NCBI GenBank assembly: GCA_003134435.1
Contig: PLBE01000152.1
Location: 733-45,386, forward strand
DNA length: 44,654 nucleotides
Direction of reading: 5' to 3'
DNA from: Acidobacteriaceae bacterium
GTDB lineage: Bacteria; Acidobacteriota; Terriglobia; Terriglobales; Acidobacteriaceae
A model generated the notes under the pieces. It was not told the DNA's origin and did not search any database. It saw nothing but the letters and a program-made list of their open reading frames with translations. Of this stretch, positions 1 to 44,654 are shown piece after piece; within the stretch, counting starts at the first letter, position 1, and each line of letters begins with the position of its first letter. Position numbers and translations under genes: made by a program.

Positions 1-2
1 AG

Positions 3-542
3 TTCATCGACGCCATCAATGGCGACTGGGGCGGCGCTCCGTTTGAAGACCTGATGAAAGGCCTCGACTACGCGGAGAAGACTTATCCCTTTATCGACAA
101 AGACCGCGAGTGCGCGCTGGGAGCCAGCTACGGCGGATACATGGCCAACTGGGTGCTTGGCCATACCGACCGCTTCAAGTGCATCGTCTCGCACGATGGC
201 ATGTTCAATACCGATTCCGCTTGGGGCACCACCGAAGAACTCTGGTTCAATAACTGGGAGTTCAAGGGCACTCCTTACACGAACCCGGAGATGTATGAGA
301 AGTGGTCTCCGCGCAACGCAGCGAAGAATTTCAAGACGCCGACGCTCGTCATCCACGGACAGCTCGACTACCGTCTCGACGTCAGCGAAGGCTTCCAGCT
401 TTTCACCACACTCCAGACGATGGGCGTGCCGTCGAAAATGCTCTACTTCCCCGATGAAGGCCACTGGGTGCTAAAGCCACAGAACTCGCAGCTGTGGTAC
501 AAGACCGTCAACGACTGGGTCGATCAGTGGACCAAGAAATAG
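3..542 (+). CDS. S9 family prolyl oligopeptidase-type peptidase, C-terminal part
   Basis: The reading frame is open from the window edge, so only about the last 180 residues are present. They form the alpha/beta-hydrolase end of a prolyl oligopeptidase/acylaminoacyl-peptidase (S9) enzyme. The nucleophile elbow reads GASYGGYMA (GxSxGG), the acid lies in HGQLDYRLDV and the catalytic histidine in DEGHW, in the order and spacing usual for S9. Such enzymes cleave short peptides after proline or remove acylated N-terminal residues; those of this size class are often periplasmic. The N-terminal beta-propeller and any signal peptide lie outside the window. The next gene is convergent. Confidence 0.9.
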   Translation, partial: FIDAINGDWGGAPFEDLMKGLDYAEKTYPFIDKDRECALGASYGGYMANWVLGHTDRFKCIVSHDGMFNTDSAWGTTEELWFNNWEFKGTPYTNPEMYEKWSPRNAAKNFKTPTLVIHGQLDYRLDVSEGFQLFTTLQTMGVPSKMLYFPDEGHWVLKPQNSQLWYKTVNDWVDQWTKK

Positions 543-570
543 GCCGTCGTCGTCAGGGCATCTCTAATCA

Positions 571-592
571 AGTGTGGCGCGGACACTCTTTT
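571..592 (+). terminator. weak possible terminator after the S9 peptidase gene
   Basis: AGTGT (571-575) pairs with ACACT (583-587) around a GC-rich loop and is followed by a four-T run. The stem is only 5 bp, so this is a weak call. Confidence 0.3.
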
Positions 593-692
593 CTGCGAAG
601 AGCCTGCGCACTGATGTTGCTGGCGCATCAGGCGAGCACTTGTTCAGAGGTCAGTCGTAAATCCTGAGTCGCGCTCTGCCCTCACCGCCAAG

Positions 693-3600
693 CTATTGGG
701 TAGAGACGAGGCAAGCCTCGTCCTTACAGGTGTGATTCTCCGCCGTGCCGCCATCTTTGTCTCTGTCTTTGTCTCTGTCGCGTTCCGTCGGGACCGCTGG
801 CGGAGTGGCCGTTGCGTCCGCCACCGGAGACGCAACGTCGGCATCGCCATGCGGCACGGAAGCGAGTCCGCAAGCATCCGCTCCCACGTCCGAACATACA
901 CTCTGGCCTCCAGCCCAATCATCCAGAGGATTACTCGGCGGAATCGCGAATAATACCTCGAAGGAATTTTGGGGCTCGGCCATCAGCGAATCCTTCAGTG
1001 AACCAACATTCGCGGCAAATCCCAGATCGCCCGGCGCGGTCTGAGCCTTGGCTGGAATGCTCGGCGCACTCCGAACAATCGCCGCCAGACTCTCCAACTG
1101 AAATTGCGCGGTCGATGAGCCCGCCCCCACCGCAATCAATACCTCGCACGGACCTACGTTTCCAGTACTTGGCTCGAGCGACGCCGTGCCGTCCTGCGCG
1201 CTCACGACCTGCGCTTGGAACGCCCCCAGCAGCACCGGCACCGCGTCACTCCCCACCAGTGCGTCACCACCCGCCAGGCCTCCCGATCCTGCACTGATAC
1301 TTCCTGCACTGATACTTCCTGCACTGATGCCTCCCGCGCTGACCCTCGCCAGCGTCGTATTAAAGTTGACGTTCACTCCCATCACTGGATTCGCGGCCAG
1401 CGAGCCATCGGTCACTCGCATGACGAGCGGCTGAAAGGACTGCCCAGTCAGCACAAACTGCGACGACCCACTCACCGTCTCCAACGTCCAGAACGACGGC
1501 GGAGTCGAGAACAACGTGAAAGGCTGCCTGCTGCAGGGCGCCAGACTGGGAGCAGCGCAAACACTCACTTGCACGCTCGCATTCTGATTCGTGAGCTGCG
1601 CACTGACGGTTGCCAATCCCGAACCGTTCGTAGTCGCGCTCGTCGCCGAAAGCACGGCTGCGCCGTTTGTGACCGTGAAAATGACGTTAACATTCGCCGT
1701 CGGCACGCCCGCATCCAGCGCTTCGACCGTAAGCGGAATGGCGACCGACGCGCCTTGCCCAACCCAGTGCGTCGGCGTCAACGCCACCAGATCGAGCGCC
1801 GACGAAGTGCCCAACACCGTGGCCTGTTGCGATTGCGGTGAAGAGTACGAGGCGGGCGCCAGCGCGATCGTGATCGTACTCGGTCCGGTCGCGCTGGGAG
1901 TCACCCAACTCGACGATTCGCCCGCTTCATCGCTCAGCACTGAACACGAACCCGCAGCGCCGCATACCGAGAACTGCAATCCGTTGGTCGCGCTCCAGGC
2001 TATCGTCGCCCCACTCACCGGCGTTACTCCGTCGGCGGCAACTGCACGCACGCGAATCGCATTGGCCGCTTGCGATCCAATCGGAGCCGACGGCTCCGCC
2101 CCTTGCAACAAAAGCAAAAAATCTGTGGCCGCGGCGCCATACGTCACTGCGCCAATCATCTGAGAAAAAGCGCCACTCGCCGGATCCGTAACCTCGATCG
2201 TAGCCGTCCCATCCTGCGATGCGGGAGGCACCATCACTTCAATCTGGCTTGCCGAAGCACCCAGAACGCTGCCGCCGTTGCCCGCCACGCTCACTTGCTG
2301 GCTGGGATTGAACCCCGTTCCCTTGAGGGTCGCCACTCCGCCCAACAGGCTCAGGCGCGCCGGCGTCACCGTATCCGAATAGAGCAGACGAGCCTGGTAG
2401 AAGTAATCTGGCCTCCCGTCTCCGCGGTAGTCGGCCACGCCCACCCGGAACGCACCGGAGACGCTGAACTGCGCATCCAGACGGCTCATGCCAAACGTCT
2501 CCGAATTGAATGCCGAGGCGGTGGATGCAGCCGCGGGATTCCCGCTCTCGTCGCTCAGTTGCCACATGCCGATGACAGGCTGCAGCTTGGATTCCGTGGG
2601 CTGTCCCGTTTCGTCAACCGCAATCACCGAAACCGACGCCGTCCGGTTGGCTTGGACCGTAAATTGGAAAAAATCGGTACTGCCGTATCCCGAAATCCAC
2701 GACCCCCATCCCCCTCCCAACGGAAGCGCACCAGGCGTCGCATAACTTGTTCCGCTGCCCGGATGCGCCTGCGCGACTTCACTTTGCAACATCAGAATGT
2801 CCTGCTCTACGTTCGATCCGCTCTGAATTGTCACGACAACCGGAGCGAAAGAACCCGAGGGCGTCACTTGTGTCGGAGCATACGGCTCCACGCCCTGGGA
2901 CCAATTCGGGTCCAGCGCCTCCACGCTTAGCTGGTACTGGGCGGTGCTCTGTCCAGCAGGAATCGTCAGTTGACCCAGGTCGAACAACCCTTCCAGCGAA
3001 GGATCCTCCGATCCCCACCGGTCGTAACGAAGTCCGTTCGCCTCCAGGTATCCATCAACGATGTTGCCCGCATTGCCATGAAATGCAAATCCTGAAACCG
3101 ATGAGCCAACGTACCGCCGCGAAGGCTCCCCGGATTCGTCCATCAACCGCGCCACCACATTGACTCCCTGCATCGGTTGCCCCGCGTTCCCCGATGCATC
3201 CGTGAAGTACACGCTGCCATAAATTCTGCCATCCGGTTGCGGATTCCCGCTCGCTGGATAAAGCCGCGCCAGCGCGTCCATGTCATCCATCTTCGGTACC
3301 GCAGCGTCGGGATAGCAGGCGCTAATCGGCACGCAGGAAATCGGATCGCTGAAATGCATCAACGGAAATCCGGCAAAATCGTCGCTCGTTGCAGGTGGGT
3401 TCTGCGTGAGCACGTTCACGTTGGCCTGCGACCAACCTAAGCCCAGAATGCGCCCCAGAACGCGCACCAACCGGTATTGAACGTCCGGCAGTTGCGCAGT
3501 CGTTGCCGCGCAGTTTCCGTTGATGACCACGAGCGCGTGAACAATGTTCCCGCTCGCGCTGAAGTTGTCCGGCCCGCCATAAACGGCGTTTGTGAAGCAA

Positions 3601-4043
3601 TCTGACAAGCCGCCGGCGCCCTGACCCAGCAGCGCGTCGGTCACCGTCCCGTCATAGTCGTAAACAATTCCAACCGGAGTGCTCGTGGCCGAGGATGCGA
3701 TGTCCAATGGGCCTGTAATGGTCCCGTTGGCAGCAATAATATTGTTACCAGTCACGTCTTCGGCCAGATGTCCCGCCTGCGACGCAACGAGGGCCACCCC
3801 GGAAACGCCAGTCCAGGCGCCAAAAGCGGTGGCCACGAACGTATCGGCCTGCGCCCCAGGCAGAATCGGGCTCAAGTCTCCCTGATCGGTGAAATACTGC
3901 ACCGAACTGTTCGCCCAAATCAGCGCTTGTCCTTCAACTCCAGGAGCGTAGCCCGAACCCGCCACGAACGCCGGCCCTCCCGCGCACACGATGACGGTGC
4001 TGCAATGGAGAAAAACCACGAATGCCATCATTCGCCAGCGCAT
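693..4043 (-). CDS. Large secreted protein with degenerate matrixin-like domain, PPC/IPT and Ig-like repeats
   Basis: A 1116-residue protein with a signal peptide (residues 1-22). Residues about 35-265 look like a matrixin (M10-type metzincin) domain: a W-rich helix near residue 77, a helix ending in LGRILGLGWS (196-205), a Met-turn-like PLMH (227-230) and the closing DDMDALARLYP. In active matrixins the helix reads HExxHxxGxxH; here all three histidines and the glutamate are replaced (R194, V195, R198, W204), while the glycines remain. It should therefore lack protease activity. After it come a carboxypeptidase-regulatory-like domain (about 270-430), a PPC-like domain (about 440-555), an IPT/TIG domain (about 565-640) and Big_1-like repeats. 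A low-complexity AGSIS tract follows, then a charged RDKD tail. The start lies 4 nt after the upstream gene's stop, with GAGGAG ahead of it. Domain borders are approximate; a surface or binding role is inferred. Confidence 0.85.
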   Translation of the reverse strand: MRWRMMAFVVFLHCSTVIVCAGGPAFVAGSGYAPGVEGQALIWANSSVQYFTDQGDLSPILPGAQADTFVATAFGAWTGVSGVALVASQAGHLAEDVTGNNIIAANGTITGPLDIASSATSTPVGIVYDYDGTVTDALLGQGAGGLSDCFTNAVYGGPDNFSASGNIVHALVVINGNCAATTAQLPDVQYRLVRVLGRILGLGWSQANVNVLTQNPPATSDDFAGFPLMHFSDPISCVPISACYPDAAVPKMDDMDALARLYPASGNPQPDGRIYGSVYFTDASGNAGQPMQGVNVVARLMDESGEPSRRYVGSSVSGFAFHGNAGNIVDGYLEANGLRYDRWGSEDPSLEGLFDLGQLTIPAGQSTAQYQLSVEALDPNWSQGVEPYAPTQVTPSGSFAPVVVTIQSGSNVEQDILMLQSEVAQAHPGSGTSYATPGALPLGGGWGSWISGYGSTDFFQFTVQANRTASVSVIAVDETGQPTESKLQPVIGMWQLSDESGNPAAASTASAFNSETFGMSRLDAQFSVSGAFRVGVADYRGDGRPDYFYQARLLYSDTVTPARLSLLGGVATLKGTGFNPSQQVSVAGNGGSVLGASASQIEVMVPPASQDGTATIEVTDPASGAFSQMIGAVTYGAAATDFLLLLQGAEPSAPIGSQAANAIRVRAVAADGVTPVSGATIAWSATNGLQFSVCGAAGSCSVLSDEAGESSSWVTPSATGPSTITIALAPASYSSPQSQQATVLGTSSALDLVALTPTHWVGQGASVAIPLTVEALDAGVPTANVNVIFTVTNGAAVLSATSATTNGSGLATVSAQLTNQNASVQVSVCAAPSLAPCSRQPFTLFSTPPSFWTLETVSGSSQFVLTGQSFQPLVMRVTDGSLAANPVMGVNVNFNTTLARVSAGGISAGSISAGSISAGSGGLAGGDALVGSDAVPVLLGAFQAQVVSAQDGTASLEPSTGNVGPCEVLIAVGAGSSTAQFQLESLAAIVRSAPSIPAKAQTAPGDLGFAANVGSLKDSLMAEPQNSFEVLFAIPPSNPLDDWAGGQSVCSDVGADACGLASVPHGDADVASPVADATATPPAVPTERDRDKDRDKDGGTAENHTCKDEACLVSTQ
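1288..1332. repeat. Three tandem 15-bp units inside the large secreted protein gene
   Basis: Units start at 1288, 1303 and 1318. The first two are identical (cctgcactgatactt) and the third differs by two or three bases. They encode the repeated AGSIS pentapeptide, so unit number can change without breaking the frame. Confidence 0.85.
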
Positions 4044-4046
4044 GAC

Positions 4047-4697
4047 TTACTCCTCTCGGGCCCTGCCGATGGCCCGCTCCAGTTGATTCACGCTGACTCC
4101 GGCTTCAATCCCAATATCCTTACTTGCCAGCGCACGGGACCGGGAAAAAACCGTGCTCCCTGTGTCAATCGCCGCGGCAGGGCCATGTTCAATCGCTCGT
4201 ATGTTTTGCCCTCTCCGGTCGAGTTCAAACTGCCCTGACGCACCACCCACCGGACTCGTCAGGCCCAGTCGGCTTATCGGGTACAAAAAGATCAAAATGT
4301 GCTGGCCCCTTCGCATCGGGCGAAATCTCAGCTGAGCTCCGGTCCACTCGTGTATGGTGAGAGTTTGTCCAGTCTCCACCCCCGCAATCGCGTGGTCCAC
4401 GCGAAAACTGAGCTGTACCGTCGTGGGAAATCTTCCGATCGACCGATCGCCGACTGCAGTTGATAATGACGCGCTCTGGCTCGCTTCACTAAGGACCGTC
4501 CCCGCGAATATCATCCCGGCCCGGCGCGAAACTTGCTTCCACTGTGCACCGAGAACTCGCTCGGCAGCGGCCTGATCGGACTCCCGATCAGACTGTTGAC
4601 AACTTGCATAGTTTGGCCGAAGAACACCCAGCAGACAGAAGCTCAACATAACAACCACCGCAAGAACGAATGCGCGTCTACACCCAGGCATGGCCAA
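4047..4697 (-). CDS. Small secreted protein of unknown function, partner of the pseudo-matrixin
   Basis: A 216-residue protein with an N-terminal hydrophobic export segment (about 8-28) ending near a cysteine at 33. The core (about 60-150) alternates beta-strand-like stretches: IFAGTVL, a VQLSFRVD strand, a TLTIHEW strand and HILIFLYP. This pattern recalls OB-fold/TIMP-netrin-like modules found in bacterial secreted proteins, but the usual cysteine pairs are missing, so the resemblance is only suggestive. Its stop lies 4 nt before the start of the 1116-residue protein, which implies one transcript and coupled translation. I do not recognise a named family. Confidence 0.75.
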   Translation of the reverse strand: MAMPGCRRAFVLAVVVMLSFCLLGVLRPNYASCQQSDRESDQAAAERVLGAQWKQVSRRAGMIFAGTVLSEASQSASLSTAVGDRSIGRFPTTVQLSFRVDHAIAGVETGQTLTIHEWTGAQLRFRPMRRGQHILIFLYPISRLGLTSPVGGASGQFELDRRGQNIRAIEHGPAAAIDTGSTVFSRSRALASKDIGIEAGVSVNQLERAIGRAREE

Positions 4698-4836
4698 TCA
4701 TCTTTCTGGAGGGAATCGGACCGGGAGAGGTCCGTGGAATGGAATCAGCGTAACGCGGCGGGAATCAAATGGATGTGCGGGCTGTCACCCCGCATTTGTG
4801 ACGAATCGGACGCACCGCGCCAGCATGAACGCGAAA

Positions 4837-5079
4837 CTACCTTTTCTTTTTCTGAAGCTGGCGGTTTGCCTTCCTGGTCTCTTTGCGTTGCTGCTTCTCG
4901 TATTTCTTCATTGCCTTCCGTTGTTTCTTAGCGGCCTTCTTCAGAAACTTCTGTTGCTGCTTGGCAGCCTTCTGCGAGCGGCGCGCATTTTCTTTGGGAC
5001 TGATGCGTTGCGCGTGCGCCGGCATCAACCCTGCCAGACTCAAGGCGGCCAGCAAAATGAAAGCGGCAGTTCTTTTCAT
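4837..5079 (-). CDS. Small, very basic secreted protein
   Basis: Eighty residues. The start is the internal ATG at 5079, because a GGAGAGG ribosome site lies just upstream and a clean Sec signal peptide follows it (about 1-24, ending AHAQ). The mature part of about 57 residues is almost half lysine and arginine, with glutamines and regularly spaced alanines, and should form one long cationic helix. There are no cysteines. Such peptides could bind LPS, nucleic acid or an acidic protein, or be antimicrobial; nothing in the sequence decides. The longer frame back to 5142 would add a non-signal N-terminus and is rejected. Confidence 0.65.
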   Translation of the reverse strand: MKRTAAFILLAALSLAGLMPAHAQRISPKENARRSQKAAKQQQKFLKKAAKKQRKAMKKYEKQQRKETRKANRQLQKKKR

Positions 5080-5257
5080 AACCTCTCCAAAACAAAAATC
5101 CTCCAGCGATCTTACACCGAAGCAGCACCCGTACTGGCACAATTAAGAAGTTACTTCTGTAATCCGTCTCGCCGCTGGAGAACCCGCCTACACGCCTGCC
5201 CTTCCCTGTTTTTTCGACCCGCCACGCCTCCCCACAACCCGCCGCTCACCCGCCGCT

Positions 5258-6187
5258 CTATCGATAGTTCTGCTCGATCCATTCCGGATAGCGATACTTC
5301 AGCATGTAACAGATCCACATTCCCTGCGCGGTTGAGTGTGGGTTCGACCACTCATCGCCAAAAGAGAAGCGATATGGCGTTCGGCTCCAACCGTTCCAGT
5401 TTTCCAGCCAACCCCCGTCGATCTGTTGCGCAGCAAAAGCTCTTTCGACCCATCGGGGCCGGATCAGATCGGGCCTGCCGGCGGCCAGCAGAAATGCGAG
5501 CCGTTGCAGGTAGAGGTCCGTTACCCGAAAATCGATAGCAGCCTCCCATGCGATTCGCTCCTCGATTCTCTGCATCAGGCGATCCAAATCGGGCGTAGAA
5601 CCTTTGGATCTTCGGTAGAAGTACAGGGCGAACAGTTGGTGCGTTGCTTTCCCCGTTCGATACTTGTCCGCAGAGAACATGTCTTCCAATTCCTTGGGCG
5701 ACAGGCGGACGTCGTTCGGAGCGGCTCCGTGTAAGATCCAACGTTGGTACTCCTCTAAACTCTGTAGCTCGCGTTCGCTCGGGGCACGCGTCGGTATCGC
5801 GGGATCGACCATCTTGCCTAAAACAATCGCTTCGACCTTCCAGGCGTCAACGAAACTGGAACCGAGTGCCTTCATCCGTGGCTCATCGGAAAGCGAGGCA
5901 CAGTCCACCACCATGTGGGCGAGCGCGGAGTTGGATATAAGAGAAAGGCCTCTTGGCGTCGGGACGCCTCCCGTCGCAGTTCGCTGATACTGCCCGACCA
6001 CCCAGTCCGTGCTGCGCTCCAGCGTATGATCGAGATTCCCCACGAACTCCGCTCGGGAAGGTCGCCGGATCGAGGCATTGTTGTTGAGTAGCGCTATTCC
6101 GAGCGCCAACGTCAATACGATTGCCAGGAATACCGCAATTCGTCGCAGCCATTTCGTTACGGACCGCATCTTGGGACGCGCTGCCAC
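5258..6187 (-). CDS. Membrane-anchored alpha/alpha-toroid-like protein of unknown function
   Basis: A 309-residue protein with one N-terminal transmembrane segment (about 13-35) after basic residues, so most of it lies outside the cytoplasm. The rest is helical. Near the C-terminus it has AAQQIDGGW followed by a second W-rich, HSTAQGMW stretch. The QxxDGGW pattern resembles the QW-type motifs of alpha/alpha-toroid folds (terpene cyclases, prenyltransferases), although no acidic cyclase motif such as DxDD is seen. It starts (GTG) 4 nt after the stop of the VWA gene, so the two are probably translated together. An ATG at 6169 is an alternative start. Function not recognised. Confidence 0.7.
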   Translation of the reverse strand: MAARPKMRSVTKWLRRIAVFLAIVLTLALGIALLNNNASIRRPSRAEFVGNLDHTLERSTDWVVGQYQRTATGGVPTPRGLSLISNSALAHMVVDCASLSDEPRMKALGSSFVDAWKVEAIVLGKMVDPAIPTRAPSERELQSLEEYQRWILHGAAPNDVRLSPKELEDMFSADKYRTGKATHQLFALYFYRRSKGSTPDLDRLMQRIEERIAWEAAIDFRVTDLYLQRLAFLLAAGRPDLIRPRWVERAFAAQQIDGGWLENWNGWSRTPYRFSFGDEWSNPHSTAQGMWICYMLKYRYPEWIEQNYR

Positions 6188-6191
6188 GTTC

Positions 6192-7442
6192 TTAGTGAAT
6201 CGTCTTCGTTTTCCGCGACATGTAATCCATCAGCAAATACTGGCCGAGCGTATACGGCGTGGTGAAATAAGCCTTTCCCCGGCACATTTGCGTCACTTTC
6301 TGCACGAACTGCACCAGCCCATAATCCGACGCCAGCATAAACGTATTGATCAGCACACCCGCCCGTTTGCATTTCGAAACTTCTTCCAGCGTCTCGCTCA
6401 CCACCAGAGGGTCGAGCCCAAACGCGTTCTTATAGATGCGCCCATCCTCCAGCGTCAGCGCCGAAGGCTTGCCATCCGTGATCATCACGATTTGCTTCAT
6501 GTCCTTGCGCTGGCGTTGCAAAATCCGTTGCGCCATCCGCAACCCTTCCCGCGTGTTCGTATAGTACGGTCCTACCTTCACCCGCGCCAGTTGCGACAGT
6601 GGAACTTCTTCCGCCGAATCGTGGAACAGCACTAGCGACAACGAGTCTCCCGGATACTGCGTCCGAATCAACTGCGACAACGCCATCGCCACTTTCTTCG
6701 CCGGAGTAAATCTGTCTTCGCCATACAAAATCATCGAATGGGAACAGTCCAGCATCAGCACCGTCGCGCATGACGACTGGTACTCGCACTGGTGCACCTG
6801 CAAGTCGCTGTACTCGAGATTCAGCGGAAGTCCGAGTCCTTCCCGCTGAATCGCCGAAGAAAGCGTCGCCGTAATATCGAGGTTCAACGTGTCGCCAAAT
6901 TCGTAGGACTTCGAAGCTCCGCTCGCCTCGATGCCCGTCGCCATGTCGCGAGTGTCATGACGCCCAAAGCTCGACTTCCCCAGCGACCCCAGCAAGTCGC
7001 GCAGCGCTTTGAATCCCAGAAAGTCGAGACTCTTATCCGTGATCTCGAACTTCGCCTGCTGCGCCTCTCCCACCTGCCCGCCCACGCTCGATTGTTTGGA
7101 ACGATCGGGCGCCTGGGCTTCGAATGGCTCGTCAATCGAAATATAATCTTCCTGCTGCATGCGCTCGATCAGCTTCTCGATCACTTCTTCGAGTTCGCCA
7201 TCCATCTGCATCTGCTGCAACCGCTCGCGCATTTCTTCGTCAAACATCTCTCCATTGAGCAGCGCCTGTTCCAGCGCCCGCCGTAACTCATCCAGCGTTT
7301 TCTCGCCATCGGGCAGTTCATACCAGAAATTGTCGTTGAATCCGCTCTGCAGAAAATAATCGGAGAGTGCGCTGAGCAGATCCTCCATGCTCATGTCGCC
7401 AGCCGGGTCGGGCACGTATTTCGAGTAGCGGATGCGTTTCAT
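6192..7442 (-). CDS. VWA domain protein paired with an AAA+ ATPase
   Basis: A 416-residue soluble protein. Residues 1-220 are mostly charged helices with no signal peptide. A von Willebrand factor A domain occupies about 225-416: the metal site (MIDAS) shows DCSHS at 232-236, a threonine near 295 and ITDGKP with D323. All MIDAS positions look intact, so metal-dependent ligand binding is expected. VWA proteins encoded beside MoxR/ChlI-type ATPases usually act with them, as BchD does with BchI, or as co-chaperones that assemble or load metal into a target. The ATPase gene is the next gene upstream (153 nt away); the membrane-anchored toroid protein follows after 4 nt. The target is unknown. Confidence 0.85.
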
Positions 7443-7445
7443 AAA

Positions 7446-7586
7446 GCGGTTCTCAGTTCTCAGTCCCCGGTTCTCAGTAAGACCAGTCCCACACTATTTT
7501 CCTCGTCGCTCCCTTGTGCTCTCTGTGATGAAACCTCTAAGCGTCCGAAAGCGCTGAGAACTGAGAAACCGGGAACCGAGAACTGC
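7446..7586. repeat. Imperfect inverted repeat of the 'gagaactgagaac' family between the ATPase and VWA genes
   Basis: The left arm at 7446-7477 is built of ttctcag/ttctcgg units and the right arm at 7553-7586 of the complementary gagaactgag units, about 75 nt apart. The same unit recurs at 9831-9917. It could form a hairpin in the transcript between the two genes. Confidence 0.7.
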
Positions 7587-7595
7587 AAAATCAGC

Positions 7596-9083
7596 TTAAT
7601 TAAATCCCCTCTTCCGTCCGAACCCCGGCTCTTCCGGTTCGTACACCCGCTCTTGTTTTTTCGAAGGTTTCTCCCCCGCCGTGAACACCCGCTCTTCGTT
7701 GCGTCCTATTCTCTTGTGCGCGTGCAAGCCCTCCAATACGAACTCCGCCGCCGACACCTGCATCTCCGCGCTGTCTTTCGGGCCGACATTCAGCTTGACC
7801 AGCTTTTCCATCAGTCCCTGAATCTGACTCAACCCCTCGAGCACATCCTCGGCCCCGGCACTGTCGCTGAGTTGAATCTCTCCGCCCAGATCGAACCACT
7901 GCACGATCTGGTTCATGTTCACTCCATGCAGATGCGTGTCGAACGCCTTCGCCACCGCCGTGCGGATCAACTCGCGGCTCACAAAATCCGCGCCCTTCAT
8001 CTCGCCTTCATATTCAAGCTCCAGCTTGCCCGTGATCGCAGGCAGAGCCGCGTAGATGTCGCTGATGCGCGGCACGATCAAGGTCTCCTGATGTGTCAGC
8101 GCCCGCCGCTCGGCATTCGAAACCACGTTCTCGATCGCCGAGATCGGCAGCCGTTGGCTAACTCCCGACCGCTTGTCGATCTTCTTGTCGTCACGCGCCG
8201 CAAAGGCGATCCGCTCGATCACTTCGTTAACATATTTTGGAATGCGAAGTTGCGATCCATTACGCTCAATCCACGCTTCCTGCGCCGTGATCGCGATGCC
8301 TTCCTCCACCGTCGCCGGATAGTGCGTTCGAATCTCCGACCCGATGCGATCTTTCAACGGCGTAATAATCTTCCCCCGCGCCGTGTAGTCCTCCGGATTC
8401 GCGCTGAATACGATCGCAACATCCAGCGGCAGCCGAATCGGGTATCCCTTAATCTGCACATCCCCTTCCTGCATGATGTTGAAGAGCCCAACCTGAATCT
8501 TGCCCGCCAGATCGGGCAATTCGTTAATCGCAAAAATTCCGCGGTTGGCCCGCGGCAGCAATCCATAATGCACTGTGAACTCGCTCGACAATTCGTGCCC
8601 GCCACGCGCCGCCTTGATGGGATCGATATCGCCGATCAGATCCGCAATCGTGACATCGGGAGTAGCTAGCTTCTCCACGTAACGGTGCTCCGGGGTTAGC
8701 CACGCGATCGGCGCGGCGTCTCCTTCCTTCGCCACCAGTTCGCGGCAGCGCCGGCAGATCGGAGCATACGGATTATCGTGAATCTCACAGCCCGAGATGT
8801 ACGGCATCTCCGGATCAAGCAGCGCAGTAAGCGCCCGCAGAATGCGGCTCTTCGCTTGCCCGCGTAATCCCAGCAGAATAAAGTTATGCCGCGACAAGAT
8901 CGCGTTCACAATCTGCGGCACCACCGTGTCATCGTATCCAACGATGCCGGGAAATATCGGACCACCCTCCCGCAGCCGCGACATCAGGTTTTCGCGCAAC
9001 TCGTCTTTGACCCGGCGCGATCCGAGACGCTGTGCAGTGAAAGAGCTTTGGCGCAACTCGCCGAGAGAACGGGCAACACTCAT
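7596..9083 (-). CDS. ChlI/MoxR-like AAA+ ATPase with Cys/His insertion
   Basis: About 495 residues, related to the magnesium-chelatase ChlI/MoxR group of AAA+ ATPases. Walker A is GLRGQAKS (about 72-79 from the chosen start). The Walker B region reads GIFAINELPDL, where the usual DE is NE. Then come sensor-1 (VFSANPED) and an arginine-rich stretch typical of the lid domain. Between Walker A and B there is a C-x2-H-x7-C-x2-C cluster that could bind zinc. The ATG at 9083 was preferred to a GTG at 9101; neither has a strong ribosome site. These ATPases remodel or metallate targets through a VWA partner, encoded here just downstream. Loss of the Walker B aspartate may weaken magnesium binding, but the glutamate that activates water is kept. 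Confidence 0.85.
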   Translation of the reverse strand: MSVARSLGELRQSSFTAQRLGSRRVKDELRENLMSRLREGGPIFPGIVGYDDTVVPQIVNAILSRHNFILLGLRGQAKSRILRALTALLDPEMPYISGCEIHDNPYAPICRRCRELVAKEGDAAPIAWLTPEHRYVEKLATPDVTIADLIGDIDPIKAARGGHELSSEFTVHYGLLPRANRGIFAINELPDLAGKIQVGLFNIMQEGDVQIKGYPIRLPLDVAIVFSANPEDYTARGKIITPLKDRIGSEIRTHYPATVEEGIAITAQEAWIERNGSQLRIPKYVNEVIERIAFAARDDKKIDKRSGVSQRLPISAIENVVSNAERRALTHQETLIVPRISDIYAALPAITGKLELEYEGEMKGADFVSRELIRTAVAKAFDTHLHGVNMNQIVQWFDLGGEIQLSDSAGAEDVLEGLSQIQGLMEKLVKLNVGPKDSAEMQVSAAEFVLEGLHAHKRIGRNEERVFTAGEKPSKKQERVYEPEEPGFGRKRGFN

Positions 9084-9211
9084 GGCAGGAACTACCCCCA
9101 CAGGAAAAAGCCTTATGCGGATTATACCGCCCGAGCGAATCGTCAGTCGTCAGTCATCTGCCATCAGTAGGAACTGGTTTTAGCCGAAGGCTGAGCGCCG
9201 GAGGCTCCCCC

Positions 9212-9796
9212 CTAATTCCACCGCGCCTTCGCCGCCCGCCGCAAACCCGGCAGAATCGCTTCCAGATACCCCACCACCGCCTCCAACCGTTTCGCTTCCG
9301 ACAGCGTTGCGAGCAGGCTTTGCTTGAAATCAAGGTCCAAGGGAAGCGATCCGGCGAGCAAGAATGAAAGATTGCCCGCATCTTCGTCGGGACCGGACGG
9401 TTCCGCTCCAGCCAGTTTCGCGATCTCCGCATGCAACCGCACCGCCTGCGTCACCATTTCGGCGGCCGGCCTCTCCGCTTCGTCTTCGACCACCGAAATC
9501 TCCGCCTGCAGAAACTCGCGCTCTTCGTTGACCTGGATCACCTCAAAGCGTTCCACTCCGCGCGTCATAATGTCCATGCGTCCATCGTCATATTTCTTGG
9601 TCACGGACATAATCTCCGCCGTGCACCCAATGTCCGCAACCCCGTCGGACGACGCCCTCACCACCCCAAATGGCTTTTTCTGCTCCAGACACTCCGCAAT
9701 CATCTCCTTATACCGCGGTTCGAAAATGTGCAGCGGCAACGGCACCCCCGGCAGCAGCACCAGTTCCAGCGGAAAAATCGGCAATAACGAACTCAC
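9212..9796 (-). CDS. LON substrate-binding domain protein
   Basis: A 194-residue protein made only of the N-terminal LON domain (PUA-like plus helices). The opening, PLELVLLPGVPLPLHIFEPRY, is cut here to the recognised core PLPLHIFEPRY and is the family hallmark. No ATPase or protease domain follows, so it is a stand-alone LON-domain protein of the size usual for bacteria. Such proteins are thought to bind substrates or adapters in protein quality control; the exact role is unknown. The ATPase gene lies 128 nt downstream on the same strand. The next gene upstream is divergent. Confidence 0.9.
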   Translation of the reverse strand: MSSLLPIFPLELVLLPGVPLPLHIFEPRYKEMIAECLEQKKPFGVVRASSDGVADIGCTAEIMSVTKKYDDGRMDIMTRGVERFEVIQVNEEREFLQAEISVVEDEAERPAAEMVTQAVRLHAEIAKLAGAEPSGPDEDAGNLSFLLAGSLPLDLDFKQSLLATLSEAKRLEAVVGYLEAILPGLRRAAKARWN

Positions 9797-9830
9797 GGCG
9801 TCTCCTGCAGCAATTTTACGCCATTAAGAA

Positions 9831-9917
9831 GTTCCCAGTTCCCCCGTCTCAGTTCCCAGAAAAACCATCCGCTTCCCACTGAGATCTCAGATCTGAGAAC
9901 CGAGAACTGAGAACTGC
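9831..9917. repeat. Inverted repeat of the 'gagaactgagaac' family
   Basis: The left arm (9831-9859) carries gttcccag/ctcagttcccag units and the right arm (9879-9917) gagaaccgagaactgagaactg. It lies between the divergent LON and SDR genes, where promoters of both are expected, and shares its unit with 7446-7586. Confidence 0.7.
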
Positions 9918-9956
9918 GGTTTGACTTGTCTGCCTCCACGCGATACAAGAATCGCC

Positions 9957-10754
9957 ATGGAAATGGATGGAAAAGTCGTGGTCGTGACCGGGGCCTCCAT
10001 GGGCATAGGAGAAGCCATCGCCAAGGTTTTCGCCGGCGCTGGCGCCAGTGTAGTGTTGCTCTCGCGCGATGCCAACCGCGCCGAAGCTGCCCGCCACCGC
10101 GTCGGCCACACCGAGCGCACCCTGGCCCTGGCCTGCGATGTGCGAAACCCCGAAGACGTCGGTCGCGCCCTCGCCTTAACCCTCCATCACTTCGATCGCG
10201 TCGATGTGTGGGTCAACAACGCAGGCGTGGGCATTCGCGACTCGGTCGCCGACATGGAGACTTCCGCACTCCGAGAATTGTTCGAAACCAACTTCTTCGG
10301 CGCTATCTGCTGTATGCAGTCCGTCGTGCCCGCCATGCGCGAAGCCGGCGGCGGCACCATCATCAACATTTCAAGCGTTGCCGGACACATCCCAGTCCCG
10401 TTCATGTCTCTGTACTCCGCCAGCAAATTTGCCATGAACGCCATCGGCAAAGGCGCCCGCTTGGAATTACAACCTGACCACATCAACGTGCTCACCGTCT
10501 GTCCCGGCTACGTCAGTACTGAGTTCGGCGCCCATGTAGTCGCCAGCCGCCAGGGCAATGTGCGTCCCAAGTCCGTACGCGGCATCACCGCCGAGCGCGT
10601 GGCCAGAGCGGCCTATCGCGGCTATCTCAAGCACAAACGCGAGGTCGTCGTCCCCTGGACCATGATCCCTGTCATAAAGCTCTACCAGCTTCTTCCTGGC
10701 CTCGTCGAGTTCGGCCTGGCCAAAGCCATGAAGCGCACGAAGCCGAAACAATAA
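9957..10754 (+). CDS. Short-chain dehydrogenase/reductase (SDR)
   Basis: A 265-residue classical SDR. The cofactor loop is TGASMGIG (11-18), NNAG lies at 87-90, the catalytic serine in INISS (about 139-140), and Y153/K157 in YSASK. The C-terminal part continues past the PG motif (183-184) with a helical tail ending in basic residues (KRTKPKQ), longer than in fabG-type enzymes and suited to peripheral membrane binding. It should use NAD(H) or NADP(H) to oxidise or reduce an alcohol or ketone; substrate not predictable. ATG at 9957 was chosen because the frame upstream (from 9921) is repeat-derived. Confidence 0.9.
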   Translation: MEMDGKVVVVTGASMGIGEAIAKVFAGAGASVVLLSRDANRAEAARHRVGHTERTLALACDVRNPEDVGRALALTLHHFDRVDVWVNNAGVGIRDSVADMETSALRELFETNFFGAICCMQSVVPAMREAGGGTIINISSVAGHIPVPFMSLYSASKFAMNAIGKGARLELQPDHINVLTVCPGYVSTEFGAHVVASRQGNVRPKSVRGITAERVARAAYRGYLKHKREVVVPWTMIPVIKLYQLLPGLVEFGLAKAMKRTKPKQ

Positions 10755-10797
10755 CCGAAACTACCTCCATGAATCGGACCCGTCATTGGATTCATAC

Positions 10798-10829
10798 GTC
10801 TAGATTCCTGAGTGTCTAGATTCCTGAGT
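10798..10829. repeat. Two exact tandem copies of a 16-bp unit
   Basis: The unit gtctagattcctgagt occurs at 10798-10813 and again at 10814-10829, with a partial inverted copy (aatctag) shortly after. It lies downstream of the SDR gene. Confidence 0.75.
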
Positions 10830-10887
10830 AAAGATACGTAAATCTAGCTACCCTTCCCGCGCCTCAGGCATCGAATGCAGTAGGCAG

Positions 10888-10955
10888 AACCGCAGTTTTC
10901 CGCCCCCACGAAAAGGCCGTTTTGCACGGCGGCCTTGGGGGTGGAAACTGCTGTT
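10888..10955 (+). terminator. Long imperfect hairpin followed by a T-run
   Basis: The arm at 10888-10919 (aaccgcagttttccgccccc, then aaaaggccg) pairs with 10929-10955 (cggcctt, then gggggtggaaactgctgtt), giving an imperfect stem of about 25 bp. It is followed by AATTTTT. It lies 134 nt after the SDR stop and 38 nt before the next start, so it may end the SDR transcript or act as a leader structure for the next gene. Confidence 0.5.
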
Positions 10956-10992
10956 AATTTTTCCGTGCTCTCTTTTCGGTAGAATAGGACCT

Positions 10993-11850
10993 ATGAGATT
11001 CCGGTCCCGACCTGCGCCCCTGGCCTCGCTTTTCAGCATCCTCTTGGGCTTGATTGTGCTTTCCCAATCGGCCCGCGCACAAGAAGGCGCCCTCGACAAA
11101 TCCCCCCCCAAAGGCATCACCGTCGAGGAGATTATCAAGCGCTTTGCCGCCAAGGAGAAGGAGTTTAAGGAAGCCCGCGATCAGTACACCTTCCGCCAGG
11201 ATGTCAAGGTCATGACGCTCGACGGCGACACTCCCGACGGCATGTACCAGCAGGTGTTCGACGTGACCTTCGACGATAAAGGACACAAGATCAAGAACGT
11301 CGTCTTTGCGCCCCAACCCACACTCGAACGCCTAATGATGACCGAGGAGGATTTCGACGACATCGAGAATCGCCTCCCCTTCGTGCTCACGGCCGATGAA
11401 ATCGGAGAGTACGACATCCTCTACGTCGGCCAGCAAAAACAGGACGAACTGGACACCTACGTCTTCGACATTGCCCCGAAGCAGATTGTCGGGAAGAAAC
11501 GCTATTTCCAGGGCCGCATCTGGGTCGACAACCACGATTTTCAAATCGTCGAGACTTACGGCAAAACCGTGCCCGATATCCGCAAGAAAAAGGGTCAGGA
11601 AAATCTATTCCCCAAGTTCACCACTTGGCGCGAACAGATTGATGGCCAGTATTGGTTTCCCACCTACACCCGCGCCGAAGACACCCTGAAATTCGCTATG
11701 GGCGACATCAAGATCCGCGAGGTCATCAAATACACCAACTACAAACGCTTCGGAGCTAAGTCCAAGATCATCTACGAAGGCCAGGAAGTGCAGAAGGCGG
11801 AACCGAAGCCCGGCGAACCGAAGCCGCCTGAAACTCCAAAGCCGCAGTAA
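10993..11850 (+). CDS. Secreted LolA/outer-membrane-lipoprotein-sorting-like protein
   Basis: A 285-residue exported protein with a signal peptide (about 1-30, ending in ARAQ). After a charged helix (about 40-60) the chain is rich in alternating strands, with repeated D/Y/W/F-rich segments (YTFRQDV, YLYVGQQ-like stretches, GRIWVDNHDFQIV, DGQYWFPTYTRA). That layout matches the half-barrel LolA/LolB or outer-membrane-lipoprotein-sorting proteins common in this kind of genome. The tail is a short proline/lysine/glutamate repeat (EPKPGEPKPPETPKP), probably flexible. It probably binds a lipid or hydrophobic ligand in the periplasm. Assignment is by pattern only. Confidence 0.65.
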   Translation: MRFRSRPAPLASLFSILLGLIVLSQSARAQEGALDKSPPKGITVEEIIKRFAAKEKEFKEARDQYTFRQDVKVMTLDGDTPDGMYQQVFDVTFDDKGHKIKNVVFAPQPTLERLMMTEEDFDDIENRLPFVLTADEIGEYDILYVGQQKQDELDTYVFDIAPKQIVGKKRYFQGRIWVDNHDFQIVETYGKTVPDIRKKKGQENLFPKFTTWREQIDGQYWFPTYTRAEDTLKFAMGDIKIREVIKYTNYKRFGAKSKIIYEGQEVQKAEPKPGEPKPPETPKPQ

Positions 11851-11942
11851 CAGATATCACTCGTTTCATTCAGTGCGAGGTCCCCACCCATTCGTGCTTT
11901 GTGCGAAGCAGTGGGAACCTCCCTGAACCCTTTCGTTACCGC

Positions 11943-12653
11943 CTAGTTCACTACCTGCTTCACCGGTTTTGACTTGCTGCCGGAGAAGTCCGTGTCCCCG
12001 CCATACACCGCGGTCACCGAGTGCGTTCCCGCCTTCAGCGAAGAGGTTGTAAAGCTCGCCGAACCGCCGCTTAGCGTTCCAGTTCCCAGCACAGTCTTGC
12101 CTTGCTCAAATGAAACGGTTTCTCCATCCGGCGGCGCGCCCGCGCTCGAACTGACCTCTGCGGTGAACATCACCGGCTCCCCCGGACTCGACGGATTCAC
12201 CGACGACTTAAGCGCCGTCGTCGTCGTTTCCCTTCCGACGGTGACGTAGAATGTGGCGGGGCCAGCGCCAGTCTGGGCATCCCACACTTCAACCTGCACC
12301 GAGTCGCCGACATTCAGAACGTAGTTGTACTCGCCCCATTGCCCGGAAAATCCACCCAATGTGATCTTATCGTTCGTCCAGGAATTGACGATCAGCGTCA
12401 CCGTGTCGTTGAATCCGGAATAGCCGGCCTGCCAGGCTGGCTGGGCCGTCTGATCCTCCAGGCTAATGTAGTCGGAATCGCCCGTATATGGAGCCTGCTT
12501 ACCAAAGCCGCTGCCTTTGATCGTGATCGTCTGATACTGCTGCGTCGTAATCGGACTGACCGATGTAATCGTAGGCTGTGCCTGGCACAGCATCGGGCAG
12601 AGCGCCAACGTGATGGCGGCGAGACAGACAACGACCACAATCTTCATCTTCAT
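11943..12653 (-). CDS. Secreted protein with IPT/TIG and bacterial Ig-like domains
   Basis: A 236-residue exported protein. The ATG at 12653 is chosen because it opens a signal peptide (about 1-25, ending in CQAQ) and has AGAGGG upstream; the longer frame to 12740 adds non-signal sequence. Residues about 26-145 form an IPT/TIG-like domain (PTITSVSPITTQQYQTITIKGSGFG, cut: the hallmark is ITIKGSGFG). Residues about 150-236 form an Ig-like domain of the Big_3 type (SSVNPSSPGEPVMFTA, then SLKAGTHSVTAVYGGDTDF). Such modules are surface or adhesive parts; no enzyme domain is seen. It is divergent from the CadC-like regulator gene, which may control it. Confidence 0.85.
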   Translation of the reverse strand: MKMKIVVVVCLAAITLALCPMLCQAQPTITSVSPITTQQYQTITIKGSGFGKQAPYTGDSDYISLEDQTAQPAWQAGYSGFNDTVTLIVNSWTNDKITLGGFSGQWGEYNYVLNVGDSVQVEVWDAQTGAGPATFYVTVGRETTTTALKSSVNPSSPGEPVMFTAEVSSSAGAPPDGETVSFEQGKTVLGTGTLSGGSASFTTSSLKAGTHSVTAVYGGDTDFSGSKSKPVKQVVN

Positions 12654-12819
12654 GATAGTCCCTCTTGGCAATGCAATTTTTGTTCCGTCGTGGAGCTGGC
12701 GGGCCAGATTCGTGCTAAACTCCCCTGCAATACACGACACTTGGGTACCCTAGTTACCCGAGTCTTCCCCCGTAGGCAAGTCAAAAGAAGTAAATTGTTG
12801 TAAAGGCCGTATCTTCCCG

Positions 12820-14853
12820 ATGACGCGGGACTTCTACGAGTTTGGCCCGTTTCGCCTCGATCCCGCCGGACGCCGTCTTTTGCGTGCTGGCAGTCCCGTT
12901 ATACTCACGCCCAAGGTGTTTGATACTCTCGTCGTGCTGGTCGAACATCACGGCCACAGTCTCAGCCGTCCCGAACTGATCGCCCGTATCTGGCCCGGAA
13001 CCTCGGTGGACGAGCACAACCTGAATCAGTCCATCGCCGTCCTCCGCAAGGTACTTAATGACGACTCCCGCCAGCCGGACTATATCGCCACGCTTCCCGG
13101 ACGCGGCTACTCCTTCATTGCTGAAGTTAGCCACGCCAAAGTTAGCCATGCCGAAGTTAGCCATGCCCATGCCCAGATTCCCGCAAACGGTCACGGCGAA
13201 CACAGTACTGGACTGCCGATCGGGCTGCCGGTTGCGCCAGTCCATTCCGCGCTCGAAGGCGTGGCGCCGCCTACGGCAATCACACCAGAGAAAACTGCAG
13301 CGGAAGCCACGAAGACAAGTCGAACGTGGCAATATGCCGCCGTCGGGCTCGCAGTAGCTGCCGGGCTGGCGGCGCTCACGGTGGCTTCGCCCGTCGGCTC
13401 CCAACTTCGGCCCATGTTGCACTCCATATTTTCTCCCGCCCCGCCCCGTTCCGTGTCCGTCTTGCCTTTCGAGGATCTGGGCGTCTCCTCCGCCGAACCG
13501 GAAAAACAATACGTCGCCAGCGGTCTCACCCAGGAACTGACCGCCGAGTTGGCGCGATTGCGCGGGCTCAAGGTGATTGTCGGCCGCCTCGTGTCCCAGC
13601 CCCCGCCTGGATCCGTCTCCACGCCTGCCGCTCTGGATCCCAAGTCCGTGGGCCGCAGTCTCAATGTTGAAAGTTTGCTGAGAGGCAGCGTGCGCCGCTC
13701 CGGTGAACAATATCGCATCGCCGTGCAACTCATTAACAGCGGAGATGGCCGTGAACTCTGGTCCGGCGTCTACACCGCCGATGTCTCCGACATCCCCAGC
13801 ATTGAGGAGCAGATTGTCCACCACACTGCCGATGCCCTTCGCGTTCCGTGGTCGGCCAGCTTAGACGAGCAGTGGGCCCGCCGTCACGTCGAAAATCCCG
13901 AGGCCCACGATCTTTACTTGCAGGCTAGATACTTGTGGAGCACGCGCAATCGCGACGCCCTGGCGCGCAGCGTCCTGTTGTTCAGGCAGGCCATCGCCAG
14001 GGACCCTTCCTACGCGCGGGCCTATGCCGGACTCGCGGATTCGTACCTCGTGATGGCGACCAACAGTCAGCAGATACCCGTCGCGACCGCCGGTACCCTG
14101 GTCCGGGATGCCGCCTTGAAGGCGCTGCAGCTCGATCCGACTCTGGCCGAGCCGCACGCCACACTCGGCTTGCTGAAATCGAAGTTCGATTGGGATTTCG
14201 CCGGCGCCCAAGAGGAATTTCTACGTTCCATCGCGCTCAATCCCGGCTACGCCACCGCCCATCACTGGGCCGGACAGAACCTCACCGCCATGGGCCAGTT
14301 CGAAGCCGCCAATGCCGAGTTGCGCAAGGCCCAGGAACTCGATCCCTTGTCTCCCATGATCTTCGAGGGGCTGTTCGAAAACTACTACTACTGGCACCGT
14401 TTTGACGATGCCCTCCAGACCATGCGCACCCTCCAGACCCGCGACCCCATCGAGTTCGAGTACGCTCCTTTTTCTTGGGCGTTCGGAAACGCATACCTGG
14501 CCAAAGGCATGTACCCCCAGGCGGAGGCGATCTACCGCCAATTGGCGGACCGCTATCCCATTGATCTGTACTTCCTTCGATTGGCTCAGGCTCAGGCCCT
14601 GGGAGGACATCCCGCGGAAGCTCGCGCCGCTCTCGAACGCATCGAGCGCAAACCCGACCCCAGTGCCGACCCAATCAGTCTAGCCCGGGTTCATGTGGCC
14701 CTGGGAGAAACGGATGCCGCCATCGCGTGGCTGCAGCGCGCCTACCAAGAGCGCGATCCGGACATCACAATTATGGGATACGACCCCGACCTCGCGCCCC
14801 TCTCCGCCGACCCGCGCTTTCAACAACTGCTGCAACGCGTCTTTAAACTCTGA
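12820..14853 (+). CDS. CadC-like winged-helix regulator with TM segment, TolB-like region and TPRs
   Basis: A 677-residue one-component membrane regulator. Residues about 1-105 are an OmpR/CadC-type winged-helix DNA-binding domain (LTPKVFDTL, then NLNQSIAVLRKVL and YIATLPGRGYSF). A linker with three near-identical 5-residue units (VSHA) follows, then a transmembrane segment (about 168-190). A TolB-like stretch begins with RSVSVLPFEDL (about 210). From about 350 to the end there are at least five TPR helical pairs with repeated A-x3-Y/F and P signatures. The sensor part would be periplasmic and the DNA-binding part cytoplasmic, as in CadC. It is divergent from the IPT/Ig gene 166 nt away. The inducing signal is unknown. 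Confidence 0.85.
   Translation: MTRDFYEFGPFRLDPAGRRLLRAGSPVILTPKVFDTLVVLVEHHGHSLSRPELIARIWPGTSVDEHNLNQSIAVLRKVLNDDSRQPDYIATLPGRGYSFIAEVSHAKVSHAEVSHAHAQIPANGHGEHSTGLPIGLPVAPVHSALEGVAPPTAITPEKTAAEATKTSRTWQYAAVGLAVAAGLAALTVASPVGSQLRPMLHSIFSPAPPRSVSVLPFEDLGVSSAEPEKQYVASGLTQELTAELARLRGLKVIVGRLVSQPPPGSVSTPAALDPKSVGRSLNVESLLRGSVRRSGEQYRIAVQLINSGDGRELWSGVYTADVSDIPSIEEQIVHHTADALRVPWSASLDEQWARRHVENPEAHDLYLQARYLWSTRNRDALARSVLLFRQAIARDPSYARAYAGLADSYLVMATNSQQIPVATAGTLVRDAALKALQLDPTLAEPHATLGLLKSKFDWDFAGAQEEFLRSIALNPGYATAHHWAGQNLTAMGQFEAANAELRKAQELDPLSPMIFEGLFENYYYWHRFDDALQTMRTLQTRDPIEFEYAPFSWAFGNAYLAKGMYPQAEAIYRQLADRYPIDLYFLRLAQAQALGGHPAEARAALERIERKPDPSADPISLARVHVALGETDAAIAWLQRAYQERDPDITIMGYDPDLAPLSADPRFQQLLQRVFKL
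13124..13168. repeat. Three tandem 15-bp units in the regulator linker
   Basis: Units aagttagccaYgccN at 13124, 13139 and 13154 encode the repeated VSHA linker motif between the DNA-binding domain and the membrane segment. The 15-bp period keeps the frame, so linker length can vary. Confidence 0.85.
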
Positions 14854-14865
14854 AACCTCTTTTCC

Positions 14866-15474
14866 TCAATAAAACAAATACTTTCTCCACTTATCGTCCG
14901 AGTGCCCCATCAACCGCATAATGTGGCGGCTGGTGTGGAGATTGAACGAGCGCGGTTCCCGCGAGGGCCGCATGTTGGCTTCGTGCGGAAGCTGGTTGCC
15001 CTTCCGCCGGTTGCAGGGATGGCAGCATGCCACCAGATTCTCCCAGGTCGAGAGCCCGCCCCGCGACCGCGGAATCACGTGATCCAGCGTTAGTTCTCCC
15101 GACGGCAGCGTCGTGCTGCAATATTGGCAGGTATTGCGGTCGCGCAGCAGAATATTCTTCCGCGACAACGCCCGCGACTGATGCGGAATCCGCCGATACT
15201 CCAACAACCGGATCACCGAGGGCACACGCATGGCCACCCGCGCCGCGTGCAGAAAATGTCCGTTCTCTTCTTCCGTCATGGCGACGCCCTTCAGCACCAG
15301 CACGATCGCGCGCCGCGCCGCGCAAACATTGATCGGCTCGTACGAAGCGTTCAGCACCAGCACCGGCTGATGCAGCGCGTGCCCATCGCTTTCCTGGTGC
15401 ATGCCCGAAGCCAGCATCGACGCCGGAAGCTGCGACCGCATGCTTCCACCGAAATTGTGGAATCGCAACGACAT
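14866..15474 (-). CDS. HNH endonuclease
   Basis: A 202-residue protein. Residues about 36-105 are the conserved N-terminal part often found with this HNH family ([13 protein letters not shown]). The HNH domain covers about 110-165: CQYC (116-119), DH (131-132), N146, and CCHPCN with C151 and C154. The paired cysteines should hold a zinc ion, and D131/H132 plus the asparagine form the catalytic site. Families of this layout are found in many bacterial genomes as stand-alone nucleases of unclear role. It begins 6 nt after the ComF stop, so both may be on one transcript. The next gene is convergent and its stop lies 12 nt away. Confidence 0.9.
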
Positions 15475-15480
15475 GATTTT

Positions 15481-16227
15481 CTATCCGTGCGCCGCTATGC
15501 CCACGGCAGCACTTGCCTCTCCCGACCGATCCTCCAGTTCACTCTCCGGCCACGCAACCACATCGGAAATCTTCAACGTGCGCGCCACCGTCGCCACCCA
15601 AACCCGGGCCGCTCCCGCCCGCAGAAGAACCCGCGCGCACTCTGACGCCGTAGTCCCTGTCGTGTAAACGTCATCGATCAGTAAAACATCGCGCTTCAAT
15701 ATCCTGGTTGCGTCGCTTACCGCAAACGCCCCGCGCAGGTTCTCGCGCCTTTGATGGCTGGTCAGCCCAAGCTGGCTTCCAGTATCGCGACGCCGCACCA
15801 GCGCTCCCGTGCATAGATCGAACCTCTTCGGACGCGACAACTGCCGCAGTGCTCTCCGCGCGATCATTTCCGCCTGGTTAAATCCCCGTTGCCCTTGCCT
15901 GCTCCGATGCAGCGGAACCGGAACCACCTCGATCGTCCCAACCGGCATTGCCTTCTCCATACCGGCGATCGTGCTGGCAAGAACTTGCCCAAGCACCTTC
16001 GCCGCCGGACGCACCTGCTCAAACTTCAGCAGATGAATCAGATCGCGTAGTCCCCCTTCATGGCTGCCATACGCAACCGCCCTTTCAAAAGGAGGATCAA
16101 CCCGCTGACAAAGCTGGCAACGCGGCTCCTCACCTTCCGCCGCTTTCCCGTCCGCATAGCCCGGTAAGTGCACCACCTGCCCACAGACTGCGCAATACGA
16201 CCCCCGCAGCGGGCGCAATGCTCCCAA
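15481..16227 (-). CDS. comF: ComF family phosphoribosyltransferase-like protein, 5' end out of frame
   Basis: ComF-type protein: a cysteine-rich N-terminus (CAVC, CQLC), then a type I phosphoribosyltransferase fold whose PRPP loop reads DVLLIDDVYTTGTT. ComF proteins take part in DNA uptake and competence. The annotated start is a TTG at 16227 inside the family's N-terminal region. In the same frame, upstream codons encode the expected extension FPADCRICG and VCESC, the first two cysteine pairs, but no ATG, GTG or TTG exists there as far as 16430. An ATG at 16367 lies in another frame and opens a reading frame that ends at 16260. One or two inserted or deleted bases near 16300-16365 would restore a full-length protein. 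It may be a pseudogene or a sequence error. Confidence 0.75.
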   Translation of the reverse strand: MGALRPLRGSYCAVCGQVVHLPGYADGKAAEGEEPRCQLCQRVDPPFERAVAYGSHEGGLRDLIHLLKFEQVRPAAKVLGQVLASTIAGMEKAMPVGTIEVVPVPLHRSRQGQRGFNQAEMIARRALRQLSRPKRFDLCTGALVRRRDTGSQLGLTSHQRRENLRGAFAVSDATRILKRDVLLIDDVYTTGTTASECARVLLRAGAARVWVATVARTLKISDVVAWPESELEDRSGEASAAVGIAAHG

Positions 16228-16367
16228 ACAGCTTTCGCAAACGGGAAGTCGGGAAACGCTCAGGAGGGGGGAACCACAAATGCGGCAGTCGGCTGGAAAA
16301 ACAGTGAAGAATAAAGTCGCAGCAACGCGCTTGGCAAAGCCAGCGAACCCATGCCTTGCCAGTTCAT
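16228..16367 (-). other. Out-of-frame 5' part of comF
   Basis: This stretch encodes the ComF N-terminus (KRVAATLFFTVFPADCRICG, then SRLPVCESC) in the main ComF frame. The only upstream ATG (16367) is in a different frame and terminates at 16260. A run of five T on the coding strand (plus-strand AAAAA at 16297-16301) is a likely site for an indel. Confidence 0.6.
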
Positions 16368-16492
16368 GGTCCGCCGCTTGGCCCTGGGCAGCCCGTATTC
16401 GAAACCCAGTACTGCTGAAGACGGCCTCCCATCCGGCCAGCCTATGTCGCCCAGCCGGACTTCACAACGCCAGTATAGCCGCGGTCCACGCC

Positions 16493-16750
16493 CTACGCAA
16501 CGCAACCGTCAGAACTTGTTCCATCCGGCGGTTGACTCTGCGGCTCCTTGGCCGCCGCGGCAACCCGCTCAGGGACCGGAATTGTCCGCAAAACATAACA
16601 CCGGCGGTAGCAACGCTCACACCGCACTGCGCGCAGCAGTAAAAGAGGAAGCAGGTACTTCTCCACTACCCCGCGAGGCCGGGACCGATAGGCTTCTTTC
16701 GAGCCACATCCCCGGCAATGGAATTCGTCAAAAAGCTCGGCCCAATTCAC
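16493..16750 (-). CDS. Small zinc-ribbon protein
   Basis: An 85-residue protein. The GTG at 16750 is preferred because GGGAAGG lies 6 nt ahead of it. It carries a four-cysteine zinc ribbon: CRGC at the start and CERCYRRC about 30 residues later, with RSRPRGVVEK between, ending in a proline/serine-rich tail. This arrangement resembles small zinc-ribbon proteins encoded in acidobacterial genomes, which I recognise only by type. It is on the same strand as comF, with its stop about 130 nt upstream of the ATG at 16367. Function unknown. Confidence 0.6.
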   Translation of the reverse strand: MNWAELFDEFHCRGCGSKEAYRSRPRGVVEKYLLPLLLLRAVRCERCYRRCYVLRTIPVPERVAAAAKEPQSQPPDGTSSDGCVA

Positions 16751-16969
16751 GAGATGCCTTCCCGATAAAAACCATTCCAACCCTGACTAGGATTCAAAGT
16801 TGCTCCCAGGAGTTGCAGGTCAATTCCCGCCTTTCCGCTCTCCTGGCCCTCGTGAATGGCTCACCCAAAGGCTGCGCAGCCACTTGTAAACCTGCCTCTC
16901 GGCATGTTAAGGTGCGCCGTCTCTGCTAATGTAAATCTGCAATGAAATTTCTGGTGACCCGAGGTCCTC

Positions 16970-19033
16970 ATGAGCACCCCTGCGGCGACTGAAGCCCCCC
17001 GCAAACATCGCCCCTATGTTCCGGAATCGATGGAAATGAAGGAGTTTACCTTCCGCGCCGTCCTGATCGGCCTGTTCCTGACCGCTCTCCTCGGCTCCGC
17101 CAACGCATATCTCGGCCTCAAGGCTGGCATGACTATCGCCGCCACCTATCCCGCAGCCGTCATCTCGATGGCGTTGCTCCGGTTGATGAAGGGCTCGCTG
17201 CTGGAAGAAAACATCGCCCGAACCGTAGGCTCCATCGGCGAATCGGTTGCCGCAGGTGCCATATTCACCATCCCCGCCTTCGTCATGGCCGGCCTCTGGC
17301 CCACCCTGACCCCCAGTTTCAGCCGGCCCGAGTACTGGAAGTCGGTTGCCCTGATGATGATCGGCGGCACCCTCGGCATCCTGTTCGTCACCCTCCTGCG
17401 CCGCGTGATGGTGGAAGATCCCGATCTTCCCTTCCCCGAGTCCGTGGCCGCTTCCGAGATTCACAAAGCCGGCCAGCAAGGTTCCCAAGCCGCCAAGATC
17501 CTGTTCGCCAACATGGGCTTCGGCGCCTTCATGTACCTGCTCGGAGCCGTCAATGTTTTCAATCCCAGCAACACCTTTCCCCTGAAGATCAGCGACCTCG
17601 GGAAGAAGTTGCTCCTCCGCACCAGTACCAACCCCAACGTCGCTACCACCATTACTGGCGGCGCTACTTTGATGACCGCACCCGACATCAGTCCCGCCTA
17701 TCTCGGCGTGGGATACATCATTGGCCCCAGACTGGCCGCCCTGAACTTCGCTGGAGGTGTGCTGGCTTGGGGCTTGCTCGTTCCCCTCCTAACCTTCACC
17801 ATCGGTCCCTACATCCAGGCCTCAATGCCTGAAGGACAATCCATCGCGTGGCCCTTGCTCGCCCAAGCCATCTATTTTTCGATCGTCCGGCCCATCGCCG
17901 TCGGCGGCATGTTGGTTGGCGCTTCCTACACTCTTTTTAAAATGCGAAAACAGTTGGGCCTCGGCATGAGCCGAGCCGTCTCCGACCTCAAGAAATCGGC
18001 AGCTGCCCACGCTGCCTCCAATCGCACCGAGCGCGACCTCCCGGCCAAGGCGGTTTTCGCCGGCATCGCTGTCGTTTTCGTCGCCATGATCTTGCTCTAC
18101 TACTATTTCATCAGCGGCGCAGGCAATCTTTCCAGTTCCCGCATCCTCTCCGGATCGTTAGTAGCCGCCGGCGTGATGATCATCGTCGGCTTCTTCTTCG
18201 CCGCCGTTTCCGGAAACCTCGTCGGTATGATCGGTTCCTCCAACAACCCAGTCTCCGGACTCACCCTCTGCACCCTCGTCATCGCAGCCCTGCTCATGGT
18301 CGCTCTTGGCGTTTCCGGAACCGGCGGAGTCGCAGCCGTCCTTGGAGTAGCGGCCATCGTGTGCGTTTCTTCCGCCGTGGCCGGCGAGATGTTGCAGGAC
18401 TTAAAAGTGGGCCACATCCTCGGTGGCACTCCCTCCAAGATGCAGATCGGAGACCTTCTCGGCATCGTCGTCGCATCGCTCGTCCTGTTCTTCCCCATCG
18501 CCATCCTCGCCAAGGCATATACCTTCGGCAGCCCCGCCCTCCCCGCTCCTCAGGCCGGCCTGATGGCCATGCTCTCCAAAGGAATCGTCGGCGGCGATAT
18601 GGCATGGCCCTTGGTGATCGTCGGCATTCTGCTCGGACTAGCCATGATCATGATCGAAGTGAAGAGCGTGATGCTCTTCGCCGTCGGCATGTATCTGCCC
18701 TTGGGTACGACCTTTGCCATCTTTATCGGAGGCGTGATTCGCTGGATCACCGACAATTTGCGCGACCGTCGCGGTTTCAACGACGCTCAGAAAGCGCGCG
18801 TCGAAAACGCCGGCGTCCTCACCGCCTCCGGCCTGATCGCCGGCGAAGCGCTCTGCGGCCTCCTCATCGCCGCCCTGGTCGGCTCTGGCCACGACGTGAC
18901 CCTCTTCAAATGGACCCCGTCGTTCTTCCTCGCGCTGGCTGCCCTCGCCATACTGGCGATCGTCATGATCCGCGTCCCGCTGGCCAACGCCGGCAGGCCC
19001 GAAGATCCAGCTCCGCCAACCGCGATCATGTAA
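16970..19033 (+). CDS. OPT family oligopeptide transporter
   Basis: A 687-residue polytopic membrane protein. Many hydrophobic helices are separated by short loops. The N-terminal hallmark is the stretch LGSANAYLGLKAGMTIAATYP, of which the core NAYLGLKAGMT is diagnostic of the OPT/YSL family. Internal signatures include DLPFPES (also typical), NPSNTFPLKISD and TGGATLMTAPDISPAYLGVGY. Members import oligopeptides or metal chelates with protons. The start ATG at 16970 has GAGG upstream. A POT-type peptide transporter lies 1.4 kb downstream, so two peptide importers sit close together in this region. Substrate unknown. Confidence 0.95.
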   Translation: MSTPAATEAPRKHRPYVPESMEMKEFTFRAVLIGLFLTALLGSANAYLGLKAGMTIAATYPAAVISMALLRLMKGSLLEENIARTVGSIGESVAAGAIFTIPAFVMAGLWPTLTPSFSRPEYWKSVALMMIGGTLGILFVTLLRRVMVEDPDLPFPESVAASEIHKAGQQGSQAAKILFANMGFGAFMYLLGAVNVFNPSNTFPLKISDLGKKLLLRTSTNPNVATTITGGATLMTAPDISPAYLGVGYIIGPRLAALNFAGGVLAWGLLVPLLTFTIGPYIQASMPEGQSIAWPLLAQAIYFSIVRPIAVGGMLVGASYTLFKMRKQLGLGMSRAVSDLKKSAAAHAASNRTERDLPAKAVFAGIAVVFVAMILLYYYFISGAGNLSSSRILSGSLVAAGVMIIVGFFFAAVSGNLVGMIGSSNNPVSGLTLCTLVIAALLMVALGVSGTGGVAAVLGVAAIVCVSSAVAGEMLQDLKVGHILGGTPSKMQIGDLLGIVVASLVLFFPIAILAKAYTFGSPALPAPQAGLMAMLSKGIVGGDMAWPLVIVGILLGLAMIMIEVKSVMLFAVGMYLPLGTTFAIFIGGVIRWITDNLRDRRGFNDAQKARVENAGVLTASGLIAGEALCGLLIAALVGSGHDVTLFKWTPSFFLALAALAILAIVMIRVPLANAGRPEDPAPPTAIM

Positions 19034-19049
19034 CGTAGGAATGTCCTTA

Positions 19050-19129
19050 ACCACGAAGGACGCAAACTATCACGAAGGAGGCCAGTTCAGCCGAGATTCT
19101 CCTTCGTGATACTTTGTGTCCTTCGTGGT
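19050..19129. repeat. Inverted repeat of the 'accacgaaggacacaaag' family
   Basis: The left arm (19050-19080) and the right arm (19099-19129) are near-perfect reverse complements of 31 nt with an 18-nt loop. It lies between the OPT and YggS genes and would fold into a strong hairpin in RNA. Confidence 0.85.
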
Positions 19130-19139
19130 TTTCGCTTTT

Positions 19140-19844
19140 ATGTCGATTGCTGAAAACATTGCCCGAGTGCGGGAACGGATTGCGGCGGCGGCCCAGCGGG
19201 CCATCCGCAGTCCCGACGAAGTTAAACTGATGGGCGTGAGCAAGACTTTTTCTGCCGAACTCATCCGCGAGGCGTACGCCGCCGGCCTGCGTGTATTCGG
19301 CGAGAACCGCGTCCAGGAGCTCGCCGGCAAAGCGGATGCCCTCCGCGATCTGCCCGGCGCCGAATGGCACCTGATCGGACATCTGCAAACCAACAAAGCC
19401 GCGAAGGCGACAGAACTGTTCGACGCCGTGGATTCCGTCGACTCCGTGCGCTTGGCGCAAAAACTGAATGGCTTCGCGGCAAGCGCTGGCAAAACCCTAC
19501 CCATCCTCATCGAGATCAACGTCGGTGGCGAGACCGCCAAAAGCGGTCTCGCGCCCACCTCCACCGAACTCGATCAGATTCTTCAAGGCGCGCTGCAATG
19601 GGCGAATCTGAAAATTCAAGGCCTTATGACCGTCCCGCCCTACTCAGAGGATCCGGAAGGCTCGCGACCCTACTTCAGCCAGCTTCGTAAGATTCGCGAC
19701 ACCATTGCCGCACGAGGCTTGCCGAACATCAGCCCGGCAGTTCTTTCCATGGGCATGTCACACGATTTCGAAGTGGCAATAGAAGAAGGAGCAACCTGTG
19801 TGCGCGTAGGCACAGCAATTTTCGGAGAGAGAACAAAAGCTTAA
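19140..19844 (+). CDS. yggS: YggS/PROSC family PLP-binding protein
   Basis: A 234-residue single-domain alanine-racemase-like barrel (COG0325). The pyridoxal phosphate lysine is in LMGVSK (about residue 31-36), followed by FGENRVQEL, HLIGHLQTNK, IEINVGGE-type strands and SMGMSHDFEVAI; these are the conserved landmarks of the family. It binds PLP and is involved in vitamin B6 homeostasis; no catalytic reaction is firmly known. The ATG at 19140 is chosen because the frame from 19116 begins inside the repeat element. The DUF167 gene lies about 100 nt downstream, a frequent neighbour of yggS. Confidence 0.93.
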   Translation: MSIAENIARVRERIAAAAQRAIRSPDEVKLMGVSKTFSAELIREAYAAGLRVFGENRVQELAGKADALRDLPGAEWHLIGHLQTNKAAKATELFDAVDSVDSVRLAQKLNGFAASAGKTLPILIEINVGGETAKSGLAPTSTELDQILQGALQWANLKIQGLMTVPPYSEDPEGSRPYFSQLRKIRDTIAARGLPNISPAVLSMGMSHDFEVAIEEGATCVRVGTAIFGERTKA

Positions 19845-19931
19845 CCGCAGCGGCACCTGGAACACAGAGACACGCACTAGGGGATCGAAGACATGTTCCC
19901 CCCCGGTGTGCCTCTGTGCCTTCCGTGGTAA
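19842..19931. repeat. Inverted repeat of the 'ccacagaggcacagag' family
   Basis: The left arm (19842-19875) begins in the yggS stop codon and the right arm (19905-19931) is its imperfect reverse complement. It resembles the 19050-19129 element in position (between genes) and style, but has its own core. Confidence 0.7.
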
Positions 19932-19940
19932 GGCCTTTCG

Positions 19941-20228
19941 ATGCTGGCCATTCACAATTCGCCCACCGGTTCAACCTTCGCCGTCAAAGTTCACCCGCGC
20001 GCCAGGAAGAATGCCATCACCGGCGAAGTAGGCGACGCCCTCAAACTAGCCCTCACCGCCCCTCCCGTGGATAACAAAGCCAACGCAGCCTGCATCGATT
20101 TTTTTGCAAAATTTTTGAAGGTACCACGTTCCTCCGTTACTATTGCAGCCGGCCAGACCAGCCGGAATAAAGTGATCCGTGTGGCAGGCTTGTCGGCCGA
20201 GGAACTCCGGCAGCGTTTGAAAATCTGA
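19941..20228 (+). CDS. DUF167 (YggU) family protein
   Basis: A 95-residue protein with the full DUF167 domain. The hallmarks KVHPRARKNAI, ALKLALTAPPVDNKAN and VTIAAGQTSRNKVI are present, and the length is normal for the family. Its function is unknown; structures show a small alpha/beta fold. It follows yggS, as in many genomes, but no yggT lies between them here. The start ATG at 19941 is the first in frame after the upstream repeat. Confidence 0.92.
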   Translation: MLAIHNSPTGSTFAVKVHPRARKNAITGEVGDALKLALTAPPVDNKANAACIDFFAKFLKVPRSSVTIAAGQTSRNKVIRVAGLSAEELRQRLKI

Positions 20229-20271
20229 ACCAAGCACAGTGTCTTGCAAGTTCGTGGCATAATCCCACGCT

Positions 20272-20352
20272 GTCATCCGGAGCGAAGCGAAGGACCTATG
20301 CATTCCCGCGCTACAGGCAAATACACAGATCCATCGCTTCGCTCACGATCAG
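20272..20352. repeat. Inverted repeat of the 'gagcgaagcgaagga' family
   Basis: The left arm (20272-20304, gtcatccggagcgaagcgaa then ggacctatgcatt) and the right arm (20326-20352, cagatccatcgcttcgctca then cgatcag) are imperfect reverse complements. It lies in the 190-nt gap before the POT transporter gene. I recall such sequences as common in acidobacterial intergenic DNA, but this cannot be verified here. Confidence 0.75.
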
Positions 20353-20417
20353 AACCGATATTTATGTCGCGCATCTGCGAGACACTACACTAGGAACCGC
20401 AGCATGAGGAGCCACGT

Positions 20418-21812
20418 TTGACCTTCTCCGAGCGTTTGCAGGAAATCCGCACCGGCTTCGAACGCCCCTTCTGGATCGCGAACACCACCGAGATCTTCGA
20501 GCGCCTTTCCTACTACGGCGCTTTTGCTTCGCTTGCCCTATATCTGCAGGAGAAGCTGAATTTCTCGACCGAGCAAACCGGCACTCTGACGGGCCTATTC
20601 GGCGGCATGGTATGGTTTCTCGCCATCTTTGGAGGAGCCGCCGCCGACCGCCTCGGCTTTCGCCGCGCCCTCTCCATCGCCTACCTCATCCTCGCCGCTG
20701 CCTACTTTCTGATCGGATCAATCGGCGCGTCCTGGCTGGCGCCCGTCCGCAACGCCGTACCCCTGGGACTATTTGTCGGCTGCATCCTCATCCTCCCCGC
20801 CCTCGGCATCTCGCTCGTGAAACCCTGCGTCGTCGGCACCACCGCGCGCGCCTCCAAAGAGAATGTCCGCTCCATCGGCTACTCGATCTATTACACCATG
20901 GTCAACATCGGAGGAGCCCTCGGCCCTTTGTTCGCCGGATGGGCGCATCGCCACCTCGGCGTCGAGAACGTTTACCGTGTTGCTGCGCTCAGCGTCTTTG
21001 CCATGTTTTTCGTGGTCATCCTCTTCTTCCGCGAACCACGCCAGGCTGGCGACGCCCCTCCGCCATCCATCGCGACCGTCGCCCGTAACTTCTGCGTCGT
21101 GGTCGGTAATTACCGGTTGGTTCTGCCAGTATTGCTCATCGCTCTGTTACTGCGCATCGGGCTGTTGATCGATCCTTCATACTCCGTGCCTTGGTGGATC
21201 TGGTGCGGCCTGCTGCTTCTCGTGCTCGCCGGCATCAGCCGCTTCATGTGGTTCCTCGTGCTCTTTACCGGCTACTGGGTCGTGTTCTGGCAGCAGTACA
21301 TCAGCCTGCCCGGCTACATTCACGGCTACATCAACTCCAGCGCCCCCGTCGAGACCATCCTCGTCACCGATGGCCTCACCGTGATCTGCCTCACCCTCGC
21401 CGTGAATTACCTCACCCGCAAGATCCCCGCATTTCAGGCAGTCATCCTGGGCACGGTCATCACGTCTCTCTCCTGGGTGATCCTTGCCCTGCGGCCCACG
21501 CTCTGGGGAGCGGTCCTTTCCCTGTTCGTGCTGGCGCTCGGCGAAATCATTCAGTCTCCGCGCTATTACGAATACATCTCCCGCCTCGCGCCTCCCGGTC
21601 AGCAGGGCACTTACATGGGCTTCGCCTTCCTGCCCATCGGTATCGGATCGCTCATCGGCGGCTGGTTTGGCGGCACCCTCGTTCACCACTTCGGAGAAGT
21701 CACTCATCAACCCGCCCGCATCTGGTGGACCGTCACCGCCATCGGCTTAGCCACCGCCGCGGTGCTTTGGATCTATGACAAGATCGTGTCAACGGAGACG
21801 ACCTCAGCTTAA
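20418..21812 (+). CDS. POT/PTR2 family proton-dependent peptide transporter
   Basis: A 464-residue polytopic protein with about 12 hydrophobic helices. The N-terminal motif FWIANTTEIFERLSYYG (residues 18-34) carries the ExxERxSYYG hallmark of the POT family, which couples proton binding to peptide uptake. A second mark, the DRLGFRRAL loop after the fourth helix, is typical of the MFS fold. Start: a TTG at 20418 with GAGGAG about 7 nt upstream; an ATG at 20404 is closed by a stop after five codons, so TTG is the better choice. Substrates are probably di- and tripeptides. Confidence 0.9.
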   Translation: MTFSERLQEIRTGFERPFWIANTTEIFERLSYYGAFASLALYLQEKLNFSTEQTGTLTGLFGGMVWFLAIFGGAAADRLGFRRALSIAYLILAAAYFLIGSIGASWLAPVRNAVPLGLFVGCILILPALGISLVKPCVVGTTARASKENVRSIGYSIYYTMVNIGGALGPLFAGWAHRHLGVENVYRVAALSVFAMFFVVILFFREPRQAGDAPPPSIATVARNFCVVVGNYRLVLPVLLIALLLRIGLLIDPSYSVPWWIWCGLLLLVLAGISRFMWFLVLFTGYWVVFWQQYISLPGYIHGYINSSAPVETILVTDGLTVICLTLAVNYLTRKIPAFQAVILGTVITSLSWVILALRPTLWGAVLSLFVLALGEIIQSPRYYEYISRLAPPGQQGTYMGFAFLPIGIGSLIGGWFGGTLVHHFGEVTHQPARIWWTVTAIGLATAAVLWIYDKIVSTETTSA

Positions 21813-22076
21813 ATCCCTTCTCTACTCCCCGAGGATAGACCGCTACCCTCTAGTCGAACCGGGCTGCAACAGCTTGAGTCAAAGTTCTATCCTTCGATAA
21901 CCGTTTTAAGTGATTGAACAGACTCTGCTTAAGGAGAATTTCGCCAGCAGAGCGAGTGCGCGGCTAAATGGCCGGCGACACCATGTCTCAACGGCAATTA
22001 GGTAACTAGACTATCAGCATCCTGTTTGTTTTACTTCTTCAATGGAGATGCACGTAGACCCACGGCGGTGCATTTG

Positions 22077-23519
22077 ATGACGCGAAAGGAAGCAGATTTG
22101 AGTCACGCGAAGTTCGATGTCGTTGTTGTCGGTGGCGGTTTCAGTGGCGCCCTGCTCGCTGTCCAGCTCTCCCGCCGCGCCCCAGACTTGTCGGTTGCCG
22201 TTGTCGATAAGGGACCTTTGCCGGGTCGCGGCCTCGCCTATGGCACAAAATATTCCTGTCATTTGCTCAACGTTCCTGCCAGCAACATGAGCGCGCTGCC
22301 AGAGGAGCCGCATCATTTCCTCCGTTGGGCCAAAGTGAACTATGGGACCTCCGTTCAACCAACCACTTTCCTGCCCCGACCCGCTTACGGTCGGTATATA
22401 GGTTCACTCCTGGAAGACGCGATGGCCCACGGTAGCGGCCGCAATCTGCACTGGATCAAGGGCGAGGCATCGTCCGTCACCCGCGACCAACTCATCGAAA
22501 TTCGACTGACCGATGGCTCCGTACGAGTCGCCCAATCTCTTGTGCTCGCCGTGGGTAACTTCCCGCCGGCCAATCTCAAGATTCCAGGCCTCTCCGCCGG
22601 CAGCAGTCGATACGTTCGGTCCCCGTGGTCAGCCACCGCGTTGCACGAGATCCCCAAAAATGGCGCCGTGCTGCTCATCGGTTCCGGCCTGACCAGCGTT
22701 GATTTGGCCGTCGCCCTGAAGTCGGAGGGGTTCGCCGGGCACATCCACATTCTGTCTCGGCGCGGCCTGATGCCGCTGACTCAGCGACCAACCGGACAGT
22801 GGCCTCATTTCTGGGATGAACCCGGTCCACAAACGATTCGGAAGCTCTTGCGCCTTGTGCGCGAACAAGTTCGGATGGCCTCGGAATCAGGCGGCGACTG
22901 GCGTGAGGTCATCGATAGCCTCCGCCCGGTGACGCAGAACATTTGGCAGTCCTTATCGCTGAAAGAGCGAAAGAGATTTCTGCGACACGTGCGCTCCTAT
23001 TGGGAAGTTCACCGCCACCGAATCGCTCCAGAGATTGGCGAAACCATCGCCAATCTCGTTCACCAAGGACAAGCTATTATTTACGCCGGTCGCGTGACCG
23101 ATTACCGAGAGTTTCCCGGTCACGCGGAAGTTGCATTGCAAGATCGCAAAACTGGCGATGTGCGCACCTTGAATGTCGATCGCGTGATCAACTGCACCGG
23201 CCCCGAGACCGATTGCCGGCGCATTGAAGACCCGCTCATTAAGAATCTTCTCGCCCATGGACTCGCGCGACCCGACCCACTATTCCTGGGGCTGGACGTC
23301 GATCCAAACGGCGCCCTGATTGATTCCAGCGGCAAACCGTCACCTGCGCTTTACGTCATTGGTCCTGCAAGAAAGGGATCGCTTTGGGAGACAATCGCCG
23401 TACCGGAACTTCGCGCGCAGGCATCCGACCTGGCCGCGCATCTCGCTTGCACCTTGGAGCCTGGGATTCAACCGGTCCCTGAGGATGAGGCTATAGGGGC
23501 AGAGGCCAATCCCGGATAG
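22077..23519 (+). CDS. FAD/NAD(P)-binding oxidoreductase
   Basis: A 480-residue protein with an N-terminal Rossmann fold. GGGFSG lies at 19-24, DVVVVGGGFSGALLA in the first strand, and a second nucleotide motif (LLIGSGLTSVDLA) follows at about residue 200. The family is the FAD-NAD(P)-binding type (PF13454), whose members include HpyO-like hydroxylases. It has LPGRGLAYG and HLLNVPASNMSALPE, typical of that family. The substrate is not predictable. The ATG at 22077 is chosen over a TTG at 22026, which has no ribosome site. The AlkD-like gene follows after 168 nt. Confidence 0.85.
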   Translation: MTRKEADLSHAKFDVVVVGGGFSGALLAVQLSRRAPDLSVAVVDKGPLPGRGLAYGTKYSCHLLNVPASNMSALPEEPHHFLRWAKVNYGTSVQPTTFLPRPAYGRYIGSLLEDAMAHGSGRNLHWIKGEASSVTRDQLIEIRLTDGSVRVAQSLVLAVGNFPPANLKIPGLSAGSSRYVRSPWSATALHEIPKNGAVLLIGSGLTSVDLAVALKSEGFAGHIHILSRRGLMPLTQRPTGQWPHFWDEPGPQTIRKLLRLVREQVRMASESGGDWREVIDSLRPVTQNIWQSLSLKERKRFLRHVRSYWEVHRHRIAPEIGETIANLVHQGQAIIYAGRVTDYREFPGHAEVALQDRKTGDVRTLNVDRVINCTGPETDCRRIEDPLIKNLLAHGLARPDPLFLGLDVDPNGALIDSSGKPSPALYVIGPARKGSLWETIAVPELRAQASDLAAHLACTLEPGIQPVPEDEAIGAEANPG

Positions 23520-23687
23520 CGTGTGTTCTCAGTATGCATGTTTAGGCGCCATCAGCGTTCGCGACGCGCCCGCAACCATAACACTGTGACAATAGATCAC
23601 AGCATTTCGCCCGGCTCCTCTTCTATCATGACCGGACTCCCGGGCAAAACGACAGTCGGAGGCACTGTCGCCCCAAGGACCTTTCCC

Positions 23688-24413
23688 ATGCGCGAAATTA
23701 CCCCCGATTACATCGCCGATCACATCCGGCGCGTCCTCAAGGATGGCGGCTCAGCACCGCACTCAGAAGAAGTACAGCATTTTTTCAAAGCAGAAATTAA
23801 ATCGCGCGGCTGGTACACCGCCGAGCTGAGAAAATTTGCGGTCCGTTTCCGGCGCAGCATCGCCCGCGAACGGGGAATGGCTTTCGTGGTGCAGGTGGCC
23901 GACAAGCTTTTCTCCGGCCCTGTTCTTGAAGAAAAGGTGGTCGCCGTTCTTCTCCTCGAAAATCAGACGAAGACCCTCGGCGACAACGAATTTCTGTTGT
24001 TCGCGTCCTGGCTCGACCGCGTCTCCAGTTGGGCCGATCACGACGCGCTGGCGCACTACTTGCTCGCGCCCATGGTGGCCGCCAAGCCTGCTCGCTGCCG
24101 CCATGTTTTTCTCTGGGCGAAGTCGCCCAATCGCTGGCGGCGGCGCTCCGCCTGCGTGGCGTTGATCCGGGGAGCGCGCGAACAAAAGTTCTTCCCACAG
24201 ATCGTCCGCCTTTCCAATCAATTGCTGCGTGAAAACGAAAAAGACGACCTGGTGCAGAAGGGATTAGGCTGGCTGTTACGCGAAACCGCCAAGGCCGACC
24301 CGAGCCGCGCCGTGCCCTACTTGATCAAAATTCGGCAAAATGCGCCCCGCCTCGTGCTGCGGACCGCGTGCGAAACATTGCCCAAGGTCACGCGCAATCG
24401 AATATTGCTGTGA
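23688..24413 (+). CDS. AlkD-like DNA alkylation repair protein
   Basis: A 241-residue all-helical protein of HEAT-like repeats, matching the AlkD/AlkC-type DNA glycosylases that remove alkylated bases such as 3-methyladenine and 7-methylguanine. Conserved features include SWLDRVSSWADHD (W115, D119), which fits the tryptophan-aspartate pair of Bacillus cereus AlkD, and the following WRRRSACVALI helix, where the arginine should be catalytic. The ATG at 23688 is chosen because AAGGA lies upstream; the frame continues back to 23523 but the extra residues look like intergenic sequence. The neighbouring FAD gene is on the same strand, but no functional link is evident. Confidence 0.85.
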   Translation: MREITPDYIADHIRRVLKDGGSAPHSEEVQHFFKAEIKSRGWYTAELRKFAVRFRRSIARERGMAFVVQVADKLFSGPVLEEKVVAVLLLENQTKTLGDNEFLLFASWLDRVSSWADHDALAHYLLAPMVAAKPARCRHVFLWAKSPNRWRRRSACVALIRGAREQKFFPQIVRLSNQLLRENEKDDLVQKGLGWLLRETAKADPSRAVPYLIKIRQNAPRLVLRTACETLPKVTRNRILL

Positions 24414-24477
24414 TCACCGGCGCCTGCCGGGCTGCGCTCCGCTTGGACGGCCCAATGCCCCCGTCCCTACACATCCT

Positions 24478-25407
24478 TCAGTGCCCTTCCTCTTCCAGAA
24501 ATTTCTCCACTTCCAGCGCGGCCATGCACCCGGAACCTGCCGCCGTAATGGCCTGGCGATAGCGCCGATCCTGAACGTCCCCGCACGCGAACACCCCCGG
24601 CACCCTCGTAAATACATTCTTCTGCGTCAGCAGGTAGCCGTCCGCGTCCGCCTCCAGTTGGCCTTCGAACATCTTCGCGTTGGGAATATGCCCAATCCCC
24701 AGAAACATCGCGCTCGTCGGAAACTCCCAGGTCTCGCCACTCTTCAGGTTGCGCAGCCGCAGCGCCGTGACTTCCTTCTTGCTCACATCCAGAACATCGT
24801 CCACCACCGTGTCCGTCATAAACGCAATCTTGGGATTCGAACGGGCCCGATCCAGCATGATTTTCGATGCCCGAAACTGCTCCCGCCGATGAATCAGAGT
24901 CACTTTGCTCGCAAAGCGCGTCAGAAATGTCGCTTCTTCCATCGCCGAATCGCCGCCGCCAATCACTGCGATTTCCTTGCCCGAAAAAAAGAAACCGTCG
25001 CAAGTCGCGCACGAAGAAACACCGTGCCCAATCAGCGCGTGCTCGTTCGGCAGGCCCAGCCATCGCGCCGACGCTCCGCTGGCGATGATCAGCGTCCGCG
25101 TCTGAATCACTTCTTTCCCCACGCTCAGCTCGATCGGACGTTTTCCCAAATCGGCCTTCACCAGATGTCCCATGCGATACTCCGCGCCGAAACGCGTCGC
25201 CTGTTTGCGCATGTTCTCGATCAGCTCTGGCCCCTGGATGCCCTCAGGAAAACCGGGAAAATTTTCCACCAGCGTCGTCATCGACAATTGCCCGCCCGGT
25301 TCATGCCCTTCGATCACCAGCGGCTTCAAGTTAGCGCGGGCTGAATAGAGAGCGGCCGTATGACCGGCGCATCCGGAGCCGATAATCACTACATTGCGTA
25401 TGTCCAT
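24478..25407 (-). CDS. trxB: Thioredoxin-disulfide reductase
   Basis: A 309-residue low-molecular-weight thioredoxin reductase, normal in size for bacteria. FAD binding: GSGCAG (10-15). The redox-active pair is CATC (C133, C136), followed by the NADPH site GGGDSA (150-155) and HRREQFRAS. The C-terminal FAD motif reads GVFACGDVQD. It transfers electrons from NADPH to thioredoxin in the cytoplasm, supporting disulfide reduction and ribonucleotide reductase. The start at 25407 gives a canonical N-terminus. The gene stands alone on the minus strand between the convergent AlkD gene and the next minus-strand gene. Confidence 0.96.
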   Translation of the reverse strand: MDIRNVVIIGSGCAGHTAALYSARANLKPLVIEGHEPGGQLSMTTLVENFPGFPEGIQGPELIENMRKQATRFGAEYRMGHLVKADLGKRPIELSVGKEVIQTRTLIIASGASARWLGLPNEHALIGHGVSSCATCDGFFFSGKEIAVIGGGDSAMEEATFLTRFASKVTLIHRREQFRASKIMLDRARSNPKIAFMTDTVVDDVLDVSKKEVTALRLRNLKSGETWEFPTSAMFLGIGHIPNAKMFEGQLEADADGYLLTQKNVFTRVPGVFACGDVQDRRYRQAITAAGSGCMAALEVEKFLEEEGH

Positions 25408-25583
25408 AGGAGTAAGAAACCGCTCGTCGGAAACTGTGTCGCAGCAGCCGCCTTGATAACCACTAGCTACTAACCACTAAGAGATAGATTCCAAAAAACA
25501 GATTTTGTTTCATCCCGCCAATAGTGTGCCGAGCAGCCTCGCCCGCCCGCGACGCGCCAGCGAACAGCCGCTCCGCCTTAGCT

Positions 25584-26321
25584 CTACTTGTTCGCCTTGC
25601 CGCTACCACTGGCCTTGCTCGTAGTTCTGCCCGAACCTCCAACACCCAGGCGAGCCAGTTCCTGCGGCACCATTTTGCGCGCGCCCAGAGCGTCGCGATA
25701 ACGCTCCATGATCGAAGAGGCGGCGCGAAAGATCGGTTCGTATGCGCTCTGGTCCGTCGCCGGATTTCCTTCCGCTCCCGAGCACCGCGCCAGCACCACC
25801 GACGCCTTTCCAAAGCGCTCGAGTTTCACCCGCGAAACCGGCGTGCTCGAAGCCAGCATCGACGCCGCGGCCGTCACCGCCGATGCGCTGTCTTCAATCG
25901 AAATCTGCATCAGGTCCTTGGGATCGCGTACCCGCAGCACCAGCGTCTCCACCATATTCGTGGCATCCACGCTGAACGAATATTGGACATTGCTGAACAA
26001 GGTGGCGTCCGGAAACTCGCGCCGTATCCGCACCCAATCCGCCGCCGAAACCGCACCCGGAGGCAACGCCTGCATGCCCGGGATCGGAGCGCTCTGGTCC
26101 AGAGTGGAGTGCCCCCGCGCTACTTCGAAATCCTTGCTGAATGCCGGCTTGCCCGGCGCCTTGGCCAGTGCCGAAGTCAGTTCCTTCTGCTCGTCGCCCG
26201 ACGGCGCGCACACATTCAACACATTCACTTTCACCGGAGGCTGCGTTTGCGCCGGAGCTTGCTGGGCAAAGCCTGCCCCAACCAGGGCCAACACCACGAT
26301 AAGAACTTTGTATGGGAACAC
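25584..26321 (-). CDS. Secreted protein of unknown function
   Basis: A 245-residue exported protein with a signal peptide (about 1-19, cleaved before QQAPA). After a proline/glutamine-rich stretch there is a predicted mixed alpha/beta domain: VNVLNVCAPS, then ADWVRIRREFPDATLFSNVQYSFSVD (shown only in part), then VETLVLRVRDPKDLMQI. The tail is serine/glycine/lysine-rich. A lone cysteine is present at about residue 37. I do not recognise a named family. The start is a GTG at 26321. It is about 180 nt downstream-strand of trxB, with no clear functional link. Confidence 0.7.
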   Translation of the reverse strand: MFPYKVLIVVLALVGAGFAQQAPAQTQPPVKVNVLNVCAPSGDEQKELTSALAKAPGKPAFSKDFEVARGHSTLDQSAPIPGMQALPPGAVSAADWVRIRREFPDATLFSNVQYSFSVDATNMVETLVLRVRDPKDLMQISIEDSASAVTAAASMLASSTPVSRVKLERFGKASVVLARCSGAEGNPATDQSAYEPIFRAASSIMERYRDALGARKMVPQELARLGVGGSGRTTSKASGSGKANK

Positions 26322-26418
26322 GGCGAAATTGTATCAGGCTCAAGAAGAGGGTATAGAGAGCCGACCGTCTCGCCCGGCCGCCACACTGTGGACCATGACT
26401 GGTCCGCCAGCGCCGGAC

Positions 26419-27090
26419 CTAGTCGCCGCTGCCTACTTCCGCCTCAATCGCCCCATGCCGGCGCAGCAACTGCGGCAGATTTTGCGAAAACGCCGAGCGC
26501 GGCAACACCATATCGCAGCCCACTTCGTGCGCCTTCTGCTTCAAATCACCCTGCACATGCGAAAGAAAACCGATGATTGACGTTCCCTTCTTCAGCTTGC
26601 TCTTGAGTTTCGGGATCAGCGTCAGAGGCTTCGCGTTGGCATTGTTCAAGTCGAAGATGATCAGCGAAGGATTCCCCTCGCCATTGCTCTTCATGCGCTC
26701 GGTGAGTTCTTTCTCGTTCTTCACGAACTCCACCTTTACGTTCATCTTGCGCCCTGTTTCCTGAATCTTGCTCAGAAAGAACAGGTCTTCCACAAACGCA
26801 AAAACGCGTGAAGCCGCGTCCTCTCGGGGAGCCGGCAAAGGCTCCGGATCGAGTACCGGATACGAAGCGGAAAAACCGGGCCTCCGCGGTCCTCGACTGC
26901 CGTTGCCGTTCCCATTATCATTGCCCATGTTGGCGCGGTAGCTGTGATCCATGGGAGCCGTGAAAATTCCCTGGTGCTCCTGGCGGTCGCCACCCATCGG
27001 GCCACTCCCACCTCGTTTTGGCGGACGCCGCCCACGGCGCCGTTTATGTCTCCCTCCACCTGAGGAGGAATGTCCGGGTCCTGCATTCAT
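26419..27090 (-). CDS. Degenerate response-regulator receiver protein with Arg/Gly-rich N-terminus
   Basis: A 223-residue protein. Residues 1-85 are disordered-looking: an RRRGRRPPKRGG-type basic, glycine-rich stretch, then Asn/Gly-rich sequence. Residues about 93-205 look like a receiver (CheY) fold: VFAFVEDLFF in the first strand, LIIFDLN (phosphoacceptor-like aspartate), IIGFLSHV (serine in place of the usual T/S position) and DMVLPRSAF, where the usual lysine is arginine. The acidic pair at the start of the domain is also reduced to one E-D in FVEDL. It may therefore bind partners without regular phosphorylation. ATG at 27090 is chosen over the longer frame to 27141. No output domain is present. 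Confidence 0.7.
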   Translation of the reverse strand: MNAGPGHSSSGGGRHKRRRGRRPPKRGGSGPMGGDRQEHQGIFTAPMDHSYRANMGNDNGNGNGSRGPRRPGFSASYPVLDPEPLPAPREDAASRVFAFVEDLFFLSKIQETGRKMNVKVEFVKNEKELTERMKSNGEGNPSLIIFDLNNANAKPLTLIPKLKSKLKKGTSIIGFLSHVQGDLKQKAHEVGCDMVLPRSAFSQNLPQLLRRHGAIEAEVGSGD

Positions 27091-27568
27091 ATTTTTTCTC
27101 TGGTTAACCTTTGTAGTTAAATCCCAAACGCGAATCTCCAACTGCTGATTCCCAAAGCCAGATCGCCAAAACTTGAGGGTCTTCGTCTTCCCCCTGCGTT
27201 CAGGCTACTGAACCATTACTGCACTCCGGAGAACGGCAGACCAAACCCCACGTCGGCTGGATGCTGTTCGAATACCCTATTTGAGAACGCTATTTGAGAA
27301 CACTCTATTTGAGAACAATGTTCAAACGATCTTGGCGCCTGGAGTTTTGTTGGCGCAAACGACCAGCCTGGAAGCATGGCCATTGGGAACACCTTGATGT
27401 TACTCATGAATGCACTGCCTGCGCAAGGGGGGAGTGCCATTAGTTTTCCACACCCGGCATTACCAAAGTGGTGTTGGGACCGACGCCTTCATCCGTCCCC
27501 CCGAGCCAAATTCGCCTCTCGCCCGCCTGTCCACGCCCTACGGATTCACCCAACATCCCCACTCATTA
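27091..27568. other. 478-bp intergenic region without a convincing gene
   Basis: Only short frames (such as 27216-27440 minus) without family features are present. It contains three copies of ctatttgagaac at 27277-27316. It is the longest gene-free stretch of the window and may hold the promoter of the receiver-like gene and the end of the metallopeptidase gene. No RNA gene was recognised. Confidence 0.6.
27277..27316. repeat. Three direct copies of ctatttgagaac
   Basis: Copies start at 27277, 27290 and 27305, spaced 13 and 15 nt. They lie in the gene-free stretch between the receiver-like and metallopeptidase genes. Confidence 0.8.
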
Positions 27569-28438
27569 CTATTGCGCGAACGTGTTGCATTGTTTCATGT
27601 CGCCTGTCGTGAATCCCTTTTGAAACCAGTCCATCCTCTGCTCCGAAGTGCCGTGCGTAAAGGTCTCCGGATTCACATGTCCGGTTTCCATTTTCTGCAA
27701 ACGATCGTCGCCCACCGCCGCCGCCGCATCCAGACCCTCTTTCACTTCTCCCGGATCAAGCAACTTCCTCTCCTCGGTCGAATGTCCCCAGACTCCCGCA
27801 AAACAATCCGCCTGCAGCTCGAGATCAACCGAAAGATGGTTCGCTTCTCCCGGCTTCTGTTCCTGCTCGGCGTGCACCTTCTGCTCGATTCCGGTCAACT
27901 TCTGGATATGATGCCCGATCTCATGCGCCAGCACATACGCTTGCGCAAACTCCCCCGGAACCCCAAAGCGCTGCTTCAACTCATCGTAGAAACCGAGATC
28001 GATATACACTTTTTCGTCACCCGGGCAGTAGAACGGTCCACTCGCCGATTGCGCCAGCCCACACGCCGAATCGATGCTGTCGCGGAACAGCACCAGCTTC
28101 GCGTGACGGTAAGGCACACCCTGCGCCGCCAGAATCTGCGTCCACGTCTTCTGTGTGTCGTCGAGCACGAACGACACAAACTGCACCAGCGGCTGCTCCT
28201 TTTGATCCAGTGCCGTGTCCGCTTGCCGGCTTACTTGCGTCGGAGGGTTGATGCCGCCTCCCACTCCCGCCAGCGAAAGAAAGTTGCGCTTAAACACCAG
28301 ACTCAGAATCAGCAGGATGATAAACCCGCCAATTCCAATGTGGATTCCTCCAAACTGAAATCCACCACCGCCGCCACCGCCGCTGTCATCTCTCCGATCC
28401 TCGATGTCTTGACTCTCTCCGCCCGGCGTCCAGCGCAT
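27569..28438 (-). CDS. YpfJ-type neutral zinc metallopeptidase
   Basis: A 289-residue protein of the neutral zinc metallopeptidase family (PF04228, YpfJ). A glycine-rich stretch (18-38) precedes one transmembrane segment (about 34-50), so the catalytic domain faces the periplasm. The active site is HEIGHH (H172, E173, H176) and the third ligand is probably the glutamate of ELQADCFAG. Other family marks are DQKEQPLVQFVSFVLDD (partial) and the cysteine pair in SACG/YCPG. The family is common in Gram-negative bacteria, but physiological substrates are unknown. It stands alone on its strand with a 64-nt gap to the next gene. Confidence 0.93.
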   Translation of the reverse strand: MRWTPGGESQDIEDRRDDSGGGGGGGFQFGGIHIGIGGFIILLILSLVFKRNFLSLAGVGGGINPPTQVSRQADTALDQKEQPLVQFVSFVLDDTQKTWTQILAAQGVPYRHAKLVLFRDSIDSACGLAQSASGPFYCPGDEKVYIDLGFYDELKQRFGVPGEFAQAYVLAHEIGHHIQKLTGIEQKVHAEQEQKPGEANHLSVDLELQADCFAGVWGHSTEERKLLDPGEVKEGLDAAAAVGDDRLQKMETGHVNPETFTHGTSEQRMDWFQKGFTTGDMKQCNTFAQ

Positions 28439-28502
28439 AAATGCTCTCCTGTAGTTGATGAAAACTGAGTGTCGCCCATTCTAATCGGGCGGTCCATCGA
28501 GA

Positions 28503-28700
28503 TCAAAACCAATCCGGAAACATCATCTCCACCAGCCCTGGAACCCAGTAGGAATAAAATCGCTCATCGCAGATTTTGTACTTCCCGTACTTCTTCCTGG
28601 CATAGTTGCCCCAATGCGGCTGTGTGCCGTCGAAGTCGGTAAAGCCATACTCCCGCGCCAGCGCCCATGAACTGAAAACGCGCCCACTCTTCTTTTTCAC
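28503..28700 (-). pseudogene. Possible C-terminal remnant of an SDR-like gene
   Basis: A 65-residue frame opened by a GTG after an in-frame TGA. Its sequence (LAREYGFTDFDGTQPHWG and YSYWVPGLVEMMFPDWF) looks like the end of a longer protein; I half-recall such ends in acidobacterial SDR-type oxidoreductases, but cannot verify this. There is no usual N-terminus or ribosome site. It may be a decayed gene, a frameshifted gene or a real small ORF. The plus-strand EAL gene begins about 95 nt away. Confidence 0.4.
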
Positions 28701-28795
28701 TACCGCTGGTCACAACCTCAGGCTTCGGCACAAACTCCGCCTCCTCAACCAGATAGCCCACCCTCCAGCACGAAACGTGCCGATTCGCCACTCCT

Positions 28796-30127
28796 TTGGT
28801 TCTCACCCGAGATGACCGCCGCGCGTCCCTTCGCCTGAAGTTCCGTTCCCGCCGGGCCGATAGTAGAAAGGTGAAACCCGCTCCTGCCAAAGAAAAGCCT
28901 GGCGCACCACTCTCGCTGGCCTTGCCCGGACAACGCTTCGTCGCCCGCCAGCCAGTTCTTGACCGCTCACAAAAAGTGTTCGGGTACGAACTTCTTTTCC
29001 GCAATGGTGTCGAGGACTTCTTCAACGCCGATCCCGAACTTGCCGCCCGCTCCACCCTCGACAGTTCCCTGCTCTTCGGTATCAACACGCTTTGCGCTGA
29101 CCGCCGCGCTTTCGTGAACTGCACCCGTGAAGTCCTGTTCAAGGACCTCATCACTTTGCTCCCCCCCCACCAGACCGTGGCCGAGATTCTGGAGACCGTC
29201 GAACCTGAAGACCGCGTCATCGCCGCCTGCAAGCGACTCAAGGAAGCTGGCTATCTCATCGCCCTCGACGACTTTGCCCCCAACGATCCCCGCGCTCCGC
29301 TTTGTGAGTTTGCCGACATCATCAAAATCGATATCCAGGCTACCAAGCCCGAGGAACGGGCCGGCATGATGCGCCAATTCAGCTCGCCCACCTGCAAAAT
29401 GCTGGCCGAAAAACTCGAAACACCCCATGAATTCCAGCAGGCCCGCGATATGGGTTTCGTCTACTTCCAGGGATACTTCTTCTGCCGCCCTGAAGTCGTC
29501 ATCGGCCGCGAAGTGCCCGCCAGCCGCCTCCACTACATGCGATTGCTCGAACTGGTATCCCGCCGCGACATCGACATGCGCGAACTCGAAAAGATGCTCA
29601 AGCAGGAAGCTTCCCTTTCGTATCGCTTGCTCCGCTATCTGAATTCCCCGCTCTTTGGATTTGCCCTCGAAATCAGGTCCATCCGCCATGCCATGGCCGT
29701 TCTCGGGGAACGCGAAATGCGCCGCTGGATACGTCTTGTCGTCACCGTGGGCGCGGCCGAGCAAACCTGCAGTGAGCTCGTCCTCATGGGATTAACTCGC
29801 GCCCGCTTCTGCGAACTGCTCTCCGACCGCCTTCATTCCACTTCTGACCTGTTTCTCTTGGGCCTGCTCTCCATCATGGATGCCATCCTCGAGGTCAGCA
29901 CCGTCGATCTGCTCAAACAACTGCCCGTCGAGCGCGAAACCAAGGCGGCCTTGCTGGGCGAGAAGAGCAGCCTCCGTCCCTTATATCAACTCATGCTGGC
30001 GCAAGAATCGGGCGAGTGGTCGCAGTCCGCCGACCTCGCCAAACAACTAAGGTTAACCGATGAAGAAGTCGCCAACACCTGGTGGCAGGCCCTGCAGTGG
30101 GCCCAGGATGCAACCAGCGGCTGCTGA
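28796..30127 (+). CDS. EAL-HDOD domain protein (YuxH type)
   Basis: A 443-residue protein with an EAL domain (about 45-235) and an HDOD domain (about 240-420). The EAL core keeps YELLFR, AEILETVEP, ALDDFA, IKIDI, AEKLET and FQGYFF, but loop 6 (the DFGTGYSSL region) reads DDFAPNDP, so the usual loop is lost and hydrolysis of c-di-GMP is doubtful. The HDOD part is intact in outline. YuxH-type proteins are linked to c-di-GMP signalling and regulation, often as effectors without catalysis. The start is uncertain: TTG at 28796, or GTG at 28871 where the conserved sequence begins to look natural. Confidence 0.85.
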   Translation: MVLTRDDRRASLRLKFRSRRADSRKVKPAPAKEKPGAPLSLALPGQRFVARQPVLDRSQKVFGYELLFRNGVEDFFNADPELAARSTLDSSLLFGINTLCADRRAFVNCTREVLFKDLITLLPPHQTVAEILETVEPEDRVIAACKRLKEAGYLIALDDFAPNDPRAPLCEFADIIKIDIQATKPEERAGMMRQFSSPTCKMLAEKLETPHEFQQARDMGFVYFQGYFFCRPEVVIGREVPASRLHYMRLLELVSRRDIDMRELEKMLKQEASLSYRLLRYLNSPLFGFALEIRSIRHAMAVLGEREMRRWIRLVVTVGAAEQTCSELVLMGLTRARFCELLSDRLHSTSDLFLLGLLSIMDAILEVSTVDLLKQLPVERETKAALLGEKSSLRPLYQLMLAQESGEWSQSADLAKQLRLTDEEVANTWWQALQWAQDATSGC

Positions 30128-30134
30128 GAAGAAC

Positions 30135-30231
30135 AAGGTCCAAAGGAAAAAAGTCAGATCCCGGAAGTATCGGCCGCTGCTTCTTGCTCATATCTCACTT
30201 CTGCAATCTGACCTCCGGCCTCTAACCTTTG
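30135..30231. repeat. Inverted repeat of the 'ggtcagatt' family, downstream of hpf
   Basis: The left arm (30135-30170) and right arm (30191-30231) are imperfect reverse complements built from aggtc, gtcagat and aagt units. A related pair lies at 30852-30941 on the other side of hpf. Confidence 0.65.
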
Positions 30232-30239
30232 CCATCACC

Positions 30240-30830
30240 CTACGGCGCTTCGATCAACTCCATCTTCCCATCCCGAGTCCGATGCAGGATCATCAACTTC
30301 CCCTTGGGGTCCCGAAAAACAAAAACATCCTTGTCCCGGAAGTGCGCTTCTTTGATCGCCTCCTCCAAAGTCATCGGACGCAGCGCCACCGAGTCCCGCG
30401 CATGCACCAGATGCACTTCGGTAGTCCGCGCCACCGAAGGGAATTTATGAACCAGCACGGAAAACGTAGCATCCTCCGCCAAGCCCAGCGCCGCTTCCAT
30501 ATCCTCCTGCGACTGCCCGTCAAACTTCTTAACCGCTTTTCGCTTCTTGCTTAGCCACTTCGTCTTGTGCTTCAGCGCCTGCTTCTGCAGATGGTCCAGT
30601 GCTTCATTGATCGCCGACAACATGTCGGCCGTCTGCGCTATCCCCACAATCGGACCGTGGGGAGGGTCGATCGTGATTTCCGCCTTGTGCCGCCGCTTTT
30701 CCACGGCCAGAATCACTTTGGTTTCAAATCGATCGCCTAGGATTTTTCGGATTTTATTCAGACCGGTTTCAACTTCGCTGCGTACATCAGGAGTAATTTT
30801 GTATTTCCGCGCGGTATATTCCACGTTCAT
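30240..30830 (-). CDS. hpf: Ribosome hibernation promoting factor, long form
   Basis: A 196-residue protein of the long HPF type: an N-terminal S30AE domain (about 1-105, starting MNVEYTARKYKITPDVR, cut here to VEYTARKYKI) and a C-terminal dimerisation domain (about 135-196, EVHLVHARDSVALRPMTLEEAI, cut). The long form dimerises 70S ribosomes into 100S in stationary phase. It is the last gene of the lpt-rpoN-hpf cluster, in which it often follows rpoN. The gap to rpoN is about 110 nt and holds a repeat. The start ATG at 30830 is canonical for the family. Confidence 0.95.
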   Translation of the reverse strand: MNVEYTARKYKITPDVRSEVETGLNKIRKILGDRFETKVILAVEKRRHKAEITIDPPHGPIVGIAQTADMLSAINEALDHLQKQALKHKTKWLSKKRKAVKKFDGQSQEDMEAALGLAEDATFSVLVHKFPSVARTTEVHLVHARDSVALRPMTLEEAIKEAHFRDKDVFVFRDPKGKLMILHRTRDGKMELIEAP

Positions 30831-30851
30831 GAAGCGCCCTCCAGAAAATCA

Positions 30852-30941
30852 TGGTCAGAGGCAAGAGGTCAGATTGTCGAGGTGAAAGCCTGCAAACGCC
30901 GAGCTTCTGGGTCAATCTCTGACCTTCTGACTCCTGACCTT
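30852..30941. repeat. Inverted repeat of the 'ggtcagatt' family between rpoN and hpf
   Basis: The left arm (30852-30875) and right arm (30911-30941) are imperfect reverse complements; the core unit ggtcagat recurs at 30135-30231. Its right arm runs into the rpoN stop codon (30940-30942). Confidence 0.65.
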
Positions 30942-32817
30942 ATTTCTTCACTCTTCGTTGGTGCGTGCTCGGAATCTTCATATCTTCCCGATACTTCGCA
31001 ACCGTTCGCCGCGTAACCTGGATGCCCTGCGATTGCAGAATGCGGGTAATCTGTTCGTCGGTCAAAGGCCGGCCGGGATCTTCTTCTTCAATGAGCTTCT
31101 TGACCCGCCGCTTCAGAATCAGCAGTGAAGTGCCACCCCCCTCAGGCCCCTGCACGCTTTCCGAGAAGAAATACCGCAACTCGAAAACGCCTTGCGGCGT
31201 GTGCACATACTTGTTGGCCACCGCGCGACTCACCGTGGAAGGATGCACCCCAATCTCTTCCGCCACTTCCTTGATCATCATCGGCTTCAGTTGATCGATT
31301 CCGCGCTCCAGAAAATCCTGCTGGCGCGCCACAATCGAATAGCAGACCTTGGCGATCGTCTGCTTGCGCTGCTCGATGTTCTTGATCAACTGGATCGCCG
31401 ATTTGTAACGGTCTTTCACGTAGTTGCGCGTGTCGCGGTCGTTGCCGTCACGCGTCAGCAGTCGTTTATAAGCGGGATTCAAGCGCAACTGCGGTAAGTC
31501 CTCATCGTTCATGATCACCAGCCACTCATCGCCATGCTTCACGAACGCCACATCCGGCTCAATCAGACGCGCGGGAACCTTGTTATAACGCAACCCCGGT
31601 CGCGGATCGAGCGTGCGGACATAATCCAGGGCCGCTTGCACCGCTTCAATAGGACGCCCGATGGCCCGCGCAATTTCTTTGAACTGCTTCAGCGTCACCG
31701 CCTTCAAATGCTGATCGACGACCGCAATCGCATCTTTCACCACCTGTTCGGTCAGCGCGCTCCCGTTGGTATGCACCTGCAATTGCCCCAGATGGTAGCG
31801 CAACTGGTTGAGCAGGCATTCGCGCAGGTCGCGACACGCAATTCCCTGCGGATCGAACTGCCTCACCACCTCCAGCGCTTCATGCAGATCCGACACCGTG
31901 AAGTTCACCGATGGAATCCGCGCTGGCGCCGTCGCCGCTCCAGTCGCCGTGCTGCCTGAGATCCCTTGACCCGTCGGGTTCGGCTGTGGAACCTCAGCTG
32001 CCTGAACCTCGGCAGTCGCCTCCCCTTGCAAATCTACGTGCACGTCCGCGTCAATCTCTGACTCGACATCGCGCGCAACTTCCACTCCCGCAAAAGACTC
32101 AGCCGCAGCGTCTTCCACCGCCATCCCCGCCATGTCTTCGGGAGCGCCAACCGAAGCCTCGTGATCGCCAACATCCAGTCCCGAATCTTCCGGCGAAGCC
32201 TCCGTCACCGCCAGCCCCAGCGCTTCCGCTTCTCCTACGATCTTGGCCGCTACTTCCACATCGGCCTCCGGTGGCGCTACCGGAGCGATGCCCAGCAGCT
32301 CTTCGTCGCTCGCAATCAGATATCCTTCCTCATTCAGATTCCCGATGATCAACTCCGCCGCTTGATGCACCGGCGGTCGCACCGAAATCGCTCCCAGTTG
32401 CCACAGCAAATGGTCGCTCAGGTTTCCCGGCTTCGACAGGAAATTCTCGAACGAAGGCTTTTCAATCTCTTCCATCTCTCCCGAACTGCGATAACCGGGA
32501 TCAAGGTATTCCTGAAAGAACGATCCAAAATCAATCTCTTCGAACGGATCCTTCTTCTCGTCTGCAACCGGAGCTGCCTCTTCCGACGTCGCCTGCGCCG
32601 CAATCCGATCGCGTTCTTCCTCCTGCCGCCCCACATCATCGAGCAGCGGAATGGAATCTTCCAGCTCTTCCAGCACCGGGTTCTCGACCATCTCGGCATT
32701 GATCATGTCCTTGAGCTCGAGCTTGTTGAGCGCAAGCACCGACACCATTTGCACGAGACCCGGCGTCAGAATCTGCCGCTGGGATAACTTGACGTTCAAT
32801 TTGTGCTGAAGAAGCAC
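30940..32817 (-). CDS. rpoN: RNA polymerase sigma-54 factor with a 130-residue acidic insert
   Basis: The GTG at 32817 (GGGGAG upstream) gives 625 residues; the longer frame to 32934 adds a tail without homology. Region I (QRQILTPGLVQMVSVLALNKLEL) opens the protein, the core-binding region includes QFDPQGIACRDLRECLL, and the C-terminus has the DNA-binding HTH and RpoN box (ending near RRTVAKYREDMKIPST). Most sigma-54 proteins have about 450-500 residues; here about 130 alanine-, glutamate- and valine-rich residues (about 178-310) are inserted inside the core-binding region. Sigma-54 directs transcription from -24/-12 promoters with an AAA+ activator. It lies between lptB and hpf as in many bacteria. 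Confidence 0.93.
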   Translation of the reverse strand: MLLQHKLNVKLSQRQILTPGLVQMVSVLALNKLELKDMINAEMVENPVLEELEDSIPLLDDVGRQEEERDRIAAQATSEEAAPVADEKKDPFEEIDFGSFFQEYLDPGYRSSGEMEEIEKPSFENFLSKPGNLSDHLLWQLGAISVRPPVHQAAELIIGNLNEEGYLIASDEELLGIAPVAPPEADVEVAAKIVGEAEALGLAVTEASPEDSGLDVGDHEASVGAPEDMAGMAVEDAAAESFAGVEVARDVESEIDADVHVDLQGEATAEVQAAEVPQPNPTGQGISGSTATGAATAPARIPSVNFTVSDLHEALEVVRQFDPQGIACRDLRECLLNQLRYHLGQLQVHTNGSALTEQVVKDAIAVVDQHLKAVTLKQFKEIARAIGRPIEAVQAALDYVRTLDPRPGLRYNKVPARLIEPDVAFVKHGDEWLVIMNDEDLPQLRLNPAYKRLLTRDGNDRDTRNYVKDRYKSAIQLIKNIEQRKQTIAKVCYSIVARQQDFLERGIDQLKPMMIKEVAEEIGVHPSTVSRAVANKYVHTPQGVFELRYFFSESVQGPEGGGTSLLILKRRVKKLIEEEDPGRPLTDEQITRILQSQGIQVTRRTVAKYREDMKIPSTHQRRVKK

Positions 32818-33088
32818 TATTTCTCCCCAAGATTTGTTATTTTCCAACCCGGCCGAACCGCCTGCACCAACGACCCGGAACATCGGGTGTGGAAAACTTA
32901 GCTTCTCATGCACCGAGGTAGAAAGCGTGGACACGAAAGGTCAGTGTGCCCACGCCTTGGTAACTAAAATTCGCCCGCTGCAATCAGTTTTCAGTTGTCA
33001 GTTTTCAAAAAAACAGATTCGGCTGAACCCCGATCACCCATTCCCTATCCCTCGCACTCACACTACTCACACCAAACTCACACCAAAC

Positions 33089-33817
33089 TCACACCAACGA
33101 GAAGCTTTCCCCCAGATATACCCGCCGTACTTCCGCATCACTTCCCAATTCCTCCGGCGTGCCCGAGCGGAAGATGCGGCCCTCGTTGATGATGTATGCC
33201 CGATCCGTCACCGATAGTGTCTCGCGGACATTGTGATCCGTAATCAGGATCCCGATCCCGCTCGCCCGCAAATCTGAAATGATCTTCTGCAAATCTAAAA
33301 CCGCGATCGGGTCGATTCCCGAAAACGGCTCGTCCAGCAGAATGAAAGTCGGATTGATGCACAGCGACCGCGCAATCTCCACCCGCCGCCGCTCCCCGCC
33401 CGACAATGCATATCCTTTGTTCTGCCGGATGTGCTCCAGCCCCAGCTGGTCGATCAGCTTCTCTGCCTTCTCCCGCCGTTCATGCCACGAAATCGGCTGA
33501 ACTTCCAGCACCGCCAGTATGTTCTCCTCGACCGTAAGCTTCCGAAATACCGAGGCTTCCTGCGGAAGATAGCTGATACCGTACTGCCGTGCCCGTAAGT
33601 ACATGGGAACGCTCGTGATATCCGCGTCGTCGTACATCACTCTGCCTGTGTCGGGAGGTACCAGACCTACGATGGAATAAAAAGTAGTGGTCTTTCCGGC
33701 TCCGTTCGGTCCCAGCAGTCCCACTACCTCACCCTGCAGAACCTGGAGGCTGACCCCGTTGACTACGCGTCGGCCACGATAAGATTTCCCGATTTCGTCC
33801 GTGGCCAGCGTATGCAT
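33089..33817 (-). CDS. lptB: LPS export ABC transporter ATP-binding protein LptB
   Basis: A 242-residue ABC ATPase. Walker A GPNGAGKT (36-43), signature LSGGERRR, Walker B FILLDEPF and the H-loop DHNV in ITDHNVRET are all present; the sequence [18 protein letters not shown] (cut: [14 protein letters not shown]) is typical of LptB. It powers LPS extraction from the inner membrane with LptF/G. Its start directly follows the lptC/A-like gene's stop (no gap), so the two are surely coupled. rpoN follows after 271 nt, which is 155 nt in the longer rpoN frame. Confidence 0.96.
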
Positions 33818-36256
33818 TTATCGTGCCACTTGCGTCTTAGTGACCGTCGGAGACGTTCCCTTGCCTTCTACCAGCACCCTATCATCGTGTCTGTAGAAAG
33901 TCAATAAATCACCCGTGATTTTGCCCCGTTCGGCATCAAAAATGCTAGGCGGTCCGCCCGTAAGCACGAATTTGTCGTCCGCCGTCGTATATACCAGCCT
34001 GTCCCCGGTCGCGTGCCGCGTTGGCTCCGTGATCACAACCTCATGTTCCGCCACGATCCGCTCCACTTGCCCCGGCATTCCGGTTCCCCCCACCCCCGCT
34101 TTCGACTCGCTCCTCGGCAGCAGATACACCGTCATCTGTTGTCCCGTCATCGTAGCGTCGGCCCCCTTTGTCGTTACTCCGCCATCCAGAAAAATTCGAC
34201 GCTCCGCATCGGCGTAGTTCAGCCGCGCCGATGTAATGTGCACCGGAGTCACCTTCCCATTCTTGTCCACCTGCACCAGTACCGTCGAAACCGGTTCCGC
34301 CAGCCCCCCATGCTCCGCTCCCTGCGCAATCAACGACCGGTGATCCCGATCAAACCGCAGCGTCGGAGCCTCCACTACATTCGCGTCTTGCCACAGCCGC
34401 GCATCGCCCGTGTACACCGCAATCGCCGGCGAACGGTGTGCCGTCATGCTCCGGCTCGTTACATGGATCGGGTCCGTTGACGCGAGCATGCCGCCATCCG
34501 GTTGCACCTTCAAATCGGAATACGTGCTCTTCACGTTGCCCTCCGCACTGGCGTCGCCATTCGCCCGGTTCACGCGGATCGTCTGCGCCGTCGTGGTCAT
34601 GCCGCTGTCAATCACCCGCGGCGATCCGCTCAACACCAGCAACTGATCGGCGGTCGTGTAACTTCCGCGCTGCGCCCAGGCCTTTTGCTCTCCATCGGAG
34701 TAGACCAGCGACCCCGCCTGCGTGATCGATGAAACTCCCCCTTCCGGCAGAAAAACAACATCCAACATCTGGCTGGTCGAAACGCGTTCGGGCGATACTG
34801 ATCCTCCCCAGCGACCGTCCCCGCTCTGGCTGGCGCTGGTCCGGCTCGCCACCAATTTCTTCGGATCAATCAGGCTGCTGACAATCCTCGCGTCCGGCTC
34901 GCCATGCAGCGTCGCGAGGCGATTCTTCTCCGTGAATCTCGCCGTAAACTTCGCGGCCGTTACCACTGTCTTCTGATTTGCGCCCGGCTGCGTGATCACG
35001 ATCTCCGGTGGTCCACTGGTCTCGGCCCGCTCCAGCAGCCGGCCCTCTTTCACCATGAAATCCATCACCGGAGCCGTCATCTCAATGTCTTGCTCTTGAT
35101 TTTGCCCGTCTCCCTTCGCCGCGGACACCGACGAAGACGCCATCAAATTTCCGCCCTGACTCTTCTTCTGCGACAACCGCACCCCTTCCTCAGCATGAAT
35201 CGTCTTTAGCTCCTGCTGTCCCGAAGCTTGCCCCGCAAAGTGCAGCGTAATCCGCCCCGCATGAGCCTCGGCTGGCTCCGCTTTGTGCCCCGAGCTTTGC
35301 CCTGTCCCGCCCGGACTCGAGATTTGCACATTCCCGCTAAGAACCGCTGTAGTCAGCAGATTCCGCGTTCCCGTCAGCCACATCTCGGCGCGATCCGAAC
35401 GTGCCTCCGTTTCCGAGCCGGATCTTCCCCAATTCGACGCCCGGCCGCGCATCTCGCTTCGCACCTCTCCCTCGGCCAGAATCCGCTCCACCGTGTCGTC
35501 TTCCCGCAGAAAGAAAGTCGCATGTTCCGCCTGCATTTGCTGCCCCTCCCGCGTCATCTGCACCGCTTCCAGCACAACTTGCCGGGGCAGTTTCGTAATC
35601 ACGGCGCGCTCCGCATCCAGATGCACCGGCTGCGGCCGGTTCACCGTCACCGCCACCGTCGACAGCAAATTCATCGTCCCCGTCTTCGCCACATACCGGA
35701 TGCCCACCGCCGACCCGGTCGCCTGCGGCGTCTGAAACACCACCCTTCCCGAGGCCGAGGCATCCCCGGTGTTCTTGTTGAAAATCAGGCCGTTGCTCTC
35801 CAGATGAATCGGGTTTCTCGTCTGCGCCGGAGGTGTCTGGTCCGAATGCCGCATCCCTTCCGGATTCGCCTCCAGGTCAATCAATACCCTCCCCTTCGCG
35901 TTCACCTCGCCCGATGCCGGATCGTATTCGAAGTCATCCCCGCTGATCTGATCGAAGCGCCCCGCATCCTTGCCATAAATCACAATCTTCACGTTGCGTA
36001 AATCCGCCCGTCCACCCTCCTTGAATTGCACCGCCTTCGATGCGCTCACCGTGAACAGAGTGCGCCCTTCCACCGACTTGGAGATGGAAAAACCCTCGGC
36101 CGTCTGCTGAATATCCAATCCAATCTTTGCCGGAATGTCGTGGACCGCCTGACGCACACGAATGCGCGCGTAGAAATACATCCCCGCCACCGTCGCCACC
36201 ATTAGAATCGCGCCCACGGCGAACCAGCGGCGCAACCGTGATATCGGAAGAACCAT
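33818..36256 (-). CDS. LptC/LptA (OstA)-type LPS transport protein, fused form
   Basis: An 812-residue protein with one N-terminal transmembrane segment (about 10-30) and a long periplasmic part rich in beta strands. Residues about 35-180 resemble LptC (GFSISKSVEGRTLFTVSAS). Several OstA/LptA-type strand repeats follow (for example NAKGRVLIDLE, ASASGRVVFQT, HLDAERAVITKLP, RNLLTTAVLSG). LptC and LptA normally are separate proteins of about 190 residues each, so this is either a fusion or a long LptA-like bridge. It should carry LPS across the periplasm. Its TAA stop abuts lptB directly. Confidence 0.85.
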   Translation of the reverse strand: MVLPISRLRRWFAVGAILMVATVAGMYFYARIRVRQAVHDIPAKIGLDIQQTAEGFSISKSVEGRTLFTVSASKAVQFKEGGRADLRNVKIVIYGKDAGRFDQISGDDFEYDPASGEVNAKGRVLIDLEANPEGMRHSDQTPPAQTRNPIHLESNGLIFNKNTGDASASGRVVFQTPQATGSAVGIRYVAKTGTMNLLSTVAVTVNRPQPVHLDAERAVITKLPRQVVLEAVQMTREGQQMQAEHATFFLREDDTVERILAEGEVRSEMRGRASNWGRSGSETEARSDRAEMWLTGTRNLLTTAVLSGNVQISSPGGTGQSSGHKAEPAEAHAGRITLHFAGQASGQQELKTIHAEEGVRLSQKKSQGGNLMASSSVSAAKGDGQNQEQDIEMTAPVMDFMVKEGRLLERAETSGPPEIVITQPGANQKTVVTAAKFTARFTEKNRLATLHGEPDARIVSSLIDPKKLVASRTSASQSGDGRWGGSVSPERVSTSQMLDVVFLPEGGVSSITQAGSLVYSDGEQKAWAQRGSYTTADQLLVLSGSPRVIDSGMTTTAQTIRVNRANGDASAEGNVKSTYSDLKVQPDGGMLASTDPIHVTSRSMTAHRSPAIAVYTGDARLWQDANVVEAPTLRFDRDHRSLIAQGAEHGGLAEPVSTVLVQVDKNGKVTPVHITSARLNYADAERRIFLDGGVTTKGADATMTGQQMTVYLLPRSESKAGVGGTGMPGQVERIVAEHEVVITEPTRHATGDRLVYTTADDKFVLTGGPPSIFDAERGKITGDLLTFYRHDDRVLVEGKGTSPTVTKTQVAR

Positions 36257-36303
36257 GAGAGGCTAGTGTAACCCGCGATCGCCGCCTCCTGACCGTGCTG
36301 TCC

Positions 36304-37515
36304 TTACTCGCAGCTGAGCGTGATCCGCCGCAGCGAGTTGCCTTCCCTCGGCAACCCTCCACCTTCTTCGTGCAGGTAGGTGTAGTAGATGTAAAAGCTC
36401 TTCCCCAGAATGCTCGGGTCATCGCCCAGCCCAACCGAAGTGGGATAAGGCGCCAGCGTCTTCACTCCATCCGCGTAGCTGCCAAGCGCTATGGGAGTTG
36501 TCCACTGAAGGCCGTCGATCGACTCCGCATATGCGAACGTCGTGTCGTCGTCGGTAATCATCACGTAACGCTGCAGAGCGCTGTTGTAGTGGACGTCCAG
36601 ATACCCCCCATATTGCGGCGCCCAGTTCGGGCTCAGGTCGGTTGAGGCTCCCCCGATCCCGGGCTGCAGGTCCCATTTGCCCTGGTAGAACTTCTCGAAA
36701 GGCACAGCGTGCGGACGCTTTGATCCAAAAGCCGCGTTCAGTAGCGACGCGGCCAGCACCCGCGCCACCGAAACATGAGTCGTCGCATTGGTAGTGGCCG
36801 GCAGGTCCGGAAAATACAAATAGAAATACTTGCCCTCGGGCGAAAGAACCAGGTGCCCGTCCCCAATTTCAGAGAAGGTGAGCCCCGGCTGATAGGCCTG
36901 ATTGAGGCGAACGATCTCCCCGAGATCAGTCCAGTGCAACCCGTTATCCGACGACGCTGTCAACCCGAGCAACGCGTAGTTGGGCAGCTCGGCATGGTAA
37001 GTCACCAGCAGGCCGCCCGCACCCGTCATACCCGCCGGAACCTGGTAAACCGAGCCTCCGCCCATGTAGCCATAACTGGCGTAATTCGGGTTCGCGGCCG
37101 CATCCGGATTCGGGGAAATACTAACGTCCTGCGGATCGCCCGTTCCCAGCGGATTGTCAAGCGTCCCCACCGTCGTCGTCACCGACCCGTAGGTGTTGTT
37201 CCCGACCCAGTGGCCTTGCCACATCTGCCGCGGATGCAACGCCCCATCGCTGGTTAGAAACTCGTAGCCATTGGCCGTCTTGATCACGCCCATTTGCGTG
37301 TCCGGCCAGGCGAAGCCAAAGCCACCGGTATTAATCAGCGGTGGCTCCGCTCTCAGGCCCGCCTCAACAATCTGCTCGTGCGAAGCAACAATAATCGGCG
37401 CCGAGACCGCGGGCTGGCAGACCGGAGTGATCGCCTGAGCCGCAACCAGTCCGCACGGAAGCTGAAGGAATCCCGCTAGAAAGGTACCAGCGACGATCGG
37501 CAATCGACTGAACAT
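36304..37515 (-). CDS. Secreted beta-propeller-like protein, paralog 2
   Basis: A 403-residue exported protein with a signal peptide (about 1-27, ending AAQA). The mature part is rich in G/W/Y repeats and contains an Asp-box (SSDNGLHW, the SxDxGxxW pattern of sialidase-type propellers) and a SIDGLQWT half-box. Further blocks are FAWPDTQMG, RQMWQGHWVGN, LDNPLGTGDPQDVSIS and SPEGKYFYLYFPD, all repeated closely in its neighbour. The fold suggests glycan binding or hydrolysis, as in GH43/GH33-like propellers, but no catalytic residues can be assigned. It lies 44 nt downstream of its paralog, on the same strand. Confidence 0.7.
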   Translation of the reverse strand: MFSRLPIVAGTFLAGFLQLPCGLVAAQAITPVCQPAVSAPIIVASHEQIVEAGLRAEPPLINTGGFGFAWPDTQMGVIKTANGYEFLTSDGALHPRQMWQGHWVGNNTYGSVTTTVGTLDNPLGTGDPQDVSISPNPDAAANPNYASYGYMGGGSVYQVPAGMTGAGGLLVTYHAELPNYALLGLTASSDNGLHWTDLGEIVRLNQAYQPGLTFSEIGDGHLVLSPEGKYFYLYFPDLPATTNATTHVSVARVLAASLLNAAFGSKRPHAVPFEKFYQGKWDLQPGIGGASTDLSPNWAPQYGGYLDVHYNSALQRYVMITDDDTTFAYAESIDGLQWTTPIALGSYADGVKTLAPYPTSVGLGDDPSILGKSFYIYYTYLHEEGGGLPREGNSLRRITLSCE

Positions 37516-37558
37516 AAGAGCGTTCTCCTGGAATCTCCGCGCCTGAACTACTTCGCGA

Positions 37559-38773
37559 TTACTGGCACGTCAGCGTGAGCCGCTTCAACTCCCCGTTCGT
37601 CCACCCCGAGCCATCCGTCGGCAAATGCGTGAAGTAAATGTAGAAACTGCTGCCCAGGACGTGCGGGTCATCTCCCAATCCGACTGCCGTGGGATAAGCC
37701 GCAATCGGGCCGTAAGTGCCCAGCCCGATCGGAACTGTCCAGTGCAACCCGTCGACCGATTCGGCATAACCAAACGCCGTGTCGTTCGAGATGATCATTA
37801 CGTAGCGCTGGATCGCGCTGTTGTAGTGGATATCAAGATAGCCCTCATACCCCGAAGTAGGATTCAGATCCGTCGACGCTCCGCCGATCCCCGGTTCGAG
37901 ATCCCATTTGCCCTGATAGAACTTCTCGAACGGGACCGCGTGGTGAGGCGCTGCTCCGAAAGCCGCATCCAGCACCGAAGAGACCAGAGCGCGGGCTACC
38001 GAGACATTGGTAATGGTCGTCGCATGCGGCGTCCCGTTCGCCAGCCAATCTGGAAAATACAAATAGAAATACTTGCCGTCCGGCGAAAGCACCAGAGGAC
38101 CGTCCCCGATCTCGAAGCCGTCCAACCCCACCGCATAGGCCTGGTTCAGCCGAATAATCTCTCCAAGATCAGTCCACGTCAGCCCGTTATCAGTGGACGC
38201 CGCTAACCCGAGTGCGGCATAAAGCGCATCGTTCGGAAGCTCGGCATGATACGTCGCCAGCAGGTTGCCCGCGCCCGTCATGCCTTGCGGAACCTGAAAA
38301 ACAGGCCCTCCGCCCATATACCCATAGCTGGGATAGTTCGGGTTCACCGCCGCATCCGGATTCGCTGAAACACTGACATCCTGCGGATCACCCGTGCCCA
38401 GCGGATTGTCGAGCGTTCCCGCCGTCGTGACAATCGATCCCGACTTGTTGTTGCCCACATAATGGCCTTGCCACATTTGCCGCGAATGCGAGCCCCCGTC
38501 GCTGCCAAAAAACTCGTAGCCACTGCCCGTCTTGATGATTCCCAGGGGAGTGTCAGGCCACGCAAAGCCGTTGTAAGTATCCGTTAGCGGCGGCTGCGCC
38601 CGATTGCCCCCTGCTACCCGCTGCGCCGCCGAAACCACAATAATCGGCTTCGTCAGCGTAGGTTGGCAAACGTTCGCAAGAGGGTTCGTGAGAGCCTGGG
38701 CAATGCCAACTGCGGACGTGAGTGGCAAAAAGGCGCCGAGTAAAGCGGCGGCGAGCGGCGTGCGGCAGAACAT
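37559..38773 (-). CDS. Secreted beta-propeller-like protein, paralog 1
   Basis: A 404-residue exported protein with a signal peptide (about 1-26, ending GIAQA). It matches the downstream 403-residue protein along the whole length, with shared blocks such as RQMWQGH, LDNPLGTGDPQDVS, HAVPFEKFYQGKWDL and IGGASTDL. It has an Asp-box (STDNGLTW) and DGLHWT. It is the upstream copy in a tandem duplication; the two have clearly diverged. No family is recognised beyond the Asp-box propeller pattern; the exported nature is clear from the signal peptide. Confidence 0.7.
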   Translation of the reverse strand: MFCRTPLAAALLGAFLPLTSAVGIAQALTNPLANVCQPTLTKPIIVVSAAQRVAGGNRAQPPLTDTYNGFAWPDTPLGIIKTGSGYEFFGSDGGSHSRQMWQGHYVGNNKSGSIVTTAGTLDNPLGTGDPQDVSVSANPDAAVNPNYPSYGYMGGGPVFQVPQGMTGAGNLLATYHAELPNDALYAALGLAASTDNGLTWTDLGEIIRLNQAYAVGLDGFEIGDGPLVLSPDGKYFYLYFPDWLANGTPHATTITNVSVARALVSSVLDAAFGAAPHHAVPFEKFYQGKWDLEPGIGGASTDLNPTSGYEGYLDIHYNSAIQRYVMIISNDTAFGYAESVDGLHWTVPIGLGTYGPIAAYPTAVGLGDDPHVLGSSFYIYFTHLPTDGSGWTNGELKRLTLTCQ

Positions 38774-39028
38774 GCAGGTATCCTCGGAGTCTGGTTGTCT
38801 TGGTGCGACCGCGTGGACTTAAAGGACGCCTCGGCAACGAACCGTCCAGAGCGTCTAGCGTCCAAAGCCCACATCGCTTAGAAACACAAATGTCGGGGGA
38901 ATGTCGCGCCGAGGGATGAAATTCAAAGCCGGTCTCTTCTGGCCGCGGAACCTGGCGCTTCACTCAATCATACGCGATACCGAAACCATGTTCCAGCCAA
39001 ACCGCGCTAGGGTAGCGCCATTTGAGGT

Positions 39029-39622
39029 CTATGGCCGCAACACCAGCGTCCCGGCCAGCAAATCGTGCAGCCCCTGTTTTCGCTCCGTAAACCCCACCAT
39101 GATGTAGCCGATGAACAGGATCATCGTGGATAGCCACTTCGCAAAATGCCTTCCGGTCGCCCGTTCGAATGAGATTCGCTTGCCGTCGAGGTCGGTAACC
39201 TTCATCCCGAAGATCATCTTCCCGAGCGTCGCCTGGTACGACGAGCTTTCCATGAAAGCCTCGTACAACCAGGAACCGAACACCATCAGGATGAACGTCA
39301 CGCCACCACCCAATAGCGCCATCCCCGCGTGCGGAAGACCAGTCATCATTCCTCCCGCCAGCCCGAGGCCGCCAAAAATCATGCCCACCGGAGCCACCAC
39401 CACCCGCAGGATGATCGCATCGATAATCGCCGCGACCACCCGGATCCAGAAACCTCCGTAGCTCCCCGCAACCGGGACTACCCCCTGATATAAAGGCGCT
39501 GCAGGCGATCCCACCGTGACCGCCCCCGACGCCGGGTTCGTCGGCGCTCCACAGCGGCTGCAAAATTGAGCGCCGCCCGTATTTTGCGCGCCGCACTGAT
39601 TGCAAAAGAAGCTTCCATTCAT
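39029..39622 (-). CDS. Zinc-ribbon plus RDD-family membrane protein
   Basis: A 197-residue protein. The ATG at 39622 is chosen because it begins the zinc ribbon directly: CNQC (C7, C10) and CSRC (C21, C24). Then comes an RDD-type membrane domain with about four hydrophobic helices (GGFWIRVVAAIIDAIIL, then MALLGGGVTFILMV and others). Typical RDD marks are the RVVAAIID stretch and ATLGKMIFGMKVTDLDG. Function in the membrane is unknown. It lies on the same strand as recJ, 112 nt downstream. Confidence 0.85.
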   Translation of the reverse strand: MNGSFFCNQCGAQNTGGAQFCSRCGAPTNPASGAVTVGSPAAPLYQGVVPVAGSYGGFWIRVVAAIIDAIILRVVVAPVGMIFGGLGLAGGMMTGLPHAGMALLGGGVTFILMVFGSWLYEAFMESSSYQATLGKMIFGMKVTDLDGKRISFERATGRHFAKWLSTMILFIGYIMVGFTERKQGLHDLLAGTLVLRP

Positions 39623-39733
39623 GCCCGGGACTATAAATATGGATTGCCTCGTTGTCAAAACCTATACGGCAACCCTTACGGGGAGCGCAATTCGACAGCT
39701 TCAATCGAGAGACAGGCGCCAGCCCGCCGCCAC

Positions 39734-41608
39734 TCAACGCGCCCGCACTACGTCCCGCAAATTCAATTCCAGCCCGCCAAACTCAGGATGCTCATTCATC
39801 CCCAGCGAGTAGGCAATGTCGAGCCGATCCCCCGCCAACAACTGCAACCGGTCGCACGATTCCTTCATCCCCCATCCCATCGCCTTAAACGAAATGTTTT
39901 CGCGCCACGAAGAAGAAGCTTGTATGGTCGCGGCACCGAGCCCCGCCCCCGCGCCATCTCGTTTGGGAATCGCCGCCGCATCGGGATGGCAACGTGGTTT
40001 AAATTCCTGCGCCGCACCGCCCCCTCCGTTGCCCGCCGCCACCCGCAGCCTCACGTGCTTCTCCTTCACTGCCGCCGGAGGCGCCATCAGCCGCACCGCC
40101 CGCGCCGCAAAGACGGGCTCCCGATTCTCCATCCCGAAAGGTTCCAGCAGAAGCAGTGCTTGATGAAGCTCGGGCGTGACTTCTCCCAACGGTAGTTCGC
40201 GATCGAACCCAAGCTGCGGCTCAAAATCGGCGGGCGTTAACCGCGCCCGCGCGTAAGCATCGAGATGCTCGCGCAGTTTCTCCACATTGGCGCTGGGCAA
40301 CCCGAAGCCCACCGCGTGCGCATGTCCGCCATAACGGGAAAATAACTCGGCGCACGATTCGATCGCCTGCAGCAAATGGAACGACGCGATCGACCGCCCC
40401 GACCCGTGCGCCTCCTCGCCTTCACGCGATATAACCAGCGTCGGTCGCCCGTACCGTTCCACCACCCGCGACGCCGTGATCCCAATCACTCCGCGATGCC
40501 AGCCTTCGCCATCCACCACCACGCAATACGCCTCCCGCAACCCCGGCTCGTCCTCAAGCCGGCGGAAAATGCTGTCCATAATCCGCCGCTCTTCCTCCTG
40601 ACGCTCCGCGTTCAACCGGTCCAGACGCCCGGCAATCGTCCGCGCTCGCTCCATGTCTTTCTCGTTGAATAAGTCCACTACCTCGCGGGCCACATCCATG
40701 CGTCCGGCCGCATTCATCCGCGGCGCAACCCGGAAGGCAACCTCGGTCGCCGTCAGCGTCCGCCCGTCGCCCAGCTTTGCCACCTCCAGTAAAGCCCTCA
40801 GCCCCGCATTCACCGGACGGCGCAGCCCCTGTAATCCCAGCTTGGCAAACACCCGATTCTCGCCCAGTAAGGGAACCGAATCGGCGATGGTGGCGATGGC
40901 TACCACTTTCAGGAACGACATCAGCAGCCGCGATTGATCTTTGGCATCCAGCCGCCGCTGCATCAACCCCTGCGCCAGCTTGAACGCCACTCCCGCCCCG
41001 CACAAATGCTTGCAGGGATAATTGCATCCCTCCTGATTTGGATTTACAACAGCCAGCGCCTGCGGTACGCCGTCCTGCCCCGGTAAGTGATGGTCGGTGA
41101 CGATCAGGTCTACTCCCGCGCGCCGCGCCGTCTCGGCGGCGGCGAAAGCGCGAATCCCGGTATCCACGCTGATGATCAGCCGCACACCTTCCGCCGCCGC
41201 TCGCTCGATCACTTCGTCCCTCATGCCATAGCCTTCGCGAATACGGTGCGGTACATGAAAATCCGCCCTCCCGCCGCACAGCTCGATCGCCGCCTTCAGA
41301 ATGACAATCGCCGTTGTGCCGTCCACGTCGTAATCGCCGTAAATCAGCACTTTCTCTTTACGCTCCAATGCCCCTTCCAGCCGATCCAGCCCGGCTTTCA
41401 TCCCACTCATGAGCAACGGATCGTGCAGGTCGCCCAGCGCCGGCGCAAGAAAATGCATTGCCGCCTCCGGTTCGTCGATCCTGCGTCCGACGAGCAGATC
41501 GGCAAGGATCGGCAACGCAGAAACGGAAATCTTGAGTCTGCTATCAGTCAGCGCCGCTTCGAGAACCCGCGCTTTAGGAGAATTCAGCGGATTGGAAATC
41601 CATCGCAT
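39734..41608 (-). CDS. recJ: Single-stranded-DNA-specific exonuclease RecJ
   Basis: A 624-residue protein of RecJ type. The DHH domain motifs are IYGDYDVDGTTAIV (metal site), a DTGIRAF block and VTDHHLPG; the DHHA1 part has GGHAHAVGFGL. RecJ degrades single-stranded DNA 5' to 3' and acts in recombination and mismatch repair. The ATG at 41608 gives the usual MRWISNPL opening; the TTG at 41671 would add 21 residues. A small conserved gene lies 22 nt beyond the longer frame's start on the same strand. Confidence 0.95.
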   Translation of the reverse strand: MRWISNPLNSPKARVLEAALTDSRLKISVSALPILADLLVGRRIDEPEAAMHFLAPALGDLHDPLLMSGMKAGLDRLEGALERKEKVLIYGDYDVDGTTAIVILKAAIELCGGRADFHVPHRIREGYGMRDEVIERAAAEGVRLIISVDTGIRAFAAAETARRAGVDLIVTDHHLPGQDGVPQALAVVNPNQEGCNYPCKHLCGAGVAFKLAQGLMQRRLDAKDQSRLLMSFLKVVAIATIADSVPLLGENRVFAKLGLQGLRRPVNAGLRALLEVAKLGDGRTLTATEVAFRVAPRMNAAGRMDVAREVVDLFNEKDMERARTIAGRLDRLNAERQEEERRIMDSIFRRLEDEPGLREAYCVVVDGEGWHRGVIGITASRVVERYGRPTLVISREGEEAHGSGRSIASFHLLQAIESCAELFSRYGGHAHAVGFGLPSANVEKLREHLDAYARARLTPADFEPQLGFDRELPLGEVTPELHQALLLLEPFGMENREPVFAARAVRLMAPPAAVKEKHVRLRVAAGNGGGGAAQEFKPRCHPDAAAIPKRDGAGAGLGAATIQASSSWRENISFKAMGWGMKESCDRLQLLAGDRLDIAYSLGMNEHPEFGGLELNLRDVVRAR

Positions 41609-41693
41609 GCGCAGGAAAGAAAACAAATTATGCGGAATGATCTTAGAATGCCCAACGCCTCGTCTGGACAATTTCCAAGTCTATGCTGTGAGG

Positions 41694-42170
41694 TTACCGC
41701 TCTTCGTCCTGATCCGGCTCGTCGATCATGAATCCGCCGCTATCGTCCGCCATCTCCCGCAACTGCTGATAGCGCGCGTACCATTCCGTCCCCGCTTCGT
41801 AGACGAACATGCAGCCCTGGTAAGCCCATCCCAGTTGCACGAAGCCGGTCTTGCCTACATACGCCTTCAGCCAGCGGCTTTCTTCCAGATCCTCTTCGCT
41901 TCTGAAATCGCTGTCGGCCAGTTGCTGGGACAGCCGCTCCAATTCTTCGCGATCAAGTGCCCACGAATGCATCGTTAGAAAAACCACGCCTGTCGCTTTC
42001 GCCAGCTCTACAAAATCCTTCCACCCATCCGGATTCTGTCCCGAGTCCCAAAGCACGCTCGGAACCTCGTCGCACTCCACATAGCCAAAAAACCGCCGCA
42101 TCCCCAGGCCTTCAATAAAGGCCGTCATATCGTCTTTCATGCCCGTCAGATTGTCTGGCTGTGGAGACAT
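41694..42170 (-). CDS. Conserved protein of unknown function
   Basis: A 158-residue soluble protein without signal peptide. It has an FGYVECDEVPSVLWDSGQNPDGWKDF stretch (given in part: FGYVECDEVPS), a helix-rich middle part and an acidic C-terminus ending DEPDQDEER. The pattern suggests a small mixed alpha/beta protein. The start is uncertain: ATG at 42170 or GTG at 42200, neither with a clear ribosome site. It is divergent from the araD-type gene. I do not recognise a family. Confidence 0.65.
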   Translation of the reverse strand: MSPQPDNLTGMKDDMTAFIEGLGMRRFFGYVECDEVPSVLWDSGQNPDGWKDFVELAKATGVVFLTMHSWALDREELERLSQQLADSDFRSEEDLEESRWLKAYVGKTGFVQLGWAYQGCMFVYEAGTEWYARYQQLREMADDSGGFMIDEPDQDEER

Positions 42171-42402
42171 GGAGTTCTTGTATTGTAAGGCCTGCGCCAC
42201 TCAGCCGCCACTGCTGCCGATGCTCTCTGCTGCCAATGCCCACTCACTTAAATTCGATTGTTTCTAAGAGCGCGAGATCCGGGAGTCGTTCTTCCGCGGC
42301 GTCTGCGCGCGCGGCCTCTCAAGCTGCGCCCTTTTCACCGCGGATTCAGCCTGACACCACTCGCCCTCCCGCAAAGCTCTTCGCGGGATTCGTTCACTGG
42401 TA

Positions 42403-42408
42403 TAGAAT
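42403..42408 (+). promoter_or_regulatory. Possible -10 element (TAGAAT) of the araD-symporter operon
   Basis: TAGAAT lies 17 nt after TTCGCG (42380-42385), a weak -35. It is followed shortly by the LacI-type palindrome. Proposed by pattern only. Confidence 0.35.
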
Positions 42409-42419
42409 AAAACGCTCGA

Positions 42420-42434
42420 ATGTAATCGTTTACT
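42420..42434 (+). promoter_or_regulatory. LacI-family operator-like palindrome
   Basis: GTAATCGTTTAC (42422-42433) is palindromic at 5 of 6 pairs with a central CG, the style of LacI/GalR operators. It lies just downstream of the proposed -10 and upstream of a sugar-type gene pair, where a repressor would block transcription. No lacI-type gene is in the window. Confidence 0.5.
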
Positions 42435-42463
42435 TGTAACCCTCGGAGTCAGGTTGGAGCACG

Positions 42464-43165
42464 ATGCTGCTGAAGACCTTGCGCGAAGAAGTGCTGGACG
42501 CCAATCTGGAATTACTTCGCCGCGGATTGGTGCTCTACACGTTCGGCAACGCCAGCGGCATTTCACGGCAGCACGGACTGATCGCCATCAAGCCCAGCGG
42601 CGTCCCCTACGAAAAATTGACTCCCGCGCAAATCGTGCTTACCGACTTGGAGGGTAAAACGGTCGACGGAAAGCTGCGCCCATCCTCCGATCTGGCCACC
42701 CACCTTGAACTCTACCGCCAGTTCCAAGCCATCGGAGGGGTTGCCCACACCCACTCGGAATTTGCCACTGCTTGGGCGCAGGCAAGGCGTCCGATTCCCT
42801 GTTTCGGCACCACCCACGCCGACTATTTTCACGGACCGGTCCCCGTCACTCACGCTCTGACCGCCGCTGAAGTCGCCACCAACTATGAGGGCAACACGGG
42901 GATTGCGATCTGCCGCATCTTCGCGAATGGCGATCCCATGGCGACCCCGGCCGCGCTCGTGGCCGGTCACGCCCCCTTCTGCTGGGGCGTCAACCCTGCC
43001 GAAGCGGCACACGTCGCCGCGATTCTGGAATTCGTGGCTAAGATGGCTTACTATACGCTCGGAGTGAGCCCCGAAGTTCAGCCGCTTCAACCCGAATTGC
43101 AGCAAAAGCACCACCTGCGCAAGCATGGGCCGAGTGCTTATTACGGACAAAAGGCGGCGCGATGA
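42464..43165 (+). CDS. araD: L-ribulose-5-phosphate 4-epimerase-like class II aldolase
   Basis: A 233-residue class II aldolase of the AraD family. The N-terminal substrate site is FGNASG (28-33), followed by KPSGVPY. The zinc ligands are H95 and H97 in AHTHSEF and H169 in AGHAPF. Other epimerase residues are retained: D120 in HADYF and the closing HGPSAYYGQ, as in E. coli AraD. It converts L-ribulose 5-phosphate to D-xylulose 5-phosphate. Its stop overlaps the start of the symporter gene by the ATGA tetranucleotide, so both are coupled. Related enzymes (UlaF, SgbE) act in ascorbate or gulonate metabolism. Confidence 0.9.
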   Translation: MLLKTLREEVLDANLELLRRGLVLYTFGNASGISRQHGLIAIKPSGVPYEKLTPAQIVLTDLEGKTVDGKLRPSSDLATHLELYRQFQAIGGVAHTHSEFATAWAQARRPIPCFGTTHADYFHGPVPVTHALTAAEVATNYEGNTGIAICRIFANGDPMATPAALVAGHAPFCWGVNPAEAAHVAAILEFVAKMAYYTLGVSPEVQPLQPELQQKHHLRKHGPSAYYGQKAAR

Positions 43166-44654
43166 ATCTCGCACTGTTTCTGCTTACCGAAAATCAACTG
43201 GTCCATCTTTCGCCGGTTGATCTGGTCATCATCGTTTTCTATTTTGCCCTGGTGCTTGCCATCGGCCTCTATTTGAAGAACCAGGCCAATACCAGCGACG
43301 ATTTCTTTCTGGCCGGGCGCGAAATGACCGCCTGGGTCGCGGGCCTCGCATTTTTGTCGGCGAACCTGGGTTCGCTCGAATTGATGGGCTGGGCCGGCAA
43401 CGCTTATAAATACGGCATCCTCGCCGCCCACTGGTATTGGGTCGGCGCCATTCCCGCCATGTTGTTTCTCGCTCTGGTGATGATGCCCTTCTACCACATC
43501 TGCAAGACCCATTCCGTCCCGGGATATCTCAAGCTCCGTTTTGGCGAAGGCAGCCGCGCCCTCTCCGCGATTTCGTTCGCTTTCATGACCGTACTCATGA
43601 GCGGCATCAATATGTACGCCATGGCCGTTGTCATGCGGGTTGTCCTGGGATGGAACATTCACCTCAGCATCTTGGTTTCGTCGGTAACGGTTGCCGTTTA
43701 CGTCGCTCTCGGCGGGCTGCGCTCGGCGATCTTCAATGAGGTGCTGCAGTTTTTTCTGATCTGGGCCGGAGCTTTGCTGATCCCGATCCTGGGCCTGATC
43801 GAGGCTGGCGGCTGGAACGGCCTTAAGGCCCGCATTCTGCAAAATCTGACCGAACAGCACGTCGCCAACCCGGGCGCGTATACCCACCTGTGGTCCACCC
43901 TGGGCGACTTCGGCAACAACCCCATGGGTATCAATTGGGTCGGCATCGTTTTTGGACTGGGCGCCGTGCTCTCAATGGGCTACTGGACCACTGACTTTCT
44001 GGTAGTGCAGCGCGTCCTCGCAGCCAAAGACCTGCGCTCCGCCAAACTCGCGCCCATCATTGGAGCCGCTTTTAAAATGATGGTGCCCTTCATCGTAATC
44101 CTGCCGGGCCTGCTGGGCCTGGCGTTGTTGCGCGATCCCGCTGGCCACCTGTTGCGCCTCGTTCCCGGCGATCTGGCCTGGTCTGATCTCGGACGGGCCC
44201 AGGGCTTGCACGGCTATGACGAAGTTCTCCCGCTCATGCTCGCCCGCTACTGCGGGCCCGGATTGCTCGGCCTCGGCATTACTGCCTTGATCGCCGGCTT
44301 CATGTCGGGCATGGCGGGCAACGTCAGCGCCTTCGCCACCGTCTGGACCTACGACATCTACGGTGCTCTCATCGACAAGGACGCCTCCGACGACTCGAAA
44401 GTCAGGATGGGCCGCTGGTGCACCTTGCTCGGAGTCGCGGTCAGCATCGGCACCGCCTATCTCGTGATGCAGTCGCAGAGCATCATGGATTACGTGCAGC
44501 AACTTTTCAGCTTCTTCATCGCGCCTTTGTTTGGCACCGTCCTGCTGGGCATGATGTGGAAGCGGGCGACGCCCGCGGGCGGCTTCTGGGGACTCTTAGC
44601 CGGCACCGGTTCTTCCGTCGGCATGTGGGCGTGGGTAAAGGTCAATCCTGATGC
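43162..44654 (+). CDS. Sodium/solute symporter (SSS family), partial
   Basis: The gene starts at ATG 43162, overlapping the araD stop (ATGA), and runs off the window; about 497 residues are visible. The frame is a polytopic membrane protein: TM stretches start near residue 19 (VDLVIIVFYFALVLAIGLY), then DDFFLAGREM, FLSANLGSLELMG and a later GFMSGMAGNVSAFATVW, typical of sodium-solute symporters (SSS/SGLT-like). GLGAVLSMGYWTTDFLVVQRVLAAK, of which WTTDFLVVQRVLAAK is most typical, matches sugar transporters of this family. It probably imports a sugar for the neighbouring aldolase. The C-terminal end is missing. Confidence 0.9.
   Translation, partial: MNLALFLLTENQLVHLSPVDLVIIVFYFALVLAIGLYLKNQANTSDDFFLAGREMTAWVAGLAFLSANLGSLELMGWAGNAYKYGILAAHWYWVGAIPAMLFLALVMMPFYHICKTHSVPGYLKLRFGEGSRALSAISFAFMTVLMSGINMYAMAVVMRVVLGWNIHLSILVSSVTVAVYVALGGLRSAIFNEVLQFFLIWAGALLIPILGLIEAGGWNGLKARILQNLTEQHVANPGAYTHLWSTLGDFGNNPMGINWVGIVFGLGAVLSMGYWTTDFLVVQRVLAAKDLRSAKLAPIIGAAFKMMVPFIVILPGLLGLALLRDPAGHLLRLVPGDLAWSDLGRAQGLHGYDEVLPLMLARYCGPGLLGLGITALIAGFMSGMAGNVSAFATVWTYDIYGALIDKDASDDSKVRMGRWCTLLGVAVSIGTAYLVMQSQSIMDYVQQLFSFFIAPLFGTVLLGMMWKRATPAGGFWGLLAGTGSSVGMWAWVKVNPD

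Follow-up and report, generated by a model that had tools for sequence, protein, structure and literature searches.

The locus

The window, by which we mean the whole stretch of 44,654 nucleotides that was analyzed, carries on its minus strand a gene for a large protein with a matrixin domain whose catalytic residues have been replaced, followed by a long tail. A preliminary description of this DNA gave the full gene as 693-4043 and its product as 1116 residues, and both hold. Directly upstream, with 3 bases between its stop codon and the pseudo-matrixin ATG, lies a second gene, whose small product has an NTR/TIMP-like fold. This gene adjoining the dead matrixin gene is new here and was absent from the preliminary description. 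Throughout, dead and active rows are the 62 (window included) and 42 aligned sequences, respectively, in which we read the active-site helix; they were sorted into dead and active by residue 194, and many of the dead rows are closely related. The main features are as follows.

693-4043, minus strand: pseudo-matrixin gene, 1116 amino acids, with a hydrophobic start, a matrixin domain and a tail with an Ig-like domain
1566-1736, minus strand: Big_1 Ig-like domain, residues 770-826, a Pfam match just under the cut-off
3249-3974, minus strand: pseudo-matrixin domain, residues 24-265, from the structure model and fold searches
3255-3287, minus strand: closing helix DDMDALARLYP, residues 253-263, with D254 in every row
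3351-3368, minus strand: Met-turn-like FPLMHF, residues 226-231, with M229 in 62/62 dead and 42/42 active rows
3429-3464, minus strand: dead active-site helix R194-V-L-G-R198-I-L-G-L-G-W204-S205, aligned with the HExxHxxGxxH of the 42 active rows
4047-4697, minus strand: partner gene, NTR/TIMP-like fold, 216 amino acids from a TTG or 214 amino acids from an ATG at 4691

The N-terminus of the large protein is hydrophobic and, judged by eye, signal-peptide-like, and the protein is probably secreted or otherwise exported. Its tail had been described as Ig/IPT. The Ig-like part of that description stands, in the form of a single Big_1 match just under the cut-off, whereas IPT/TIG was seen only in relatives: it lies above the Pfam cut-off in both dead relatives scanned (L031 and L061). 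At an E-value of 1, Pfam gave Big_1 and weaker matches for the window protein, all of them in the tail, and NCBIfam gave intimin models only, over the same Ig-like stretch as Big_1.

The tail also includes a low-complexity Gly/Ser/Ala stretch (GGISAGSISAGSISAGSGGLAGG, window 1266-1334, minus strand) and the segment DYRGDGRPDY (residues 538-547, window 2403-2432, minus strand), in which eight residues are invariant in the 24 long sequences aligned and which resembles a motif of the calcium-loop type. A PADLOC scan of the pseudo-matrixin and partner proteins gave no match.

A matrixin domain without its active site

The zinc-binding HExxHxxGxxH/D motif of matrixin (M10) peptidases is missing from the dead rows. 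In the window protein, residues 194-205 read RVLGRILGLGWS (window 3429-3464, minus strand; the preliminary description had 3430-3467, an error of at most 3 bases). Set against HExxHxxGxxH, the first ligand His has become R194, the catalytic Glu V195, the second His R198 and the third His W204, so that the zinc ligands and the catalytic glutamate are replaced at all four positions, just as the preliminary description had said. It was also right that the Met-turn-like PLMH, which lies within residues 226-231, and the closing DDMDALARLYP have been kept, and by sequence M229 is the Met-turn methionine of matrixin peptidases. Chance can be set aside, because 42 HExxH rows can be aligned with the domain and, of five HExxH proteins that we scanned, three pass Pfam Matrixin.

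Sequence libraries do not recognize the window protein as a matrixin. Matrixin is absent from its matches in Pfam (E 1 or better) and in NCBIfam, and its first 267 residues have no match by sequence in the PDB; the link to matrixins therefore comes through relatives and through the fold. As regards relatives, a profile of the dead rows matches HExxH proteins, with a best E-value of 2.5e-35 in 250 genomes of the class, and dead and active sequences can be aligned jointly, both of which point to common ancestry with active matrixins. Among the five HExxH homologs scanned, L077, L078 and L088 pass the Pfam Matrixin cut-off, and L086 and L087 match below it.

As regards the fold, we modeled residues 24-282 on the basis of 28 sequences (pLDDT 78.7, pTM 0.79). 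The five models differ, with mean pLDDT ranging from 78.7 to 61.5, and the Met-turn region is weak (pLDDT about 48-60). Searching with the model in Foldseek, we found that matrix metalloproteinases fill the best 50 matches listed. The top match, 1cxv (MMP-13), has an E-value of 9.6e-4, the only one at 0.001 or better among the matches listed, and a TM-score of 0.39 by query length and 0.60 by target length. A second structural aligner ranked the bacterial matrixin karilysin (2xs3) first, with a Z-score of 13.1 over 159 residues and an rmsd of 3.6. The model has the metzincin fold, the active-site helix and the C-terminal helix of M10 matrixins, with the Met-turn stretch at low confidence. A structure prediction had been proposed earlier as a way of refuting the matrixin assignment; with a metzincin fold found and karilysin first in the second aligner, the refutation failed.

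Loss of the zinc site across relatives

An early search with the protein matched 32 of 61 genomes, its own included, of which 31 belong to the window's family; the match outside the family (G057) was weak and confined to the tail, and 8 of the 13 family members from other genera matched. A profile of the domain matched 58 of 297 genomes of the phylum, 26 of them from the window's family (f1 in our labeling), and 60 of 250 genomes of the class, 46 of them from f1; a further 12 f1 genomes are listed in the class search without any match to the domain profile. Of the matched genomes from other families, we read 22 of 32 in the phylum search, leaving out 10 weak ones and some second matches, and 14 of 14 in the class search, leaving out a second match in G420. 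Of the same-family genomes matched in the class search, G477, G488, G506 and G539 were also left unread. Duplicates were removed before alignment, together with L016, L017, L021, L026 and L029, which are broken or cut; in L016, L017, L021 and L026, the first ligand is likewise R and the third is W. The helix is missing from L132b, which is a fragment.

Residue 194, by which the rows were sorted, is R in 62/62 dead rows. Residue 195 is A in 25, V in 23, T in 6, M in 3, G in 2 and I, S and K in 1 each, and is never Glu. At residue 198, R is found in 55 rows (with E 2, S 2, Y 1, G 1 and Q 1), and at residue 204, W is found in 56 (with Y 4, A 1 and F 1), His being absent. In the active rows, the same ligand and glutamate positions are H, E, H and H in 42/42. 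All dead rows come from f1 and from two MAGs of the genome collection (L035 and L046). Of the active rows, 40 belong to other families of the class or phylum and 2 to one f1 genus. The f1 genome G533 (L114) has two active HEFGH matrixins, with an NTR-like gene beside each.

The dead rows share further residues that set them apart from the active ones:

3315-3317, minus strand: C243, in 62/62 dead and 0/42 active rows
3510-3512, minus strand: C178, in 61/62 dead and 0/42 active rows
3537-3539, minus strand: H169, in 62/62 dead and 0/42 active rows
3597-3599, minus strand: C149, in 62/62 dead and 0/42 active rows

In addition, D114 is found in 62/62 dead rows, with one D at this position among the active rows. 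A disulfide between C149 and C178 would be our guess.

We built trees from which the motif columns had been removed, first with 72 rows and again with 101, and in both cases the dead rows form one side of a single branch with an SH-aLRT of 100. One change explains the loss on each of the two trees, which are quick trees with no bootstraps and no inferred root. The 101-row tree omits L100, L097, L093 and L132b, the first three of which are present in the 72-row tree. We take HExxH to be ancestral because of its spread outside the dead clade and in the matrixin family at large. Homologs had been suggested as a further check of whether the loss is fixed: it is, and every active homolog falls outside the dead clade. 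The second refutation named beforehand, homologs whose real active site is elsewhere, failed like the first.

The window's own genome has no active matrixin detectable by PF00413 or by the active-clade profile, the latter recovering the dead gene only. In the genus-mate G019, a 342-residue protein (L162) has its HELGH intact, and two HExxH proteins (L156 and L160) are encoded by G052, which is more distant.

Selection on the domain and the tail

To describe constraint along the protein, pN/pS was calculated in nine regions from 16 rows that belong to one genus; in each region, between 4 and 28 of 120 pairs are saturated. The dead helix (residues 186-212) has a median pN/pS of 0.20, the lowest of the nine regions, and is under strong purifying selection. 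Its R194 is encoded by CGC, CGT, CGA, CGG and AGA, with Arg unchanged. The matrixin domain has a pN/pS of 0.28, and the adjoining parts of the tail match it in constraint, with 0.26 for residues 270-380 and 0.28 for residues 381-560. From residue 561 on, the tail is less constrained than the domain (0.32-0.40), and the value for residues 1-21 is 0.66. Within the genus, mean identity is 0.71 in the domain and 0.83 in the helix.

When a window of 27 codons is slid along the protein, 17/216 positions in the domain and 8/232 in the tail are at or below the helix value, so that the helix belongs to the most constrained parts of the protein without being the single most constrained one. The lowest sliding window of the whole protein, 532-558, is in the tail, and the segment DYRGDGRPDY falls inside it. 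Because the domain is kept under constraint too, it is not a mere passenger of the tail. A loss fixed in a clade is here found together with purifying selection on the altered domain.

An NTR/TIMP-like partner

The partner protein has a hydrophobic N-terminus. It matches no Pfam family (at E 0.01 there was one stray Big_7 match among 66 members), the Pfam TIMP/NTR models included, and has no match among PDB sequences. Its structure model has a pLDDT of 81.1 and a pTM of 0.71. Its best Foldseek match was PCOLCE1, through the NTR domain (E 2.4e-3, probability 1.00); agrin NtA, NTR domains of complement proteins and TIMP-1 came next, and further OB-fold proteins ranked below them. TM-scores by query length are about 0.25-0.33 for the NTR/TIMP entries. 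The second aligner gave Z-scores of up to 9.1 for complement C3/C5 NTR, 8.5 for agrin NtA and 8.0 for TIMP-3 and TIMP-1. These matches indicate, with moderate strength, an OB-type NTR fold, and because no Foldseek match reaches an E-value of 0.001 or better, we call the protein NTR/TIMP-like and not a TIMP. Potempin is absent from the fold-match lists of the partner, an absence that excludes nothing.

We iterated a partner profile on these loci, whose members thus match it by construction, and with duplicates removed it places a partner upstream on the same strand at 36/41 active and 55/67 dead loci. In 28 of the 29 genomes with a partner, it stands beside a matrixin on the same strand; the exception, G023, has no matrixin match. 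At L014, L056, L077 and L128, the stop-to-stop frames of partner and matrixin overlap by more than 400 bases. Twelve dead loci are partnerless. Three of them (L017, L029 and L035) end at a contig edge, and at the other nine (L031, L058, L059 and L103-L108), no partner is detectable in the 1.1-1.4 kb upstream, even by the most sensitive search, so a partner is not required at every locus. The partnerless active loci are L084, L089, L090, L100 and L130, two of which end at a contig edge. In many families of the phylum, such a gene precedes matrixins, whether active or dead, and the partner probably represents an unnamed bacterial NTR family.

Partners of dead and active matrixins differ in their own sequences, most simply at one tryptophan:

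4344-4346, minus strand: W118 of the partner, W in 55/55 partners of dead and 0/37 partners of active matrixins

In active-clade partners, position 118 is F in 11, V in 8, L in 6, Y in 5, I in 4 and A in 3 (n=37). These partners also have a C-terminal N..N..L segment (N 33/37, N 34/37 and L 35/37), whose columns hold the same residues in only 1/55, 1/55 and 3/55 of the dead-clade partners. As the dead rows are one clade, each of these differences amounts to one event, which at most suggests that the partner has co-evolved with the matrixin.

When the flanks (up to 6 kb) of 19 loci were surveyed for conserved neighbors, an NTR-like gene was found at 18 (the other locus, L035, ends at a contig edge), an S9 peptidase gene at 14 and a VWA gene at 12, at varying distances. 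Genes around the pair differ less among relatives: identity to the window's proteins is 92-96% for the VWA protein in 11/12 loci and 42-56% for the partner in 17/18. In the window itself, the region upstream at 5258-9101 (minus strand) encodes a 309-residue protein, a VWA-domain protein and a third protein with a weak match, just under the cut-off, to a sigma-54 activator (AAA-type).

What the dead matrixin may do

The preliminary description called the protein a pseudoenzyme derived from a matrixin, and the matrixin fold, the active homologs outside the dead clade, the single change on the trees and the purifying selection bear this out. Judging from its residues, the protein is almost certainly a non-catalytic derivative of a matrixin. 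The account of its history that we favor, with somewhat more confidence than doubt, is that, from an ancestral pair of a matrixin and an NTR/TIMP-like protein, a single early loss of the zinc site in this family left the matrixin to persist as a binding module.

The ancestor would have been a two-gene unit, a small NTR/TIMP-like protein and then an active matrixin, of the kind found in many families of the phylum. After the single, early loss of the catalytic zinc site in the window's bacterial family, what was the zinc core would now be kept together by R194 and W204, perhaps along with new disulfides. The protease half would have turned into a binding module, perhaps for the partner, and the pair, along with the Ig-like tail, may form a non-catalytic complex in the envelope or outside the cell.

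Animal TIMPs contact metzincins at the active-site cleft. Given this, and given a TIMP-like neighbor for dead as well as active forms, the most economical assumption is that the partner would continue to bind at the dead cleft in a permanent complex, and we would put the chances that the NTR-like protein is the main ligand of the domain at about even. The nine partnerless dead loci and the constraint on residues 270-560 argue against partner binding as the only role. More tentatively, and with doubt outweighing confidence, we suggest that a protease/inhibitor-like pair became a non-catalytic heterodimer early in the family, its old interface serving as a permanent structural joint. This suggestion draws on the matrixin, which lost its zinc site and gained cysteines, and on the partner, in which W118 is invariant and the N..N..L segment is gone.

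The pseudoenzyme may instead bind something else, an explanation that we think less likely than not. It could use the old cleft as a decoy or scaffold for peptides, a substrate or another protease, or it could be a surface adhesin that works mainly through its tail, in line with the preliminary description, in which the protein was probably kept for binding through its large Ig/IPT tail. The nine dead loci that keep the domain and have no detectable upstream partner would fit such a role, as would a tail that is as constrained as the domain at residues 270-560 and holds the lowest window of all at 532-558. Ig-like and TIG modules occur in adhesins, and domains of both types are present in these proteins. 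However, the partner adjoins 55/67 dead loci, and a role through the tail sits less easily with residues from 561 on being less constrained than the domain.

We consider it very improbable that the domain has remained enzymatically active, whether through a metal site that has moved or changed or through a new catalytic center (around H169 and C149, for example, together with D129, D131 and D254, which are kept). H169 and two of the three new cysteines are indeed invariant in the dead rows, the third being present in 61/62, and all are absent from the active rows. Nevertheless, the three zinc ligands and the general base are all gone, the model is that of a matrixin fold, and new cysteines in an exported protein would more simply form disulfides.

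That the gene is decaying, with a matrixin domain carried along as a passenger and a function confined to the tail or the start of the protein, is more improbable still. Some homologs are broken into several frames in draft assemblies, but the constraint on the domain disfavors decay: pN/pS is 0.28 in the domain and 0.20 in the helix against 0.66 in residues 1-21, R194 is kept in 62/62 rows, and within-genus identity is 0.71 and 0.83 in domain and helix. Finally, errors in sequencing or annotation, and likewise a fortuitous resemblance to matrixins with no real link to them, can practically be dismissed despite the lack of a Matrixin match by sequence in Pfam, NCBIfam and the PDB, given 62 different rows with the same replacement, 42 homologs with HExxH and the fold match.

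Relation to known systems

The pseudo-matrixin domain has the fold of matrixins (Pfam PF00413, MEROPS M10), with karilysin as the nearest structure, and its Met-turn Met and closing DD..LYP are common to the active homologs of the phylum. Unlike matrixins, the dead rows are without the first ligand and the Glu (62/62), their third ligand is never His, and there is no Pfam match to the family.

The closest precedent for the gene pair is Mtz-Tim of Listeria, in which adjacent genes encode a secreted metzincin and a TIMP-like lipoprotein; its authors found such pairs across Gram-positive bacteria, and the metzincin cleaves Tim while an E-to-A mutant does not (PMC8235301). In Listeria as in the window, metzincin and TIMP-like genes lie side by side as a conserved pair, a likeness in gene pairing. 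The TIMP-like gene of Mtz-Tim is downstream and its metzincin is active, whereas here the partner gene is upstream and the metzincin is dead. With an NTR/TIMP-like gene that has no Pfam family beside active bacterial matrixins, metzincin/TIMP-like pairs would seem to be wider than the Gram-positive ones reported with Listeria (PMC8235301). Potempin A and karilysin of Tannerella (PDB 8b2q) are likewise a small protein paired with a bacterial matrixin, and comparable in this pairing; potempin A inhibits an active enzyme, whereas the matrixin here is dead.

Inactive metallopeptidases, including M12 ADAMs, M14 carboxypeptidases and others, have been reviewed, with domains kept for protein binding (PMC11266112). 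The pseudopeptidase ADAMs among them are likewise metzincin domains without catalysis, and the word 'matrixin' is absent from the main text of that review. A paper on TIMP evolution treats Metazoa, and 'bacteri' is absent from its main text (PMC10755359). Among the matches listed in the open-licence literature, titles and the starts of abstracts point to no bacterial matrixin pseudoenzyme. The kinds of system are known ones, a pseudoprotease and a metzincin/TIMP-like pair; what we describe is an old pseudo-matrixin that one bacterial family has retained.

The best-known pseudo-metzincins are those of animals (ADAMs; PMC11266112). Here, one has been kept across many genera of soil bacteria in a single family. 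The active pair, the dead pair and the dead matrixin for which no partner was found make up a natural series, which lets one ask what a TIMP-like protein does for a matrixin and what remains once catalysis has gone.
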